A DNA stretch of 64,000 bases from the NCBI GenBank assembly GCA_000237975.1, contig CP003179.1, positions 434,001-498,000 on the forward strand, given 5' to 3'. Below the pieces are notes generated by a model. That model searched no databases and was not told the DNA's origin. It worked only from the letters and a program-made list of their open reading frames with translations. Below are positions 1 to 64,000 of the stretch, in pieces (the first letter of the stretch is position 1; the number at the start of each line of letters is the position of its first letter). Position numbers and translations under genes: made by a program. This DNA is from Sulfobacillus acidophilus DSM 10332 (lineage in GTDB: Bacteria > Bacillota > Sulfobacillia > Sulfobacillales > Sulfobacillaceae).

Positions 1-345
1 TTGGCGGCATTGGGGATTCTTCAACATTTCGAGGGGTTTCTGATCGTCTTGGGAGTCGCGATCCCGCCGATAGCCGGGATCATGCTCACCGATTACTGGC
101 TTTTGCGTCGACACCGGGCGCTTCTGGATCACTCCCGAATGTTAGGAACCCTGCCGGCGACAATGGAGCCCGTCAATTGGCCCATGGTCATTACATGGGT
201 GGCTTCGTCACTCATCGGTTACTTCGTTCATTGGGGGATCCAGTCGATTAATTCATTGGTGGCCGCGGTAGTGATCTACTGGCTACTAGGCAGTTTTGGC
301 ACCAAAACAGTAGACCAGATTCATACCGCGGGGGAAAGCGCATGA
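1..345 (+). CDS. NCS1 family nucleobase/cation permease, C-terminal part
   Basis: This is the C-terminal 114 residues of a membrane transporter cut by the left window edge; the TTG at position 1 is only the first visible codon. Hydrophobic segments at about residues 10-30, 60-77 and 83-97 and the motif GIMLTDYWLLRR are typical of the last helices of cytosine/hydantoin permeases of the NCS1 family. The stop overlaps the ATG of the next gene (ATGA), so it is the upstream member of a hydantoinase-type operon and probably imports the substrate handled by the downstream enzymes. Family assignment is good. Substrate (cytosine, hydantoin, allantoin) is an inference from context. Confidence 0.75.
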   Translation: MAALGILQHFEGFLIVLGVAIPPIAGIMLTDYWLLRRHRALLDHSRMLGTLPATMEPVNWPMVITWVASSLIGYFVHWGIQSINSLVAAVVIYWLLGSFGTKTVDQIHTAGESA

Positions 346-1463
346 AACAGATTGACTTGGAGAATTTGCCGGATCTGGCGGTGGGAGCGACCTTTTTAGG
401 GACCGGAGGCGGAGGCGATCCCTATATTGGCCGATTGATGGCCGAAGCCGCTATTGCGCGGTTTGGGCCCGTACGGTTAATGGATGTGGACGATGTGCCG
501 GATGACGGTCTGGTCGTGCCGGCGGCCATGATGGGGGCTCCGACCATTATGGTTGAGAAAATCCCCAACGGGCGGGAGATGCAAATTGCCGTTTCGTCGC
601 TGCAACAGCTTTTGCAAAAACCCGTGGTGTCCTTAATGACGATCGAAGCCGGGGGCATTAATTCCATGATTCCTTTGGCGGTGGCGGCCGAAATGGGACT
701 GCCCGTGATTGACGGGGACAGCATGGGTCGAGCGTTTCCGGAATTACAAATGACGTCTTTGCACTTAGCCGGCATTCGCGCCACTCCCATGGTTTTAGTC
801 GATGAAAAGGGTAATACGGTGATGATTGACGCGATCGACAATTTATGGACGGAACGGCTTGCGCGGACGACGACGGTCGCGGTGGGCGGCGCATCGATTA
901 TCGCGTTATATCCCATGACCGGGCGCGATGCGAAACGCGCCATGGTTCGTGGCACCATCACCAAAGCATTGGAACTGGGCCGACTCTTACGCGCCGACCA
1001 CTTGTCGGTTGCCGAAAAGGATCGGCGGTTACAAGCCGAGCACGGCGCCCTCAAACTGTTTAACGGCAAAGTGGTGGACGTGGAACGGCGTTCCGGTGAC
1101 GGGTTCGTTCGAGGCACCGTATCGTGTGTCGGGCTGGGAGACGACCAGGATCATGTATTCCGGATCGAATTCCAAAACGAGAATCTCCTCGCGATGCGGG
1201 ATGGGCAGGTCGTGGCGACGGTGCCGGATTTGATTAGTGTATTGGACCAAGAAACATTGATGCCCATTACGACCGAAGGACTGTGCTACGGGCAGCGGGT
1301 TACCGTTTACGCCATGCCTTGTGATCCGGTTTGGCGCAGCGTCGAAGGACTGAATACGGTGGGGCCCGGCTACTTCGGATATGACCTTACGTATGTCCCG
1401 TTACCTGGAACAGGAAGCAACGAGTCAAGGAGGACAACACATGAAGTATCGCATGGGGATTGA
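342..1463 (+). CDS. DUF917 / S-Me-THD family protein, copy 1
   Basis: A 373-residue soluble protein. The glycine-rich motif LGTGGGGDPYIGR near residue 20 and the IEAGGINSM motif near residue 105 are hallmarks of the DUF917 family (Pfam S-Me-THD), found beside hydantoinase/oxoprolinase genes and nucleobase permeases. It starts at an ATG overlapping the permease stop, and its last 23 bases overlap the start of the hydantoinase gene, so the operon is translationally coupled. The exact reaction is not established from sequence. A role in hydrolysing a hydantoin-like ring together with the downstream subunit is inferred from context. A related copy lies at 2991-4094. Confidence 0.85.
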   Translation: MKQIDLENLPDLAVGATFLGTGGGGDPYIGRLMAEAAIARFGPVRLMDVDDVPDDGLVVPAAMMGAPTIMVEKIPNGREMQIAVSSLQQLLQKPVVSLMTIEAGGINSMIPLAVAAEMGLPVIDGDSMGRAFPELQMTSLHLAGIRATPMVLVDEKGNTVMIDAIDNLWTERLARTTTVAVGGASIIALYPMTGRDAKRAMVRGTITKALELGRLLRADHLSVAEKDRRLQAEHGALKLFNGKVVDVERRSGDGFVRGTVSCVGLGDDQDHVFRIEFQNENLLAMRDGQVVATVPDLISVLDQETLMPITTEGLCYGQRVTVYAMPCDPVWRSVEGLNTVGPGYFGYDLTYVPLPGTGSNESRRTTHEVSHGD

Positions 1464-2994
1464 TGTTGGAGGAACTAATACGGATGCCGTGATTCTGACG
1501 CCGGACAACCGGGTCGTCGCTAAGGTGAAAAATCCTGTGACCCAGGACATTATGACATCTATCCGGGTTGCCGCCCGCCAGGTGCTGGAAACATCCCGTC
1601 TTGGGCCCGACGCCATTTCGCACGCCATGTTAGGTACCACCCAAGTCACCAACGCGATTATTGAACGGCAACGTCTGAACCGTGTCGGATTGATTCGGAT
1701 TGGCGCACCGGCGACGTTGGCGGTTCCGCCGCTGACCGGGTGGCCAACCCGTTTAAAAGAGGTTGTGGAGCATGGCCAGTTAATGGTGCAGGGCGGGCAC
1801 GAGTTTGATGGTCGACCCATGGCGCCGTTGAACCGGGACGAGATTCGACGGTTTTTGGATCAACATGCCCGACAGATTTCGGCGGTTGCGGTTACCGCGG
1901 TATTCTCCCCGGTTAATGCCGAGCATGAGCTCAGTGTCCGCGAATTGATTGAAGAGGAATACCCCCACTTGGCGGTCTCGTTGTCCCACGAAATTGGATC
2001 GGTCGGGCTTTTAGAGCGAGAAAACGCGACGGTTTTGAACGCGGCGGTTACGGAAGTCGCGCAAATCGCGGCCCGGGCTTTTCAAGATGCCCTTCGGGAG
2101 GTGGGCATTCAAGCCGACCTGTACTTTGCGCAAAACGACGGGACCCTGATGGCGATGGATTATGCGTTGCGCTATCCGATTTTAACCGTGGCGTGCGGGC
2201 CGACGAATTCGATGCGGGGCGCGGCCTTTTTGGCCCGAATAGATGATGCCGTCATTATTGATGTGGGGGGCACGTCATCGGATATCGGGATGATTCGTGG
2301 CGGATTTCCTCGGCAGTCTGCGTTGGCGGTGGATGTCGGCGGGGTTCGGACCAATTTTCGCATGCCCGATTTAATTGCGTTGGGTTTAGGCGGGGGATCC
2401 CGTGTGCGAATACACGACGGCCAGGTGACGGTGGGGCCGGATAGTGTCGGGTATCGTATCGTGGAAGATGCGGAGGTGTTTGGCGGCCCGGTGACTACGT
2501 TTACCGATGTGGCCGTAGGGTTGGGGTACGCTCAGATCGGCGATCGTCCCCCGAGGATTGCGACGGCGGTGGCCGAACGCGCGTATGCTCAAGCTATTCA
2601 AGCCATTGAAGAAGGGATTGATCGGATTAAAACCAGCGCGGATCCGATTCCCCTTATTGCGGTAGGGGGTGGCAGCGCGCTGTTACCTGAACGGTTAGCC
2701 GGCGTATCGACCGTTATCCGTCCGGAACATTTCGATGTGGCCAATGCGATTGGTGCGGCCATTGCGCAGGTGTCGGGGCGTATAGACCGGATTTATCCGA
2801 TGAGCGGCCGAACCCGCGACGCCGTTCTCCAAGAAGCATTGGCTAGCGCGAAAGCCGAAGCGGTTCGCGCCGGGGCCGATCCGGATACATTAGAGGTTGT
2901 GGAAGTAGAAGAGATTCCCCTAGCGTATCTTCCATCTAATGCGTCGCGGGTTCGGGTGACGGTGGCCGGACAATTGGCGGGGGCGGCATTATGA
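1441..2994 (+). CDS. hydantoinase/oxoprolinase family protein (HyuA-like)
   Basis: A 517-residue protein with the N-terminal hydantoinase/oxoprolinase ATP-binding motif GIDVGGTNTDAV at residues 6-17, a second phosphate-binding motif VIIDVGGTSSDIG near residue 275, LGLGGGSRV near 320 and VGGGSALL near 410. These are the actin-like ATPase signatures of N-methylhydantoinase A and 5-oxoprolinase. I chose the ATG at 1441 because an AAGGAGG site lies 8-14 bases upstream; an in-frame ATG at 1381 lies inside the previous gene and lacks a site. At about 520 residues it is the short DUF917-associated form, not the roughly 680-residue HyuA. The stop overlaps the next gene by ATGA. Confidence 0.85.
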   Translation: MKYRMGIDVGGTNTDAVILTPDNRVVAKVKNPVTQDIMTSIRVAARQVLETSRLGPDAISHAMLGTTQVTNAIIERQRLNRVGLIRIGAPATLAVPPLTGWPTRLKEVVEHGQLMVQGGHEFDGRPMAPLNRDEIRRFLDQHARQISAVAVTAVFSPVNAEHELSVRELIEEEYPHLAVSLSHEIGSVGLLERENATVLNAAVTEVAQIAARAFQDALREVGIQADLYFAQNDGTLMAMDYALRYPILTVACGPTNSMRGAAFLARIDDAVIIDVGGTSSDIGMIRGGFPRQSALAVDVGGVRTNFRMPDLIALGLGGGSRVRIHDGQVTVGPDSVGYRIVEDAEVFGGPVTTFTDVAVGLGYAQIGDRPPRIATAVAERAYAQAIQAIEEGIDRIKTSADPIPLIAVGGGSALLPERLAGVSTVIRPEHFDVANAIGAAIAQVSGRIDRIYPMSGRTRDAVLQEALASAKAEAVRAGADPDTLEVVEVEEIPLAYLPSNASRVRVTVAGQLAGAAL

Positions 2995-4094
2995 GCTGGG
3001 AACTGACCCGGAACGATTTACCGGCCTTGGCGATCGGGGCGGCCATCTTAGGCACCGGAGGCGGAGGGGATCCCTATATCGGACGGGTGATGGCGGAATC
3101 TGCCATGGCGTCTCAGAAATCTATCACGGTTTTATCGGTCGACGATTTGTCCGATGATCAATGGGTCATTCCTGTCGCGGGCATGGGCGCGCCAACGGTA
3201 TTATTCGAGAAACCGCCGCGAGGGACGGAACCGCTTCAGGCGTTTCAACGCCTTCGGGACTATTTGGGTGCGTCTGACGCGTTGCCGTGTCCCATTGAAG
3301 CAGGGGGAATCAATAGCATGGTGCCGCTGCAAGTTGCCGCATTGCTAAAATGCCCGGTAGTGGACGCGGACGGCATGGGCCGGGCGTTTCCTGAACTCTA
3401 TATGCAAACGTTTCATTTGAACGGCATCTCGGGGACACCGGCCTGTTTGGCGAGTGAGTGGGGAGAAACGGTGCTGTTGGAATCTCTGCGGGACAACTAT
3501 ACCTTTGAATGGATTGCCCGTGGAGTGACGATCCGTTTAGGAGGCCACAGTTTTGTTGCGCAGTTTCCTATGCAGGGGGCTGCGGTTAAGCGGGCAGCCA
3601 TCCGAGGTACGTTGAGTTTGGGGATTCGGTTGGGCCGAGCGGTGTTGGAGGCGGCCCGATCTCACCAGGATCCACTTGCCGCATTGGCAAAGGCGTCGGA
3701 TTATGCAGGATATGGCGAAGGCATCATTGCTTTTCGGGGAAAAATTGTGGCGGTTACACGGCGGACCACTGATGGGTTTGCGCGCGGCGAAGTGGTTCTG
3801 GAAGGCTTGGGTGATCAGCGCGGAACGACCGCCCGAATCGCCTTTCAAAATGAAAACCTTGTCTTCTATCGAGACGGGGAAGCGGTGGCGATGGTGCCGG
3901 ATTTGATTACCGTCGTCGACTCGCAAACCGGGCAGGCCGTTACCACGGAACGCTTACAATATGGGCAGCGGGTCGGTGTGTTGGTGATTCCTGCGCCGGC
4001 CGTAATGAAATCGGACGCGGCGCTAAAGGTATGGGGGCCATCGGCCTTTGGATATAGTATCTCATACCGGGAACCGCTCACAGCGATGTCATGA
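2991..4094 (+). CDS. DUF917 / S-Me-THD family protein, copy 2
   Basis: A 367-residue paralogue of the protein at 342-1463. It has the same LGTGGGGDPYIGR motif near residue 20, IEAGGINSM near residue 103, VVDADGMGRAFPEL near 123, and a FGYSISY-type C-terminus matching FGYDLTY in copy 1. Its ATG overlaps the stop of the hydantoinase by four bases. Two diverged DUF917 proteins flanking one hydantoinase suggest a heteromeric enzyme or two substrate-specific partners; this is inference. No terminator with a T-tract is obvious downstream, though an imperfect inverted repeat follows at 4103-4155. Confidence 0.85.
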   Translation: MSWELTRNDLPALAIGAAILGTGGGGDPYIGRVMAESAMASQKSITVLSVDDLSDDQWVIPVAGMGAPTVLFEKPPRGTEPLQAFQRLRDYLGASDALPCPIEAGGINSMVPLQVAALLKCPVVDADGMGRAFPELYMQTFHLNGISGTPACLASEWGETVLLESLRDNYTFEWIARGVTIRLGGHSFVAQFPMQGAAVKRAAIRGTLSLGIRLGRAVLEAARSHQDPLAALAKASDYAGYGEGIIAFRGKIVAVTRRTTDGFARGEVVLEGLGDQRGTTARIAFQNENLVFYRDGEAVAMVPDLITVVDSQTGQAVTTERLQYGQRVGVLVIPAPAVMKSDAALKVWGPSAFGYSISYREPLTAMS

Positions 4095-4438
4095 TAGCGT
4101 GACCTCGGGTATGCTCGGAGTCCGCGTTGGCGGGTTTATTGAGCGTACCCGGAGGTATCCATTGCATGATTTTTTCGTGTTTGGCCGAAGAGACTAACCA
4201 CTATTGTGTAGACTGATAGGCCCAGCATCCAGGAGGTGCGGTACGAGCCCGTTGGACAACCGGATGGAGTCTATCACCACGAGAACCTAACGTTGCGTGG
4301 GGATGGCGATAGGAAACGTTTCATTAGGTATTCCGACTTATGACCGAGGGCTTGTGCGATTTCTTGAGGATTATCAACACTGCCAGGACCTAGGTTCAAG
4401 CTCGCAGTACACTGAATGGCCGGTCGGATCCTTCCTCT
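4095..4438. other. intergenic region with imperfect inverted repeat
   Basis: No gene is supported here. An imperfect inverted repeat pairs 4103-4116 (CCTCGGGTATGCTC) with 4141-4155 (GAGCGTACCCGGAGG), with a 24-base loop and no T-tract, so it could be a processing or weak termination structure after the DUF917 operon. Positions 4233-4340 hold an open frame with plausible codons but no recognisable start or family; it may be a gene scrap. Confidence 0.4.
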
Positions 4439-5022
4439 TTAGGGTATCAAAGAAGGCAATACGGTTTTTAAAATCAGCATGGCTTGCTCGTAATTATTGG
4501 GATAGCCCCCAAATGAACCCTGTCGAACAAACTCAAATCCAGCCTTTAGGTAGATTGCAATTGCCTGATGAGACTCCACGTTTGGGTGTGGAGAAAGATG
4601 TCTCGGTCGCCCTCCAACCACACCAACCGTTGCAGGCATTCCGAGACTAATGCCTTCCCGAGCCCGAGTCCTTGATAGTCCGGGAGGACGGCCAACCAAT
4701 GAACGGAGGGATCCCGCCGCTCTTCTGTTGTGTTCCACCAACTCGTAATGGTGCCCACCGCGCGACCATCGTCTCTGCGCACAAACATACAGCGCCGGAT
4801 GAGCTCGTTGCGATGCGGCAGATATGTTTCTTGGAAGTACGCGAGGGCCTCGTCGGCCGTCATAAACTCGCCAACCGCGGTCTCAATGTGGGCCCACTCC
4901 ATTTCGTCGCCAGGAACAAATGCCGATAATGAAAATTCGGCAGGCAGCGCATGTTGGGCAATGGGCAATCCTGCCTTCCGTTTCATAATGATGTGAAAGT
5001 ACGGTAAAGTCTTATCTAACAC
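4439..5022 (-). pseudogene. GNAT N-acetyltransferase, frameshifted
   Basis: The first frame (5022 down to about 4580) starts at GTG with a GAGGTGA site 6 bases upstream and carries the acetyl-CoA binding region WLAVLPDYQGLGLGKALVSE, then ends just after HTQTWS. The natural continuation HQAIAIYLKAGFEFV is in another frame and runs to 4439. A two-base gain or one-base loss at about 4578-4585 therefore separates the beta4 region from the C-terminal beta6-beta7 part of the GNAT fold. The protein is either recently inactivated or the shift is a sequencing error. Substrate unknown. Confidence 0.75.
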
Positions 5023-5101
5023 GGACTATCACCTCGTCCATTCGAAGGCCTATCCGAAACAGCAGGGAAAAGTGAAGAATGCCGCATTTGGGAGAGAAAG
5101 C

Positions 5102-5130
5102 GATTAGAGATTTCCCTTTCATGCTATAAT
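5102..5130 (+). promoter_or_regulatory. candidate sigma-A promoter for the SLC13-kinase-regulator genes
   Basis: A perfect TATAAT hexamer lies at 5125-5130, 41 bases upstream of the permease start, with a poor -35 (GATTAG at 5102-5107, 17-base spacing). It is the only consensus -10 in this gap. Inferred, not proven. Confidence 0.4.
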
Positions 5131-5171
5131 TCCCTGATTACCAAGGCAATAGGGCGGGGGAATCGTCTCAT

Positions 5172-6929
5172 ATGGTCTGGGCAATTTTCCTTATCACTAT
5201 CGGATTGTTGGCTTCGAATCGGGTGCGGATTGATGTCATTGGTTTATTTGTCTTGTTGGCGCTCGGTCTGACCCGAACACTATCGCCTACCCAATTGTTT
5301 TCCGGTTTTTCTTCCGATGCCGTGTTGCTTATTGCCGGGATGCTGGCTATGGGAGAGGGGTTGGTTCGCGCCGGGGTAACGGCTAAAATGGCTCAATGGT
5401 TAAAGGTTATCGGTTCCGGACATGAACGGCGATCGGCAATTATGCTAATGATATTGGCGGGGTTGCCTTCAGCCTTTATCAGTGATGTCGGGTTGGTCGG
5501 ACTGTTTATTCCGGTTGTTCAGGCCTTGCGCACGCGGACGAACATTCCCGTACGTCATTTGCTTATGCCGCTAGGGGTCGCGGCAACCTTGGGGGGCCTT
5601 TTGACCATGGTAGGCAGTGCCGGCAACATTGTCGCCAATCAGGCTTTGGAAGCGGCCCATTTGAAACCGTTAGGGATTTTTTCGATTACCCCCCTGGGGT
5701 TAATTCTGTTAGTGGTCGGTATCGTTTTCATGACAGGGGCGGGACCCCGTTTAATGCCCCGAGGTGAGGCACCGGTTGAAATGGCGATTGAGCATTGGAG
5801 GACCTATTTATCGGAACTTACGGTGCTACCGGATTGGCCTTACGTTGGGAAAAGTCTCAAAGAAGTGCCGGTTTTCGCGGATGCCGGCGTAACGGTCGTG
5901 CGGGTATTTCGGCAAAACGAGGCTCTTCCGGCGCGGGCCGACACGGTTTTGCAAATCGGAGACCGTTTGACCGTTACCGGGACGGCCGAGAGCATTATGG
6001 CCTTGGCCAAAGTAAGTCACGGATTGAGATTGACAGGCGAAGCCCCTAGCCTAACTCGTGAGGACTTGCGGGTTTGGGAAGTTTTAGTAGGTCATAGGAA
6101 CCCGTGGATTGGCCATACGTTAATTGATCTTGACGTTCGTCGGCGATATCATATCGGCATTTTGGGCCTTTATCGGGAAGGCCAACTGCTGTCTCGGCAT
6201 TTGGGCCGGATTACATTACGAGCCGGTGATATCTTACTGATGGAATCCGCAACGGAGGCCTTGACGACCATTCAACATATGCATGGTTTTATTGTTTTGA
6301 ATCAAATGGATTGGCAACCACCGGTTCGAGGCGGGGCGATTGGATTGGCCCCGGCCATTTTAGTCGGATCATTGCTGCTGGCGGCATTGAATCTTATCCC
6401 ACTACGAGTAGCCGTGGCCCTAGGGGTTTTTCTCATGGCGGTATTCAACATTTTACCGATGACGGATGCGTATCGGGCGATCGAGTGGCGGATCGTTGTG
6501 TTTGTCGCGGGAATGTTGCCGTTGGGAACGGCTTTGATTCAGTCTGGGATTACCCATCAAATCGTCGAAGGATTATACTATATAATGGGCACGACACTTC
6601 CGGGGTGGGCGTTGATTGGGCTGTTGTTTGCGTTGAGTGCGATTCTAACGCAGGTCTTATCGAATATTGCCACGGTGTTAGTATTAGCACCGGTTGCCAT
6701 CGAACTGGCCCGTCAACTGGGTGTTGCCCCGGCTCCCCTCGTTTTGGCGGTGGTTGTTGCCGTATCGGCTTCTCCATTGACTCCGTTGGCTAATAAGGTA
6801 GACCTCTTAATCATGGGCCCGGGTGGATATCGCTATGGGGATTTTCTTCGGGTAGGAGCACCGTTAACCATTCTTTTAGGGATCGTCTCGATGGTTCTGA
6901 TTCCGGCGTTTTTTCCTTTTAGGGGCTAG
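5172..6929 (+). CDS. SLC13-type permease with two RCK_C (TrkA-C) domains
   Basis: A 585-residue integral membrane protein. About five N-terminal helices (residues 1-190) and a similar C-terminal set (about 390-585) flank two cytoplasmic TrkA-C-like domains at roughly residues 205-285 and 295-375. This layout is typical of bacterial SLC13/DASS or CitMHS-type anion transporters. Helical hairpin signatures include GLPSAFISDVGLVGLFIP and a second SNIATVLVLAPVAIELA segment. Substrate is probably a di- or tricarboxylate, sulfate or another anion; the sequence does not decide. A histidine kinase follows 44 bases later, so the genes are likely co-transcribed. Confidence 0.8.
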   Translation: MVWAIFLITIGLLASNRVRIDVIGLFVLLALGLTRTLSPTQLFSGFSSDAVLLIAGMLAMGEGLVRAGVTAKMAQWLKVIGSGHERRSAIMLMILAGLPSAFISDVGLVGLFIPVVQALRTRTNIPVRHLLMPLGVAATLGGLLTMVGSAGNIVANQALEAAHLKPLGIFSITPLGLILLVVGIVFMTGAGPRLMPRGEAPVEMAIEHWRTYLSELTVLPDWPYVGKSLKEVPVFADAGVTVVRVFRQNEALPARADTVLQIGDRLTVTGTAESIMALAKVSHGLRLTGEAPSLTREDLRVWEVLVGHRNPWIGHTLIDLDVRRRYHIGILGLYREGQLLSRHLGRITLRAGDILLMESATEALTTIQHMHGFIVLNQMDWQPPVRGGAIGLAPAILVGSLLLAALNLIPLRVAVALGVFLMAVFNILPMTDAYRAIEWRIVVFVAGMLPLGTALIQSGITHQIVEGLYYIMGTTLPGWALIGLLFALSAILTQVLSNIATVLVLAPVAIELARQLGVAPAPLVLAVVVAVSASPLTPLANKVDLLIMGPGGYRYGDFLRVGAPLTILLGIVSMVLIPAFFPFRG

Positions 6930-6973
6930 GCTATCGGCTTGATTTAAGTCGGGCGATTGATTACAGTAGCGCC

Positions 6974-8575
6974 ATGAACCAGGAGGATAAGCCACGTAGC
7001 CGGTGGATATGGGCAGTTCCTTTCGGCCTCATTTTGGTGGCGACGGGCGGGGCTATCGAATGGGCTCGTCAACAAGAGATCGCCTATCATCGCTTGATAG
7101 CGGTTTTGCCGATGATATTACAGGCGGTGCAATCGGGGCGTCAGGCGCCGGTCTGGTGGGCAATGGCCGCCCGATCCCTGGGCTTTACCACTCGGGTTTC
7201 TCCAACAGTCGTTATAGAAACCTTATGGCGTCGATTAGAGCATCTACATGGGTTACCGGAATCTTTAATGCCTTGGTTAGTCCTATCGATTGGCACTCTA
7301 TTGGTTTTCGGGTATTGGATCAAGGAGTCCCAAATTGAAAAGGTGACAAAGGCCCATCAGACCGTAACCGCACAACTCATGGCGATTACGGAAGGGTGGG
7401 CAGAAATTGCGAATGATCGGGATCCATCCGATTTAATCCATCGAATTTTAGAACACCTCACGAGATACACGGCCATATCAGAGGCTGCCCTATATCATTG
7501 GGTTGCGGAAGAAAGGCACAATGCCGTCCATCTGTACAGCGTAATCGGATCCGGTAAATTACTGCCGTTACCTGTTCCGCGCCTTTTGGCCGAGGATCCC
7601 GCTGGTGTTTTAGGGTCAACAATGGTCAGCCATCACCCCCACTATTCAGGAGACGGTTCTTCCCCGATTGCCCCGCTAATCCCGGGTATTATACGGGCTC
7701 GTTTAGGGGTGTTTCCGGTGGGCTACCGAGACAAATTTTGGGGCTGGTTGATCTGTTCTTCGGGGGAACGTGGATGGTTCACTCGGTATCAGGAATTATT
7801 ATCTGTGACCGCGCACGAACTGGGCATCTTATTGGTATCGACAGAGTATGCCAAGCAGGCCGCCCAAACGACCCGATTAGAAGAATTGGCTCGGGCCCGT
7901 TCTGAAATTTTGGCTAATGTATCGCATGAGTTACGCACACCCCTAGGATTGATCCGGGGTTATGCCGAAACCCTGGGCACCGTAGGTTCTCGGCTAACTG
8001 ATGACGAACGACAGGAATTTTTATCGGTGGTATTATCTGAGACCCAATTGTTGGAAAACCTGATTGATCATTTGCTCATCATGTCGCGTTTAGACGGGGC
8101 TGGAGTTGTTCTTAACTGGGGCAAAGCAGTCGGGAGGCAATGGATTTCGGAAGTGGTTCGTCGGTTGCCTTCCGAACAACAACAGCGGGTACAGGTTTCG
8201 GTACCCGACACCTTGTTCGTCATGGGGGATATTCGCCAATTATCATGGGTCTTACAGGACTTGATAGCGAATGCCTTAAAATATTCGGACGGCTTGGTTT
8301 ATGTAACGCTGACGGCGGATGCCGCGGGGTACCGATTAACCGTCCGGGACGAAGGGGAAGGTGTCGGTAGTCAGGAGATCGACCGGATATTTGAACGATT
8401 TTATCGAAGTCCTCGGCATGCTCATTCCGACATCCGGGGAACCGGTTTGGGCCTTAGCATCGCGCAAAGGATTGTCGAGGCGCATAACGGAATCATTCGG
8501 GCAGAAAACCTAATTCCTCAAGGCTTTCAGGTTGTGGTTCAATGGCATGGACACACGGGAGGGGAAGTGTCTTGA
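6974..8575 (+). CDS. sensor histidine kinase
   Basis: A 533-residue membrane-bound kinase. Two hydrophobic segments (about residues 12-29 and 99-116) bracket an approximately 70-residue extracytoplasmic loop. A GAF-like region spans about 150-295, HisKA carries the phospho-accepting His at residue 318 in NVSHELRTPLG, and HATPase_c has the N box NALKYS, the G1 box DEGEGVG and the G2 box GTGLGLS. Its stop overlaps the TTG start of the OmpR-type regulator (TTGA), so the two form a pair. The pair precedes kdpFABC and probably plays the KdpDE role, but the kinase lacks the KdpD/Usp N-terminal region and the four-helix bundle of classic KdpD. Confidence 0.85.
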   Translation: MNQEDKPRSRWIWAVPFGLILVATGGAIEWARQQEIAYHRLIAVLPMILQAVQSGRQAPVWWAMAARSLGFTTRVSPTVVIETLWRRLEHLHGLPESLMPWLVLSIGTLLVFGYWIKESQIEKVTKAHQTVTAQLMAITEGWAEIANDRDPSDLIHRILEHLTRYTAISEAALYHWVAEERHNAVHLYSVIGSGKLLPLPVPRLLAEDPAGVLGSTMVSHHPHYSGDGSSPIAPLIPGIIRARLGVFPVGYRDKFWGWLICSSGERGWFTRYQELLSVTAHELGILLVSTEYAKQAAQTTRLEELARARSEILANVSHELRTPLGLIRGYAETLGTVGSRLTDDERQEFLSVVLSETQLLENLIDHLLIMSRLDGAGVVLNWGKAVGRQWISEVVRRLPSEQQQRVQVSVPDTLFVMGDIRQLSWVLQDLIANALKYSDGLVYVTLTADAAGYRLTVRDEGEGVGSQEIDRIFERFYRSPRHAHSDIRGTGLGLSIAQRIVEAHNGIIRAENLIPQGFQVVVQWHGHTGGEVS

Positions 8576-9300
8576 CAGAGGGGAATTCCCTAGGTGTGGT
8601 CCTCGTCATCGAGGATGAGCCTCGGTATCAGCGACTCTTGCGGACTAACCTTGCAATGGAAGGCTACACGGTCTGGATTGCGGGTAATGGTCATGACGCA
8701 TTAGAACAGGTCTATGTCCGAGAACCCGATGCCGTTATTTTGGATTTACGGTTGCCGGACATCGATGGTTTTGTACTGTGCAGCCGTCTGCGCCATTTAA
8801 CGGCTGTGCCAATTATCGTATTAACGGCATTGAACCAGGAAGCCGACTTGGTGCGGGCGCTTGACGGTGGGGCGGATGATTATCTGACGAAACCCTTTTC
8901 ACCGGCCGAGTTGTTGGCCAGAGTCCGAGCGCATTTACGTCGCCAACAGTCTCAAATGTCACCGGATGCACCGCGTCTATCATGTGGACCATTTCAACTG
9001 AGGCCGGCAACCCGTGAGCTCGTCGTTACATTAGGCGAGTCTCGGACCGTGCGACTTACCCCGACGGAATGGCGGTTGATGGGGGAGTTCTTGCGGTATT
9101 GCGATAAAGTGATTCCTCACGAGCAATTGTTACGGCAAGTCTGGGGGCCAGACTATCAGGGCGAGCACGAGTATCTTCGCATTTATGTCCGCCGTCTGCG
9201 GCAATATGTCGAGCCGGATCCCCGTCATCCGCGATATTTGGTTTCTTATGCCGGGATTGGTTACGCATTGCATTCGGCCCCGCGCCACTCTTTCTCCTAA
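8572..9300 (+). CDS. OmpR/PhoB-family response regulator, KdpE-like
   Basis: A 242-residue two-domain regulator. The receiver domain has the acidic pocket IEDEP at residues 13-17, the phospho-accepting Asp at residue 58 in ILDLRLPD, the switch Thr in VLTA and Lys in TKPF. The C-terminal winged helix (about residues 140-235) contains LTPTEWRLMGEFLRY and the recognition-helix region EYLRIYVRRLRQYVE. I chose TTG 8572 because GGGAGGGG lies 7 bases upstream; an in-frame ATG at 8542 is inside the kinase gene. Position immediately before kdpFABC supports control of potassium uptake (inference). Confidence 0.87.
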   Translation: MTEGNSLGVVLVIEDEPRYQRLLRTNLAMEGYTVWIAGNGHDALEQVYVREPDAVILDLRLPDIDGFVLCSRLRHLTAVPIIVLTALNQEADLVRALDGGADDYLTKPFSPAELLARVRAHLRRQQSQMSPDAPRLSCGPFQLRPATRELVVTLGESRTVRLTPTEWRLMGEFLRYCDKVIPHEQLLRQVWGPDYQGEHEYLRIYVRRLRQYVEPDPRHPRYLVSYAGIGYALHSAPRHSFS

Positions 9301-9301
9301 G

Positions 9302-9320
9302 GTTTTTACAAGTTTTTAAC
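9302..9320 (+). promoter_or_regulatory. candidate KdpE-type operator (direct repeat)
   Basis: GTTTTTAC (9302-9309) and GTTTTTAA (9312-9319) form a head-to-tail repeat with a 10-base period, the usual binding pattern of OmpR/PhoB-family regulators. A TACACT -10-like hexamer follows at 9365-9370 without a good -35, as expected for an activated promoter. Assignment to the neighbouring regulator is inference. Confidence 0.4.
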
Positions 9321-9399
9321 GATCCCCTACCCTTCTTTTACGGATTTTTTTATTTAACTTTCTCTACACTAGGCGATGAAAATCGGGAGGTGTAGGGAG

Positions 9400-9480
9400 T
9401 TGCAAGATGCCCTCATGCTGGTCCTAATGGTGGGACCGATGGTCGCGATGTTGGCGCTATCACGCTACTTGAATCGATAA
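9400..9480 (+). CDS. 26-residue hydrophobic small protein upstream of kdpF
   Basis: A TTG at 9400 preceded by GGGAGGTG (9385-9392) opens a 26-residue frame rich in Met, Leu, Val and Ala with one predicted membrane helix and a basic RYLNR end. An alternative ATG at 9376 would give 34 residues. The stop overlaps the AAGGGGTG site of kdpF, implying translational coupling. I do not recognise a family. It resembles KdpF in size and character and could be a second small Kdp subunit or a leader peptide. It is too short for statistical gene prediction, so existence is inferred from the ribosome site, hydrophobicity and operon position. Confidence 0.45.
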   Translation: MQDALMLVLMVGPMVAMLALSRYLNR

Positions 9481-9492
9481 GGGGTGAATCGC

Positions 9493-9576
9493 ATGGTTTC
9501 CGGGATATTGTTGCTCATTGCCCTCGGCGTGATGGGGTATCTCATTTACGTCATCTTACACCCCGAACAGTTTTAG
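9493..9576 (+). CDS. kdpF: KdpF, small subunit of the potassium-transporting ATPase
   Basis: A 27-residue single-helix protein (MVSGILLLIALGVMGYLIYV then ILHPEQF). This matches the typical KdpF of about 29 residues: one hydrophobic helix and a short polar C-terminus, located directly before kdpA. The AAGGGGTG ribosome site sits at 9479-9486. KdpF stabilises the KdpABC complex in the membrane. The next gene starts 28 bases downstream with its own GGGAGG site. Confidence 0.75.
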   Translation: MVSGILLLIALGVMGYLIYVILHPEQF

Positions 9577-9604
9577 AATTTAGCCCTCAAGGGAGGCGCA
9601 AACG

Positions 9605-11296
9605 ATGTCGGTATCCACCATGGCGACATGGGCGGTTGCTTTGATGTGTTTCGCTCTAACGATTAAGCCGTTAGGGACCTATATGGCTCGGGTATTTACT
9701 TTTCAGCCGACTTTTTTAGACCCGGTATTTAAACCGGTCGAATCCCGTTTATTTCAATGGCTGAGGATTGACCCGCGTCAATCGATGACGGCTCGTCAAT
9801 ATCTTCAAGCGCTTATTGTGACCAATGCGTTGTGGATCGTTTTGTCTTACGTGTTTTTAAGGATTCAAGGGATATTGCCATGGAATCCGGAGCACTTTGG
9901 GGCGGTAAATCCTGCTTTAGCCTATAATACGGCGACGAGCTTTGGCACCAACACAAATTGGCAAGCTTATGCCGGGGAAAGTACGATGTCGACGTTTTCC
10001 CAGTTTGGCAACTTGTCGTTTCTTCAGTTTGTCACGCCGGCAGTGGGTGGGACTATCGCGATTGCGTTTGCTCGCAGTTTGTCCGGTAAACCCTTGGGAA
10101 ATTTTTTCGCGGATTTGGTATGGATGTGTACCCGCATTCTTTTGCCGTTAGCGATGGTCGTGACATTGCTTTTGGTAACCCAAGGCGTGCCGGAGACTAT
10201 GGCCCCGTACCTAACCGTGCATACCATTACCGGGCATACGCAAGTGGTTCCCCGTGGCCCGATAGCCAGTTGGGAGGCCATTGAACACTTGGGGACTAAC
10301 GGTGGGGGTTATACCAACGCCAACAGCGCGAACCCGTTGGAAAATCCGACGCCGATCTCGAACCTGATTGAGACGGTTTCGATGGGCGTGGTTTCGATTG
10401 CATTCTACTACGCACTCGGTATCATGACGGGCCGCAAAAAATTGGCGTGGACCTTAATCGGCGTCTCGGGGGTTCTCTTTGTCGGTATGTTGGTTTTGGT
10501 TTACCTTCCGATGGACGCAGGGAATCCGATTCTTCAGGCGTTAGGGATTCATGGCCCGAACTGGGTTGGTCAAGAACTCCGTTTTGGTACCGGCGGGACG
10601 GCGTTATTTGAGACCAGCAGCATGGCGTTTACCACGGGATCCATTGCCAGTGCTCATGACAGTGCATTACCCTTTACAGGCTTGGCCTATCTCGCCGCCA
10701 TGTTTCTCAATATGATATTTGGCGGATTTGGGGTAGGCCTGGTGAATATGTTAATGCTCGTAATCATCACCGTGTTCTTGATGGGGTTGATGGTAGGGCG
10801 AACACCGGAATTTTTGGGCAAAAAAATCGAGGCTAAAGAAGTATCCTTAGCGGCAATTGCTTTTTTACTGCATCCGATGTTGATTTTGGCCGGAACCGCT
10901 ATAGCGGTGGCCACGCCGGCCGGGATGCAAGGGATAGGCAATCCCGGACCGCACGGGTTTACCGAAATTCTCTATGCCTTTGCCTCGGGAGCGGCCAATA
11001 ACGGTTCGGCGATGGCTGGATTGAACGCAGCGCTACCATTTTACGAAATTGTCATCGGGTTAACCATGCTGATTGGGCGGTTTGCGTCCATGGTTCCCAT
11101 GCTCTTGTTGGGCGAATCCTTATTGGCCAAACGAAGCGTGCCCCAAACGGCGGGTACCATGCGAACCGAAGGCTTATTGTTTGGGACCGTCCTCGTGGGT
11201 TCGGCTCTGGTCTTAAATGCCTTGACGTTTTTTCCTGTCGTATCGCTGGGCCCGTTGGCCGAGCATTGGCTGTTGTTAGCCCATCAAGTGTTTTAA
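9605..11296 (+). CDS. kdpA: KdpA, potassium-binding subunit of K+-ATPase
   Basis: A 563-residue membrane protein of the usual KdpA length with about ten helices. The four selectivity-filter-like loops are visible: [15 protein letters not shown] near residue 112, [16 protein letters not shown] near 228, [12 protein letters not shown] near 342 and [12 protein letters not shown] near 465. KdpA forms the channel-like part that selects K+ in the KdpFABC pump and works with the P-type ATPase KdpB. An in-frame GGGAGG site lies 8 bases before the ATG. The gene is intact. Confidence 0.96.
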
Positions 11297-11313
11297 CTGA
11301 GGAGGATGGACGA

Positions 11314-13335
11314 ATGGCTCAGCTATCCCTATCCGCAATCGGGCGCGATGCGCACAGCACCCGTGCCATCCTGTGGGATTCGTTACGAAAATTGCATCCC
11401 CGCGACCTTATGCACAATCCCGTAATGTTTGTTGTGGAGATCGGGACGGGGATTACCGCTGCATTCGCCGTCGCAGCATGGGGGAAGGCAGCATTTTTCT
11501 ACGACCTGTTGGTTACCGTGATTTTATTGGTTACTTTATTCTTTGCTACATTTGCGGAATCCTACGCCGAAGCACGCGGTAGGGCCCAGGCCGAATCCCT
11601 TCGGCGGACGCGCACGAATGCCCGGGCACGGGTCCTAACGGATGACGGATCATGGCAGTGGGTGGATGCGCCTCGGTTGACGAAGGGCACCCGGATTCGG
11701 ATCGAAGCGGGTGAGACGATTCCCGGGGACGGTGAAGTCATTGACGGGGTGGGCTCCGTTGACGAATCGGCCATTACGGGAGAATCCGCTCCCGTCATTA
11801 AGGGGCCGGGGGATAGTGTAACCGGTGGGACCATTTTATTATCCGACGTGTTGACGGTGGTTGTGACCACGAATCCCGGCGAAACGTTTTTGGACCGGAT
11901 GATTGCACTGGTCGAAGGGGCCGCTCGCCAGAAAACCCCCAACGAAATTGCGTTGTCAGCCCTCTTAGGGGTTCTCACCTTAATCTTTGTCTTGGTTGTG
12001 GTGACCCTTGTCCCTTCTGCCCGATTTTACGGACCTCATTCCACTGATATTCCGACGATGGTGGCTTTGTTGGTATGTTTAATCCCGACGACCATTGGCG
12101 GCCTCTTATCGGCCATCGGTATTGCCGGTATGAACCGGGTTGCCCAAGTAGGTGTCATTGCCAAAAGCGGCCGCGCTGTCGAAGCCGCCGGCGATATTGA
12201 TACCATTATTCTCGATAAAACCGGGACCATTACCGTAGGTAATCGCATGGCTACCGACTTCCTGCCGTTACCGTCCGTTACCCGGACCGAACTGGCTGAA
12301 GCGGCATTGTGGGCATCTTTAGCCGATACTACGCCAGAAGGCCGGTCGGTGGTTGAACTGGCCCGCGCCACTTTAAACCTGTCGGATCTTCCTTCGATTG
12401 ACGGCGATCCCATCCCCTTTACGGCCCAAACACGCATGAGCGGCATCGATCTGCCGGACGGGCGTCAAATTCGTAAAGGAGCGGTGGGGGCTATCGCTCA
12501 CTGGGCAGCCGACTCTTCCGACCGTTTAACGGATCTGGCCGAGGAAGTCGCTCGCGACGGGGCCACCCCTTTGGCGGTGGCTGTGGACGGCCGAATCCTT
12601 GGGGTCATTCGGTTGAAAGATGTTGTAAAAGAGGGATTGAAAGCACGGTTTGAAGATTTTCGTGCGATGGGGATTCGCACCGTGATGGCGACTGGTGATA
12701 ATCGGATTACCGCGGCGGTCATTGCACAAGAAGCCGGGGTGGACGATTTCATCGCAGAATGCCGTCCAGAGGACAAAATTGCGTTAATTCGACAAGAGCA
12801 ACAGCAAGGCAAGTTAGTGGCCATGACGGGGGACGGGACGAATGATGCGCCCGCCTTGGCCCAAGCCGATGTGGGATTGGCTATGAATTCGGGTACCATG
12901 GCGGCTAAGGAAGCCGGGAATATGATCGATTTGGAATCGAATCCGACCAAATTGTTGGATGTTGTGATGGTGGGGAAACAACTCCTCATTACCCGGGGAG
13001 CTTTGACGACCTTTTCTATCGCCAACGATGTGGCAAAATACTTTGCCATTATTCCCGCCATGTTTGCCAGTGTGCCGACTTTGCGTGTATTGTCGCACTT
13101 GAACATCATGGGATTGAAGACCCCTCACGGAGCGATTTTATCCGCCTTGATTTTTAACGCGCTTATCATCCCGGCCCTTATCCCTTTTGCAATACGCGGC
13201 GTCAGGTACCGAGCCGAATCGGCGGATCGGATGCTGGCACGGAATCTGTTGAATTGGGGAGTGGTGGGGATTATCGTGCCGTTTGTCGGGATTTGGGGCA
13301 TTGATCACATCTTGGGATTGTTTGGTTGGGGATAA
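11314..13335 (+). CDS. kdpB: KdpB, P-type ATPase catalytic subunit
   Basis: A 673-residue P-type ATPase. The phosphorylation site is Asp301 in ILDKTGTIT, the actuator loop is ITGES, the hinge motif is [19 protein letters not shown], and the N-terminal KdpB stretch [17 protein letters not shown] is present. It hydrolyses ATP to drive K+ uptake through KdpA. The ATG at 11314 has a GAGGAGG site at 11299-11305; an in-frame upstream start at 11266 would lie inside kdpA and is unlikely. Length and all motifs are normal. Confidence 0.96.
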
Positions 13336-13349
13336 GGGAGGCGATGCAC

Positions 13350-13955
13350 ATGAATAAATGGCGTACGATTGGCGGGGTCACGCTAGCATTATGGTTCATG
13401 TTGGGCTTGGGATATCCATTGGTCATGACGGCCATAAGTCAGCTCCTATTCCCTTATCAGGCCTCAGGCAGTCCGGTGGTTTGGCATGGACAAATTGTGG
13501 CGTCGGCCCATGTGGGACAATATTTTAATGCCCCTCAGTATTTTTGGGGCCGTCCCTCCGACACGGTTTCTGCAACGGGACAACCTGAACCTTATAATCC
13601 GATGGCTTCGGGAGGAAGTAATCTCGGTCCGACAAATCGGGCATTAATTGACCGGGTTCGGCAACGACTTCTTACATGGGAACAGGTCACGCCAGGACTG
13701 GCAGCCCGGAACATTCCGGCCAGCTTAGTTGAGGGATCCGGCTCGGGGTTGGACCCGGATATTACGCCTGCCGCCGCCGATATACAAATCCCGCGTGTGG
13801 CACATGCAACCGGCCTTAGTCCTGTCGTGTTACAAGACTTGATTACCGAAGCCACCAGCCCGCCGCAATGGGGCATTTTTGGTCGGACCCGCGTAAATGT
13901 CGTCAAATTAAATCTGTTAGTGGCTCAACTAGTGGCATCTCGAAAAACGGGATAA
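13350..13955 (+). CDS. kdpC: KdpC, accessory subunit of K+-ATPase
   Basis: A 201-residue protein with an N-terminal membrane anchor (residues 9-32) and an extracytoplasmic domain. KdpC signatures include YFWGRPSDT, ASGGSNLGPTN, ASGSGLDPDI-like (GSGSGLDPDITPAAA) and a WGIFGRTRVNVVKLNL C-terminus, close to the family's usual WGFLGEPRVNVLKLN. ATG 13350 is preferred over ATG 13344 because GGGAGG ends 8 bases upstream. KdpC stabilises KdpAB. The gene closes the standard kdpFABC set, although a further small ORF follows. Confidence 0.95.
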   Translation: MNKWRTIGGVTLALWFMLGLGYPLVMTAISQLLFPYQASGSPVVWHGQIVASAHVGQYFNAPQYFWGRPSDTVSATGQPEPYNPMASGGSNLGPTNRALIDRVRQRLLTWEQVTPGLAARNIPASLVEGSGSGLDPDITPAAADIQIPRVAHATGLSPVVLQDLITEATSPPQWGIFGRTRVNVVKLNLLVAQLVASRKTG

Positions 13956-13971
13956 GGCGGTGACGTTACGC

Positions 13972-14043
13972 ATGCATCGGATTTTGCTGGCGTTAATAAC
14001 CATCGCGGTTTTTATCATTATAGGTTGGGTCACTCGACGGTAA
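13972..14043 (+). CDS. 23-residue membrane micro-ORF after kdpC
   Basis: ATG 13972 opens a 23-residue frame with one strongly hydrophobic helix and a basic tail (VTRR). An in-frame GTG at 13960 would add four residues and partly overlaps the only purine-rich stretch (AAGGCGGTG), so the ribosome site is weak. It lies 16 bases after kdpC, on the same strand and with the same micro-helix character as KdpF. It may be a small accessory subunit, or simply chance in a GC-moderate region. No family recognised. Confidence 0.3.
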   Translation: MHRILLALITIAVFIIIGWVTRR

Positions 14044-14192
14044 ATCGCCATGGCACGATAGCGGGCTATAGAACCGGATCGTGTTCCCGCCGATTAGACC
14101 GGGCGTCTCGACGTTCATTGCCACAGTATGCCACATCCCGTTTCAAGGGTGGGTTGTCAGGCAGGCGTGAGATTTAATTGAGTAATGGATGC

Positions 14193-15022
14193 TTAGGGAT
14201 GATGCGTGACGGGGTGAACGGATCGGATTCGGACCGGCAAGCAATCGACGCCGAATAAAATGCCTTGATGGCTCGGTTGATCCGGGGGTGTCGTCATGGG
14301 GTCGAGGCGTGTTTCGCGCCAAAAGAGGGGGATGACGGTTCGGGCCTCGAGGCGTTCCAATAGAGCAGCGACGCAGGTATGAATCCCAAAACCGAAGGCC
14401 ATATGCGGGTTGGGCATTTGATGCGGTAAAAGCGTATCGGGTTCCGGGAATTTCACCGGGTTCCGGTTGGCTGCCCCCAGCCAGACAATCACGGCCTCTC
14501 CGCATGAATGGTTTGTGGGCCAATCTCCACGTCGACCATGCAATACCGTCACAGACGTGGGACGGGCGACAGTAGCGTACAACCTCTTCGAGGTAGAGGC
14601 GGGTGGTTTCGGCGGTCGGGTCGACCGGGAAGGGATACGCAAACTCGTCCACCAGGTCGACCGTTTCGTGTTCGATCAACCTGTTGTAAAAACTCACGGG
14701 CTAATGCATCGACCCGCAGGGCCAATCGGTGCATCGCATCGGCCGTAAACGCCGGGTTAATAATCCGGCGTAATCGCGTATGTTCTGGCGGATCTTGGCG
14801 AATCAAACTGCGGGTGAGGGGGAGATCGGACGGAAGAGGTTGGCCATGCCGACGAAAGTATTCGTTAAGATTCGACGAAAATCGCGTGACATCGGTTAGC
14901 ACCTGTTTGGCTTCGGCATAGCCGAACACGTGCCAATAGCCGGTATCGGGATCATGGACGACCGGTGTCGTCGCATATCGGTAATACCAGGCATACGGAT
15001 TGGTTTTATGGTGCGGAATCAT
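14193..15022 (-). pseudogene. cytochrome P450, frameshifted and internally deleted
   Basis: Read from 15022 downwards, the N-terminal part contains the P450 segments SLIRQDPPEHTRLRRIINPAF (C-helix WxxxR region) and DALAREFLQQVDR. A change of frame near 14690 then brings VDLVDEFAYPFPV. About 100 residues including the I-helix are missing before the K-helix EEVVRY (ExxR). A third frame holds ANRNPVKFPEPD and the haem-ligand signature FGFGIHTCVAALLERLEA at about 14345-14400. A functional P450 is about 400 residues; this remnant encodes fewer than 280 in three frames, so it cannot be active. Substrate of the ancestor unknown. Confidence 0.85.
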
Positions 15023-15816
15023 TCGGGATCACCCGGTCCTTTCTTTGACGTGGAGGCATTGGATACCGAGTACTATGGCCCAATCGTGACGGAGTTATCC
15101 TGCTCGTCACCGCATCGGTGGATTCCAATGTCCGCGTTGTTTTCTTCGAAGGCGGCTTGGGAGGGTAGGGCTCGCTTACGGTAACTCCTCGGGTTCAAAT
15201 GTCGGGAACAAACATGGTTACAGGGGTTACCGTTGTAAATTGAGAAGGATCGGGCATATGGTTGTTTCGCGGTTTAGACTCTACCTGACGCGACGTTCGA
15301 TGTTATGAAGGGGGCATTGATGGTTTCGCTTACAGGATTTTAGCCTTCGCGGCGGCCCTCGGGATTGTCGGTAAGGCCCCGGTGAGTAGTAAGGCGATTT
15401 GGTGCCTCATTTTGAGGTCATCGCATTAGCGGATCAGAACACGGAACGAATATGCCGAACTCGTAGTGACATCGCTTGTCCTGGCGAAAGAGCCGACGAA
15501 ACACTCGGGTCGCTTGCACCTCGTCGGCCCTTATGCTATGGGTAAACATAATGGCGTATTGTCTTTAAGACGGTGTTTTTTTCAAAACCAATCAACCGTC
15601 CGGGTATCGAAATCTCATGAGCATGCGACGGTAATCCGGCGATTTAACTCAACGACACCGTGATGGACTAAGTCTTACGGGCCATCACCGGTTTTCCATA
15701 TCAAGAGGTTGTCCTACAGGTGGGATTCGCCCACCCATCCGGTTTGACCCGCCTTGTGTTCGACAATTTGAGCAGGAGAAGGATGATAACATAAAACCCG
15801 CTAGGAGTGTTTTCTG
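15023..15816. other. long gap with possible regulator scrap
   Basis: No supported gene in about 790 bases. Around 15680-15790 a short frame reads like the end of an AraC-type helix-turn-helix (YQEVVLQVGFAHPSGLTR), followed by a stop, which would fit a decayed regulator. AGGAG at 15803 is the ribosome site of the LysE gene. Confidence 0.3.
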
Positions 15817-16458
15817 ATGGACTTGGCCTTCCTTCATGGATTTTTGTTGGCGTTAGCCCTGATTCTTCCGTTGGGGCCGCAGAATTTGACGGTGATAAGC
15901 CAAGGGACGACTCATCGCCAATATCGACGAACGGTGCCCGTGGTAATAACGGCTGCCCTCTCGGATACCATTCTCATTGGGGTGGCGGTGCTCGGGGTGA
16001 GTGCGGTGGCCATGGTGGCACCCGTCCTGAAAGAGATTCTGACGCTGTTGGGGATTGTGTTCCTGGTCTGGATGGGTTGGCAATCCTGGCATTCCCTCGT
16101 TCATCCGGAGACGTTCGGCAGTGCCGCCCCGTATTGGACACTCTGGCGCCAGATCATGTACACGCTGCGGGCGTCTCTACTGAATCCACATGCCATTATG
16201 GACACGGTCATCGTGATTGGCGGTGGGGCGGCTCTCTACTCTACACCGCGTGAGAAGTGGGCTTATGCCCTAGCTGCCGTGCTGGTTTCGTGGCTGTGGT
16301 TCTTTGGCCTATCGCTGGTGGGTCGGGCATTGGCCCAATTGCGTCATCAGGCGCGCACGATAAAGTGGCTCAATCGGATTTCCGCCGGAATTATGTGGAC
16401 GATCGCCGGTCGCTATCTAATCCAATTGGGCATAGCAATTTGGACTACCCCAACCTGA
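15817..16458 (+). CDS. LysE/RhtB family amino-acid exporter
   Basis: A 213-residue membrane protein with about six helices. The N-terminal motif LALILPLGPQNLTVISQGTT is the conserved GPQN signature of LysE-type exporters, followed by SDTILIG and an LGIVFLVWMGWQSW helix. Length matches the family (about 200-220). ATG 15817 has CTAGGAG 10 bases upstream. Likely exports a basic or other amino acid. It stands alone, without a LysG-type regulator nearby. Confidence 0.85.
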   Translation: MDLAFLHGFLLALALILPLGPQNLTVISQGTTHRQYRRTVPVVITAALSDTILIGVAVLGVSAVAMVAPVLKEILTLLGIVFLVWMGWQSWHSLVHPETFGSAAPYWTLWRQIMYTLRASLLNPHAIMDTVIVIGGGAALYSTPREKWAYALAAVLVSWLWFFGLSLVGRALAQLRHQARTIKWLNRISAGIMWTIAGRYLIQLGIAIWTTPT

Positions 16459-16819
16459 GGCGAAACCAGCCGTGGACTCCGACCTAATGGCAAGGCGGGT
16501 CCCATCGTGAGCCGGAACCGAAAACCATTTCAGAGCAGTTGGCCCATGGCCCTACCCGTAAAGGAACATTTACGCAATGCCTGATCCACGTCCAGTACTC
16601 TGATCACCGCCCCTTGAGAACCTGCCACTTTGTTGCGTTGATTAGCCGTCGTTGTAGAGGGAATCTGTGGTAGTCTTCCTTGGTCTAAGGTTTGGGGTTC
16701 ACCACAGCGGGCCAAGGGGGATTTTTCCCTCGAGTGTGGTCCGGGCCTACGCTGGATGATACAACTGATGACGCTTTTCGAATCGTTGATATAATCTAAT
16801 TATATTCAGAGGATTCCCG
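16459..16819. promoter_or_regulatory. gap with candidate promoter for the downstream lipoprotein
   Basis: No gene seen. A TATAAT at 16790-16795 with GATGAC at 16767-16772 (17-base spacing) lies 24 bases before the GTG at 16820 and is the likely promoter. The rest of the interval shows nothing recognisable. Confidence 0.35.
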
Positions 16820-16871
16820 GTGAAGGTGATCAGAAACGTCGTGGTTACGGCGGATTTCGGCTGATATCCCC

Positions 16872-17621
16872 TTGACGGGTATCCTAACGAGATTGGCGGG
16901 TTGTGGTCACGCTGCTCCGGCGGCTCTCACGGCTCTATCGCGATCTGCCGGTATTCCCGAAACGCCTTATCCATCCGTCAATCGGGCCCTACAATGGGTC
17001 CGCCAACGCACTGCGATGCCCTTCGCCGCCCCGACGACGTGGCCGGATTCCGCGATTTCTTTGACGTCGGAAGCGGTCGCGACGCATGTGGTGACGAGCG
17101 GAGCGGGATTTTTTCTCCCGGCATCGGCCTATTCCATTACGGTCTATTTTCACAACGGCTCTGCCTCCTGGACGTTTGGGGGCGCCCAGTGGCGGTCTCG
17201 ACAAGGCCCGACGCCGCTGGTGATGCCCGTGGGCGTGTTGACGCCGACGGTATTCGGATCCTATGGCGGCGTGGCCGGTCAAAAACCCCAGATCGTGTTG
17301 GTCGGCTCGGTCTATACGGCCGTGTGGCCTAACGCCGCGGTCACGAATATGGGACCGTGGACCCTGGAGGTGCTTGGAGGCAGCACGTCGCAGGAAATCG
17401 CGGTGACGCGGATGCTCGTTCACGCCATGGAGCAAGCCCCTCGGGTATGGTTTCACCACACGGGACTCATAGCGGTGGATTTATCCCAGAGCCGTCTTGA
17501 GATTTCTTGGACAGAAGGCGCGGTGACGTGGTTTGTGTATGGGGGCGTTGACGGATCGACCGCCGGTGCGGCTCACGACATTCCGCAAGCCATCATGATT
17601 GCGGCGTCGTTTCGATCATAA
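16872..17621 (+). CDS. hypothetical lipoprotein with damaged signal peptide
   Basis: The frame encodes about 249 residues. A good lipobox, LAGC, sits only 11 residues from the first possible start (TTG 16872), too close for a signal peptide. A GTG at 16820 with AGAGGA upstream opens VKVIRNVVVTADFG in another frame and stops at 16862-16864. A one- or two-base indel near 16862-16872 would join it to the lipobox frame. The mature part is rich in Thr, Val, Gly and aromatic residues, suggesting a secreted beta-rich domain. Not recognised. Possibly a pseudogene. Confidence 0.5.
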   Translation: MTGILTRLAGCGHAAPAALTALSRSAGIPETPYPSVNRALQWVRQRTAMPFAAPTTWPDSAISLTSEAVATHVVTSGAGFFLPASAYSITVYFHNGSASWTFGGAQWRSRQGPTPLVMPVGVLTPTVFGSYGGVAGQKPQIVLVGSVYTAVWPNAAVTNMGPWTLEVLGGSTSQEIAVTRMLVHAMEQAPRVWFHHTGLIAVDLSQSRLEISWTEGAVTWFVYGGVDGSTAGAAHDIPQAIMIAASFRS

Positions 17622-17811
17622 GATTTGTTGTCTCAGGGAGTCCGTTGGGGGTAACGGCTCGGTGTTAAAAGTTTATCTTATGGGTCGGATCAAGAAAGAT
17701 GCATCTTTTTAGCCACGTGCCATGCGGGAATGCGCGATGTGGGCGGGAACGTATCGTTCCAACGAGCGATGCAAAAGCCGATAGGAATTGCGTAACAAGG
17801 AGGACATTCTG

Positions 17812-18639
17812 GTGCAGCGAACAGTGAGGCGGCTCTTCTCCGTTATCATCGGAGCCTTGTTCATAACTGGGTGTGGAGCGCATCCATCTCAACCAGAAGC
17901 GGCCCATGCTGCACCACCATCGTTGTCCGCCGCGGGCCGAATCGCCGGTGGATCAGGCCAAACCTTCCGGGCGCGATTGGATCAATTGGACCTAATTTTG
18001 AAGCCTCGAACGCGGGTTTCCGTTTATCTTCCGGGCCATCTTAACGGTTTACGTGAGAACCCGAGCATGTTCTATCGAACAAGTCAGGGGAGCTATCGGG
18101 TTCTATTTGGGTCACCGCCAACGCTGAATGCCCTCCCGATGACTAGCGGGTGCGCTTCGCAAACATTGGGAGCGGTATGGGGAATTCCCATCTCTGATCA
18201 AAGGCTCTTAACGACACTTTTTCATACGTGTATTCCGTTGCCATTTTATCTGCAATTACCGACATCTTCAGCTCAGGCCCAGGCCGTTCAGTTAACGCCG
18301 ACGGTGTCGGGAACTCTTTACGTGTCACCCAACGAGCCTGGCTACGAAGACATTGTGTGGCGTCAGAACGGATGGACTCTCATCGATACGGGTTATGTCG
18401 GCACCAACAATGCCGAATTGCTGAGCTTGGCCCATGTCACTGCCGCCGATTTATCCCGCACCCGAGGGGATCGGCCTTTGCCGGGGCGTCATGGCACGGC
18501 CGTCTTTGTCTATGGAGCGCCCGACGCTCCTTCTGAAGCGACGTTTCAACTGGGGCACGCCCAATATGTGATTTATGCGAACGGATATGAAGCTCTAGCA
18601 TGGGCTCAACAGATGTACCGACTAAACGGCACACGTTGA
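17812..18639 (+). CDS. hypothetical lipoprotein
   Basis: A 275-residue secreted lipoprotein. The signal peptide has basic residues QRTVRR, a hydrophobic core and the lipobox ITGC about 20 residues from the start. GTG 17812 is preceded by AAGGAGG with 8-base spacing; an in-frame TTG at 17788 lacks a site. The mature region has a low-complexity Ala/Pro/Ser linker and then an unrecognised globular domain with three Cys (GCAS near residue 108, HTCIP near 138). It follows another probable lipoprotein and may share a surface role; nothing more can be said. Confidence 0.7.
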   Translation: MQRTVRRLFSVIIGALFITGCGAHPSQPEAAHAAPPSLSAAGRIAGGSGQTFRARLDQLDLILKPRTRVSVYLPGHLNGLRENPSMFYRTSQGSYRVLFGSPPTLNALPMTSGCASQTLGAVWGIPISDQRLLTTLFHTCIPLPFYLQLPTSSAQAQAVQLTPTVSGTLYVSPNEPGYEDIVWRQNGWTLIDTGYVGTNNAELLSLAHVTAADLSRTRGDRPLPGRHGTAVFVYGAPDAPSEATFQLGHAQYVIYANGYEALAWAQQMYRLNGTR

Positions 18640-19050
18640 TAAATTGTCTGCAGGCGGTTGACCATAAATACCGCAGTTATGGAGTTATCGGAAAATGCCC
18701 ACCAATAAAAATCGGTGAATGCCGTTTCCGGGTCAGTCAACACGGTACACGGCATCATGTTGGCACGAAACCAGTTTTGGTGTCCTGGCCCGCGACTAGT
18801 TACTTCGGTCAAAGCAGTATTCGCATGGTTTAAAGCTAACCCGTTCCTTGGATTAGACCAAATCCTTCTTTGGTATCCGGGGATTGACAAGTGCATGAAT
18901 GTCGTATTGGGTACAGGCATCGATTTACGAAAAGATGAATTTTGGCAGCGTAACGAGACATGGTAATGCCGCGTTATGTTGTGCGAACGATGTTTAGTCG
19001 GCAAGTGTGGCCATGATTAGCGCCACCGTCATCACGGTAGGAGGGGAATC
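18640..19050. other. gap with an unrecognised open frame
   Basis: From 18757 to 18966 the plus strand keeps an open frame with protein-like composition (VFAWFKANPFLGLDQILLWY) but no ribosome site and no recognised family. It may be the tail of a decayed gene. No other feature supported. Confidence 0.2.
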
Positions 19051-19512
19051 ATGCAGTCAGAGTTTACGATGACCATAGGGCAATATCAAATCTCAACGGA
19101 GTTTGAGCGTCTGCAACCAGATGTCGTATGGCGATTTCTTACCGAGCACTCCACATGGGCGCGTGGAATCCCGTATGAGACGTTTTACCGAACGATTCAA
19201 AACTCGCTCAATTTCGGTGCTTATGATGACCGCGGTCGGCAGGTGGGGTTTGCCAGAGTTGTTACCGATTACGGGCAGTTTGCCTATATTTGCGATGTTT
19301 TCGTATTGCAACAGCACCGGGGGCGAGGACTCGGTAAAGCGTTGATGGCGGCTATTATGTCCCATCCGGCGTTAGCGCAATTGCGCCGTTACGCGTTGGA
19401 TACCGCCGATGCGCAAGGGCTTTACGCTCGATATGGATTTCGCAATCTTTCGGATCCATCGGTTCATATGGAAATTTTGTCTCGCTCGACAGATGTGTGG
19501 CCACGTTCCTGA
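19051..19512 (+). CDS. GNAT family N-acetyltransferase
   Basis: A 153-residue GNAT protein. The beta4-alpha3 acetyl-CoA loop is CDVFVLQQHRGRGLGKALM (Q/RxxGxG/A motif) near residues 91-109, followed by ALDTADAQGLYARYGF, the usual substrate-proximal region before the C-terminal strand. Similar proteins are annotated as YhhY/ElaA-like acetyltransferases of small molecules. The TAGGAGGGG site lies 5 bases before the ATG. Substrate unknown. The gene is alone. Confidence 0.85.
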   Translation: MQSEFTMTIGQYQISTEFERLQPDVVWRFLTEHSTWARGIPYETFYRTIQNSLNFGAYDDRGRQVGFARVVTDYGQFAYICDVFVLQQHRGRGLGKALMAAIMSHPALAQLRRYALDTADAQGLYARYGFRNLSDPSVHMEILSRSTDVWPRS

Positions 19513-20216
19513 ATCACTTCGGTATTGGGGAATTCTCTTGGTTCGTGGACGTGAGGTGCCGGTACAGGGTGGTGGGAAAGTAAGGGGGACCACTATAATG
19601 AATGTCAACCTTCCGTGAGAACCATCTGCCGATTCGCTGTTCTCGCTAAATGGTTAGTAGGATTTAAGAATCCACGTTTGGAAGGGGTACCGTTGACGCT
19701 TGCGGGCGAACTCGTCAGCCACCGGGCCCGACGGGGCCGGTGGCTGAAGCAGTTGAGGCTCAACAAATGGGCTTGGATTGGACCCGTGGCTTTATAAGAC
19801 CTGTCTGGTCGGTTCTGTTCGAAAAACAATGACACATTCGCGAAAATGCCCACGCCCAAGGCCATCCCGACCTCAGAACCAAGCAAGACAAACGCTGGTG
19901 TCACGCACTCACAAAACACCTCATAAAGACCATTACCGATCCCCACGCCAATCATGAGACTCGAACTCGATCAAAATGCTCAAGGAAGACAAAACGCGTC
20001 CATCGTTAGTACTATTACCGAGTTTGCTCTTTCTGGTCAATTATGTAAACATATGCCTCTCATGCGTTATATCAAAAATACATCAAGTGGTATGGATATT
20101 CGAGAGTGACAGTTAGGCAGCCCCTTTTCGAAACTCGGCACATGATTTCGTTACCTGGTCCTTCAACGGCCCGGGTTTTGACGTTGTCACTTCACGCAAT
20201 CAAGGAGGACGACGCC
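19513..20216. other. gap with a GC-rich stem-loop
   Basis: No supported gene in about 700 bases. A strong hairpin lies at 19716-19746 (CAGCCACCGG pairing with CCGGTGGCTG, further pairing inside), but no T-tract follows, so it is not a standard terminator. A minus-strand open frame at 19605-19955 shows no family and no site. Confidence 0.35.
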
Positions 20217-20471
20217 ATGTCTACCGTCTCCGTCCTTCCAGCTCGCCGGTTTCTTGCTGCATCCGATGCGGATCTGCGCTGGCTGCTCATTCGCGCCGAT
20301 GATGCCACGGGCCAATGGTATGAATCGGCCCGCGACCTCGGGCAGTTGCCAGGATCTTTGCAACTCGACGCCCTGGAGGTCCCATTCAGTTGGCGCGTGC
20401 GGCCTATGGCGGACACCGGCACTTATCGGCTGACCCTCTTGGGTGACGCCACGGTTCGTTTGGTGGCATGA
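20217..20471 (+). CDS. 84-residue hypothetical protein
   Basis: ATG 20217 has a perfect AAGGAGG site 8 bases upstream. The product is a small soluble protein with a PARRFLAASDADLRWLL start and a predicted beta-rich second half (FSWRVRPMADTGTYRLTLLG). I do not recognise the family. It is transcribed convergently with the MFS gene at 20613. The upstream extension of the frame to 20106 has no site and is not used. Confidence 0.55.
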   Translation: MSTVSVLPARRFLAASDADLRWLLIRADDATGQWYESARDLGQLPGSLQLDALEVPFSWRVRPMADTGTYRLTLLGDATVRLVA

Positions 20472-20612
20472 CCGTTGGACAATGAGCCATTCGGTTCGAG
20501 GGAAGGGGATTACTTGACGACCGCGTACTAAGATGCCATGCTGTCGGTCAATTGCTAAGTGTTGATCCAATGGAATTAACCGCGCTGGAAGGATTCATGG
20601 CGCCTCTCATAC

Positions 20613-22037
20613 TTAGGACGGCGATACCGGGTTCCAGGTGTCGACAGACGGGTCCGGATTCGGGACGTGCTGGGGAAATCGCATCAGGAGAATGGCTACA
20701 CCGAGCGTTAAGGCTACAATGCCGAGCCAGGTCCCGTTCAGCGCATGCAGCCACCCTGCGGTGGATGCTCGCAGGCCGTTGGGATGGCCAATGGTGGCCA
20801 TTCCGACGGCCACACCACCGAGAACGCCCGGACCTAGGGCATTGCCAAGATTGCGCCCGAAGTTATAGAGCCCGGTGGCCGCACCCAACGTGTCGACCGA
20901 AGCCGTTGACTGAACCAGGAGCAATCCGGTCATGATGACCGAGCCCATGCCGACGCCAGCCAACAATCCGCCTCCGGCCCCGATGATTAGCGGAAGCGGG
21001 AATCGGGGCGCGATATCGAGGCTTGCAATACCGAGACCAAAAATGCCGGTACCCCAGAGACCCATCCGACGAAACCCCCAAGATTTTAAACGGCGTCCGA
21101 CCATGATGCTGCCGATGGCCCATCCCAGCGGAATCGGGAGGGTCACCCATCCTGTGGTCAAGGCATCCGCGTGCCATAGCTGCCGGGTCCATAACGGCAC
21201 GAGCGTAACGAGCGAATAAATCAGGGCACTGGCTAGAATGGCCAGACTCGTGGTGCGTCGGACCACTGGGTGGCGCCACAAGGCCCATGGAATCAGGGGA
21301 TCGCGTATCCGCCGTTCGACGGCCAGGAGAAGACTTCCCCCGATGAGCGCGGTGCCTAATGCCGCCCATAGCCATTTCACGGGCTCCCCTGTGGCCCATA
21401 ATGTCGGTAATGCGAGGACGGCAACCAACACGATCGTGAGAAGGGCCAGTCCGGCGCGATCGAGCGGCGGCGCCTGTTGATCGGGTGGAGGCAGTTCAAC
21501 AGCCCGCATGACCCGAATGGCCATCCATGCCAAGGGCACATTGATCGCAAATAACAGGCGCCATCCCGCGCCTAATGCCGCCACGCCCCCGAGGGTCGGG
21601 CCGAGAACGGCCGCGATGCCCCACATCGCGCTTTGACGGGCTTGCATTGTCGCACGGGTGGGACCGGTAAACAGGCGCCCGAGGAGGATCAAGCCCATCG
21701 TAAAGAGGCCCCCGGCACCGAGCCCCTGAATGATCCGGCCGATTAATAGAAAGTCCATGGACGGACTCAACGCGGTCCATGCCGATCCGGCAGCAAATAC
21801 GGTTAACGCGACCGCATATAACCGGCGGTTGTCCGTTGTGTCCGCCAGTCGCCCGAACACGGGCGTGGCTAACGTCGTGCACAACATAAAGGCGGTAATC
21901 ATCCACGGTTCCCACACGAGCGCATGAAAGCGGCTGGCCACGGTCGGACCGATTGTACCCATCACCGTGCTATCCATGGCGCCTAAAAAGGTGGCCAGTA
22001 ACACACCACGGCTGGCGCGAAGCGCGGCAGGATTCAT
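20613..22037 (-). CDS. MFS drug-efflux transporter (DHA2, 14-helix type)
   Basis: A 474-residue transporter with 13-14 hydrophobic segments. The motif-C-like region LGPTLGGVAALGAGWRLLFAINVP and the loop GRLADTTDNRR (motif A) mark the DHA2/EmrB-type multidrug exporters. Start at ATG 22037 is set by AAAGGAGGGG 8 bases upstream; an earlier in-frame ATG at 22061 overlaps that site. A TetR regulator is encoded just upstream on the same strand, giving the usual self-regulated efflux unit. Substrate unknown. Confidence 0.87.
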   Translation of the reverse strand: MNPAALRASRGVLLATFLGAMDSTVMGTIGPTVASRFHALVWEPWMITAFMLCTTLATPVFGRLADTTDNRRLYAVALTVFAAGSAWTALSPSMDFLLIGRIIQGLGAGGLFTMGLILLGRLFTGPTRATMQARQSAMWGIAAVLGPTLGGVAALGAGWRLLFAINVPLAWMAIRVMRAVELPPPDQQAPPLDRAGLALLTIVLVAVLALPTLWATGEPVKWLWAALGTALIGGSLLLAVERRIRDPLIPWALWRHPVVRRTTSLAILASALIYSLVTLVPLWTRQLWHADALTTGWVTLPIPLGWAIGSIMVGRRLKSWGFRRMGLWGTGIFGLGIASLDIAPRFPLPLIIGAGGGLLAGVGMGSVIMTGLLLVQSTASVDTLGAATGLYNFGRNLGNALGPGVLGGVAVGMATIGHPNGLRASTAGWLHALNGTWLGIVALTLGVAILLMRFPQHVPNPDPSVDTWNPVSPS

Positions 22038-22160
22038 GAGGAAGCCCCTCCTTTGAGACATAATCCACTAAACCAGGGTCAGCATAAAAGCCATACCCGG
22101 GGCAATCGGGCGGATTCCGACCGGCTGATGACGAAGATCCCGAGGGATTCGAAATGACCG

Positions 22161-22739
22161 TCAGGATGAGGACACAGGATGCAGAATGCCTTGCCAAGTC
22201 AGGGTAAACGTCTGGTTCATGAAGGCCTCTAATGGCTCCTGATGCCGAAGGGCCCAAGCCAATGCCAGCAGGTAGTTGGATAACACATGTTGTACAAGGG
22301 CCTTTCGCGGCACGTCTACCCGAATGTCTCCCCGGGCCTGGCCTTGGGCAATCAGGGGGTCTAATATCGCCGCCAAAGCGGAGGGGCGTTGATCGTCTAG
22401 CGGTTCGCCGGTGAGCTCGACCCGGACGACGTCCCAAATGAACGGGCGATCGCGTTCTACATAGGTGTTCAAGGCGTCGAAGACATGCCGAATCGCATCG
22501 ATAGTGGGCAGGTCCAACCATTGGGGCATGCGGGGCAGCAAATCGGCCGTGATCTCATCCACATAAGCGGCCAGGACGGCATCCTTGGTGGGGAAATGCA
22601 CATAAAACGTACCCTTCGCTACACCGGCCGCTTGAATAATTTGGTCGATACGGGTCTCCGCAAAGCCTTGAGTCCGAAATAACCGTAACGCTGCGTCAAA
22701 TAGATGGCGTCGGGTGATGGCGCGTTGTTCTTGCCGCAT
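22161..22739 (-). CDS. TetR family transcriptional repressor
   Basis: A 192-residue regulator. The N-terminal helix-turn-helix is clear: ALRLFRTQGFAETRIDQII and AAGVAKGTFYVHFPTKDAV, followed by an alpha-helical ligand-binding domain. ATG 22739 is preferred over ATG 22748 because the GGAAGGAGG site would overlap the latter. It precedes the DHA2 efflux gene by about 120 bases on the same strand and probably represses both; a repeated TGAC-N4-GTCA site sits upstream at 22782-22806. Confidence 0.9.
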   Translation of the reverse strand: MRQEQRAITRRHLFDAALRLFRTQGFAETRIDQIIQAAGVAKGTFYVHFPTKDAVLAAYVDEITADLLPRMPQWLDLPTIDAIRHVFDALNTYVERDRPFIWDVVRVELTGEPLDDQRPSALAAILDPLIAQGQARGDIRVDVPRKALVQHVLSNYLLALAWALRHQEPLEAFMNQTFTLTWQGILHPVSSS

Positions 22740-22781
22740 CGGGGACATTTCCTCCTTCCAAGCGGATCATAAAGCATTGGA

Positions 22782-22806
22782 TGACCGCAGTCAATGACTA
22801 CAGTCG
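22782..22806 (-). promoter_or_regulatory. candidate TetR operator
   Basis: Two adjacent inverted half-site pairs, TGACCGCAGTCA (22782-22793) and TGACTACAGTCG (22795-22806), lie about 43 bases upstream of the TetR start, where a promoter is expected. The spacing and symmetry fit binding of two TetR dimers. Inferred. Confidence 0.45.
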
Positions 22807-22855
22807 GCAAAATTTTGGTGTTAAACCTTCAGGAAGATGGTTTACCCGGAAAGTC

Positions 22856-23000
22856 GGTAGGGGGATTTTATCGGCCCGAGCTATAACCACATCCGGTGTT
22901 TTTGGGGTTCTGGCCCTGTAATATCCTAAACCGTACCGACGTCTGGGTGGTTGTGGCCACGCCGTCCGCGGCAGCCTACGAGGCCACCAATCTGACGTCG
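22856..23000 (+). repeat. degenerate gene remnant, copy 1
   Basis: This stretch is homologous to 24335-24482: both contain GGGGATTTTAT, CACATCCGGTGTTTT-like and a block encoding WVVVxxPSAAAYEAxNLTS in the same strand, with scattered indels. It looks like a decayed coding region, placed just before the Asp-box lipoprotein gene while the second copy lies just after it. Family not recognised. Confidence 0.55.
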
Positions 23001-23254
23001 GACCTGTTCCGTTCGATGAAAAATCTGTTTACGGAGCAGGTGGGGTCCGTTACGGTTCCGACAGATCGCCTCACCAGTGGGTTCCGCATGAAGACGTTGG
23101 GTCGGAAATGGGGCTGGGAAACCAGCCGGGTTAAAATATCCCATCACTTCGCAGTAACTCCAACGGAAACCTCGTCGTTAACCGCAACGGAGGACAACTC
23201 CTCGCTTGGTGGGAAACCTGTCGAAATTCATGCCCTGTGAAAGGAGGAATGCGC

Positions 23255-24262
23255 ATGGTGCCTAAAGCGGTTCTCGCCGTTGGCCTACTGGGAATCGTCG
23301 TCTTAAGTGGGTGTGGCGGGGTTTCGCCGCCTCAAGCCTCGGGAACGCCGTCGACGGCTCCGGTATCCCATCCGGTGTCGGTTCCCGTCGCCACGTCGTC
23401 CCCTCTTAATGCCGGAAACCCGTCTACTCCGGGGTCCAACGTGGCGGCATCTCCGACGGCAACGTATCGATTGCCCAATCGCCTCGTCTATGGGAACAAT
23501 CAGGTCACGACATTTCTGACCTCCACTTTAGCCTGGCGCCTTAACGCCATGGGGGTTGCCGCCGGTTCGGAAGGAGCCACCCTCGCGATGACGACGAATG
23601 GCGGAACGTCGTGGGTCACGTTATCCAGCACTAATCCCACCGGCTCCTTAGGACTCCTGCCGACCTTTGGAGACAAAGACGGGGTCAGTTTCATCAACCC
23701 CCAGGTGGGTTGGCTCACGGGATCATATCCGTATGCGGCCAATGCCCAGCCCATCCCCCTCTTTTATCAGACCCACAATGGTGGTCGAACGTGGAGTCCA
23801 GTCAGGCTTCCCATGCCGGCGGTCGGGCCGGGCCATCCGTTGACCCTCACCCCTCCGGCGTTTGTGTCGGCCGACGACGGCCTGTTGATCGGATATTTAG
23901 GGTCCTTAAATCGCGTCCCGCCCCCCTTCATGCTGCTCTGGGTGACCGACGACGGCGGCATCCACTGGCAAGCGGTTCCGGCTAGTGGCTCGGGGCATCG
24001 GTTGGGATTTCAATGGAATGTACCGCAGGCGGGTATGGTCATCATGACCTGGGCGGGCCATTCGTGGGAGACCACCAATTTTGGCCAATCGTGGCAGCCT
24101 TACCGATCGGCTCCCGGAGCCTTGATCCATGCGGCCTCCTCGAATCCACCGCCGTTTTCGGGAACCATCCTGCAACGAATCGTCGGGCCCGAGGGCCCGG
24201 AGGCCATCCCCAACGGGTATGTCGGTTCGCCGCCAAGCCGCCTCATTTTCTCGTCCACCTAA
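23255..24262 (+). CDS. Asp-box (BNR-like) repeat lipoprotein
   Basis: A 335-residue lipoprotein. Signal peptide with hydrophobic core VLAVGLLGIVVL and lipobox LSGC, then a Ser/Thr/Pro linker of about 60 residues. The body carries four Asp-box-like turns: TTNGGTSW, THNGGRTWSP, TDDGGIHW and TNFGQSW, spaced about 55-65 residues, as in sialidase/BNR or YCF48-type beta-propellers. ATG 23255 is chosen since GGAGG lies 7 bases upstream; GTG 23237 and ATG 23249 are in frame but badly spaced. It probably sits on the outer face of the membrane. No catalytic sialidase triad is evident, so a binding or scaffold role is more likely. Confidence 0.75.
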   Translation: MVPKAVLAVGLLGIVVLSGCGGVSPPQASGTPSTAPVSHPVSVPVATSSPLNAGNPSTPGSNVAASPTATYRLPNRLVYGNNQVTTFLTSTLAWRLNAMGVAAGSEGATLAMTTNGGTSWVTLSSTNPTGSLGLLPTFGDKDGVSFINPQVGWLTGSYPYAANAQPIPLFYQTHNGGRTWSPVRLPMPAVGPGHPLTLTPPAFVSADDGLLIGYLGSLNRVPPPFMLLWVTDDGGIHWQAVPASGSGHRLGFQWNVPQAGMVIMTWAGHSWETTNFGQSWQPYRSAPGALIHAASSNPPPFSGTILQRIVGPEGPEAIPNGYVGSPPSRLIFSST

Positions 24263-24282
24263 TATCCGCTGGCAGAAAGCTT

Positions 24283-24690
24283 CCGCGGGCGCTTGAACGG
24301 CCAGCTCTTTCTGTTGGACATCTATCAGAATGCGCAGGGGGATTTTATTGGCGTCCATTATCACCACCATCCGGTGTTTTGGGGTCCCGGTCCCCACGCT
24401 GAATCTCTTAAATTTTACCGGCTTGTGGGTTGTGGTCGGCGCGCCGTCGGCGGCAGCCTACGAGGCCGTGAATCTGACGTCGGGGTGGACTCTTGTGAAT
24501 CCCGAACAAGTGGCCCCAATGAAGGGCTATCGCGGGTTGGGCTTGCCGTCGCGCATCTTGGGCTTGCCGGCCTCCGACGATTTTCCGGTCACGATTCCCT
24601 AACCTCAACGCCAGTGTCGCCCATATGGACGGTTTCACCATGGGGCGGACGGATGATTCCGACGTCGCCCCATGCACAGGCCATGAGCCG
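24283..24690 (+). pseudogene. degenerate gene remnant, copy 2
   Basis: Two overlapping frames encode pieces of one protein: LFLLDIYQNAQGDFIGVHYH in one, then LLNFTGLWVVVGAPSAAAYE and VNLTSGWTLVNPEQ in another. It is homologous to 22856-23000. The frames are broken, so it cannot produce a full protein. It lies between the Asp-box lipoprotein and the LhgO remnant. Function unknown. Confidence 0.55.
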
Positions 24691-25100
24691 ATGAACAACT
24701 CGCTGGTCCGTTCGTTAATTTATCCGGTGCCGGATCCGGCATTGCCTTTTTGCGCGTCCATTTTACCCGCCAACTCACCGGGGAGGTGCTGATCGGGTCC
24801 AATGCCGTCTTGGTTTGGGCACGGGAGCAGTATCAACGGCGTGCTTTTCAGGTCCGTGACGCTTGGGATGTGCTCACCTATCCCGGGTTTTGGCGGATGG
24901 TCCGACGGTATGGGGCTGCCGGCTTGGCCGAACTTTACCGCAGCCTCTGGGTGCCAGCCTATTTGGCCTTGAGCCGGCGCTATGTGCCGGATTTGGCCGC
25001 TGCGGACATTGTCCTAGGGCCTGTCGGGATCCGGGCCCAAACCGTCGATGGAGCGGGCCGCTTGAGCGATGACTTGCCGTGTACATTGTGGACAATGTAG
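24691..25100 (+). pseudogene. L-2-hydroxyglutarate oxidase (LhgO) C-terminal remnant
   Basis: The sequence matches the C-terminal third of LhgO-type FAD oxidases: SLIYPVPDPALPF, then after a one-base loss at about 24752, VHFTRQLTGEVLIGSNAVLV, LTYPGFWRM, GLAELYRS, RRYVPDLA and GPVGIRAQ. LhgO oxidises L-2-hydroxyglutarate to 2-oxoglutarate and is about 400 residues. Here the FAD-binding N-terminus is absent and the remaining 135 residues are frameshifted, so it is dead. The GPVGIRAQ motif is well conserved, so the decay is not very old. Confidence 0.75.
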
Positions 25101-25231
25101 GGCGCTCCGTAGCGAGCTTATCAAGGGCTGGTCGAATGTACTGTGGTACCGAGTCGCATTACCATTCCCCGAGAAGTTAACGACACGAATACCGTTCCCC
25201 ACGGAAAGCCCGATCGGGCTTGAGCCGATCC

Positions 25232-25339
25232 TTGAGGTTCTATAACTACCACCGACTGCATCAATCTTTCGGCTACACGCGACCCCGGCATGGGATACGC
25301 CCCTCCCGTCCCTCGGTGGGAGGGAGGCCCGGTGTTTAA
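25232..25339 (+). pseudogene. transposase C-terminal fragment (rve-type, IS481/IS3-like)
   Basis: The frame LRFYNYHRLHQSFGYTRPRH is the typical end of an integrase-core transposase (compare the common YNxxRPHxSLGxxTP motif). Nothing else of the transposase is visible, and the fragment follows the LhgO remnant, which it may have damaged. IS481 versus IS3 cannot be decided. The rest of 25101-25723 shows no gene. Confidence 0.6.
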
Positions 25340-25723
25340 ACCCGCACAGCCAGCCCTGCGGGCCGGGCCTCCGGTTTGCCGACGGGCTAACAACGGCCCG
25401 CGCCAAACTGGCGGGTCATGGTTTTGATGATCCCCAATGGAAGGAGGCCCATCTCACCCCGTGGGGGTCAAAAATCTGTCTTGATAAGGGTGTCTACCTT
25501 ATTGGGTTAGCCAAACGACTTGACGGCACGGGTGCCTAAACGGCTCAAAAATCCATGTAACCATCATCCTTATCGCCGTCGTTGACATTCGCCGTTATGG
25601 ACTTCTTGGTAGTATCGCCGGTTTTTTTGTGAGGATGGGGACACAGGCACACAAATTGGAACATATTACCAAGTTGTGGAATAGGATGCGGTAGACACGC
25701 GGAAGGGAGGTATCTTCATCGAT

Positions 25724-28375
25724 ATGGATTCCGTTAGCGAAACCGTTCTGTATGTTGCGACAACCGGTAATGACCAAAATGCCGGGACTTCGCCCTCAGC
25801 TCCGTTTTTAACCATTCAACATGCGGTCAACGTGGCGGTGCAAACGTATTTACCCTTGGGACCGGTGGTGATTAATATTGCCCCCGGGACTTATGCCGAA
25901 CAAGTCACCGTTTCCTACGCATCTCCCTACGCTTTGACGTTAGTGGGCAGTGCTGATCCCGCCACACCGACCGTGATTCAGCCGACGACCTTAACAGCTA
26001 ATCTGACGGAGGAGAACACCGGGTATTTTTTTGATGACAACGTGGGACAAACGGCCGCCATTGTCGGCATTCAAGATACACAGGGACCGGTAACCGTGGA
26101 GTATTTGACGGTTTCTGGGGCGTCCTTAACCCCGGCGGGGTTAGCCACGGGTCAATGGTCAGGGATTGCTTATATTAACAGTTCCGGCACGGTTTCTCAC
26201 AATCAGGTCAAATCCATTGAGGTCTCTGCCATTATCGGGCAGGCGTCCGTCCACGGGATGGAAATGAAGACGACGGCCGGCACCCATTCCCTCGAGATTA
26301 CCCATAACTATCTGGCGCAATACGCCGGCCATGTGGCGATTGATTTGATGGCAGGAGGCTTAACGTCCGGGGTGTTAACCGCGACGGTTACGGATAATAT
26401 CATCATCGGTGACCCGGCCGACACCTTAACGCCGGTAGCGCAATTCGGGATTGCGGCCGGTGGGCTAAGTGGCTTAGTCGTTCGCCGCAATAATATTGCG
26501 CACTTTTCGTCCCCTTGGAATGTGTCGGGTATCTGGTTAGACCCCCTCAACCCCGAGGCAACCTGGACGATAGCATATAATTCCCTTGTGGCCAACGATA
26601 ACGGGATTTCGATCCATGGGGCATCGGGCGGCGTTATTGCGCATAATAGCATTTTAGCCGGTGCGGCGGGGATTGAAATGGGCCCACAATTTAACGTCCC
26701 ATCGGGACAAATTCCGGCGTCAAGTTCGAACAGTCTGATTCAGGGCAATACGATCGCGGGGTCACCTACCGTAGCCACCACCCAGGTGACAATTAACGGG
26801 ACCACGGTCGAATCGGCCATTACCGGGCAACCGGTAGACGGGATCCTCGTATGGGATGGGCAGCAAAATCGGTTTATCGGCAACCATGTGTCGGGGTTCG
26901 TAAACGATGCATACATGGGAGAGGACCCGGTGTTTTTAAATAATGCGGTCTCGTGGTCACCGGGAACCATGCCGTCGTACGACAACCAGGGCAATTCATT
27001 ATCGTTTAACGCATGGGGACCCTTGGCAACGCCGGCGTCATCATCGGGCGTGACGGGCTACGCGGTAGTCAACGCCAACAACGCAACACCCTTTGTGGTC
27101 GATGCCTCCAATAACTGGTGGGGCAGCCCGTCGGGGCCGAGTAATATCGCCAATACGTTTAATCCTGCGACGCAGGGATTACCGGTCTCGGCCGGTGTCA
27201 ATTACACGCCTTGGCTCACGTTTGTGCCCGCTCTGGATTTAACCGAGGCAACCGGACAAACCCCCTTTTCGTCCATTGGTGCCGCGTTGTCCGAGGCCAC
27301 GCCCGGAGCCTCTTTAAGCCTGGCGACCGGAACGTTTGTCGAAAATGTCACCGTTTCGATTTCCGGAGTAACCCTCGCGTCCCAGTCGTCCCTTGCCCCG
27401 GCGACGATTCAAGCGAGCCCGACGATGTCGATGCCCGCCACCATAAGCATTCAGGCTGACGACGTTACCATCCAATCGGTTACGGTGGAAGCTCCGAGTA
27501 GTGGATATGGTGTGTGGGTGGGAAGTGATCCCGCAAGCCCGATTTTGGGGGCCCAACTATTGGGGTGCCACATCATCGGTGGTGCCATCGGGATCCTATT
27601 TACGGCCGAAACGGAAGGGTCGGTCATCGGGGTGACCGTGGAACAGTTTGCGCGCTACGGCATTTCTTTGGGGAATGAGACGTTGGGGGGGCAAGGAAGT
27701 CGGGTTGCCGTGCAAAATAGCGTCGTCACGGGTGCTAATAGTCCATCCGGGACACTTACAGGGGTCCGGTGGACCGACGGGGCCGCCGGTATTTTGTCCG
27801 ATTCGGTGATTACCACGGTGGGGACCGGTGTTGTGATCGAGGATACGGCCGCCGTGACCCTCTCGCAAAACCAACTGCAATCCGTTCAAACCGGTATCGT
27901 AATAACCGCAACCACGGCCGGAAGCATCATGACCGATTTGGTCCTGACGAACAATTTGGTGGCGCCGACACCGTCAGTTTCCGGCGAAGTGGTTCGGGGA
28001 ATTTGGGTATACCCCCAAGTGGCGGCTACAACGATGGCGGTCATTGCGAATGAAAACCTGCTGCAAGGAGTCCTCGACGCTTTTGCCCAAGGGGTGGTCA
28101 TCGGGCAAACGGATGTCGCGGCCACCATCAGTTGGGCCGGGTCCGGCAATACCGTGACCGGATGGCGCACGGGACTGATGGTTTTGGGGGACCCTGCCGT
28201 GTTGACCTTTTCGTACAACAATATCGTGGACAACGTAACGGCGGCCAATAACGGCAGCGTATCGCCGATTGTGTTGTCCAACAACTGGTGGGGCGCGCCA
28301 AGTGCGCCAACGAACGTCAGCGGAAATCTGGTTGTTCAACCGGTGCTCACGGCACCCGTGGCATCAGCGTCGTGA
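25724..28375 (+). CDS. large right-handed beta-helix repeat protein
   Basis: An 883-residue protein rich in Thr, Val, Ala, Gly and Asn. The opening LYVATTGNDQNAGTSPSAPF and TIQHAVNVA is typical of NosD/pectin-lyase-like parallel beta-helix proteins, and many short repeats follow (NNIAHFSS, YNSLVANDNGISIHG, AHNSILAGAAGIEMG). It has two halves: each ends with an NNWWGxPSxP motif (about residues 463-472 and 848-857), and the second half restarts at PFSSIGAALSEATPG. There is no N-terminal signal peptide, which is unusual for this fold. GGAGG lies 13 bases before the ATG. A terminator follows. Ligand or enzymatic role not evident. Confidence 0.75.
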   Translation: MDSVSETVLYVATTGNDQNAGTSPSAPFLTIQHAVNVAVQTYLPLGPVVINIAPGTYAEQVTVSYASPYALTLVGSADPATPTVIQPTTLTANLTEENTGYFFDDNVGQTAAIVGIQDTQGPVTVEYLTVSGASLTPAGLATGQWSGIAYINSSGTVSHNQVKSIEVSAIIGQASVHGMEMKTTAGTHSLEITHNYLAQYAGHVAIDLMAGGLTSGVLTATVTDNIIIGDPADTLTPVAQFGIAAGGLSGLVVRRNNIAHFSSPWNVSGIWLDPLNPEATWTIAYNSLVANDNGISIHGASGGVIAHNSILAGAAGIEMGPQFNVPSGQIPASSSNSLIQGNTIAGSPTVATTQVTINGTTVESAITGQPVDGILVWDGQQNRFIGNHVSGFVNDAYMGEDPVFLNNAVSWSPGTMPSYDNQGNSLSFNAWGPLATPASSSGVTGYAVVNANNATPFVVDASNNWWGSPSGPSNIANTFNPATQGLPVSAGVNYTPWLTFVPALDLTEATGQTPFSSIGAALSEATPGASLSLATGTFVENVTVSISGVTLASQSSLAPATIQASPTMSMPATISIQADDVTIQSVTVEAPSSGYGVWVGSDPASPILGAQLLGCHIIGGAIGILFTAETEGSVIGVTVEQFARYGISLGNETLGGQGSRVAVQNSVVTGANSPSGTLTGVRWTDGAAGILSDSVITTVGTGVVIEDTAAVTLSQNQLQSVQTGIVITATTAGSIMTDLVLTNNLVAPTPSVSGEVVRGIWVYPQVAATTMAVIANENLLQGVLDAFAQGVVIGQTDVAATISWAGSGNTVTGWRTGLMVLGDPAVLTFSYNNIVDNVTAANNGSVSPIVLSNNWWGAPSAPTNVSGNLVVQPVLTAPVASAS

Positions 28376-28386
28376 GGAATTTTGCA

Positions 28387-28417
28387 CGGGCTGGCTTTTT
28401 CCAACCAGCCCGTTTTT
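28387..28417 (+). terminator. rho-independent terminator after the beta-helix gene
   Basis: CGGGCTGG (28387-28394) pairs with CCAGCCCG (28405-28412), with a ten-base loop, followed by TTTTT. It starts 11 bases after the stop. Confidence 0.85.
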
Positions 28418-28634
28418 GGCGTGTTCAAAGACCCTCGGTGGGACGGGCAGGGAATTCTTCGTGCACCGATAACGACCATTCCGCAGGTTATCAAAGTCTT
28501 GAACGGTTCAACCATTGAGGCGAGGCTTTATACCCGTGCTGCTTATAGCAATAACGGAAGAGGGACGGAGAAATTGACACGGTTGTTACGACAAACGCTC
28601 GCTCTCCTTTCGCTAAAGAAATTCTTCAGAACCC

Positions 28635-29321
28635 CTACCCATCTTGGTCCGTGAATGCGGTTATGGCTTGGACCAATTCTTGCATGGGCCTCAACCAGTT
28701 CGATTCCATGGTGATCTCCAGCGTGTTACAGTCTTGCGTCTCAAATGCTTGGATCATGGCTTGGTGTTCGAGAACGGATGTGTGTCCCGGTAATGCATGA
28801 GAAAAAAATCGGTATTTTAATCGCCGGATGTGCATCTGAAGCGTTGCAACAAAAGTGGCGATATATTGATTGTCTGCCATGTCCACAATCAGGTCATGGA
28901 ACGCCTCGTCATATTCCATCGCTTCAAACACATCGCGGCGTTCCAAGGCACGGGCAAAATTCTCATTAATCGTCTGCAATTTTTGAATGGCATCTGAGGA
29001 CATGCGCGGCATCGCTAAGCGGGCTGCTACGCGTTCCAGTGCGGCAAGCGGTGGATATAACTGATATAAATCGTCTGCATGCACAGGCCGAACCCGAGTA
29101 TCGCGACCCCGACGAATTTCCACAAATCCCTGTGATTCCAAGATCAATAAGGCTTCGCGAACCGGGGTTCGGCTAATACCCAAGCGGTCGGCAATCGCGG
29201 CATCAGAAATGCGCTCTCCGTCCATTAACGTTCCGTCAACGATCCAGCGCTGCAGGAGTTCGAGGACATACGTTTTGGATGACTGTTGGGGCACGGAAGG
29301 GATACGGGAAGGGATGGGCAT
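28635..29321 (-). CDS. GntR/FadR-family transcriptional regulator
   Basis: A 228-residue regulator. The winged helix is visible at residues 20-80 with RISDAAIADRLGISRTPVRE and LLILESQGFVEIRRGRDTRV, followed by an FCD effector domain with EYDEAFHDLIVDMA and a metal-type His cluster (HMHIRRLKYR-like, LEHQAMIQAFE). ATG 29321 has AAAGGAG 7 bases upstream; the longer frame to 29498 would cover the divergent promoter and operator and is rejected. It is divergent from the EamA transporter and a perfect palindrome lies between them, so it likely controls both. Confidence 0.88.
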   Translation of the reverse strand: MPIPSRIPSVPQQSSKTYVLELLQRWIVDGTLMDGERISDAAIADRLGISRTPVREALLILESQGFVEIRRGRDTRVRPVHADDLYQLYPPLAALERVAARLAMPRMSSDAIQKLQTINENFARALERRDVFEAMEYDEAFHDLIVDMADNQYIATFVATLQMHIRRLKYRFFSHALPGHTSVLEHQAMIQAFETQDCNTLEITMESNWLRPMQELVQAITAFTDQDG

Positions 29322-29357
29322 CGGGAGACTCCTTTCTAACCTAGATTGACCAATATT

Positions 29358-29383
29358 TAACAAATATATTAGTATATTTGTTA
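29358..29383. promoter_or_regulatory. perfect palindromic operator between GntR and EamA genes
   Basis: TAACAAATATA (29358-29368) and TATATTTGTTA (29373-29383) are perfect inverted repeats around TTAG. Located 36 bases upstream of the GntR start and 94 bases upstream of the transporter, it is a strong candidate binding site for the GntR dimer. Confidence 0.65.
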
Positions 29384-29477
29384 GCGAGGTGGTAATATTG
29401 TCACATTTATTCTCGTCCTTTGCCGATATTTCCCTTTTAGTGAAAGGTTCGATTTTATTATATTTCGGAGGGATCGG

Positions 29478-30413
29478 ATGACTCATCAACTTAAACAACC
29501 GTCACAACGGGTATCTCGCCGAGGCGTCACGGATGCTCTCTTGGTATTAGTGGCCATTATCTGGGGATCGAGTTATATTACGACCAAAGATGTTGTGAAT
29601 CATGTTCCCGTCTTGTTTTTTTTAATGGTGCGATTTGGGATAGCGGCCATCGGATTTGGGCTGGTGGGATGGCAACATCTCTCGCGCGCCACGGCAACCA
29701 CATGGTTGACCGGCATTAGCTTAGGATTATTTTTGACCGGGATTTTTGTGGCGGAGACCTTCGGGGTCAAACACACTACGGCAATTGCAGCGGGTTTCCT
29801 CATCAGTCTGAATGTTGTTCTCGTGCCATGGGTCGAGAAATGGATTTTGCATTACCCGATACACTGGGCGTTAATGGTGTCGATGGTTATCGCGTTGGGG
29901 GGGACCGCCTTAGTTACATCGTCTCATGGAGGGCAGTTTGTGGTCAACTTGGGTGATGGACTTATACTGCTGGCGGCAAGTCTTCGCGCCATCCAAATGA
30001 CCGTCACCAAACGGTGGGTTTCCGAGGAACGGATCGATATTATCGCACTGAACGTCATTCAATTCATGACAGTTTGGATTGTTTGCGGGGGTCTGACCGC
30101 TATAACTTCCAACTCACTAACAATTATTAATGCTCTCAAGTCTGTTTCGTTTTGGCTCGTTGCGGGGTATTTGGGCCTCTTGGGAACCGTCGCAGCGTTC
30201 GTTATTCAAATGGTAAGCATTCGGCATACGTCGGCTGCTCGTGCCGCGTTGTTACTGGGACTGGAACCCGCCTTTTCGGCACTTTTTGGGGTGATCGGGG
30301 GAGAGCGGTTATCGCTATCATCGGCCATCGGCGGAGGACTTATCGTGGCGGGGACATTGTGGGGGCAACAAGCAGAATATAGGCGTCGATTGGAGATAGA
30401 AAATCGCACATGA
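29478..30413 (+). CDS. EamA/DMT family transporter
   Basis: A 311-residue membrane protein with about ten helices in two EamA repeats. The first repeat starts with VAIIWGSSYITTKDV and the second ends with LEPAFSALFGVIGGERLS, both family hallmarks. ATG 29478 has CGGAGGG 7 bases upstream. It is divergent from a GntR regulator and shares its operator region. Likely exports a metabolite such as an amino acid; the substrate is unknown. Confidence 0.87.
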   Translation: MTHQLKQPSQRVSRRGVTDALLVLVAIIWGSSYITTKDVVNHVPVLFFLMVRFGIAAIGFGLVGWQHLSRATATTWLTGISLGLFLTGIFVAETFGVKHTTAIAAGFLISLNVVLVPWVEKWILHYPIHWALMVSMVIALGGTALVTSSHGGQFVVNLGDGLILLAASLRAIQMTVTKRWVSEERIDIIALNVIQFMTVWIVCGGLTAITSNSLTIINALKSVSFWLVAGYLGLLGTVAAFVIQMVSIRHTSAARAALLLGLEPAFSALFGVIGGERLSLSSAIGGGLIVAGTLWGQQAEYRRRLEIENRT

Positions 30414-30469
30414 TCGTATTTTGCCATTGCGTTTGTCGACATTGGGGGGTGACAGCCTGTTGCTAAGGG

Positions 30470-30709
30470 GGGGATTCGCTCGGTCATGTGGGGGTTTGCT
30501 GGGCGGGCCCATACGGCGTTGTGTTGTACAACGATCGGCGGACGGAGAGTTGGCTGGCTCGGATTTCCTTTGGTGCATACCGTTCGCGTCACGGTCGGAT
30601 TGTCACCGGCGGTGGCGGCCACGCAAGCCCGAACGGGAACGTCTTAGCCCCTATCGGTCGGAACTTTTGCGTAGTGCGCGAGCTCTTTGCAGCATTAGGT
30701 GGTATACGA
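30470..30709 (+). repeat. degenerate dispersed repeat, copy A
   Basis: About 240 bases align, by eye with small indels, to 40393-40638: GTCATGTGGGG/GTCATTCGGGG, then a GGCGGTGGCGGCCACGCAAG / GTCGGTGGTGGCCACGCCAG block, then AGCCCGAACGGGAACG / AGCCCGAACGGAAACG, ending TACGAA in both. Each copy follows a transporter gene end. It may be a decayed transposon or gene. Between it and 31097 nothing else is recognised. Confidence 0.6.
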
Positions 30710-31096
30710 AACCGAGCGGGATTTTGGGCGGTCGACGGCCTCTGCGGCGTTAGGGCCAAGAACATTTCAGAACTTCTCGGGCGAGGGAGCGGATCCCCAG
30801 GGCATTTGGAAAGGTGTTGATCTTTCGTAATGAGCTACACGAAACTGTGCGTTTCCGATTCTGCTCCCCTCGTCCGCACCGGGATCGGTATGGCCAAAGG
30901 ACCGGGTCCGGGGTGTAAAGCCTCACTTTATTTAGCAGCAAAATGACTAATTGTCACGGGTAATGATGAGTGCCAGGCAAGCCAAGGAACCAGGGGGTAT
31001 TGGGAATCTCTACTCCTCCCGTGGCGACAGACTTGTGTCACGCACGGAGCGGAAAGGCGGGGACTCCTGTCCGCGTCCGGCCCGTAAATCCCGTTT

Positions 31097-31217
31097 GGTG
31101 GCGGGTCGACAGACCCTCTATTGACCATCCGAAACGGGTGAGGACAATGGTAAATCTTCATGGCCTAATTGGGAACAAACGGTTGCCCAACTGTCCCCTT
31201 CTATTTGACCAAATACC
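31097..31217 (-). mobile_element. solitary IS21-type terminal segment
   Basis: The reverse complement of this 121-base segment closely resembles the left 150 bases of the IS21 copy starting at 55809: it shares GTCAAATAGAAGGGGACAG, TAGGCCATGAAGA, CGGATGGTCAATAGAGGGTC and TGTCGACCCGCCACC. No istA/istB follows, so it is a deletion remnant of a related element. It abuts an IS110-type fragment, which it interrupts. Confidence 0.7.
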
Positions 31218-31328
31218 CATGGGGACGGGGACGGTCGTTCGAGCGATCGCCCGGCCATCGGCCGCCATTGTACAGACCACGTGATCCCTGAGATTGGCGT
31301 CAATACCGACGTACAACACGGTGTCCAT
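31218..31328 (-). pseudogene. IS110-family transposase N-terminal fragment
   Basis: From an ATG at 31328 the frame reads MDTVLYVGIDANLRDHVVCT and MAADGRAIARTTVP, the start of the DEDD/RuvC-like domain of IS110 transposases (GID motif). Homology stops at the IS21-type end at 31217. The remaining 300 or so residues are absent. Confidence 0.65.
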
Positions 31329-31499
31329 GGTCTCCGGGGTGGAAGAGGCACCTCGCGCGTTAACGGTGAGGAAGGGGCATCGCCGACTCACAGACTTTCT
31401 AAGCCGTCCATCCGGCAGGAAGTCTACAATCTTGATAGGCAAACACAGCAAGTTCCTAAAAATGTGTAAGATAAGTCTTGTGGGTAAAGTTTATATGAT

Positions 31500-31802
31500 G
31501 TGCTTAATCAGATGAATGTTACAATAAACTCGGTAAGGTATTTAACTTTAGGTCAGCACCGTCGACAAACGATTGAAAAGGTTCTCGCACAAATCGGCTT
31601 AGATTTCGAGGACACTATTTATACCCTACCCCAGTATGGGCATTTAGGTGGAACCGATGCGCTATTAGCCGTTCAACAGATGTGTCAGACGGACTTTGAT
31701 ACCGAACGTTCTTATGCCATAGTCATGTCCAGTGGGATTGGATATTCGTGGGGCGCGTTAATGTTATGGTTTAGACCAACAGAAAAGGGGAAATCCGCGT
31801 GA
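31500..31802 (+). pseudogene. ketoacyl-ACP synthase III-like C-terminal fragment
   Basis: The 100-residue frame resembles the last quarter of FabH-type condensing enzymes: IYTLPQYGHLGGTDALLAV contains the region around the catalytic Asn/His strand, and SYAIVMSSGIGYSWGALMLW the terminal strand. The N-terminal domain with the active-site Cys is missing, cut off near 31490 by the mobile-element remnants. It overlaps the next gene by GTGA, so the original gene was coupled to the aminotransferase. It has a GTG start but no good ribosome site. Confidence 0.65.
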
Positions 31803-32668
31803 TCGTGTTTTTAAACGGCGAATTTGTTGAAGACCATCAGGCCACGGTTTCTGTGTTTGACCATGGTCTCTTGTATGGAGACGGGATCTTCGAGGGAATT
31901 CGCGCATATGATGGGCAAGTGCTTGAATTAGACCGTCACCTTGACCGATTGATTAACTCAGCGAAATATATCAATTTACACATGCCATGGTCCAAGCAAG
32001 ATCTCCGGGATTTTGTTTTAGAGACTTTGCGACGCAATGAATTACACAGTGCGTATATTCGATTGGTCATTACACGAGGCCGGGGAGATTTAAGCTTAGA
32101 TCCGACGCGGTGTACTACCCCAACAATTTTTATCATTGCGACAGAAGTCAATTTATATCCTGCGGAACTTTATCAAACCGGTATTAAGGCGGTGACTGTC
32201 GCCACTCGCCGAGTGGCCGGAGATGCGCTAGATGCCCGGGCCAAAACATTAAATTACTTGAATAACATCTTAAGCAAAATGGAAGCGACGGCTCAACAGG
32301 CTCACGAAGCCGTATTATTAAATAACGAGGGGTATATCTCCGAGTGTTCGGCCGATAATATCTTCATTGTCAAAGGACAGCAGTTGGTTACACCCCCGGC
32401 CCATATGGGGGCGTTGGAGGGTGTGACACGAAATATTGTTATGGATATTGCCGCTGAAATTGGATTGCAATGCCAGGAATCGCCGATACGGCCCTATGAC
32501 GTCTACGCGGCCGACGAATGTTTCTTGACCGGTACCGGCGCGGAGCTGATACCGGTGGTCGAATTAGACCATCGCCCCATCGGAGCGGGTGTGCCGGGCA
32601 AGACATTCCAGCAATTACTGAAAGGTTTTCACAAATATATTAAAGCCCACGCAGTGCTCATTGATTAA
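31799..32668 (+). CDS. class IV aminotransferase (branched-chain amino acid aminotransferase type)
   Basis: A 289-residue PLP enzyme. Key features: FDHGLLYGDGIFEGIRAYDG near residues 21-40, RLVITRGRG near 82, the PLP-lysine in AKTLNYLNNILSKMEA (Lys about residue 146), EGYISECSADNIFIVK near 178-193, and the ECFLTGTGAELIPV strand near 239. These match IlvE-type and D-amino-acid-type class IV transaminases; the length is right for IlvE. GTG 31799 overlaps the stop of a KAS III-like fragment, hinting that the pair once made an amino-acid or acyl-derived product. Gene intact. Confidence 0.85.
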   Translation: MIVFLNGEFVEDHQATVSVFDHGLLYGDGIFEGIRAYDGQVLELDRHLDRLINSAKYINLHMPWSKQDLRDFVLETLRRNELHSAYIRLVITRGRGDLSLDPTRCTTPTIFIIATEVNLYPAELYQTGIKAVTVATRRVAGDALDARAKTLNYLNNILSKMEATAQQAHEAVLLNNEGYISECSADNIFIVKGQQLVTPPAHMGALEGVTRNIVMDIAAEIGLQCQESPIRPYDVYAADECFLTGTGAELIPVVELDHRPIGAGVPGKTFQQLLKGFHKYIKAHAVLID

Positions 32669-33643
32669 ATGCCGATCATAGGTCGATAGAGAGCATTACG
32701 CACACGCCGCACAAAGGGCGTGAGCAACAGGAGAATGGCTGTGATGACGCCCAGCAGCACCCCCGCCACGGTCGGTTGGCGGGATACATACCACACCGTG
32801 CCGCACCAAATAATCACCGTATAGGGAATATCGCGGACCAATCCGATCACGGCGTCAACCATGTGCAACACGTCTTGAAAACGCGTCAAAGCATCGCCGA
32901 TGGTATACCCGTGGTGATGCATCCGATCGAAAGCCGAAGTCATATCCCGCACGATATGCTGTGCTACATCGCGTTTGGCGGTCGCGGTCATCCAGGCGGT
33001 CACCGTCGACAGCATGAGAGAAAAAACCAGAAATCCGCTAGTCATGATGAGGAGTCGGTGAAGGTTGCCTAGAAAATAAGGAAACGCAATGGAAAAGACG
33101 GCATTGGAGACGCCGAGCACGGTGGCCGGTAGTGCTAGAAATGCCAGCCGCCCCACTGGGTATGAAACAATCGACGAACGATGATAGTAGTAGACAGCGA
33201 GCGTGCTGGGGAACCGCCCGAAGACGTGGGGGTCCGAGGCCTCAATACAATGGTAATCCCATCCCAATGCTCCAAAAACTCGTTCCATTCCACCGTCATC
33301 AGCCCGATACCCGGCTCACCGATGAGGACCGTTCGTGGCGTTTTTTGCCACACGACCACGAAATGGGCGTGTTTCGGCAAAAATGCGATAAACGGTAACA
33401 AAGTCTCATCTAATTGTGTCCAGTGGATTGCCGACCGATTTGGACCGTAAACAGGTCTTGTAAGCCCGGGAGAAATTGTTTTAGCGCCGTTCCTCGGGTA
33501 GAATCCGTGACTAGCCTACGCCGTAATTCGCTCAGTGAAGCCCGGATGCCATACCAATCAGCGAGGGCCATGACACATGCTGGCGCACAATCGTTAGCCG
33601 TTAATTGAAAATAAAAGGGGATATCCGGTAAGCGTTTTATCAT
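32665..33643 (-). pseudogene. C39-peptidase ABC exporter of bacteriocin type, frameshifted and truncated
   Basis: Starting at 33643 the first frame has the C39 peptidase motif FYFQLTANDCAPACVMALAD with the catalytic Cys. A frameshift at about 33430 continues with FLPKHAHFVVVWQ, containing the catalytic His, in another frame. A second shift at about 33240 leads into a transmembrane domain (VGRLAFLALPATVLGVSNAV and further helices). The frame ends at 32665, before any nucleotide-binding domain. Intact relatives of about 700 residues cut double-glycine leaders and export the peptide. Here three lesions make it non-functional. The stop at 32665 overlaps the end of the convergent aminotransferase. 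Confidence 0.8.
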
Positions 33644-33667
33644 TATCCATGCTCCAACCGTTAGGAA

Positions 33668-34015
33668 TCAAATGGGTTGTCGTAAAATACCGGTCAACAT
33701 TCCAACAATAGCCCCGATAAGGGACATGGCCCACATAATCTTGAAAATTGACGGTGTAAGTTTTCCTCGCCTGCTTTCAAACCCTATGGCAAAAATAAAG
33801 GGCGTTGCGGCGGTGATGATAGAGGAATCTTGAAACCAATTAAGGGAGAAGCCATTAATGACATCGGTAAGAAAGATAACCCCCAGAATTGTTGAAGAAA
33901 AGGCTATCAAGCCGTGACTTGCCCGGGAGAAACGGCTTTTAGTGGGTGAAGTTGCAAATATTAACAAAACGTTAACCAACCCAATAATTATACACACGAC
34001 GGCAATCATCAGCAC
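33668..34015 (-). CDS. small four-helix membrane protein, possible immunity protein
   Basis: A 115-residue protein with four predicted helices (about residues 3-21, 35-52, 66-79, 90-110). GTG 34015 has GGAG about 10 bases upstream. It lies between a bacteriocin-like precursor gene and a C39 exporter on the same strand, where immunity proteins usually are. I do not recognise a family, so the immunity role is purely positional. The region is clearly AT-richer than most of the window. Confidence 0.5.
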   Translation of the reverse strand: MLMIAVVCIIIGLVNVLLIFATSPTKSRFSRASHGLIAFSSTILGVIFLTDVINGFSLNWFQDSSIITAATPFIFAIGFESRRGKLTPSIFKIMWAMSLIGAIVGMLTGILRQPI

Positions 34016-34078
34016 AAAGCATTCGCTCCGTTCATAACGATAAATCTACCGACAGGTGGGTTCACGGTATCATCCTAG

Positions 34079-34094
34079 TTTAACGGGTTAAACC
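34079..34094. promoter_or_regulatory. small palindrome in the bacteriocin-like locus
   Basis: GTTTAAC-GG-GTTAAAC is a perfect inverted repeat between the precursor ORF and the membrane-protein gene, flanked by GTATCAT on both sides. It could be an operator. Confidence 0.35.
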
Positions 34095-34124
34095 GTATCA
34101 TAAGGAATTTAACCAAGGAAAGTC

Positions 34125-34367
34125 TTAACCCCAAAAACCCATGATAGCTCCCGCAGCTCCGCCGATTACAGCACTGGCAGCCACGCCCCAAGGACCAGCA
34201 AACGCACCGAGTTCAACACCATCCAATACACCACTTCCCACAAAGGTGGCCCATGATGACGCACCGGCAAAGGCACCGCCAACTCCTAAGCCAACGGCGT
34301 CGGCCCAGTTTCCCGAGCCGAACGCCCCCAGTTCGTCCGGGGAGAGTTCCGCCAGGTCACAGTGCAA
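34125..34367 (-). CDS. bacteriocin-like precursor with double-glycine-type leader
   Basis: An 80-residue glycine/alanine-rich peptide. The N-terminus matches a double-glycine leader: LSPDELGAFGSG has Leu-12, Ser-11, Glu-8, Leu-7, a hydrophobic residue at -4 and Gly-1 (Ser at -2 is a less common variant). The predicted mature part of 61 residues has many small-xxx-small motifs and ends AAGAIMGFWG, like class IIb pore-forming bacteriocins. The only start is TTG 34367 without a ribosome site, and a stop codon lies six codons upstream, so the 5' end may have been lost at a recombination joint near 34380. The C39 exporter downstream is broken. Confidence 0.6.
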   Translation of the reverse strand: MHCDLAELSPDELGAFGSGNWADAVGLGVGGAFAGASSWATFVGSGVLDGVELGAFAGPWGVAASAVIGGAAGAIMGFWG

Positions 34368-34569
34368 GTTGGCGATAGCGTACTAGCCATTCCATGTCGG
34401 GCGAGACACGATAATCCTTCCGGGCCCAATCGGCACTCATACGGAATGGTCGTCGATTCCCGTCCTTGTCAATGGCCGGCTGGTCGGGGTTGTCCCTCGG
34501 GAGTGGCAGGTACGTCAGAGCCGCCGTGAACACGCGTGGCAGCCAAGTGCCCTGTCTCACGTACACCAA
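34357..34569 (-). other. unrecognised 70-residue frame
   Basis: An open frame rich in charged residues (DNPDQPAIDKDGNRRPF) with no recognised family and no clear ribosome site. It may be the tail of a gene truncated when the PAS-HD remnant and the bacteriocin locus were joined. Confidence 0.2.
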
Positions 34570-34574
34570 TATAT

Positions 34575-35275
34575 TCTAGAATCTATCTTCACCGGACTCA
34601 TAATTGTGGATCAAGGCGGTATCACCCGCATGCTGAATCCAGCTGGCGCGGAAATCTTAGGGTCGATGCCCGTTCCGTGGTCAATCGACCCTACGAAGAG
34701 TTGGCCCAATACCTATTTCCCCATATGCGCGACTATTTGAAAGGAAGTGCGGTGCCCCTGGCTCTCATGGGGAAGGCCGACCGGGGAGAACGGGAACTGC
34801 GCTTGCCGAATGGACGAGACGTGCTGTTTAAGTTTTCCGTTATGCGTGACTCAGAACGCGTAAGTGCGGTGGTTGTCACGTTTATGGATGTAACCCCGCT
34901 AAAACAAGCCGAAGCACGGGCCTCCCATCAACAACAAGAACTCGACATGGCATTCGCACTGACGTTGCCGAACAGCAAAATCGAGGCCAAACTGAAATCG
35001 TCACCCGAATATCAGGATATATACAATGTCGAAACCGGACAGGCGGTCGTCACCGGCGTCATCCCTGACGGGACGTATCGTCATGTCATCAACGGGCTAC
35101 GCATCATGGCGGAACTGAAGGCCGTCGGTGCGTTTGATCTGGTGGGCATCGACAAGGATACGATGGTGCAGGCCTTTATTTTTCACGACATCAGCAAAGC
35201 TCAACCCGATTTGCGGGTCGGGGAGACATTTGTGCCGCGAAAAACATTCGAACCGAGCCATTTACATGCCGAGCG
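34575..35275 (+). pseudogene. PAS-HD domain protein, frameshifted and truncated
   Basis: One frame begins FTGLIIVDQGGITRMLNPAG, a PAS-domain start. A shift near 34660 continues in another frame with VNRPYEELAQYLFPHMRDYL and the PAS end VVTFMDVTPLKQAE, then an HD-type domain with QAFIFHDISKAQPDL (HD dyad). Homology stops at about 35275, where the reverse strand of a CBS-domain gene begins. Both termini of the ancestor are missing. It may have been a sensor or nucleotide phosphohydrolase. Confidence 0.6.
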
Positions 35276-35498
35276 TATGGTGGTGCAACAAATCCGATGC
35301 CACATCGACCTCATCGTCGGGATGAACGACCGGCACCGTCTCGACGGGCTGCATCATCTCGACCAACGTTGTCGCATTCGGGTTGAAGTCATCTAGCCGC
35401 ACCACCCCCACGAGACGCTGATCAGGGGTAACCACGTACAGCGTTCGGTGCGGGCTGGTCTTGTCAATGGCCAGTTTTCTTTCGACAAACGTGGCCAA
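35276..35498 (-). pseudogene. CBS-domain fragment (MgtE-like)
   Basis: On the minus strand: RTLYVVTPDQRLVGVVRLDD followed by LVEMMQPVETVPVVHPDDEV, a CBS domain with the order of strands seen in MgtE-type magnesium transporters. It has no membrane part, is cut at 35275 by the PAS-HD remnant and lies against the IS21-type element at its other end. Non-functional. Confidence 0.55.
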
Positions 35499-35522
35499 GT
35501 TAAATCGACAACGTCCCTCCGC

Positions 35523-36260
35523 TTACACGGAGCTCTCCGTGCCCCCTTTCAGTCGGTAACTTTCGCCAGAAAACGTATACACATAGGCATGATGAAGCAG
35601 GCGGTCTAGGGTAGCGCTCGCCAGCGATGGATTCGGAAATAGTGCGCCCCAGTCTTGGAATGAGCGGTTGCTCGTGACGATGAGGCTTTGCCGCTCATAG
35701 GCCGCCGACACGACTTGGAATAGGTGGTTGCCGGCGGTATTGTCCATCGGGATATAGCCGAGTTCGTCAATGACCAGCAGATCGAGCTTGCTCCACGCGC
35801 GTAGCACCTGTTTGACGGTGCCATCCGCCATGGCCGCGTAGCAGCGGTCCACGAGCTCCTGCGCCGTGGTGAACATCACCTCCTTTCCCTGAACGGCGGC
35901 TTCATAGGCGAGTGCACTGGCAATGTGGGTTTTTCCGAGCCCCGGAGGACCCAGTAAAATGACGTTCTCGTGTTGGTCCACAAAGCGCAAGCTGTGGAGT
36001 TCCAAGATTTCGCGCTTCGGCAAACTGGGCTGAAAAGCCCAGTCGAAGTCGGCTAGGCTCTTCGGCACCGGGATCCGCGCCGCTCGCAGGCGTTTGGCCC
36101 GTTGGGTTTCCTCGCGAGCCGCCACTTCCTCCATCACAATCAGCTTGAGAAATTCCCGAAAGTTCATATCACGGGTGGCCGCCAGTTGGCAGTATTCGTC
36201 CACATGGTCGCGGGTTTGCCGCAGTTTCAGCCGTTTCAGCCCCTCCAACAGCTCATCCAT
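35523..36260 (-). CDS. istB: IS21-family helper ATPase IstB
   Basis: A 245-residue AAA+ ATPase. Walker A GPPGLGKTH near residue 108, Walker B LLVIDELGYIP near 168 and sensor region VTSNRSFQDWG near 206 match IstB. ATG 36260 (MDELLEGLKRL) has GGAGGGCC upstream and is the family's natural start; the longer frame to 36437 reads through the istA remnant. IstB assists IstA in target selection. Its partner is only an 84-residue fragment, so this copy cannot transpose unaided. Confidence 0.85.
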   Translation of the reverse strand: MDELLEGLKRLKLRQTRDHVDEYCQLAATRDMNFREFLKLIVMEEVAAREETQRAKRLRAARIPVPKSLADFDWAFQPSLPKREILELHSLRFVDQHENVILLGPPGLGKTHIASALAYEAAVQGKEVMFTTAQELVDRCYAAMADGTVKQVLRAWSKLDLLVIDELGYIPMDNTAGNHLFQVVSAAYERQSLIVTSNRSFQDWGALFPNPSLASATLDRLLHHAYVYTFSGESYRLKGGTESSV

Positions 36261-36507
36261 GGGTGGCCCTCCTTCCGGCGGTCGCATAGTAAGAATGTTC
36301 CAGATACGGGTCAATCGCATGTGCGCGTGCCGTACGGCACGCGACCGTTTCGAGGGGGTACCCGGATTTCTGGGCTTGGTCCATCCGTTCCAAATACCGG
36401 GCGACCGTCTGGCGATGCAGCCCGAGTCGTTCCGCAATTGCCGTCTGGGACAATCCCTCGTCTTTCAATGTCCGAACTCGTATCATAGTCATGAGAGTCT
36501 CTCGCAT
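36253..36507 (-). pseudogene. istA: IS21-family transposase IstA, N-terminal fragment
   Basis: The 84-residue frame carries the IstA helix-turn-helix (LKDEGLSQTAIAERLGLHRQ and TVARYLERMD), then stops after about 75 residues of homology and overlaps the start of istB by 8 bases. The complete catalytic DDE domain has been deleted in frame with the downstream gene arrangement. A GAGGAGCAG site precedes the start. Confidence 0.75.
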
Positions 36508-36914
36508 GGTCTGCTCCTCGCATTCTCGACGTTGTTAGTTTTGAGCACTAACAATGTTCGACGTGCCAGAAGCAGATCTTTTTTTCAGCGGGATGATTGT
36601 CGAAATTTATTGGCCACTCATGTCGATTGTAAGTTGGCTATTAACAGGTCTTGACGATCCACCGGGGCCAACAACGCTGAGTCCTCCGAATGTCCGGTGA
36701 GATAATCCGTATCCATGACAAACCGGATTTTCAACGGGTGTCCCCCCTCATAAATAATATGTTTTTTGCAATATCCCAAAAGGTTATATGAATATAATAC
36801 ATTATGTCTCTATTTTGACTACATGATTCGGCCTGATTCCGTTCTTACCAAGTGGGTAGAACGCGGCCGCGAGGCTTCAACGCGCACAATACATGGGGGA
36901 ATTATTTTACCCTA
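36508..36914. other. gap
   Basis: Contains the outer end of the IS21-type remnant (TTGTTAG / CTAACAA inverted repeat around 36534-36557), then about 330 bases in which I see no gene. Confidence 0.4.
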
Positions 36915-37698
36915 TCAACGGTCTCGTGCGTGTTGCTCAATGCTCTTCTTGATGGCATTAGCTAACCCTCGCGGATTCTCCCATGCCATAGAATGGACCC
37001 GCATTGGGCACCACCTCTATTTGAACACCGTGATCTTGCAGCATTTGCAGGTTTGGATCTGGTAGCGAATATTCGCCGAAGATAAAGGTTTTGGGGCAAT
37101 CCAACGCATATAGAATCTCTCGCCAAGAGGGATTCTGCCCTGCAATCAGGGATTGGGCACTGCGATAGAGCGCCAAAGGAGATGTGAGCGCACAACTGGC
37201 GGCCCATGTTTCATTGGAGGTCTGCTGATTGTGCATGATAATCTCGTAAAATCCTCGATCGAGAAATTCGCGCTCTATATACGCAACAATAGATTGACTG
37301 AATGCGCCGCCACCACCATCCAAATTGGCCTCGCTTAACACTATCTGAGCCAGCCTATCTCGACAACGAGCGGCCAATGAAAGCGCTATAGCTCCGCCCA
37401 TACTGTGCCCAAAGAGCACAAAGTGATCCAGATTCAGAGACGTAACAAAGTCCGCCAGATATTCCGCGTGGTCAGATATGGTGTAGGTGAAGTCGTTTGG
37501 TTTATCACTAAAGCCCGATCCGAGGAGGTCGACAAGGATACGCCGATAGCCGGCCAACGAAGATTGAGTGGCGACATCCGGGTAGTCAAACGACCCGGCA
37601 CAGCCTAAACCGTGAATGAATAGGATTGGAATGCCGTCGCCGGGAAAGTCATGATATCGAATTCGTGAGGGCAAATCCTTCAACATAAAGTCGTGCAA
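36915..37698 (-). pseudogene. alpha/beta hydrolase with frameshift before the catalytic His
   Basis: The main frame (TTG 37698, GGAGG 7 bases upstream) gives 246 residues with the oxyanion region FIHGLGCAG, the nucleophile elbow GHSMGG (Ser) and an acid-strand FIFGEYSLPDPN. It then diverges after VVPNAG. In another frame the expected end follows: HSMAWENPRGLANAIKKSIE to a stop at 36915. One extra C in the GGTCC at about 36996-36998 explains the shift. The catalytic His is therefore lost. Either a recent inactivation or a sequencing error. It is divergent from an ArsR regulator and shares its operator region. Confidence 0.8.
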
Positions 37699-37727
37699 TG
37701 GGATGCCTCCTGGATTATTTAAATAAC

Positions 37728-37747
37728 AGAATGTATTCTCTGAGAAT
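37728..37747. promoter_or_regulatory. overlapping palindromes between hydrolase and ArsR genes
   Basis: AGAATGTATTCT (37728-37739) and ATTCTCTGAGAAT (37735-37747) are overlapping perfect palindromes in the 109-base divergent intergenic region; likely operator of the ArsR regulator. Confidence 0.45.
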
Positions 37748-37807
37748 TATTTTACGTGTACTCCGAGACAGTGTCGACGTAAAATGGCCAACAAGAAGGT
37801 GAACAGC

Positions 37808-38503
37808 ATGAGTGATCCTGAGATACATGCGGTGGCGTCGCTCATCGGGGAGGCCTCTCGCGCCACGATGCTCGTGCACTTGATGGGGGGGCGGCAGCTG
37901 CCCGCGTCAGACCTTGCCCGGATAGCCCGTGTGGCTCCAGCGACCGCGAGTGAGCATTTAGCCAAATTGGTGGCCGGTGGGTTGGTTCGAGTCCGCCAGC
38001 ACGGGCGCCATCGTTATTATGCCTTGGCAAGCCCTGAGGTAGCGCGTGTCATCGAAGGGTTGATGAGTCTGGCCCCTGCCGAACCGGTGCGGTCATTACG
38101 CAGTTCGACCCGCCGAGAACAACTGCGCGAAGCCCGTACCTGCTACGACCACCTTGCCGGGACGTTGGGCACCGGGTTAACGGATGCCATGATTGCGCAG
38201 GGTTGGCTAGCCTATGACGCGATTCAAGACACACTGACGTTGACTCCGGCGGGATTCCATCAGGCCGAAGTGTGGGGGTGGATGCTTGACCCTCACCGCC
38301 GTATGCCGCTGGTACGGCCCTGCCTTGATTGGAGCGAACGGCGATACCATGTAGCGGGCCAAATTGGCCGCGAGATGGCCGCGTGGATGTTTCGTCACGA
38401 GTGGATCCTTCGCGGCCCAGCAGACCGTGCGGTGTTCCTTACCGAGGAGGGGCGCCGAGCTCTAGCCGAATTGTTTCATTTATCCTGGCCGCCGAGCCCC
38501 TAG
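37808..38503 (+). CDS. ArsR-type winged-helix regulator
   Basis: A 231-residue regulator. The N-terminal winged helix reads LIGEASRATMLVHLMGG, LARIARVAPATASEHLAKLV, GGLVRVRQHGRHRYYALA, a classic ArsR pattern without the metal-binding ELCVCDL motif. The C-terminal 120 residues form a second domain with CYDHLAGTLGTGLTDAM. ATG 37808 has AGAAGGTG 7 bases upstream and is preferred to ATG 37784. The MFS gene at 39135 and the divergent hydrolase are plausible targets; similar regulators often sit beside EntS-like exporters. Confidence 0.85.
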   Translation: MSDPEIHAVASLIGEASRATMLVHLMGGRQLPASDLARIARVAPATASEHLAKLVAGGLVRVRQHGRHRYYALASPEVARVIEGLMSLAPAEPVRSLRSSTRREQLREARTCYDHLAGTLGTGLTDAMIAQGWLAYDAIQDTLTLTPAGFHQAEVWGWMLDPHRRMPLVRPCLDWSERRYHVAGQIGREMAAWMFRHEWILRGPADRAVFLTEEGRRALAELFHLSWPPSP

Positions 38504-39134
38504 ATGCCACCGGCAGATTCCAAATGGAGGAGGCATCAGGAGGGCGGGGTGTCCACTCATACTTCGGGGGCGGACGTATCGTCGTCCTCCAGTTAAATCT
38601 CCCGGTCATCAAGAAAGGACAACATTTTGGGTTTCATGTTCAAATTACTACATAATTAGCCAAATACCTCCTCCTCGAGCCGTTTGATAATTGCGGCTCC
38701 AATACACGTAGGAACTACGGGAGTGGAAACTCGTGCTGTCAAAGCCTGCAAGCGGCAGGGCATGATCCGGACGCGGGTTATGCCTTGACGGATCAGCCAA
38801 TTGAAGATGCCTAGGCTAGGCCTGGAGTAATGTCCATCGGTCCCCGTTTTGGCAATGACCGCTGGCGATATGCTCGACGACCAGACCAACGGCAGCCGTC
38901 GTAGCGCTCATTCGCTTCCCCAACGAATGGCTCGGGAAATCTCCACCTGTGACCGAACCAGTAAACCATAGGTGTCGAATGATGTCGATTATTTCGGTCG
39001 GAACCGAAACGTTCTGATGGTAGAGTCTCCTGGCACGGGCCGTACGCAGGCGAGGTAACTTTTGGGGAATGAATAGACCCTGAGGGCCGTGGGTGTGCCA
39101 TAATGCCGCATATGCAAAGGGAGAGATGAAGTGA
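38504..39134. other. gap without supported gene
   Basis: About 630 bases. Minus-strand frames at 38656-38889 and 38811-39101 are open but have no ribosome site and no recognised family. A purine-rich AAGGGAGAG before 39135 serves the MFS gene. Confidence 0.35.
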
Positions 39135-40379
39135 ATGAACCGGGCCTTTATCCCGCGTAATTTGCGTTATCTCCTGGCCGCGTTCGCTCTCAGTAATTTG
39201 GGGTTATGGAGTTTTACCATTGCTGCCCCTTGGGTTTTATATAATCGCTATCATTCGGCGATAGGGGTCGCGGCGGGGTACGTCATGACGTTTGCGCCGC
39301 AAGTCCTCTTCACGGGCGTTGGTGGACCTCTAGCAGATCACTGGCCGAGGGGTTCGTTGTTAATGGTGAGCGACGGGTTTAGTGCGATCATGCTGGGGCT
39401 CGGCAGCGCGATCACTGTCGACCATGGCCCGCCTGCCGTGTTATATGGGCTCATCTTTGCCGTGGCGAGCGCGCAAGCAATCTACCATCCGACCTTTCAG
39501 GCGGTATTACCCGAGACCGTGAATGGGGATCCCGCGTTAATGGCTTCTGCAAGCAATTGGATGCAAGGCGTACAAAATGTGACCATGGTCGCGGGGCCGT
39601 TATGGGCCGGCGTCGGCATTGGAGCCATGGGCGTTACCGGGGTGTTCATGGTCACGGGACTGCTGTTTCTCGTGGCTGTGGTGCTGAATCTGCGGATTCG
39701 AGGCTTATCGGAGCCGGTGGGTTCACCGTCCAAACCATCCTCCCGATCGCCGGCCGTGACTGGCGTTTGGCAAGGGTGGCGGTTTGTGCGCCGCCATCGG
39801 GGGTTATGGTGGGGTTCCCTCTTTTTCGCTGCCGTCAATATCGGAGCCGGGGCCATCGAAAGTTTGTTGCTGTTTTTTCTGCGGCATCATTTGGGGTTCC
39901 GTGCCTCGATGGTGGGGGTCATGTACGCTGCGCAGGGCATTGCCTCGATCGGGGCGATGCTGGTAACCCCTCGACTCAGTAAACGGTGGCGTCCATTAGT
40001 ACTGATGGTGAGCGCGAGTCTGGTGATGGTCGTCGGCGATCTGATGATTGGTTTGGGGCAATGGCCGCCCATCGTCATCGGTGGGGTTATGCTGGTTCAA
40101 GGTAGCATTGCTGTAGCCGCGACGCAATGGTTTACCTACCGGGCCTTAGTGACTCCCTCTGATCTTTTAGGGCGTGTCGTCGCCGCGACGCGCACGATTG
40201 CCTATTTGCCGTTGCCCTTGGCGACATTGGGGGCGGGCTTGGTGGCGAATCGGATTGGGGCCGACCGGGTTATTGTCGACGCGGCTCTGGTGACACTGGT
40301 GGCTGTGATCGGAGTGGGCGGCCTGTTGCTAAGGCAGGACTCACTCTATGCTGTTTCGGTCAGTAAACGCGCTGATTAA
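39135..40379 (+). CDS. MFS transporter, EntS/MFS_3-like
   Basis: A 414-residue transporter with about 12 helices. The first segment YLLAAFALSNLGLWSFTIAA and the loop GGPLADHWPRGSLLMVSDG (motif A variant with DR-type charges) are typical of the enterobactin-exporter/MFS_3 group. The ArsR regulator lies about 630 bases upstream on the same strand. Probable efflux protein; substrate unknown. Directly after its stop comes a degenerate dispersed repeat. Confidence 0.82.
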   Translation: MNRAFIPRNLRYLLAAFALSNLGLWSFTIAAPWVLYNRYHSAIGVAAGYVMTFAPQVLFTGVGGPLADHWPRGSLLMVSDGFSAIMLGLGSAITVDHGPPAVLYGLIFAVASAQAIYHPTFQAVLPETVNGDPALMASASNWMQGVQNVTMVAGPLWAGVGIGAMGVTGVFMVTGLLFLVAVVLNLRIRGLSEPVGSPSKPSSRSPAVTGVWQGWRFVRRHRGLWWGSLFFAAVNIGAGAIESLLLFFLRHHLGFRASMVGVMYAAQGIASIGAMLVTPRLSKRWRPLVLMVSASLVMVVGDLMIGLGQWPPIVIGGVMLVQGSIAVAATQWFTYRALVTPSDLLGRVVAATRTIAYLPLPLATLGAGLVANRIGADRVIVDAALVTLVAVIGVGGLLLRQDSLYAVSVSKRAD

Positions 40380-40392
40380 CCGGATCCATCGG

Positions 40393-40638
40393 GATTTTGG
40401 TCATTCGGGGTTTTGTGGGTCGGGCCATGCGGCGTCGTGTTTAAAAATTGTCGGCGCGCGAAGAGGCGGATGGCTGGGATTTTCTGTGAGTGCTCGCACA
40501 CCGATACCGTCACGGTCAGATGTGTCACCGTCGGTGGTGGCCACGCCAGCCCGAACGGAAACGCCTTGGCCTCAATCGGTCTGCAAACTCTTGCGTGTTG
40601 CGCGGGCTGTTTCCGGCATTGGTTGTGTACGAACTGAC
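40393..40638 (+). repeat. degenerate dispersed repeat, copy B
   Basis: Partner of 30470-30709 (see there). The two copies share the block around GGTGGCCACGCCAGCCCGAA and both end in TACGAA. The remaining interval to 40832 has no supported gene; AAAGGAG at about 40820 serves the next MFS gene. Confidence 0.6.
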
Positions 40639-40832
40639 CTGAGGACGATTCAGGCTCAGGTTCTGCAATCCCTGCGAGGGTTCGTGGCGTCGTTTACCCC
40701 GTCGCGTGGTCGCGGAGGTTCCTATGAGACCATATAAATTAACGCCAAGCACCATGGATTGTGGGAAAATTATGCGGTTGGTGCAACCCTTTCTTTACAG
40801 TGCCAGGATAGCGAGAATAAAGGAGTGGTAAG

Positions 40833-42020
40833 ATGAACCATCCGCGCTCGTCGGCCGTTCGCTTAGCCATCGGTTGGGTGACACTCTTTCTCATCGGGAC
40901 GGACTTGTTTGTCGTATCCCCCCTGTTACCGCCAATCGCCCATCAGTTTACCCAAACGCCTGCGACAGCCGGGTGGATGGTGTCAATATTCTCCATTATG
41001 TATGCGATCGGTGCACCATGGCTGGGGGCCTGGAGTGATAAAGTGGGTCGACGTCCCGTCATTGTTATGGGGTTAGTCGGGTTTGCCATAGCGAATGCTT
41101 TGACGAGTGTTGCGCCGAATTTTCTTGTGCTGCTTGTTAGTCGCATGCTGGCCGGTATTTCAGCCGCGGCCGTAACGCCGACAATCTACGCCGTCACGGG
41201 AGATGTGGCGCCATTCGATCAGCGCGGTAAATGGTTGGCTATCGTGGGATCGGGTCTTTTGATGGCGTTATGGGCCGGAGCGCCAATCGGGACGATGCTT
41301 GCCCAGGTGGTCGGCTGGCAAGGCGTATTTCGGACACTGGCGGCAATCAGTGGCATAGTCCTCGTAGGCAACGCGGCGGTATGGCCTTCCAGAGCGGCTC
41401 GGACCGCCACTCATCCACAACAAATGGATGGGAAGTCATTTCGCGCCGTCATTGGGGGCGTCATGATTACGACCTTTTGGGGCGCGGCGGTCTATGGGTT
41501 CTATACGTATCTGGGCACAGGGCTACGCCTTTTCGATCATTTTTCGGCAGGAATGCTTGCGACCTCCATTGTCATCTATGGGGTTGGTGCGACATTGGGG
41601 AGCCTTCTGGGGGGACGATTGGCTGATCGGTGGGGAGCTGGGCAAGTCGCCTCGGCCAGTCTATTGGGGCTTGGTCTTTTGCTTGTTATCATAGGTATGG
41701 GATTTGATTTCGGGCCATGGCTCGACCCGTTTTTCTTCTTGTTGTCATTGGCGGGCTATGCGTTCTTTCCGTCTTATCAAGCCCGTTTGGCTCAGGACTT
41801 TCCTGAACGACGCGGATATGCTATGGCATGGAACAACTCAGCGCTTTATATCGGAATTGGTATCGGATCCGTATTCGGCGGGTGGATCATAAGGGCCATG
41901 CCTTTCCCCGCGTTGCCCGTGATGTGCGGGGTTATCGCTATAGGTGGAGCAGCGGTGAGTTACGGACGAATCAAACAAGGTGCAAAGAGAATCACGAAAC
42001 AGAATGCGACGCCCCGATGA
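40833..42020 (+). CDS. MFS transporter, DHA1 (AraJ/YdhP-like)
   Basis: A 395-residue transporter with 12 helices. The N-terminal half has LFVVSPLLPPIAHQF, motif A as GAWSDKVGRRPVIVMG (classic GxxxDxxGRR), and motif-B/C-like RMLAGISAAAVTPTIYAV, as in DHA1 sugar/drug exporters. An AAAGGAG site lies 7-10 bases upstream of the ATG. It is followed by an ABM-family gene 100 bases later, probably in one operon. Confidence 0.87.
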   Translation: MNHPRSSAVRLAIGWVTLFLIGTDLFVVSPLLPPIAHQFTQTPATAGWMVSIFSIMYAIGAPWLGAWSDKVGRRPVIVMGLVGFAIANALTSVAPNFLVLLVSRMLAGISAAAVTPTIYAVTGDVAPFDQRGKWLAIVGSGLLMALWAGAPIGTMLAQVVGWQGVFRTLAAISGIVLVGNAAVWPSRAARTATHPQQMDGKSFRAVIGGVMITTFWGAAVYGFYTYLGTGLRLFDHFSAGMLATSIVIYGVGATLGSLLGGRLADRWGAGQVASASLLGLGLLLVIIGMGFDFGPWLDPFFFLLSLAGYAFFPSYQARLAQDFPERRGYAMAWNNSALYIGIGIGSVFGGWIIRAMPFPALPVMCGVIAIGGAAVSYGRIKQGAKRITKQNATPR

Positions 42021-42119
42021 AATCTTCTAGGGTTGGAAAGATGCTTACGGGCATGGGTGTACCGTCTCACTTTATTCAGCGCAAATTGTCGGAGATGGAA
42101 TTGAAAGGAAAGAGGCACG

Positions 42120-42488
42120 ATGAACGCATTCGCACGTACCCCTAAGCCGCCGTATTATGCAGTAATATTTACATCCCAAAGGACCAGCGGGGATAACGGG
42201 TATGAATTAATGGCGGAGGAAATGGTAAGGCTCGCTGCGCACCAACCAGGATTTCTAGGCCTTGAGAGCGTCCGGAACCCTGACGGATTCGGAATTACTG
42301 TGTCGTATTGGACGTCCGAGGAAGCCATTCGTCAATGGAAGGATCATACGCGCCATGAACTGGCCCGCCGTGTGGGTCGCGAAATTTGGTACGAAGATTT
42401 CTTCGTACGTGTAAGTAAAGTGGAACGTGCGTACCGATTTGAACAAGCACTATCTGAGGATGGGGCAATCCGAAAGGAACCGTACTGA
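42120..42488 (+). CDS. antibiotic biosynthesis monooxygenase (ABM) family protein
   Basis: A 122-residue ferredoxin-like protein. YYAVIFTSQRTSGDNGYELM, the PGFLGLESVRN segment and SYWTSEEAIRQWKDHTRHEL are typical of ABM/YgiN-like or heme-degrading monooxygenase-like proteins. It is usually a dimer acting on quinones or reactive small molecules. An AAAGGAAAGAGG purine-rich site precedes the ATG. It follows the DHA1 exporter and may modify its substrate. Confidence 0.8.
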   Translation: MNAFARTPKPPYYAVIFTSQRTSGDNGYELMAEEMVRLAAHQPGFLGLESVRNPDGFGITVSYWTSEEAIRQWKDHTRHELARRVGREIWYEDFFVRVSKVERAYRFEQALSEDGAIRKEPY

Positions 42489-42634
42489 AAAGAGGTACCA
42501 GCATTCGGCAAGATGTCCGATTAAAGGGAGGGTGGGCGTCGTAAAGAAGTTTCAGTTACGCATAATCGTAGATAGGTAAAAAATAATTTTTTATAGGCCT
42601 AGTCGCAAAGGACTTTGGGAATCGTGCGTCGAGT

Positions 42635-43763
42635 GCTCCTGTATAAACACCCCTGACATCGTCGGGGCAGGGCCGGTGATTCGAGTCCTGTGCGATGCGA
42701 TCGGCCGCGTGGCCACCAATTAATTAATGCGTTCTCTGGGATTCCATCCGGTGTCACCTTTCCCCGGGAGCGGCTCTTGGCTTTAATCATCAATATCTTG
42801 ACCGCTCGGCAGCCCTTATACCGGGGGCATGAGCCATTGGCGCTCACCGATACGCCCCTGCTGTGAGGCGTCGGGAGTTCGGACGCCGATGTGTGGAGGC
42901 CGTTGGGCCGCATCGACGGCCGGGTGGACGCCGCGACGTATTCGGCGTCGGAGCAGCATGGCCGGATTGATGGCCGATACGATCGCTTGGGGGTCTATCG
43001 GTCGAGTCACCTCGACCGCTGGAAGGCCAGACTCTGGACCGGCGGTGACGCGAGAGTTTCAGCAGTGGAAGCGGACGGCCGCGGCCGTAGGTGCGCGCCC
43101 ATTTGCCTGCGCCGCCGATACCGAAGCCGTTGGTGCCCCATGGCAGGCCACCGCTGTTCGGCATAGCGTCTCCACGACCGTGGTGGCCGAACCCGTCCCC
43201 CAAAAACGGCCGACGCGGGACCGTCCCCGGGCCCACGCACCCCTCCGCCGACCATGACGCGCAGTCGCATGCAGTCGACCGTGGGATCGCCCGACCCGGG
43301 CCGTCTCCAAGCCGCGCGAGAACGCGCCTCAACCTTTGTGCTGATCACCAATCTGGCTGCCGAAGATTTTGACGCCCGACGGCTCCTGGAAGAATACAAA
43401 GGCCAAACCGTCATTGAGCAGCGGTTTCATTTTTTGAAGGATCCCGCCTTCGTGGATGCGTTGTTTGTGCAGAAACCCGAACGCGTGGCGGCTTTAGCTA
43501 TGTCCTGCTGCTCGCCTGTCTCGTGCTCAGTCTGTTGGAACGGCGCGTTCGCCAAGGACCGCCGCTGCCGACGCCGTCCCGGGGCGGCCCACGGGCCAAG
43601 AAATCCTGCACCATCTCCGACCCTTAGTGGTGATCCGAGGGCATGATCAGACGCGACAGTTGGTCGTCCCGCCTCTCTACCAGAAGACGGTGTCCGCGAT
43701 ATTGGCGGCGGCCGGGTTCACCGCCGCGATCTATACGCAGATTCCCGAACGACGCACCGGTTA
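42635..43763 (+). pseudogene. IS1634-type transposase, heavily frameshifted
   Basis: Pieces in successive frames: DIVGAGPVIRVLCDAIGRVA, then RLLALIINILTARQPLYRGH (DUF4277-like start of IS1634/IS4-group transposases), a scrambled centre, then FVLITNLAAEDFDARRLLEE, YKGQTVIEQRFHFLKDPAFV (catalytic Glu region YKGQ..E) and ALFVQKPERVAAL, and a further frame with the C-terminal LLACLVLSLLERRV. At least four frame changes. Dead. Confidence 0.7.
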
Positions 43764-43928
43764 AAATGTGGAATCACCAATCGCCCACGTGCGAAAGAGG
43801 TGTCTTGGCATCAGATGATGCATTAATAGACCATATTAATTATCGGGCTGATATTCCAGAACTGGAATCGCTTGCTTTAAAAGGTTTGATATATCGGGGT
43901 GATTAAGAGTAGGAATTATCTCAGCGAT

Positions 43929-44543
43929 TTAATTAGCGATAATCGATCCCACAGGAGGCACATTATACCCGTTATTACCATCCCATATCCAACGATCGTG
44001 TATGACGTGTGTTTGCTCCTTTGGAATCACCATCCATTCTAATCGGATACCCCGATAGCTCATTTCCTTTGTAGCCGCTTTATAATCTGCTTGTGCAGAT
44101 CGAGTCACATTATCGGCTCCAGAAATAATCATAACCCCAGAAACGCTTTCCTGGATCGCGTCTAGTAAAAAATCGAACGCCTCTTTTCTGAAATGCTTAT
44201 CGAGCCAATAGACCTGTCCTGACATTCGTCTAAGTATTTCCTTTATACGCAGTCGATTGGAAAAAGGAGTCGATGGGTTTAACAAAAAACCTTGGTTATC
44301 TGAAATCTCCTGACTATCGCGAGACAATATAGCGGGCAGTATCCGAAACGTCCACCACCTTTTATCGCACTCAACAACCCCACATCCTTCTAAAAATTCA
44401 AGGAATTCGTGTAGATTTGCATCGTATTCAGTACCTTTAACCCCTTCGAGTCGAAATAAGTCCTTAAGTTGTTCGAGGCGAACCTTTCCGTGGCCAAAAA
44501 ACGTTTCAACCAATAAATTAACTACCGGTTCCTTAACAACCAC
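43929..44543 (-). CDS. hypothetical protein, possible PLD/MIT-type C-terminal domain
   Basis: A 204-residue protein in an AT-rich patch. The N-terminal 65 residues look like a winged helix (LEQLKDLFRLEGVKGTEYDA). The C-terminal part GVMIISGADNVTRSAQADY and THVIHDRWIWDGNNGYNVPP resembles phospholipase-D-like domains with an HxR pair, but a full HxK motif is missing. A single stop at 43929 is followed by a further open frame (IAEIIP), so the end may be truncated by a point mutation. Start taken at ATG 44543; a weak ribosome site. Function not known. Confidence 0.45.
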   Translation of the reverse strand: MVVKEPVVNLLVETFFGHGKVRLEQLKDLFRLEGVKGTEYDANLHEFLEFLEGCGVVECDKRWWTFRILPAILSRDSQEISDNQGFLLNPSTPFSNRLRIKEILRRMSGQVYWLDKHFRKEAFDFLLDAIQESVSGVMIISGADNVTRSAQADYKAATKEMSYRGIRLEWMVIPKEQTHVIHDRWIWDGNNGYNVPPVGSIIAN

Positions 44544-44563
44544 CGACTGAAGTATCCGCTGAC

Positions 44564-44875
44564 CTACTTCGTATGTTTTTTAACGAATAATGCCTTAAAT
44601 AGCTCATTGCCCATGGGTGTTAATTTCCAACGCACACGGGACCGCTCGTCGAACGTCTCCGCCACACTTGCAATTACCCGGACCCACCACCTTGCATCCG
44701 ATAGTTGCGTTGAATAATCTGTGGTTTTCGGCAGCACCACTTTCTCAACAAGATTGAGGTGCTCAAGTAGCAGTGTTTCACGCCCACTAAGTATTAAATC
44801 CGCACGGGTAATGGATCGACTACTTCCAATTTGATAAAGAGCCTCAGAGAACTTTTCCCAGGATACGCCAAGCAA
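44564..44875 (-). CDS. hypothetical 103-residue protein
   Basis: A small, charged protein (SRSITRADLILSGRETLLLE; WKLTPMGNELFKALF near the end), probably alpha-helical with a winged-helix-like end. The start is TTG 44875 with no strong site; a TATAAT lies about 45 bases upstream on this strand. It is followed 20 bases later by the gene at 44543 on the same strand, so they may be an operon. No family recognised. Confidence 0.4.
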   Translation of the reverse strand: MLGVSWEKFSEALYQIGSSRSITRADLILSGRETLLLEHLNLVEKVVLPKTTDYSTQLSDARWWVRVIASVAETFDERSRVRWKLTPMGNELFKALFVKKHTK

Positions 44876-44964
44876 TTCCCATCGCCATTACGCACCTATA
44901 TTAAGATATTAGATTATAGACTAACCAAACGTATCAATTCCGTAGCTCAAGCAAACGCTCTTTC

Positions 44965-45156
44965 TTACCACAAATATTCGTCGGGGGTCGACAAACGGTC
45001 CCGGACAGGGAATAAACGGCTTCGATAAGAGGACAAATTATTGGCCAACCTGACCTTAATATTACGCGTCAGCACTTCCGTTCCCAAAAACACACTGAAC
45101 CACGGCTTATAAATCGAATTGTTTCCCCCTGAATCAGAAAACACCATATCCAACAT
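44965..45156 (-). other. unrecognised 63-residue frame
   Basis: An open frame in the AT-rich patch (YKPWFSVFLGTEVLTRNIKV), same strand as its neighbours. No clear ribosome site or family; possibly a scrap of a larger gene. Confidence 0.2.
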
Positions 45157-45220
45157 ATTACATGTGATTATCGCGGAAAAGAATAATTAGCTGCTAGAAT
45201 TATCCCCGGGCTTGAATTGC

Positions 45221-45409
45221 CTATTTTTGAGCCCATGGTTGTTGTGCACCACATTTGGTGCAGTAAGCAGGAGGTTTTTGCCCGATAATTACATCCGGAT
45301 AATCAGCTCCGCATTTAGGACACTGGTGATGCACCTTAGAACCGCACCTCGCGCAATAATTGTCAGAAGCAGTGGATAGATGTCCTTTTTCACAATACGA
45401 TCCCGTCAT
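45221..45409 (-). CDS. small zinc-ribbon protein (DUF2321-like)
   Basis: A 62-residue protein with three cysteine pairs: CEKGH, CARCG, CPKCG and a final CTKCGAQQPWAQK. The arrangement CxxxH...CxxC...CxxC...CxxC-xxPW resembles DUF2321 double zinc ribbons. An AAAGGTAG purine-rich site precedes the ATG. Such proteins often accompany stress or defence genes, but here the role is unknown. It is the first gene of the AT-rich minus-strand group. Confidence 0.6.
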   Translation of the reverse strand: MTGSYCEKGHLSTASDNYCARCGSKVHHQCPKCGADYPDVIIGQKPPAYCTKCGAQQPWAQK

Positions 45410-45823
45410 TTTTCAGTCACTACCTTTCTTTATATTTACATTATATCCCATATTCTTCATCGTATGATGCGTCACCGGGATTCTATGAGTGCGGTAAAAA
45501 TACGTGGCCAACATCTGCTGCGACAATAACGCGACCAATGCCGCATCTAGTCCCAAACACAAAATGGGATAAACGCCCCGGCCATCTCAAAAATTCCCAC
45601 GGTTGAAAGGTCTTCTTGTGCGACACGTGTTGTGTTACTAGCACCCGAAACGTTATCGATCCCGTGACACGGACTTTTCATGTTTTTTAACCGGCCCCCT
45701 TGGCTGGTGCCTGAATCTCGAAGGCTTTGTCCGGATAATTGACTTATTCCGGAGGCCGATGGGGTCTATGAATAGGATTCAGCGATGATCTAAATTTGAC
45801 CATACGACAGTGTCAACTGCATG
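45410..45823. other. gap without supported gene
   Basis: About 410 bases between the zinc-ribbon gene and the resolvase remnant. No frame, repeat or RNA is recognised. Confidence 0.4.
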
Positions 45824-46383
45824 TTACTTTTCTCGCACCCGCCGCAACGCCCGATAGAGCGTGGACCGAGAGATATTGAGCGCCCAGGCCACCTCGGTGT
45901 GCGTCATGGTCCCGGCGGCCACCATCTGTTGGGCCATCCGTACCTGGTCGGCCTTCAGCCGACGGGGCCGACCCGACAAGCGCCCTCGAGCCGGGCGGCG
46001 GCCAAACCGGCTTGCGTCCGCTCGCGAATCAGGGTTCGCTCAAATTCCGCCTACGCCGCAAAGATATGAAAGACCAACTGGCCCCCGGACGTCGTCGTAT
46101 CGATGGCCTCTTGCAAACTGTGGAGTCCAATCCCGCGATCGGCCAACGTCTGCACGGTTTGAATCAAGTGCAACAAGGACCGACCCAAGCGGTCCAGTTT
46201 CCAGACCACCAGCACATCGCCGGGCCGGGCATACTCGAGGGCCGCTTGGAGACCCGGTCGATCCGCCTTAGCGCCCGACATCGTGTCCGTGAAAATCTTT
46301 TCGCAACCGGCTGCCTTCAAGGCATCCTCTTGCAACGCCAAATGCTGTTCCGCGGTCGACACCCGCGCGTAGCCAATCCGCAC
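45824..46383 (-). pseudogene. serine recombinase (resolvase), inactivated
   Basis: From 46383: MRIGYARVSTAEQHLALQED with the catalytic Ser in RVS, SGAKADRPGL, and VVWKLDRLGRSLLHLIQTV, a normal resolvase N-domain. An in-frame TAG then stops it after HIFAA. The frame continues AEFERTLIRERTQAGLAAAR, loses one base, and goes on with RGRLSGRPRRLKADQV and the Hin-type helix-turn-helix TEVAWALNISRSTLYRALRR to a stop at 45824. Two lesions: nonsense and frameshift. The protein was probably a Tn3- or phage-type resolvase of about 185 residues. Confidence 0.82.
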
Positions 46384-46842
46384 CGTGAATTCCCCCGGTT
46401 AATCATCCTTCAGGTTATCCCCTATTGTCCCAAAATCCAGCAACGCTGTCTATTCTGCAACACGACATTATGCAACAGACTTTTGAAACAGCAAAAGCTG
46501 CATGGAATAGAGATGGTTTGGTCTAGAGGAGTCTGATGCACAAACGGTCGTTTTTGATCCCGGGTCCTTAATGGCTCTGCCAGAGCCACTTTCGATGGCA
46601 GACGAGCGTATCGACCACATATCGATCCCGCAAGCCCCGGCCTGGCCTTGGCCCATTTGTCCACTCACCTTAAAATTGGCCACCTGTGCGGCTCATGGGC
46701 AGTGTAATGCGTCCCGTTCCTCTTGTGTCATCGTACCCCTCACCATATTTTTGGGCATTATGGATCAGCGGCCCTAAAAGCGGTAGGTGGGTAGGATTTT
46801 ACGCTTACTTTCCTGTTGGAACACGGCCCCTTGGCGTGGCCG
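46384..46842. other. gap, probably transposon non-coding end
   Basis: No gene seen in about 460 bases between the resolvase remnant and the IS66 remnant. It may contain the resolution site and terminal repeat of the decayed transposon, but I could not define them. Confidence 0.3.
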
Positions 46843-46959
46843 ATGACCGCCCAGTCGCCCCAAGCGGTGACCCTCCGTCAACTACAGTGGTTGCTCGACG
46901 GGTTGCCGCTGGATCAACCGACGGCGTATCAGCCGCTGGACAATCGGCGCATTGTCTGA
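46843..46959 (+). pseudogene. IS66 TnpB (Orf2) C-terminal fragment
   Basis: The frame VTLRQLQWLLDGLPLDQPTA is the end of the IS66 Orf2 protein (typical LxWLLxGL motif). Only 38 residues remain. It lies 40 bases before the tnpC remnant, as in IS66. Confidence 0.55.
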
Positions 46960-46998
46960 ACAATAACATGTTCGAAACCGCCAGGAATTGGGGGGCCG

Positions 46999-47977
46999 GT
47001 GTCGAATTTATCCCCTATGATGACACCGGCCGAACGCACCCCCGACCAAAGGGCGGCAGAAGTCGCCCGCTTGGAACGCCCGATGGCGGAACTCGAGCAG
47101 CGTGTGCACTGGTATGAAGAGCCGTGCCGGTTAGCGAAGCATCGCCAATTTGGAGCGTCCCAAGAGCGGTCGGACACCGTGCAGCGGCAGCTCTTTAATG
47201 AAGCGGAAACCCTGACGGTTCTCCGGTCGACGCGCCCCCGGACACCATCACCGATACCCGCGAGAAAAAGACGCCGGGACAGCGCGACGCGGCGCTCGCC
47301 CATCTGCCGGTGGAGCGCATCACCGACGAGCTCCCGGACGCCGACCGGGTGTGTAACACCTGTCAGGGGCCGCTGCATGCGATGAGTACGGAAATTCGTC
47401 GGGAGTTACAGGTCATTCCGGCGCAAGTGAAAGTGATTGAACATGTTCAATAGGTGTACGCCTGTCGGCAGTGTGAGCGCGACGCGCTCATCACCCCCAT
47501 CAAAACGGCGCCCATGCCCCGCCAGGTCTACCCCGGCAGTCTGGCATCGGCCTCGCTTCTCGCTTTCACGCTCCATCAAAAATTCACGGAGCATCTCCCG
47601 CTCTATCGGCAGGAGCAAGAATGGGCCCGTCTCGGCGTACCGCTGTCCCATCAGACCTTGGCCAACTGGGTGATTTACGCGGCGCAGACGTGGCTCAAGC
47701 CTGTCTATGGGGCCCTGAAGCAGGCCTTAGTCCACCGGGATATCGTGCAGGCCGATGAAACCACCCTGACGGTGGTGCAGGAACCAGGACGGCGGGCCGA
47801 GCAAAAATCGTACATGTGGCTGTATCGCAGCGGGCGGGAGGGCCCGCGCATCGTGTTGTGGGCCTATGCCCGCAAATTTCTGACCGGGTTTCGCGGGTAC
47901 TTACAATGCGATGGCTATCCCGGGTACCGGGAGGTCCCCGGTGGGACGCTAGTCGGGTGTTGGGCGCATGCGCGACG
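46999..47977 (+). pseudogene. IS66 TnpC remnant, left copy, truncated by RIT element
   Basis: Frame one has the leucine-zipper-like ELEQRVHWYEEPCRLAKHRQ and FGASQERSD of IS66 TnpC. A shift at about 47230 brings PVERITDELPDADRVCNTCQ, a stop TAG at 47451, then CRQCERDALITPI, YRQEQEWARLGVPLSHQTLA, VQADETTLTVVQEPG (catalytic Asp) and GYLQCDGYPGYREV and GCWAHARR. It ends exactly where the RIT element's end begins (47978). An 8-codon deletion relative to the right copy lies near 47850. About 480 residues expected; the C-terminal part is gone. Confidence 0.8.
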
Positions 47978-48058
47978 TAATGATAAGCTGGCCGTAATGG
48001 AAAGTTGACGCGAGAAATGGCTGAGTGAGGCCATTTCTCCGTCGATCACTTTCCATTT
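47978..48058. repeat. RIT element 1, left end
   Basis: Sites at 47978-47988, 47995-48005 and inverted 48048-48058. Between the latter two lies a hairpin: GAGAAATGGC (48012-48021) pairs perfectly with GCCATTTCTC (48030-48039). Confidence 0.75.
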
Positions 48059-48062
48059 CATG

Positions 48063-48877
48063 TCACGAGGACCCGAGGCCTTTCAGCCATGTGAGTAACT
48101 CTGTGTTCGCTTGCCATGGAGGTAACGTTTCCGAAACGATACCGCCGCTATGGCGTTCCAAGGCCTTCCGCTTCATTTCGCTGTCGACCCGTGCATACAT
48201 TTCGGTGGTCTTGAGGTCGACATGGCCCAGAAGATCCCGGATATATACGAGATTCACTCCGGCCTGGAGCAAATGCATGGCCTTCGAATGGCGGAACCCA
48301 TGGGGCGACACCGTGTCCGGAAGGGTGCCCGGAGAAACCCGGGCGGCTTGTTGAACATACTTGGTGACGATATAGGCCACCCCTTCACGGGAGAGTTTGC
48401 TTCCCGCCCGGTTTTGAAACAACGGGTACGCACTCGCTTGGGGGTGGGTCAACTTGCGTTCCTGCCGATATTGCTCCAGGAGGCGCCCCATGGGCGGCAT
48501 TAGCGGCACAATCCGACTTTTTTGTCCCTTGCCCGTGAGCCGCATCGTGGATACGGGGCCCTCTTTGATATCCCCTGCGACGACGTCGCAGAGTTCCTGA
48601 ACCCGGGCGCCTGTATCATAAAGAAGGCTCAATAACACGGCATCCCGCCGCCCGCCAGGGACGGCCAGGTTGGGAAGGCTCAGAAGAAACTTCATCTGTT
48701 CGACGGTTAAATACGGCATTGGCCCTGAGGCCGTTTTTTTAAGAGGAATCGCCCGTAATTGCTGCGCCTGCATCATGAACTCCGGCTGCTCTCGTTGGAG
48801 ATACTGCACAAAGGCGTACAAGGCCGCCAAGCGGACATTCCGCGTGGACACGCTGCAGTGACGATGCGTTTCGATCC
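48063..48877 (-). pseudogene. ritC of RIT element 1, C-terminal part
   Basis: The catalytic part of a tyrosine recombinase: Arg in YDTGARVQELCDV, Lys strand MRLTGKGQKSRIVPL, HGFRHSKAMHLLQAG (His, Arg), LLGHVDLKTTEMYARV (His, nucleophile Tyr). The gene is split by the IS256 copy at 48878-50291. After removing it with one 9-bp target copy, the frame runs through as DWIETHRHCSVSTRNVRLAA, matching the intact ritC of element 2 (QWLEHERRSSAATRNVRMAA). So ritC was intact until this insertion. Confidence 0.88.
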
Positions 48878-50291
48878 GAGGTTGTCCCAGGTTTCGTGGA
48901 ATTTCGCTAGCGTATCCTTTCTCATGATTTAACCGATTTGCTCGGTTTTTTGTTCGGGTTTATGCGCCACTGCTGATTTTAAGGCCGTTTGCAACACGGG
49001 AATCTCGCGATAGCCCGGGATCCGCGTCAACGTGTCTTCGATGAAAAAGCTCGCCGACGCCAACCAGCGTAAGACTTGTTGCCCATTGGTCCAATGTTTG
49101 ACGTTCTGCGCATGGGTCCGAAATTGACTGTTAAGAGATTCCATGGCATTGGTGTTGGCCAACGTTTGGCGCAAGAGGCCCGGAAGACCCAAACGCTGCA
49201 CGGTGAGGGTCTCTTCCAACCCTTCTCGGAGGCTCCCGGCGGCGCCGGGATGGTCCCGTTCAAGCTCTTTCGCGAGCGCTTCTAATGCCTGGGCGGCCTT
49301 GTCCGCATCCGGTTCTTGATACGCTTTCCGTAAGCGCTGGCGGACACGATTTTCGGCCGATTTCGGCAGGTGGTCCAGCACATTCCGTTGCTTGTGAATT
49401 TGGCAGCGTTGGATGAGGACGCGATCCCCCCAGACCTCGCGCACCGCTTTGGCTAAGGCCTTGGCGCCATCGATGACCACGAGTAATCCGTGCGCGGCCG
49501 TCAGGCCGCGGGTGATCAGATCCTGTAATAAGGCCGTGACCACGGTATGATTTTCGGTGGCCCCTTCCACCAATCCCAGTACGCGTTTGTGGCCTTCCGC
49601 ATCAATCCCTAAGGCCCCGACCACCATGTGGTCGGCCACGCGCAAACCATCGATCATCACCACAACCCACGTCCGGTCATCCAACCGGCGTTGGAGGAAG
49701 CGGTCGAGGGCCTGTTGGGTGGCTTGGATAAAGCGCCGGCTCACCGTGCTTTTGCTGGGGCCCGGCTGCTCCATCGCGGATTCAAAGGCGGCATCGGCAT
49801 GGCGCTGCTGGCGGCTCGCTAAGCCATACAGCATCCGTTCCAGTACGGCTTGGGTCGCCAGCGTCGGGTCCTGAAACTGATGGTAGGTGTCTAACGGAAT
49901 TTCCTCCGAGCCATCGGCTGCCCGCACCCGTGGGTGCGAAACGGAGATTTTGCGATCCCCCAAAAAGACGCTCCCGACTTCGGTCCCGTGTCGGACCGCT
50001 TGGCGTTGCGGATCATGACGTCCTTTAGGCCCCGCTAACTGCTCCACCTCGGCCGCCATCATCTGTTGCAAGACCTGCAATCCGACCCGGATCGACAGCG
50101 CCAATAAGCCGTCTTCCGCATCCTGGAGAATGTCTACCCACGGCACGGTCAGCGTCTGTTCCGAGCGGGACTTTTTCGTTATACTGGAAGCCACTAGCGA
50201 TTCCTCCTTCATGATGGGTTAGACCTCTCTAGTAAACCAGAGAGCCATCGGGATCGCTAGTTTCAATTTCCACGAAAAATGGGGCATTCTC
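48878..50291 (-). mobile_element. IS256-family element, copy 1, with 9-bp target duplication
   Basis: Starts GAGGTTGTCCCAGG and ends with the imperfect complement of it, GGGGCATTCTC (inverse GAGAATGCCCCA). Directly flanked by TTTCGATCC at 48869-48877 and 50292-50300, an intact target duplication of the length expected for IS256. 1414 bases with one transposase gene. It splits ritC. Confidence 0.9.
48929..50212 (-). CDS. IS256-family transposase, copy 1
   Basis: A 427-residue mutator-type DDE transposase. Catalytic regions: WVVVMIDGLRVADHMVVGAL (first Asp), LLVVIDGAKALAKAVREVWG (second Asp), QRCQIHKQRNVLDHLPKS (C/H motif), and ANTNAMESLNSQFR (Glu in MESLN). Full length and apparently intact. 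The start codon is preceded by GGAGG (CGATTCCTCCTTCATG on the plus strand). About nine in ten residues match copy 2 at 53268-54551. It moves by cut-and-copy through a circular intermediate in the family. Confidence 0.95.
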   Translation of the reverse strand: MKEESLVASSITKKSRSEQTLTVPWVDILQDAEDGLLALSIRVGLQVLQQMMAAEVEQLAGPKGRHDPQRQAVRHGTEVGSVFLGDRKISVSHPRVRAADGSEEIPLDTYHQFQDPTLATQAVLERMLYGLASRQQRHADAAFESAMEQPGPSKSTVSRRFIQATQQALDRFLQRRLDDRTWVVVMIDGLRVADHMVVGALGIDAEGHKRVLGLVEGATENHTVVTALLQDLITRGLTAAHGLLVVIDGAKALAKAVREVWGDRVLIQRCQIHKQRNVLDHLPKSAENRVRQRLRKAYQEPDADKAAQALEALAKELERDHPGAAGSLREGLEETLTVQRLGLPGLLRQTLANTNAMESLNSQFRTHAQNVKHWTNGQQVLRWLASASFFIEDTLTRIPGYREIPVLQTALKSAVAHKPEQKTEQIG

Positions 50292-50514
50292 TTTCGATCC
50301 AGTCCAAGAAGTGCTCGATGGTTGGGCGCGTTAAATCCTGCAAGCGGATTTTATCGGGGGGCGTGGCACACTGGGTGTCAAAAAACTCGATAAGCAGTTT
50401 AAACATATCCCGATAGGACAGCACCGTATTCGTGCTTAATCCCCGCACCCCCGGGAGATACGTGGCCAAGTACTGTGACACGCGGTAGGCGAAATCAGTG
50501 GGTTGGGCCATCAT
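50292..50514 (-). pseudogene. ritC of RIT element 1, N-terminal part
   Basis: ATG 50514 opens MAQPTDFAYRVSQYLATYLP and LSTNTVLSYRDMFKLLIEFF, the SAM-like arm of a tyrosine recombinase, and the homology ends at DWIE at the IS256 boundary. The start overlaps the end of ritB by 20 bases. See the C-terminal part at 48063-48877. Confidence 0.85.
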
Positions 50515-51475
50515 TCACCTCCGGAATCGTTGTCCCGGTCACTTGAACGACCGCCGTGATCACCTCAGGATATAAGTCGGCGGTTAGCCGTACATACCCC
50601 TCCGTGGCCGTCGGGGAGGCATGGCCGACATAGGCGGACAAAATCGGGAGTGCCGCATATACATCAAGGCCTTCGTCCACAAGATGCTTCAGGGCCCGGA
50701 CACAAAACGTGTGTCGCAGATCGTGAACGCGCGGTCCGGTTCCCCGTCCCGCATGGGGTATCCCCGCACGCCACAAGCTCTGTCGGAACTGGCGATAAAT
50801 CCAATGGCGGCTGGGGGGCTGTCCATTCCGGGTTTCAAAAAACCACGTCGGAGCGGGCTGGCGCGTGAGCAGATGTGCCCGCCAGCGTTGTAGGCCGTCT
50901 CGGAGGGACGGCGAGACCGCGACTAGCCGATCCTTTCCCCCTTTGCTTTCGCGGATCAGAAGGGTCCCCCGCACCCAATCTACGTCGGCGAACCGGAGCT
51001 GACAGGCTTCGGACACGCGCAATCCCGTCCCATATAACAGCCGGAATAGCATGGGCAGCAGAAGATGCTTGTCGGTTCCCGGATAGACCTCCATCGTGTC
51101 ACACGCGTGAAAAAATCCGGTGATTTCCTTCTCGGAAAAGATATAGGGCACGTATGGTGCCGATTGGCGCTTCAAGGGGGGGAGCAAGGGCGTTATGTAG
51201 CCGCGAGATCGGGCCCATTGCAAAAACACTCGAAGACAGCTCACCCGGATCCGCTGGGTTCCCCAGCGTTCACCCGGCACCCGTGCGACCCATCGGTCGA
51301 CAACTGTCTGGGGAATGACGCGATCCCGGATGGGATCGTCCTGGGCGACTCGAGCGAGCCGGGCGAGCTGCTCCGATTCCACGCGATATCGGTAGCCAAG
51401 CGCCTGCTTGTGGGTCACGAACTCGTCGATGAGTCGACCGAGCTCACCGGGCAACGACGGACGGGGTGCCGCCAT
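50495..51475 (-). CDS. ritB: RIT element 1 tyrosine recombinase, ritB
   Basis: A 326-residue phage-integrase-type recombinase. SAM-like arm residues 10-95; catalytic domain with Arg in LLYGTGLRVSEACQLR, Lys in IRESKGGKDRLVAV, VHDLRHTFCVRAL (His-x-x-Arg), and AYVGHASPTATEGYVRL (His and Tyr nucleophile). Full length. The start ATG overlaps the stop of ritA by one base (TAATG). As the middle protein of a RIT it probably acts together with ritA and ritC on the end sites. Gene name by position in the trio. Confidence 0.9.
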   Translation of the reverse strand: MAAPRPSLPGELGRLIDEFVTHKQALGYRYRVESEQLARLARVAQDDPIRDRVIPQTVVDRWVARVPGERWGTQRIRVSCLRVFLQWARSRGYITPLLPPLKRQSAPYVPYIFSEKEITGFFHACDTMEVYPGTDKHLLLPMLFRLLYGTGLRVSEACQLRFADVDWVRGTLLIRESKGGKDRLVAVSPSLRDGLQRWRAHLLTRQPAPTWFFETRNGQPPSRHWIYRQFRQSLWRAGIPHAGRGTGPRVHDLRHTFCVRALKHLVDEGLDVYAALPILSAYVGHASPTATEGYVRLTADLYPEVITAVVQVTGTTIPEVNDGPTH

Positions 51476-52716
51476 TAGAATCCCTCCTTATCCACGTTCC
51501 AGTCGAACACGGGAACCGGCAGCGCACAACGACGGAGCTGCTCGACCCCGATTTTGAGGTATCCGCTCGTGGTTCGCGTATGCGTATGCCCGAGAATCTC
51601 GGCGATAACCGGTAGCGGCACATTGTCTTCGAGCAAGGCGCTGGCCAACGAATGCCGCATGGCATGCGGCCCCGAACGGTGGCCAGGCTTGGGTTCCACA
51701 CCTCCCCGGGCCATGTATCGTTTGACGATACCGGATAAGGCAGAGGCTGTGAGGGGTTGGATGGGCGGAACGTGGCGGAGAAAAATCACGTGGCCGTCGG
51801 TGGGCGGCCGACCATATTTGGCATAATCAATAATGGCCATTCCCACCTCTTCCGGCAGCGGCAAGATGACACGCTTTCCGGTCTTCTCCAACACTCGGTC
51901 AATCACGTTACTCTCCCAGCGGAGGTCGGCAAAGGTCAGGTGGCGAATGTCCCCGGACCGGAGACCCAGCCGTGCAGCGAGTAAGAGCATCGCGTAATCC
52001 CGCTTCCCGGTGGGATTGGCTCGATCGACCGCCCCGAGGATTTGCTCGATCTCCGCCGCCGAAAAAGTGGAAGGCAAATGCGCGTCCGGCGGCCGCCGGA
52101 CGTTGGGCACGGCCGGTGACCAATCCTGCGCGACCAGTCCCTGGGTATGCAGATATCGGAGAAAGACGCGCAGAGCGCCGAGCGCATTGTAGAGCGTCGC
52201 GGGCGTGTCGCTGCAGAGCATGTCCGTGTAGGCGAGAATCGTAGGGGCCGTGATTTGTGCGAACTCCGTCACATTGTGGTTTTCCAAGTACAGCAGAAAC
52301 TTCCCCAAGAATTTCTCATACGCTTGAAGCGTCACCGGCGACCGTTGCATGCGCTGGGCCGCTTGAAAATCGGTCAGAACGTCCGAATACCGCATGAGCA
52401 GGGAAACCGCCGACGTCCGGTACCGTGGTCTTACCATGCCGTGCAGGTAATACTCGTTGAGGACCGTGATGGCCCGAGCCCGGACCCTGTCCTCATTGGT
52501 GAGCGCGGTGAAGATCGTGATATGGTAAACCTCTTCCAGAAAGTCGAGCCCGACCTGGGTATCATAATGGAGGCCACGATCCGCCATATACCCGGCGAGC
52601 TGACCCCAGGGACGCCGGTAGCGATTGATAACGGGAGGACCATACCCCACCCGTTTTAATTCGCCTTCGACGCCTGCGAGGAGATCGGCTAGCGGAAACG
52701 AACATCGCTGGTTCAT
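51475..52716 (-). CDS. ritA: RIT element 1 tyrosine recombinase, ritA
   Basis: A 413-residue recombinase with an extra N-terminal region (about 110 residues) typical of the largest RIT protein. Catalytic residues: Arg in ARLGLRSGDIRHL, Lys in LEKTGKRVILPL, GPHAMRHSLASALL (His, Arg), and EILGHTHTRTTSGYLKIG (His and Tyr). ATG 52716 has AAGGAGG about 8 bases upstream. Full length and first in the trio. The unrelated-looking N-terminal part MNQRCSFPLADLLAGVEGEL aligns with the repaired N-terminus of ritA in element 2. Confidence 0.9.
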   Translation of the reverse strand: MNQRCSFPLADLLAGVEGELKRVGYGPPVINRYRRPWGQLAGYMADRGLHYDTQVGLDFLEEVYHITIFTALTNEDRVRARAITVLNEYYLHGMVRPRYRTSAVSLLMRYSDVLTDFQAAQRMQRSPVTLQAYEKFLGKFLLYLENHNVTEFAQITAPTILAYTDMLCSDTPATLYNALGALRVFLRYLHTQGLVAQDWSPAVPNVRRPPDAHLPSTFSAAEIEQILGAVDRANPTGKRDYAMLLLAARLGLRSGDIRHLTFADLRWESNVIDRVLEKTGKRVILPLPEEVGMAIIDYAKYGRPPTDGHVIFLRHVPPIQPLTASALSGIVKRYMARGGVEPKPGHRSGPHAMRHSLASALLEDNVPLPVIAEILGHTHTRTTSGYLKIGVEQLRRCALPVPVFDWNVDKEGF

Positions 52717-52777
52717 GTCATCTACCTCCTTGGTTGTCCTTGTGGGACAGCGCCACTATAGACCAGCCAGGAGGAAA

Positions 52778-52860
52778 TAATGTGAAGTTAAGCGGCCATT
52801 AGATGACGGATTTTCTGGCGTGGTGATGACCGACTGGCCATTACGGCCAGCTTATCATTA
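52778..52860. repeat. RIT element 1, right end
   Basis: Sites TAATGTGAAGT (52778-52788), ACTGGCCATTA (52833-52843) and GCTTATCATTA (52850-52860), with a 44-base spacer between the first two and 6 bases between the last two, exactly as in element 2. Confidence 0.75.
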
Positions 52861-53216
52861 CGTCGCGCATGCGCCCAACACCCGACCAGCGTCGCGTCGG
52901 GGACCTCCCGGTACCCGGCATAGCCGTCGCATTGTAAGTACCCGCGAAACCCGGTCAGAAATTTGCGCGCATAGGCTCCGTGGCGCCCCGGCTGATACTC
53001 GTATAACACGATGGGCGGGCCGTCCCGCCCGCTCCGATAGAGCCACATATAGGATTTTTGTTCGGCCCGCCGCCCCGGTTCGTGTACCACCGTCAGGGTG
53101 GTTTCATCGGCCTGCACGATGTCCCGGTGGACTAACGCCTGTTTCAAGGCCTCATAGACGGGTTTGAGCCAGGTCTGCGCGGCGTAAATCACCCCGTTGG
53201 CCAAAGTCTGCCGGGA
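52861..53216 (-). pseudogene. IS66 TnpC remnant, right copy (inverted)
   Basis: Minus-strand frame: LANGVIYAAQTWLKPVYEAL, VQADETTLTVVHEPG, LYEYQPGRHGAYARKFLTGF, GYLQCDGYAGYREVPDATLV and GCWAHARR. It is the same part of IS66 TnpC as 47680-47977 but in the opposite orientation and diverged at about one residue in ten. It lacks the deletion of the left copy. Bounded on one side by the RIT end and on the other by the end of IS256 copy 2, which truncates it. Confidence 0.8.
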
Positions 53217-54630
53217 GAGGTTGTCCCAGGTTTCGTGGAATTTCGCTAGCGCATCCGTTCCCGTCATTTAACCGATTTCCTCGGTTTTTTGGTTGATTTG
53301 TGGAGATACGGCGGCTTTTAAGGCCGTTTGTAACAACGGTATCTCGCGATAACCGGGAATGCGTGTTAACGTGTCCTCAATGAAAAAACTGGCCGAAGCC
53401 AACCAGCGCAGGACTTGTTGCCCGTTAGTCCAATGTTTCACGTTCTGCGCGTGCGTCCGGAATTGACTGTTGAGCGATTCCATGGCATTCGTGTTGGCCA
53501 ACGTTTGGCGTAAGAGGCCCGGAAGGCCTAAACGATGCACGGTGAGGGTCTCCTCTAGCCCTTCTCGGAGGCTCCCGGCAGCGCCGGGATGGTCACGTTC
53601 CAATTCCTTGGCGATCGCTTCTAGGGCTTGGGCAGCCGTGTCCGCATCCGGTTCCCGATAGGCTTTTCGTAATTTCTGGCGGATGCGGTGTTCCGCCGAT
53701 TTGGGCAAGTGGTCCAGCACGTTCCGTTGCTTATGGATTTGGCAGCGTTGGATCAGGACCTGATGCCCCCACACCTCCCGCACGGCTTTGGCCAAGGCTT
53801 TCGCGCCATCGATCACCACGAGCAACCCCTGCGCGGCCGTCAGGCCGCGGGTGATCCGATCCGGCAATAAGGTCATGACCACCGTATGATTTTCGGTGGC
53901 CCCTTCCACCAATCCCAGCACGCGTTTGTGGCCTTCCGCATCAATGCCCAAGGCCCCGACCACCAGGTGGTCGGCCACGCGCAGCCCATCAATCATGAGG
54001 ACGACCCACGTTCGGTCGTCCAACCGTCGGTTCAGAAAGCGGTCGAGCGCTTGTTGGGTGGCCTGAATAAATCGTCGGCTGACCGTGCTTTTGCTGGGGC
54101 CGGGTTGCGCGGCGGCCGCTTCCCAGGCCGCGTCCGCATGGACCTGTTGACGGCTGGCTAAGCCATAGAGCATCCGTTCCAACACCGTCTGGGTGGCAAG
54201 AGCCGGGTCCTGAAATTGATGATAGGTCTCTACAGGAATTTCGCCCGACCCATCGGTCGCCCGGACCCGGGGATGGGTGACGGCGATCTTGCGATCGCCC
54301 AGATACACACTACCGGCTTCGCTTCCATGTCGCACCGCTTGACGGTGCGGATTATGCCGCCCTGGAGGCCCTGCTAACTGCTCGACTTCGGTGGCCATCA
54401 TCTGCTGCAAAACCTGCAATCCGATGCGTACCGACAGGGCCAACAGCCCGTCCTGCGCATCGTGCAGGATATCGACCCATGGCACGGTCAGCGTCTGTTC
54501 CGGGCGGGGCTTTTTCGTTATACTGGAAGTCACTAGCGATTCCTCCTTCATGATGGATCAGTCCTCTCTAGTAAACCAGAGAGCCATCGGGATCGCTAGT
54601 TTCAATTTCCACGAAAAATGGGGCATTCTC
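53217..54630 (-). mobile_element. IS256-family element, copy 2, without target duplication
   Basis: Same ends as copy 1 (GAGGTTGTCCCAGG ... GGGGCATTCTC) and the same length, 1414 bases. The flanks differ: TCTGCCGGGA on the left and GTGAATGGCT on the right, so no target duplication. This suggests rearrangement between IS copies after insertion. Confidence 0.88.
53268..54551 (-). CDS. IS256-family transposase, copy 2
   Basis: A 427-residue mutator-type transposase, close homologue of copy 1. Catalytic segments WVVLMIDGLRVADHLVVGAL, LLVVIDGAKALAKAVREVWG and ANTNAMESLNSQFR are all present, with QRCQIHKQRNVLDHLPKS. The reading frame is complete. Same-strand orientation as copy 1 means that recombination between the two would delete RIT element 1 and its flank. 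Confidence 0.95.
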   Translation of the reverse strand: MKEESLVTSSITKKPRPEQTLTVPWVDILHDAQDGLLALSVRIGLQVLQQMMATEVEQLAGPPGRHNPHRQAVRHGSEAGSVYLGDRKIAVTHPRVRATDGSGEIPVETYHQFQDPALATQTVLERMLYGLASRQQVHADAAWEAAAAQPGPSKSTVSRRFIQATQQALDRFLNRRLDDRTWVVLMIDGLRVADHLVVGALGIDAEGHKRVLGLVEGATENHTVVMTLLPDRITRGLTAAQGLLVVIDGAKALAKAVREVWGHQVLIQRCQIHKQRNVLDHLPKSAEHRIRQKLRKAYREPDADTAAQALEAIAKELERDHPGAAGSLREGLEETLTVHRLGLPGLLRQTLANTNAMESLNSQFRTHAQNVKHWTNGQQVLRWLASASFFIEDTLTRIPGYREIPLLQTALKAAVSPQINQKTEEIG

Positions 54631-55136
54631 GTGAATGGCTTCTTGATCGAGGTCGATCAGAATGGTGGGGGTTATGGATATCCGATGGGATGATACAATG
54701 GGGGACATGGTGCGATCAAACACCTCCTGGCTGGACAACGTGAACGGCGATCGACGGGATGAGGTTTCGTTAATCTCAACGACAAGAATCATACATATGT
54801 TTCTGTTAGGTAAATTATGCCGAATTGTGGGTTCGGTCCGTGGTGAATGCTGTCGACGGGGTTCTATTCGTTCGCATTGATGAACGCTATTCCGGTCGAG
54901 CGATAGCTCGGAACGTTTTTACTATGGGAAATGGTTCTTCGGTACATTCAGTGTAGGGTCGCTTGCCGACAATCATCCAACGCATATCTGCCTGTTTTCT
55001 GCCGATTATCTAGCCACGCGAAAGCGCTCGGCGTTTAACAACGGAATCGGGGGCCTCCAGCCCCCGTGTCCCACGGGGCCGGTCAGATCACCCCGTGGGG
55101 GATTATCCTATCGGGTTATTTCGGAGGGGGGCTCTC
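54631..55136. other. gap with GC-rich inverted repeats
   Basis: No gene supported. GGGGGCCTCCAGCCCCC forms a small hairpin at 55049-55065, and CCCACGGGG (55070-55078) pairs with CCCCGTGGG (55091-55099) just before the kinase gene. No T-tract. TCGGAGGGGGG is the ribosome site of the next gene. Confidence 0.4.
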
Positions 55137-55703
55137 ATGATTCCGATTATTGCGCTCGCGGGCCCGGCCGGATCCGGAAAAGACACCGCGGCCCGCGCGA
55201 TTGTCGACACCTTTGGCTTCACACTGCGACGGTTGGCCGACCCCATTCGGGCCACCTTGGCATTACCGGCATGGCAACAGGCCCTGACCGTCGCGGGGCC
55301 GGATGGGCCGCGGCGAGCCGCCCAAGCAATCGGCGATGCGTTTCGGGCGCTCGATCCGGCCCTCCTGGTCCGCCTCGCCCTCACCGATGTTCCGGCGCAG
55401 AGCCCGGGCGTGGTAATTCCGGATGTTCGTCTTCTCGCGGAAGCCGAAGCTCTGCGCCAATGGCCGAAGGCGTGGCTCGTCTTTTGCGACACGGATCCCG
55501 CCACGCGCGCGCACCGGCTGAGGGCTCGCGATGGCCGCCCGTTATCCGCGGCGGCGGCTCAGCATACCACCGAAGCCACGGTCGACGCCGTCGCCGCGCT
55601 GGCCGATTTTCGCTGGGCCAATACCGGCCCCTTCATTGAGACTTGGCCCGTTTTGCGCGCCTGGTTAGAAACGATCGGCTTCCCGCCGGTGATGGTGGGG
55701 TGA
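55137..55703 (+). CDS. P-loop kinase, deoxynucleoside monophosphate kinase-like
   Basis: A 188-residue P-loop protein. Walker A is GPAGSGKDT at residues 8-16; RLADPIRATL, AIGDAFRALDPALLVRLAL and VVIPDVRLLAEAEAL match the phage-type dNMP kinase layout (the adenosine-like base site FADPLK and DVRFxNEA), and ARDGRPLSAAAAQHTTE is the Lid-like part. ATG 55137 has TCGGAGGGGGG 6 bases upstream. Its end overlaps the start of the fliG-like gene, so they were an operon. High GC and phage-type kinases suggest horizontal origin; inference. Confidence 0.7.
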   Translation: MIPIIALAGPAGSGKDTAARAIVDTFGFTLRRLADPIRATLALPAWQQALTVAGPDGPRRAAQAIGDAFRALDPALLVRLALTDVPAQSPGVVIPDVRLLAEAEALRQWPKAWLVFCDTDPATRAHRLRARDGRPLSAAAAQHTTEATVDAVAALADFRWANTGPFIETWPVLRAWLETIGFPPVMVG

Positions 55704-55808
55704 CTCCGCCGTCCGACCGGCTGACGATGGTCGCGACCGTGCTCATCGCCCTCGGGCCGGATGCTGCCGCCGCTATTCTGCGCCACTGGCCGGCAGACCT
55801 GGTCGCGG
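55700..55808 (+). pseudogene. fliG: fliG-like gene, 5' segment
   Basis: GTG 55700 overlaps the stop of the kinase gene. The frame VATVLIALGPDAAAAILRHW followed by PADLVA matches the first helices of FliG (compare LISLGPELAAEVLKHL). It is interrupted after 55808 by an IS21 element with a 5-base duplication CGCGG (55804-55808 and 58335-58339). The rest resumes at 58335. FliG is the rotor protein of the flagellar switch. Confidence 0.75.
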
Positions 55809-55983
55809 TGTATATGGCCAAATAAAAATGGACAGTTTGGCCATCGTTTTTCCCCAGTTTGGCCATGAAGAATTCCCCAAAATGGCCATTACGATTTGCC
55901 ACTGTCCTCGCCCGTCTCGGATGGTCAATAGAGGGTCTGTCGACCCACCACCGAGAGGAGGACTTTGCGGAAGGATGCTAAAG

Positions 55984-57429
55984 ATGTCGACCATCGACCA
56001 AATTAAGTGGCTACAAGCTCAAGGATATGGGGTGTCAGCCATCGCGGATTTTCTCGGATGTGATCGCAAAACCGTGCGCAAATATCTGCAACAGACCAAT
56101 TTTTCTCCGACGGTCCCCGTCAAACGACCACGAACCTCCAAACTTGATCCGTATAAAGCGACGATTGATACGTGGTTGGCGGAAGACACGCACCATTGGT
56201 ATAAGCAACGTCACACGGCCCAACGCATTTTTGACCGGTTGCGGGAGGCGTTTCCGGACTTCCCGGTATCGTATCGAACGGTCCGGCGCTATGTCCACGA
56301 GCGGCGCCGGACGGCGCCGACGACCGGAACGTTGGAATTGGAGTGGCATCCTGGGGAGGCCCAGGTCGATTTCGGCCAGGCCGAGGTCATCGAGCACGGC
56401 CAACCCGTGCGAATGCACGCCCTCTGTCTCACGTTTCCCTATAGTAATGCCGGCTTTCTGCAGTTGTTCCGCGGCGAGAATGCCGAATGTGTGGTCCATG
56501 GCTTGGTCGATATGTTCCACCATATCGGGGGGGCCCCACGGCGCCTGGTCTTCGACAATGCCAGCGGCGTCGGTCGGCGGATCGGAGACCAGATTCGGTT
56601 GACCGATCTGTTTGCCCGCTTTCAAGCCCACTACGGGGTCGAGACGACCTTCTGCAATCCGTATGCCGGCTATGAAAAGGGGAACGTGGAGAACAAGGTC
56701 GGCTATTTTCGGCGCAATGTGCTCGTCCCACCCCCGGTCATTACCGATTTGGTCGTCACCAACCAGGCGCTGCTGATCCGCAGTGAACGAGACGGGGAGC
56801 GTCTCCATTATAAAAAAGGGCAGCCGATCCGGGTCCTCTTTGGGGCCGATCGCGAGGCGCTGCGGGCTCTCCCCCCACAGGCCTTCGCGCCGTACCGCTA
56901 TACCCAAGTCCGGACCGATCAACAAGGCCGCTTTTGTCTCGAGGGCCAACACTGGTATTCCTCGGCGCCCGAGTATGCCCACCGAGCGCTGATCGTGCGA
57001 GTCGGCGCCCATTCCGTCGAACCCCTCGCGACGGACGGGCGTCCGATGACCCACCATCCCCGCGTCTATGGCCCCGGTCGGTCCGACTCTACCGATTACC
57101 GTACCACGGTTCATCGGGTGGCACAACGCCCCGGGGCGTGGCGCAACAGTCCCTTGCGGTCCGGATTGCCGGAGTCTGTCCGCAGGGTCTTAGATAGCGC
57201 CTCGCGCGCGGACGTCCAGGCCGCGCTCGAAGGGTTGGCCCAATGTGCCGACCGCTGGGGCTTTGATCATGCGGTCCGGGCCTTGGAAGAAGCCGTCGCC
57301 GCCGGACGGATCCAAACGGCCGATGTCGTCGCGTTAGGGAGTCGCTTGGCGTTAGGGCCGCAGGAATCGGTGAATGGGGTGGACCTCCGTCTCTACGATA
57401 CGTTGCTCGAAGGGAGGCGGGCCCGGTGA
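55984..57429 (+). CDS. istA: IS21-family transposase IstA
   Basis: A 481-residue transposase. N-terminal helix-turn-helix QGYGVSAIADFLGCDRKTVR, then the DDE core: first Asp in EAQVDFGQAEV, second in LVFDNASGVG, Glu in YEKGNVENKVG, and a C-terminal WYSSAPEYAHRAL beta-barrel. I chose ATG 55984 (MSTIDQIKW) with GGAAGG upstream; the longer frame from 55828 starts inside the terminal repeats. It overlaps istB by GTGA. Intact, so the element may be active. Confidence 0.92.
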   Translation: MSTIDQIKWLQAQGYGVSAIADFLGCDRKTVRKYLQQTNFSPTVPVKRPRTSKLDPYKATIDTWLAEDTHHWYKQRHTAQRIFDRLREAFPDFPVSYRTVRRYVHERRRTAPTTGTLELEWHPGEAQVDFGQAEVIEHGQPVRMHALCLTFPYSNAGFLQLFRGENAECVVHGLVDMFHHIGGAPRRLVFDNASGVGRRIGDQIRLTDLFARFQAHYGVETTFCNPYAGYEKGNVENKVGYFRRNVLVPPPVITDLVVTNQALLIRSERDGERLHYKKGQPIRVLFGADREALRALPPQAFAPYRYTQVRTDQQGRFCLEGQHWYSSAPEYAHRALIVRVGAHSVEPLATDGRPMTHHPRVYGPGRSDSTDYRTTVHRVAQRPGAWRNSPLRSGLPESVRRVLDSASRADVQAALEGLAQCADRWGFDHAVRALEEAVAAGRIQTADVVALGSRLALGPQESVNGVDLRLYDTLLEGRRAR

Positions 57430-58175
57430 TTCTCCCGAAAGCGCGCCGCGAGCGGCGCGAACGCATTGCCAGCTACTGTAAGCGCCTCGCCTGGAGCCAA
57501 ACGGCGGTGACTCTCTGTGAACAGGCGGCCCCGCTTCAAGAAGCCTTCCTCGAAGAGGTGATGGCGGCCGAATTGGCTAACCGTGAAGTGGGGCGCCGCG
57601 CCCGGCTGTTATCGCGCGCCGGATTCCCGGCGCATAAGACGTTGACGGATTTTGACCGCCGGGTGGTGCGGCTCCCCAGCACCATCACCTGGGACGACTT
57701 GGACCAAGGCACCTTTATTTCCGCCCATCGGAATTTGGTATTTTTTGGCGGTGTCGGTCTCGGGAAAACCCATTTGGCCATAGCGCTGGGGATGGCCGCG
57801 TGCGAACGCGGCCAAACCGTCCGTTTTGCGACCGTCACCGGCTTGGTGGTACGGCTAACCGAAGCCCTCAAAGCCGGAACCTTGGAACGGGCCTTTATGG
57901 ACCTGCAGCGAACCGATCTCCTCATCCTGGATGAGTGGGGATATCTGCCCATTGATCGCGCCGGCGCCCAATTGCTGTTTCGGGTCGTCGCGGACAGTTA
58001 TGAAACCCGGAGCCTCATTCTTACCACGAATTTGGAGTTTTCGAAGTGGGGAACCGTCTTCACCGATGATCAAATGACGGCCGCCATGATTGATCGGTTG
58101 GCACACCATGGGCACCTGCTCTTGTTTGAAGGGGAAAGCTATCGGATGCAGCATGCCTTGATGAAGGAGCGCTGA
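57426..58175 (+). CDS. istB: IS21-family helper ATPase IstB
   Basis: A 249-residue AAA+ protein. Walker A is GGVGLGKTHLAIALG near residue 111, Walker B LLILDEWGYLP near 160, sensor ILTTNLEFSKWG near 199. GTG 57426 overlaps the istA stop; GGGAGGCGG precedes it. IstB forms an ATP-dependent oligomer on target DNA and recruits IstA. Full length and intact. Confidence 0.92.
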   Translation: MILPKARRERRERIASYCKRLAWSQTAVTLCEQAAPLQEAFLEEVMAAELANREVGRRARLLSRAGFPAHKTLTDFDRRVVRLPSTITWDDLDQGTFISAHRNLVFFGGVGLGKTHLAIALGMAACERGQTVRFATVTGLVVRLTEALKAGTLERAFMDLQRTDLLILDEWGYLPIDRAGAQLLFRVVADSYETRSLILTTNLEFSKWGTVFTDDQMTAAMIDRLAHHGHLLLFEGESYRMQHALMKER

Positions 58176-58271
58176 CCAACCGCCCGGGGCGTCAATCCGG
58201 ACGCCTGTCCTCCCGAAGCCCCCATGGCCGGGGGCAGGCATTGACCATAATATACCAAATCTGGAACAAAA

Positions 58272-58300
58272 AATTCCCCATGATGTTGGGGAATTTTTTT
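58272..58300 (+). terminator. rho-independent terminator inside IS21 element 1
   Basis: AATTCCCCA (58272-58280) pairs with TGGGGAATT (58287-58295), followed by TTTTT. It lies after istB, within the element. Confidence 0.8.
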
Positions 58301-58334
58301 GGCCAAATGGGGGATTTTCACTTGACCAAATACA

Positions 58335-58638
58335 CGCGGACGTGACCCAACGGATTGCGCGATTGGACGCGATCGAGCCGGCCGCCCAACAGGCGGCGTG
58401 GACCGCCTTGGCGCCCGTCTTGCAGGGAGAATCGCTAGGGGTTCCTGCCGGCATTGATGTGGCCCGAGACCTGTTGACCCACGTCATGGGCCCCGACGAG
58501 GCCCAGCGCGTGCTGCGCCGGTTCCGTCCGCGCGCGTTCGCCGCCCTACGAACTGCCGACGTCCAGCAAATTGTGACGCTGCTTCGCGGGCAACATCCCC
58601 AAGTCGCCGCGGTGGTGTTGGCCCATCTGCCCCCTGAC
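58335..58638 (+). pseudogene. fliG: fliG-like gene, middle segment
   Basis: Continues the frame of 55700-55808: DVTQRIARLDAIEPAAQQAA, GIDVARDLLTHVMGPDEAQR, FAALRTADVQQIVTLLRGQH and PQVAAVVLAHLPPD match FliG residues about 40-140 (compare ADPEQLxxFLQxEHPQTIALILxxLPPE). The frame is cut at 58638 by the left end of a second IS21 element. The C-terminal domain that contacts MotA is not in the window. So the gene has been hit twice. Confidence 0.82.
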
Positions 58639-58798
58639 TGTATATCGTCAAATAGAAATGGACAGTTTCAGCACTGAAAGTCCTCAGTTTCAGCATCTGA
58701 AATTCCCCACTTTCAGCATTTAAAAGTTGGAAGTGATTTTCTCGTCTCGTTAGGGTTAAAGGGGCCATGAGCTCAACACCTGCGAGAGGAGCCGGGAT

Positions 58799-59213
58799 GT
58801 GAAAAATATGAAAGAAATTGAGCGCATGGTGACGATGTTTTCGGAAGGGTATGCGATTGCCGCCATTGCCGAAACGCTCCATGTCGACCGTAAGACCGTT
58901 CGTAAGTATGTCTACCAGCAAGACTTTTCGGAACCGTTTCCCCAGAGGACCGGCCGCAAGTCTTGATCCCTTCAAACCGACGATTCAAGCCTGGCTGGCG
59001 GAGGATGCCCGCGTGCGCTATAAGCAACGGCATACCGCTGAACGCGTGTACCAACGCCTTCAAGACGAATATGGGGACCGCTTTACGTGTTCCTATTCCA
59101 CGGTGCAACGCTTTCGGGGAGGTGATCCGATACGCCGAGCTCTTTGAGCGATTTAAGGTCCACTATGGGTTCGATGCGACGTTTTGCAATCCGGATGCGG
59201 GGCACGAAAAGGG
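58799..59213 (+). pseudogene. istA: istA of IS21 element 2, 5' part
   Basis: GTG 58799 with GAGAGGAG upstream gives MFSEGYAIAAIAETLHVDRK and TVRKYVYQQDF, the helix-turn-helix. One base is out near 58955, so the sequence continues in another frame with SLDPFKPTIQAWLAEDARVR and YSTVQRF. About 100 residues including the first two catalytic Asp are missing before YAELFERFKVHYGFDATFCN and AGHEKG, where RIT element 2 is inserted. Confidence 0.82.
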
Positions 59214-59294
59214 TTATGGAAAGCGCGCGATAATGTAAAGTTGGCGGAGAATCGCCGCGTGGGCGGCGATAGCCTGTGTGGCGACTTTACATTA
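59214..59294. repeat. RIT element 2, left end
   Basis: Sites TTATGGAAAGC (59214-59224), TAATGTAAAGT (59231-59241) and inverted ACTTTACATTA (59284-59294); between the last two a hairpin ATCGCCGC (59251-59258) with GCGGCGAT (59263-59270). Confidence 0.78.
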
Positions 59295-59305
59295 CCACGC
59301 AGGCA

Positions 59306-60331
59306 TTACCGGTTAAAAGACTTTAGCCAGCTCAGTAGGCCATCGTCGGTCAGCCAGGCGGGGGTCTCCGAAGGTGCCACGTCAGAATACGCCCGTTCGA
59401 TGGCCTCACGCTTTTGCTGGGAATCCGTGCGGGCATAGATCTCGGTAACCTGAACCGAAGAATGACCCAAGATATCACGGATATATACCAGATTGACGCC
59501 TGCTTGTAGCAGGTGCATAGCCTTGGAATGCCGAAGCCCATGACAACTCAGTGTCTCGGGGATAAGCGCCGGATTACGGGTGCGGGCCTGGTTCGCATAT
59601 TTTGTCAGAATGTAATTAACGCCGACGCGTGTCAACTTCTCGCGGCGGGCGCTGCTGAATAATGGATAACGGTTGGCAAAGGGCTCCACCAGTTTCTGTT
59701 CGGTCATGTAAATCCGTAAAAACTTCACCTGCTGTTCCAGTAGCGGTACGATCCGGACTTTCTTACCCTTGCCCATTAGTTTCACGGTATAAGGCGGGTC
59801 GAGGCGAACCATCGATGGCGTAAGATCGATGATTTCTTGCACGCGGGCACCACTGTCGTACAATAACGACAGCAACGCCAAATCCCTTCGTCCTTGTCGT
59901 GTGGACTGATTCGGGGTATCCAGCAAGAGTCGGATGCCCTCGACCGAGAGATAGTGGATCGACGGTTTCTCGGTGCGTTTGACGGGAATGGCGAGAATGC
60001 GCTGCCATTCCACAAGGTGTTCCGGGCTTTGATATTGCAGATAACGGAAAAACGAATGCAACGCGGCCATCCTCACATTGCGCGTGGCGGCGCTGGAGCG
60101 CCGCTCGTGTTCCAGCCATTGCAGGAATTCCACGACGAGATCTTTGGTGATTTGCCCCAGCGTTAATCGGTCGGCAGGGATCCCTTTTTGCGCGTGCGCG
60201 AAGGCGAGAAAGAGCCTGAACGTGTCCCGATAGGAGGCAATCGTGTGCGGACTGGCCCCTCGCTCTCCGGGTAGGTAGCCAGTGAGAAAAGCCGTGAGGT
60301 TTTTCGCGAAGTCAGTCGGTCGCACAGTCAC
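59306..60331 (-). CDS. ritC: RIT element 2 tyrosine recombinase, ritC
   Basis: A 341-residue recombinase. SAM-like arm residues 5-100, then catalytic Arg in YDSGARVQEIIDL, Lys strand VKLMGKGKKVRIVPL, CHGLRHSKAMHLLQAG (His, Arg), and ILGHSSVQVTEIYARTD (His, Tyr). GTG 60331 overlaps the end of ritB by 20 bases; GTG 60325 is an alternative with better spacing to GGAGG. Full length and intact. It is the equivalent of the IS256-split ritC of element 1. Confidence 0.92.
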   Translation of the reverse strand: MTVRPTDFAKNLTAFLTGYLPGERGASPHTIASYRDTFRLFLAFAHAQKGIPADRLTLGQITKDLVVEFLQWLEHERRSSAATRNVRMAALHSFFRYLQYQSPEHLVEWQRILAIPVKRTEKPSIHYLSVEGIRLLLDTPNQSTRQGRRDLALLSLLYDSGARVQEIIDLTPSMVRLDPPYTVKLMGKGKKVRIVPLLEQQVKFLRIYMTEQKLVEPFANRYPLFSSARREKLTRVGVNYILTKYANQARTRNPALIPETLSCHGLRHSKAMHLLQAGVNLVYIRDILGHSSVQVTEIYARTDSQQKREAIERAYSDVAPSETPAWLTDDGLLSWLKSFNR

Positions 60332-61283
60332 TCACCTCCGGGAACATGGACGCCGTTAGGGTGTTCACCTGAGACAGTAGGGCCGGATACTGATCGGCCA
60401 CAAGCCGAACGTAATGATCGGTGGCCTCCAGTGATTGGTGGCCAAGATATTCCGAGAGAATCGGTAACGCGTAGTAGAGATCGAGGCCCGATTCGGCCAT
60501 GGCCACCAAGGAACGCACCGCAAAAACATGTCTCAGATCATGTAATCGCGGCCCCTGTCCTTTGCCTCCATGGGAAATCCCCGCGTCCCGGAGGACCCGT
60601 CGAAATCCTTCATAAATCGTTTTGGCGTGGCAGGGGCGACCATTGCGCCGCGCAAAGAACGGGGCGTCCACCGTCGGCTGAATCCCGAGCGCCTGGCGGT
60701 ATTGCCTCAAGACATCCGCCAACGAATCGGCAAAGGGCACCAACCGTTCCCGTCCATTTTTGCTGTGGCGCACGACCAGATATTGCTCTTCTAGGTGGAC
60801 ATCCTGAACCCGCAGGGCCACCGCTTCGCCGACGCGGATCCCGGTTCCATAGAGGAGGCGCAACAGAGCGGGTAGCACATTGACCGTCGTGTGAGGGACC
60901 CGCCCAATATCCAATCGATCGGCGGCCCCCAACAGGGCATCGATTTCCTGGGGGGAGAAAATATACGGGGTGAATGTGCTTCGATAGGCCCGCGGCAACC
61001 CCGGTACGTACGAGGGGTAACCCATCTCATTAAGAAAGAGGGCGAATTGAATGAGGTACATGACGCGCCGGTAACAGGTACTGTCCGATTCGTTCGGGCG
61101 CTTTAGGGCCCACTGTTCGGCCAACGCCGGCGTGATGCCGATGGCGGTGTCACCGCGTTCCACGGTAAGGTGGTCAAAGAGGCGAAACGTGTATTCGGCA
61201 CTACGGAATTGATATCCCAGACTCCGCTTGAATTCGACGAACTGCTTAAGTAGAGGGCTGTAGGGACCCTGAAAGGGGCTCAT
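60312..61283 (-). CDS. ritB: RIT element 2 tyrosine recombinase, ritB
   Basis: A 323-residue recombinase with catalytic Arg in LLYGTGIRVGEAVALR, Lys in VRHSKNGRERLVPF, RLHDLRHVFAVRSL (His, Arg), and YLGHQSLEATDHYVRL (His, Tyr). Start ATG 61283 overlaps the stop of ritA (ATGA) and has GGGGAGG 8 bases upstream; a longer frame to 61340 lies inside ritA and is not used. Intact. Confidence 0.92.
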   Translation of the reverse strand: MSPFQGPYSPLLKQFVEFKRSLGYQFRSAEYTFRLFDHLTVERGDTAIGITPALAEQWALKRPNESDSTCYRRVMYLIQFALFLNEMGYPSYVPGLPRAYRSTFTPYIFSPQEIDALLGAADRLDIGRVPHTTVNVLPALLRLLYGTGIRVGEAVALRVQDVHLEEQYLVVRHSKNGRERLVPFADSLADVLRQYRQALGIQPTVDAPFFARRNGRPCHAKTIYEGFRRVLRDAGISHGGKGQGPRLHDLRHVFAVRSLVAMAESGLDLYYALPILSEYLGHQSLEATDHYVRLVADQYPALLSQVNTLTASMFPEVSDCATD

Positions 61284-62538
61284 CGAGAGGACCTCCCCAC
61301 ATAAAATGCCGGCGGTACCGCCGGCACTTTCAACGCGCATTGACGCAGGGCCTGGAGATCAATACGCAGGTAAAACCGGGCGCTCTCCGTACTCCGGTGA
61401 CCCAAGACTGCGGCGATGACGGGCACCGGCGTCTTTTTGGCGAGCAATACGCCCGCCAGGCTATGGCGGAGGGCATGTGGACCATGGCGGCGCTCCTTCT
61501 CGAACACGATCCCGGCCCGGCGGAGGTAGAGACTGACAATGCTGTGCAGGGTGGTCCGGTTGAGTCGGTCATACGGGGGATTCACGTGCAGAAAAATGAA
61601 GGGCAGTTCGGAGACCGGTCGGCCGTATTTCAGATAATCAATGAGTGCGGCTCCGACGTCCGCGAGAAGTGGGAGTTCTATTCGTTCTCCAGTTTTTCGC
61701 TGGTTCAGGATAATCACGCTGTCTTCCCAGCGAAGATTCTCGAAGCCGAGGTCACAGACATCAGTGGCTCTCAGCCCTAGGCGGGCTGTGATTAAGACCA
61801 TGGCATAATCACGTTTACCTTTGGGACTACTCCGATCGATGGCCGCGATGAGGGCCGCGATCTCATCGCGCGTATAGGTCGAGGGGAGCACCGGCTGCTT
61901 GGAATACTGGTCGCGGGGGACCAGCGGGGACCCGTCTTCTGCCGCCAATCCGCGATCATAGAGATACCGCAGAAATCCTTTCACGATGGAGAGACGCCGA
62001 TGTCGAATGTGTGGCGTGCAAAACCCGAGTGTGGCGGTATACGAGATGACGACGGTCGCCGTGATGGCGTGCACGTCGGCTATGTCGTGTGTGTCTAGAT
62101 AAGCCAGGAAATGCTGCAAATCCTTGTGGTATGCGGTCAGCGTCCCGGAGCTCAGACCAAACGCCTTTTTTTCCGCGATGTAAGCCTGCATGGTCTGCCC
62201 CACCGCTCCCCATAGGTCGTAAAACTTCTGCCCCCGTCGAAATTTAATCATCCCTGTTTCGAGAAACTCGGTGAGGACGTTGGTGCAGTAGATGATGTCC
62301 TGCTCCCACCGGTCGAGGTTCTCAAACTTGCGGGAGCCGATCAGGTGGTAAATGAACGCCTCCCCGCACATCGCCGAATAATTGACGTCCCCCCGGTCGT
62401 TCATAAAGGTCCCGAGTCGTTGCCATGCGGACCGATATTGGCTCATGCGGGACTGCGGGACTCCGAATAGCCCAGCTTTTGTAAATAACGTAACACGGCC
62501 GCCGTGACGGCGGCCAATGTCTGGGACTGCTCTGCCAT
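61280..62538 (-). pseudogene. ritA: RIT element 2 tyrosine recombinase ritA, inactivated by an 8-bp duplication
   Basis: ATG 62538 opens MAEQSQTLAAVTAAVLRYLQ and KLGYSES, matching the start of ritA in element 1. The gene is then shifted by an exact tandem duplication of TGCGGGAC (plus strand 62446-62453 and 62454-62461); removing one copy restores the frame into RMSQYRSAWQRLGTFMNDRG. Downstream, the catalytic set is complete: ARLGLRATDVCDL, GPHALRHSLAGVLL, VLGHRSTESARFYLRI. A long frame read from 62746 is an artefact of the shift. Confidence 0.85.
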
Positions 62539-62594
62539 AGGATGACCTCCTCGAGGATTGTGGCTTGATTGCCTCCATCACTATAGGGGTCAGA

Positions 62595-62677
62595 TAATGT
62601 GAAGTAAATGGACATGGATGCTCCGCATGGCGGGGCGATTCCCCGTCAAACTTTACATTATCGCGCGCTTTCCATAA
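62595..62677. repeat. RIT element 2, right end
   Basis: Sites TAATGTGAAGT (62595-62605), ACTTTACATTA (62650-62660), GCTTTCCATAA (62667-62677), spacers 44 and 6 bases. Confidence 0.78.
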
Positions 62678-62709
62678 CCCTTTTAATGCAAAGCTTTGCA
62701 TTAAAAGGG
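62678..62709. repeat. 32-bp perfect palindrome at the right RIT/IS21 junction
   Basis: Each half is CCCTTTTAATGCAAAG or its complement. The right arm's AAAAGGG (62703-62709) is istA sequence; the left arm's CCCTTTT is the complement of the same target seen at the left junction. Confidence 0.85.
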
Positions 62710-63466
62710 CAATGTGGAGGCGAATATCGGCTACTTGCGCCGCCATGTGATGGTGCCCCCGCCGATTTTACAGAGTTGGGACGGGGCGAATGACGCCGCC
62801 TTAGCGCAGGCCCCCACACTCTGGACACGGCCGCACTACAAAAAGGGATTGCCCATTGCCGAGCTTTTTGAAACGGATCGGAAAGCCTTACGGGCCTTAC
62901 CGACGAAACCGTTTCACCCCGTGCGCTATCTACGGGTCCAGACAGACGGATACGGGAAGTTTCGCTTGGATGCCCATCACTGGTATTCTTCCGGACCGGA
63001 GTGGGCGCGACAAGAGTTGGTGGTGGCAATCGGCGCGTTCACCGGGGTGCCCTACACACCCGATGGCACGCCGATTACCCGTCATGATCGACAATACGGC
63101 GAGACTCGGACCGACACCATCGACCCCCGTACCACCCTGCACCGATTATCACGGAGTCCCGGGGCTTTCCGCAATAGTCCTCTGCGCGGAAACTTACCGG
63201 AGCCCTTGGTGACCACATTGGATACCTATGCTCGCCAAGACCTCAAAGGCTGCCTTCAGGCACTGGCTGACGTGACGGAACGTTACGGATTCGATTTGGC
63301 GATTCAAGCGCTGGAGAACGCCGTGCAACACCACCAAATTGCTTACCCCGATATTCTTGTGCGCGCCGCCCGAATGGCGGAGTGGCCCTATCCCGAAGCG
63401 CAGACGGTGGACTTGAAGACCTATAACGTCTTGATCCCTTCCCGTGAAATGGAGGTGTCCCCTTGA
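62710..63466 (+). pseudogene. istA: istA of IS21 element 2, 3' part
   Basis: Resumes directly after the RIT insertion with NVEANIGYLRRHVMVPPPIL (the region after the catalytic Glu), and continues KGLPIAELFETDRKALRALP, HHWYSSGPEWARQEL and FRNSPLRGNLPEPLVTTLD to a stop at 63466. The reading frame of this part is intact. It overlaps istB by TTGA. Confidence 0.82.
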
Positions 63467-64000
63467 TCACCCCCCAAGAGCGCGCCGCTCGGCGCGCCGA
63501 CATTGCGCAGTGTTGCCGTCAGTTGGTATTGACACAAACCGCGGTCCAGCTGTGCGAAAAGGCCACCCCTCGTCAAGAAGAATTTCTGCTCCAAGTTCTG
63601 CGCGCGGAACTGGTCCAACGAGACCACAATCGCCGGGCGCGCTTGCTGGCCCGAGCAGGGTTTCCGGCCTACAAAACTCTCGAGGGCTTTGACCGGCAGG
63701 GCGTCCAGCTTCCCCGGACGCTGTCATGGGCGGATCTCGAGCAGGGCGATTTTATTCGCGACCATCGGAACCTGGTCCTCTATGGACCCGTCGGGACCGG
63801 GAAAACCCATTGCGGGGTCGCGTTAGGGTATGCCGCTTGCGAACGCGGGTTGACGGTGCGCTTTTTTACCGTCACCGACTTGGTGATGCGGCTAAGTGAG
63901 GCGAAACGGGCCGGAACTGTCGAACGCCTACTCCAGGATATCCAGCGGGCCGATTTGTTAATTTTAGACGAATGGGGCTATGTCCCGCTCGACCACGACG
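63463..64000 (+). CDS. istB: IS21 element 2 helper ATPase IstB, partial at window end
   Basis: TTG 63463 with GGAGGTG 7 bases upstream. Visible 179 residues with Walker A GPVGTGKTHCGVALG and Walker B LLILDEWGYVP, closely like IstB of element 1. No lesions in the visible part; the gene runs off the window. Confidence 0.88.
   Translation, partial: MITPQERAARRADIAQCCRQLVLTQTAVQLCEKATPRQEEFLLQVLRAELVQRDHNRRARLLARAGFPAYKTLEGFDRQGVQLPRTLSWADLEQGDFIRDHRNLVLYGPVGTGKTHCGVALGYAACERGLTVRFFTVTDLVMRLSEAKRAGTVERLLQDIQRADLLILDEWGYVPLDHD

Follow-up and report, generated by a model that had tools for sequence, protein, structure and literature searches.

A decayed bacteriocin-type locus in Sulfobacillus acidophilus and its intact Sulfobacillaceae relatives with a C39 exporter lacking an ATPase domain

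Exporters of the PCAT/AMS type, such as PCAT1, ComA and LahT, carry a C39 peptidase followed by the membrane domain of an ABC exporter, and their substrates bear a double-glycine leader, which usually ends in GG, GA or GS. To our knowledge, known PCATs combine peptidase, channel and motor in a single polypeptide. NHLP/nitrile-hydratase-leader export systems (TIGR03796 and its partner) use a full-length PCAT with an ATPase domain (NBD) together with another type of leader. Among bacteriocins, class IIb two-peptide loci combine leadered precursors with an adjoining small membrane protein and a C39 exporter, and typical class II peptides are cationic. A further pair of systems, AS-48EFGH and YknWXYZ, in which we know of no C39-TMD protein (a C39 peptidase joined to an ABC membrane domain), acts in immunity. 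In these, a trio of HlyD protein, ATPase and MacB protein, together with a small membrane protein, protects the producer, according to passages of PMC5985334.

The genome of S. acidophilus DSM 10332 comprises two contigs totaling 3,557,831 bp, and the window, the whole 64-kb stretch that we analyzed, corresponds to G000:C1:434001-498000 of the larger contig (C1; 3,472,898 bp). Its minus-strand frame map bears out the original prediction that a precursor, a membrane protein and a C39 exporter lie in order on one strand: the precursor frame is followed by a 115-aa membrane protein and then by the exporter pieces (33643 to 32665; Table 1). Directly before the ilvE-like gene, a 100-aa frame (31500-31802) matches 3-oxoacyl-ACP synthase III in its C-terminal domain alone (PF08541) and is probably a truncated gene. 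Elsewhere, the window encodes an 883-aa NosD-like right-handed beta-helix protein (25724-28375; PF13229) and an IS21-type IstB ATPase (35523-36507, minus strand; PF01695), upstream of which a gene fragment may represent IstA.

Table 1. Features of the window locus, and gene content of the intact loci in three relatives.
Feature	Position in window	Strand	Remarks
Precursor remnant	34125..34364	-	Leader HCDLAELSPDELGAFGSG and core NWADAVGLG...GAIMGFWG; TTG at 34367, TAG upstream
Inverted fragment of neighboring PAS/CBS/HD-type gene	34366..34440	-	Abuts precursor 5' end (junction)
Intact 115-aa membrane protein, probable immunity protein	33668..34015	-	GTG start
C39-TMD exporter pseudogene, extent of homology	32683..33634	-	Residues 10-328 of 442
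C39-TMD piece 1	33410..33643	-	N-terminal half of peptidase; active-site Gln and Cys present
C39-TMD piece 2	33135..33401	-	C-terminal half of peptidase; His kept, catalytic Asp replaced by Glu
C39-TMD piece 3	32665..33288	-	ABC transmembrane part, cut short beside ilvE; contains coupling motif GDALTRFQD
ilvE-like gene	31799-32668	Opposite to exporter pseudogene	Name assigned from sequence
G045 locus			Precursor 1, 77 aa; precursor 2, 71 aa; membrane protein, 153 aa; C39-TMD, 442 aa
G045 locus, downstream			HlyD-like, 353 aa; ATPase, 231 aa; MacB-like permease, 384 aa
G012 locus			Precursor, 102 aa; membrane protein, 130 aa; C39-TMD, 459 aa; HlyD-like, 448 aa
G019 locus			Precursor, 76 aa; membrane protein, 182 aa; C39-TMD cut off by contig end

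In the double-glycine-type leader of the precursor, HCDLAELSPDELGAFGSG, residues Leu, Glu, Leu and Phe occupy positions -12, -8, -7 and -4, a spacing that fits the rule for C39 substrate leaders given in passages of PMC6363468. The leader ends in Ser-Gly, in place of the usual GG, GA or GS. Behind it lies a core of 61 aa with a net charge of -3, in which Gly makes up 26% and Ala 23% of the residues and GxxxG occurs seven times, bearing out the leader and the glycine-rich, small-xxx-small core that had been described from the letters. The precursor matches no Pfam or NCBIfam model, in keeping with the remark that it was not a recognized peptide, and no plasmid record. In a search of 41 genomes, 22 gave matches at E values up to 1; apart from the window itself, the best of these fell inside long frames, and we noticed none adjoining the C39 genes found by PF03412. 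Two of the matches, G012:C96 and G011:C22, were considered as homologues and rejected, as inspection of either site revealed nothing precursor-like.

GC-rich DNA readily yields Gly/Ala-rich frames, and the antisense frame of the precursor is also open. Together with the lack of precursor homologues in sequence searches, these points agree with a reading in which the precursor is a chance frame and only an unrelated C39 pseudogene is real. Against this, we translated the 64 kb in six frames, scanned every segment of 40 aa or longer with a strict leader pattern (L-x3-E-hydrophobic-x2-hydrophobic-x-small-small) and found two occurrences, one of which is the precursor directly upstream of the C39 locus. 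Its placement is the same as that of the precursors in three relatives (G045, G012 and G019), where Shine-Dalgarno-like purine stretches precede the genes. We therefore regard a chance origin of the frame as very improbable.

The region 5' of the precursor supports the claim that it has lost its start. A 70-aa minus-strand frame (34357-34569) overlaps the precursor's 5' end in a different frame. Over residues 44-68 it matches 470-480 aa proteins encoded in the genomes G007 and G010; the one from G010 carries CBS, PAS and HD domains. On the plus strand, the frame 34536-35396 reads by eye, against the G007 and G010 proteins, like the remainder of a broken PAS/CBS/HD-type gene; Pfam identified no domain in this frame itself. 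A C-terminal fragment of a PAS/CBS/HD-type gene has been joined to the precursor at around 34366 by an inversion or a similar rearrangement. TTG 34367 is an improbable candidate for the true precursor start and was rejected as such, because it falls where the foreign fragment ends and no ribosome site is visible for it. For the same reasons, the original start is most likely gone, with this TTG a by-product of the junction.

The exporter gene is likewise broken. Pfam detects Peptidase_C39 in both peptidase pieces of the window (E values of 7.5e-5 and 4e-10), and when the intact relatives are compared with the window by tblastn, the match falls into three collinear pieces. These lie in frames -2, -1 and -3, and the frame shifts near 33416-33425 and 33147-33153. 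The proposal that the exporter contains two frameshifts is therefore correct. Homology ends at residue 328 of 442, at position 32683, 15 bp from the ilvE stop codon, and the active-site Asp reads Glu in this copy. The description of the locus as a decayed one of bacteriocin type is supported.

The suggestion that relatives might hold intact versions proved right: they occur in three other genera of the same acidophile family (G045, G012 and G019), all three with the order precursor, small membrane protein and C39-TMD. PF03412 is present in 6 of 61 related genomes, and exporter piece 3 finds matches in four of the 61. A profile of the three intact C39-TMD proteins matches 6 of 154 genomes of the whole class; the close family among these numbers four (S. 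acidophilus, G012, G019 and G045), representing four genera of one family. A contig search of a wider genome collection with very narrow patterns again returned only G012 and G019. In a sample of the phylum, the profile matched 27 of 398 genomes at 1e-10, and outside the window's own genome the matching frames measured at least 722 aa with one exception, a 257-aa frame at a contig end in G384. Against plasmid records, the G045 protein gave 41 matches, all below 60% identity and none covering 80%; for most of the 20 listed among these 41, an annotated peptidase-domain ABC transporter lies under the match. Viral contigs gave no match. From these comparisons, the locus appears to be a variant of the double-glycine bacteriocin locus, with an NBD-less C39-ABC exporter, that in the searches made is confined to Sulfobacillaceae.

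The precursors of the window and of the relatives do not detect one another in sequence searches. They are tied by position and leader only. The original prediction had named the absence of homologues next to C39 exporters as its test, and had proposed searching related genomes for the precursor core and the C39 gene: counterparts by position and leader, and the C39 gene in intact loci of the same acidophile family, were found, but the core sequence was not. The leader of G045 precursor 2 fits the class II spacing with Ile at -7, and for G012, G019 and G045 precursor 1 the choice of cut decides whether the motif falls in register or one residue closer. G045 has two tandem precursors with leaders, and a single precursor is seen in G012, G019 and the window; G012 also contains another C39-TMD copy, which is decayed. 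By position, the relatives' small membrane proteins (130, 153 and 182 aa) correspond to the 115-aa protein, and we claim no homology between them.

We judged the absence of an NBD on the two loci with complete 3' ends, G045 and G012. In both, the C39-TMD protein is whole at 442-459 aa, with a C39 domain, an ABC membrane domain and no ATPase domain. The HlyD-like gene begins 11 nt after its end in G045 and overlaps it by 61 nt in G012, and therefore leaves no room for an NBD. The prediction that the S. acidophilus exporter lacks an ATPase domain was accurate, but its attribution to decay does not hold: both 3'-complete relatives also lack one, and its absence is the ancestral design.

In other respects these proteins resemble PCATs closely. 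PF03412 scores above its cut-off in the intact G045 protein (6.5e-20), and all three intact proteins share Gln19, Cys25, His99 and Asp115, with the same spacing as the active site of LahT (Gln21/Cys27/His101/Asp117) given in passages of PMC6363468. The three-protein profile aligns with PCAT1 at an E value of 4e-21 over residues 19-345, which comprise the C39 domain and most of the membrane domain; Pfam ABC_membrane gives no match to the G045 protein at an E value of 0.5. An AlphaFold model of the C39-TMD protein (mean pLDDT 57.9, pTM 0.47) is too weak for detail and was used for overall fold only, and the best match in the PDB of this low-confidence model is again PCAT1 (E value of 5e-15). Unlike the PCAT/AMS exporters, the Sulfobacillaceae protein ends right after the membrane domain, with no NBD in its chain. 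Because this defining part was missing when tested, we do not class it as a standard PCAT; it probably works like one with its motor supplied in trans. Against the NHLP model, the G045 protein scores weakly, at an E value of 1.5e-10 and far under the cut-off, and the Sulfobacillaceae locus differs from NHLP systems both in lacking the full-length exporter and in its leader type. Two genomes of the same family, G005 and G014, encode C39 exporters of about 730 aa that resemble the NHLP kind. Their loci (L044 and L045) hold an HlyD-like gene, the full-length C39 ABC exporter and a second ABC protein of about 1074 aa, and in L045 the frame at 4155-4571 has, by eye, the look of an NHLP-type precursor with a double-glycine leader.

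A motorless exporter raises the question of what drives it. We chose residues 252-283 and 317-345 as the limits of the coupling loops, which we take to be the parts that touch the ATPase in ABC exporters. Across the three intact proteins, 34 of 60 positions are invariant in these loops, versus 58 of 198 in the rest of the membrane domain, and the best-conserved 15 residues of the membrane domain begin at the coupling motif, FYTLGDGYTRFQD. Such conservation would be surprising in loops without a coupling partner, so the exporter is likely driven in trans by an ATPase.

In G045, we propose the adjacent 231-aa ATPase as the obvious candidate partner. It scores best against the FtsE model, closely followed by lactococcin-972-type and LolD models, and it sits with an HlyD-like adaptor and a permease bearing MacB_PCD. 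The trio of adaptor, LolD-type ATPase and MacB-type permease is complete in G045, and G012 has the adaptor alone, with no ATPase or MacB-like gene adjoining its locus. Neither G012 nor G019 contains a close counterpart of the G045 ATPase, the best hits (36-38% identity) being at background level, and only in G045 was a complete MacB-like permease found; G003 contains a piece of a broken one and G037 a distant relative (24%), and the search gave none in G012. The partner ATPase thus stays a proposal. Only one of the three intact loci has the separate ATPase and the MacB-like permease linked to it, which counts against a MacB-type partner, and we know of no MacB-type ATPase that powers a PCAT-fold exporter. 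We put forward only tentatively the idea that a split, motorless PCAT matures and exports bacteriocins by borrowing a MacB/LolD-type (type VII) ATPase, which would join two ABC architectures not known to cooperate. The G003 piece (L092; G003:C92 3075-3726) lies on a short contig from which the rest of the locus is absent.

The G045 locus has the same parts as AS-48EFGH and YknWXYZ, namely a membrane protein, an HlyD-like protein, an FtsE/LolD-type ATPase and a MacB-like permease, but here the trio stands behind an NBD-less peptidase exporter. Because trios of this type protect the producer, the one in G045 could be a pump or an immunity system, and this keeps alive a rival reading in which the C39-TMD protein acts solely as a leader peptidase anchored in the membrane and its ABC membrane domain no longer transports, with export falling to the HlyD-ATPase-MacB pump in the manner of YknXYZ or AS-48FGH. 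An HlyD-like adaptor lies directly downstream in both loci that have that stretch (G045 and G012), the affinities of the G045 ATPase and permease point the same way, and passages of PMC5985334 describe such trios as protecting against SDP and AS-48. The strong conservation of the coupling loops, however, suggests that the C39-TMD protein still contacts a motor, and our search for relatives of the G045 MacB-like permease gave none in G012. A peptidase-only role is in our view possible though doubtful, and we prefer an exporter with its motor in trans.

Two further remnants of the locus lie elsewhere in S. acidophilus. The first, at 575 kb on C1 (L040 9317-9978), aligns with the window locus over 664 columns at 92.6% DNA identity. 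It runs from the precursor's last codons through a complete gene for the 115-aa membrane protein (81% identical) into the start of the C39 gene, which is broken. Beyond it lie frames that look transposase-like by eye. The other, at C1:1,327,882-1,328,172 (L079 8801-9173), corresponds to the C-terminal part of C39-TMD and has in-frame stops. Across the window locus and these remnants, the membrane protein gene is the sole gene left open, and is so twice. The original description of this protein as having four helices is reasonable: a simple hydropathy scan gives three clear hydrophobic segments in the window protein and four in a lone 33% homologue in G047, a genome in which the profile search found no C39-TMD match.

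Comparison of the two copies of the 115-aa gene gives dN of 0.110 and dS of 0.042 (Fisher p 0.18). The 30 substitutions include 22 amino-acid changes and no stops, and both figures fit a neutral simulation; diversifying selection was considered and is not claimed, as 22 changes without a stop are expected by chance. In post hoc tests, the 345 bp of the gene hold no indels versus five gap columns in the flanks (p 0.02), and the substitution rate is higher in the gene than in the flanks (p 0.04). The absence of indels hints at constraint. The protein is a probable immunity protein, and a gene open in two copies is what would be expected of retained immunity, but neutral drift explains the changes equally well.

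We favor, with moderate confidence, a reading of the window as a decayed class II-like bacteriocin locus with an NBD-less C39 exporter, an ATPase in trans, a membrane-inserting peptide and an immunity protein; cleavage, export, partner ATPase, killing and immunity are functions that we infer. In an intact locus, the double-glycine leader of a 71-102 aa precursor would be recognized and cut by the NBD-less C39-TMD protein, which would also give the export path. An ATPase acting in trans would energize export; in G045 this would most simply be the MacB/LolD-type ATPase two genes downstream, working with the HlyD-like adaptor and MacB-like permease. The freed Gly/Ala-rich GxxxG peptide would insert into the membranes of competitor cells, and the small membrane protein encoded between precursor and exporter would shield the producer. 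Toxin and exporter are both broken in S. acidophilus, and the membrane protein gene, open in two copies, would provide retained immunity.

Class IIb loci provide the nearest comparison for the peptide, given the GxxxG-rich core in the window and the two tandem precursors of G045. The differences are that the window core is anionic, and at 61 aa and a net charge of -3 is not the small cationic core of class II bacteriocins, that three of the four loci have one precursor and that no family model matches. The net negative core also agrees with an alternative in which the peptides serve as signals (pheromones) instead of toxins, with the membrane protein acting as a receptor or an accessory protein; C39 exporters export quorum peptides as well, according to passages of PMC6363468. 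Cores of about 50-70 aa, GxxxG-rich in the window, the tandem precursors of G045 and the membrane-protein neighbor nevertheless fit two-peptide bacteriocins better, and among the listed ORFs flanking the loci we noticed no histidine kinase or regulator. We consider a signaling role improbable and retain the bacteriocin reading.

In the open-access literature we found no description of a Sulfobacillus bacteriocin or of an NBD-less C39-ABC exporter, and the word "bacteriocin" is absent from the main text of PMC3558970 and PMC4378227.

Sulfobacillus is acid-loving and is used industrially in bioleaching, and the window is a wreck that points to intact loci in its family. A natural C39 exporter without a motor asks which parts of such a protein serve cleavage, transport and energy, and raises the question of which ATPase can drive an exporter fold from outside.

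Follow-up and report, generated by a model that had tools for sequence, protein, structure and literature searches.

A one-sided palindrome beside RIT elements as a probable attachment region with two crossover points

The palindrome that adjoins RIT element 2 of Sulfobacillus acidophilus DSM 10332 is very probably the element's own attachment region: the circular form would be joined through it and would thereby hold two mirror-image crossover points, either of which could be used. The window analysed here is a stretch of 64,000 nucleotides (C1:434001-498000) from a host genome of 3.56 Mb in 2 contigs, and the features at and around the element are collected in Table 1.

Table 1. Features of RIT element 2 and its surroundings, in window coordinates
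Feature	Position	Strand	Remarks
Left overlap AAAGGG, non-palindrome side	59208..59213	+	Also present in the empty IS21 site on C2
RIT element 2 proper, 3464 bp, TTATGG...CCATAA	59214..62677	-	Terminal inverted repeats 59214-59242 / 62649-62677; 99% identical second copy
ritC (third recombinase gene), tyrosine recombinase, 341 aa	59306..60331	-	Phage_integrase 2.9e-26
ritB (second recombinase gene), tyrosine recombinase, ORF 342 aa	60312..61340	-	Phage_integrase 2.3e-25
ritA (first recombinase gene), conserved part, tyrosine recombinase	61280..62443	-	Phage_integrase
Inner overlap CCCTTT (AAAGGG read toward the element), element-carried	62678..62683	-	
Palindrome half-site TAATGCAAAG	62684..62693	+	Similar to element end repeats TTATGGAAAG and ATAATGTAAAG
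Palindrome half-site, mirror copy	62694..62703	-	CTTTGCATTA on the plus strand
Distal overlap AAAGGG	62704..62709	+	Borders interrupted istA (CAATGTGGAGG from 62710)
Downstream part of interrupted IS21 istA	62710..63466	+	IS21 family transposase; KGNVE motif split by the RIT between KG and NVE
istB, after istA	from 63463		IstB

RIT element 2, its palindrome and the empty site

RIT element 2 is an ordinary member of the known RIT family. Its three adjacent, overlapping tyrosine-recombinase genes, named ritA, ritB and ritC by transcription order (hence a "ritA end" at the first gene and a "ritC end" at the last), run in one direction, all match Phage_integrase, and occupy an element of about 3.5 kb with terminal inverted repeats and nothing else between its ends. 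The catalytic R..HxxR..H..Y pattern is present in all three translations (LGLR/HALRH/GH/FY; GIR/HDLRH/GH/HY; GAR/HGLRH/GH/IY). An extra N-terminal domain has been stated for RitA (PMC8138268), and the first protein here has one. Mobility is evident from two copies in two IS21 elements together with one empty IS21 site. In both copies (the second being L042) an 8-bp tandem repeat, AGTCCCGC, lies near the ritA start (window ~62440-62540) and changes the reading frame between the likely start codon and the conserved part, with an in-frame ATG downstream; the copies have moved or spread carrying this frame shift.

The palindrome (62678-62709) is perfect, 32 bp long with 16-bp arms, CCCTTTTAATGCAAAG and CTTTGCATTAAAAGGG, and the chance expectation for such a structure is ~1.5e-5 per 64 kb. 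At the left junction the heptamer AAAAGGG occurs once (59207-59213), and the element end TTATGGAAAG starts directly after it, at 59214. Both features are present as a previous sequence-only reading had described them. Its further claim, that the flank right outside each RIT end is the same sequence inverted, is borne out by an inverted repeat of 41 nt with 95% complementarity (59202-59242 / 62649-62689), which places the same first heptamer, inverted, outside each end. The functional overlap is, more exactly, the 6 bp AAAGGG, the seventh base, A, being common to the half-site (...CATTA) and the target (...CACGA).

An empty copy of the IS21 site on contig C2 of the same genome reads GGGGCACGAAAAGGGCAATGTGG and has no palindrome, while the window junctions read GGGGCACGAAAAGGG-TTATGG...CCATAA-CCCTTTTAATGCAAAGCTTTGCATTAAAAGGG-CAATGTGG. 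A second RIT, 99% identical (C1:3050446-3053923), occupies this istA site as well, pointing the other way; the istA flanks are the same, and CCCTTTTAATGCAAAGCTTTACATAAAAAGGG again lies on the downstream side of istA. From the empty site and the inverted second copy it follows that the palindrome arrived with the element; since it lies on the same istA side in both copies, that side is set by the target and not by the orientation of the element. Judged from these sequences, the usual overlap duplication is confined to the last AAAGGG, and the rest of the palindrome, including the inner CCCTTT, is element-borne. The sequence-only reading had named a palindrome already present in the empty site as what would refute its proposal, and the empty site leaves it unrefuted. 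Of the two mechanisms folded into that proposal, a circle with a palindromic centre fits the evidence, while a cut-and-rejoin step making an inverted copy of the target is not supported, the inner CCCTTT being carried by the element.

Junctions of related RIT elements

A total of 133 RITs were collected from the genomes of the phylum, from 84,980 bacterial and archaeal species genomes and from plasmids. Scanning genome contigs with the first recombinase as a lone protein query gave no matches; an aligned query did find RITs. Ends and flanks were recognisable in 79 junction pairs, which were scored by a scan around the inverted repeat. In this comparison of relatives, also proposed in the sequence-only reading, a palindrome stood at exactly one end in 67 of the 79 pairs (40 at the ritA end, 27 at the ritC end) and at both ends in 2, and the remaining 10 were uncalled, some having mis-set ends and some apparently no palindrome. 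By a motif-free, pure-palindrome criterion 57 of 76 pairs passed, against 2.3% per end at random positions. The one-sided palindrome accompanies RITs of many phyla, in many targets, and its distance from them is fixed.

The usual arrangement is overlap(6)-TTATGnnAAG.CTTnnCATAA-overlap(6)-TTATGnnAAG(element). The palindrome half-sites differ from the element end repeats by 2.1 mismatches of 10 (shuffled, 6.9), a conservation that arises partly by construction because the expected motif enters part of the palindrome score. Given this resemblance, the palindrome is best read as two back-to-back recombinase half-sites.

Four target motifs recur: the KGxxE codons of transposases (n=12), PQGG of group II intron reverse transcriptases (n=12), and Walker A (n=11) and Walker B (n=3) of IstB. 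In these 38 insertions, counted without correction for relatedness but from widely differing hosts, flanks and target genes, it keeps within each motif to one side of the target in every case (12/12, 12/12, 11/11 and 3/3 for the palindrome), while the orientation of the element is mixed (7/5, 7/5, 4/7 and 2/1). Insertions into a plasmid "strawberry notch" helicase gene likewise combine a constant palindrome side with either element orientation; near-identical RITs on alphaproteobacterial plasmids (L082-L098, L194-L199) occupy the same codon pair of this gene in both orientations.

Where the palindrome is imperfect, the order of its halves is fixed relative to the element, at whichever end it stands, in G234 (four copies) and in G206, G089 and G116 (two each). 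The same holds for the Sphingobium plasmid elements in all but one, L094 on pTK1, whose palindrome is flipped relative to the element. A search for empty sites of the G206, G234 and G035 insertions, within their genomes or families, yielded none. The copies of the overlap disagree at position 1 in 30 of 67 cases and at position 4 in 35 of 67, and at positions 5 and 6 in 7 and 6; in the three largest motif groups, positions 1 and 4 fall on the third base of a codon.

Some loci had unusual arrangements. L127 and L138 have palindromes at both ends; L127 is flanked on either side by the upstream half of a group II intron reverse transcriptase gene, which is consistent with recombination between two copies. 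On either side of RIT1 (window 47978-52860) stands the same non-palindrome IS66 flank, and on either side of its twin ~26 kb further (C1:512637-516246; the pair L044, L045) stands the palindrome (CTAATGTGTAG.CTACACATTAG). The pair resembles the reciprocal products of recombination between two oppositely oriented RIT copies; the two now point the same way, with ~26 kb between them that include a CO-dehydrogenase-like operon. That they bracket an integrated plasmid is unsupported by the intervening genes. In L067, L200 and L201 a RIT subfamily lies directly beside the end of another, different RIT-like element (TTATGGAAAGTCCGACATAATGTAAAG), and is thus nested. One RIT, with flanks that are identical too, occurs in genomes of two different families (L075 in G070, L076 in G089) and represents a shared or recently transferred insertion.

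A proposed two-core circle and competing explanations

We infer a circle, its two crossover points and which recombinase acts where. The joint of the circular intermediate would read ritC end - overlap(6) - half-site.half-site - overlap(6) - ritA end, and so would hold two mirror-image cores, in each of which a 6-bp overlap separates a half-site of the element end from one of the palindrome. Insertion would proceed by tyrosine-recombinase crossover between the 6-bp motif of the target and either core, and the core used would decide the orientation of the element. Because both overlaps point inward, the palindrome would always come to lie on the same side of the target. Such a circle predicts one-sidedness, both orientations and an asymmetry fixed to the element; the reversed L094 would be the outcome expected from recombination between the two cores. 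A joint-like pattern was sought in 398 genomes, viral contigs and the ends of short contigs and no circle joint was found, the 3 viral matches being integrated or nested copies.

During insertion the 6 bp of the target probably remain at the non-palindrome junction and the old 6 bp of the element move to the far edge of the palindrome, a rule read from few cases; on excision the circle would take the 6 bp of the non-palindrome side, as reported for SE elements (strand-biased circularizing integrative elements). As all overlaps in the window are AAAGGG, the rule is unreadable there, and it is in related RITs that it is followed. The empty strawberry-notch site (pCHQ1, pTomMM15c; ~91-92% identical) has GATCGC, which is found at the non-palindrome junction in all four of L088, L093, L196 and L089; their far sides read GATCGC, GATCTC, GATCGT and GATGCC, matching in one of four. 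In JS3065, L089 and L092 have common inner (AACCGC) and far (GATGCC) overlaps, and their target-side overlaps differ. Three same-genome pairs can be read under the rule as one hop of the same element (L091 to L196, L059 to L060, L052b to L053). Moreover, in L058 the far overlap GGTTAA would disrupt Walker A, while the non-palindrome overlap CGGGAA preserves it. The target-side overlap of L047, AAAAGT, fits the rule poorly, and in the rhodobacterial empty strawberry-notch sites the 6 bp are too variable to assign an overlap.

Two further readings together have a negligible probability, a palindrome already there in the IS21 target and a regulatory palindrome or terminator without relation to the RIT: short palindromes are frequent in bacterial DNA, but the empty site has none, and RITs of many phyla have one at a fixed distance in many targets. 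A more specific rival is insertion in one orientation followed by an in-place flip of the element between its inverted end sites, the palindrome and flanks staying fixed. The observed mix of orientations beside a palindrome that keeps to one side of the target would result from this too, and L094 has the reversed palindrome that it would leave. However, a flip would reverse the asymmetry relative to the element, which is constant in G234, G206, G089, G116 and, with one exception, the Sphingobium set; we regard it as improbable. The palindrome of the RIT element 2 pair is itself too symmetric to discriminate between a flip and the two-core route.

It is also unlikely, if somewhat less so, that RITs follow a single-strand route like that of integron cassettes, in which one strand folds through the palindrome and the hairpin stem serves as the recombination site. 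The joint deduced from the window sequence would indeed form a perfect hairpin (-52.1 kcal/mol, z -17.8), and the overlap exchange matches that of SEs, for which one-strand exchange was proposed (PMC10214605). Against this, unequal overlaps and imperfect arms, which would be mismatches in the stem, are common (three different overlaps in 26 of 67), each double-stranded core is complete without folding, and for SEs a later study favours double-stranded circles (PMC10214605). A hairpin intermediate is not needed to explain the junctions.

For the two-core circle extended to RITs as a class, the balance tilts slightly in favour: a two-point palindromic attachment region, an orientation given by the point used, a strand-biased 6-bp exchange, and an aim at the codons of conserved motifs (KGxxE, Walker A/B, PQGG) of other mobile elements with third-codon-position differences tolerated. 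The rule read from the junctions also suggests a specialisation of RITs on such motifs of other mobile elements, which would make them in effect transposon parasites.

Significance and comparison with known systems

RITs are widespread, and, Ricker et al. 2013 (pmid 23628708) aside, no demonstration of how they move was found in the literature. The junction rule would make every sequenced copy evidence on the mechanism and, if true, each copy a readable record of its previous targets. The attachment-site model is simple and testable and has defined ends, where earlier work reported variable ones; a two-way attachment site would be an unusual solution for a tyrosine recombinase.

RIT element 2 shares with described RIT elements three consecutive overlapping tyrosine-recombinase genes, a length of ~3.5 kb, terminal inverted repeats and a location often within the genes of a different mobile element. 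One sentence in Van Houdt et al. 2012 (PMC3414803) notes that the RIT genes are flanked by an inverted repeat and by an "overlapping palindromic sequence". With the 2013 RIT paper outside the comparison, no description of a one-sided rule, two-core joint, freedom of orientation with a fixed target side or 6-bp exchange was found in the literature, and the general junction rule appears both useful and undescribed.

The rule links RITs to SEs, which likewise have a 6-bp spacer between inverted end motifs, keep the 6 bp of the target at one junction and those of the element at the other, and form circles taking the 6 bp of one side (PMC10214605). Unlike RIT element 2, SEs have four genes (two recombinases and two others), and their joint contains one core (C-6bp-C'), with no second palindromic core. 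GInts also have three recombinase-related genes and a circular intermediate (PMC5385486), which for RITs we only infer; they differ in a fourth gene, ginD, which is essential in GInts, while a check for a fourth gene between the ends of RIT element 2 found none. Integron gene cassettes are alike in combining a palindromic attachment site with a tyrosine recombinase. Cassettes need an external IntI and an attC that is imperfect and folded. RIT element 2, unlike them, brings its own recombinases and is aimed at conserved coding motifs.
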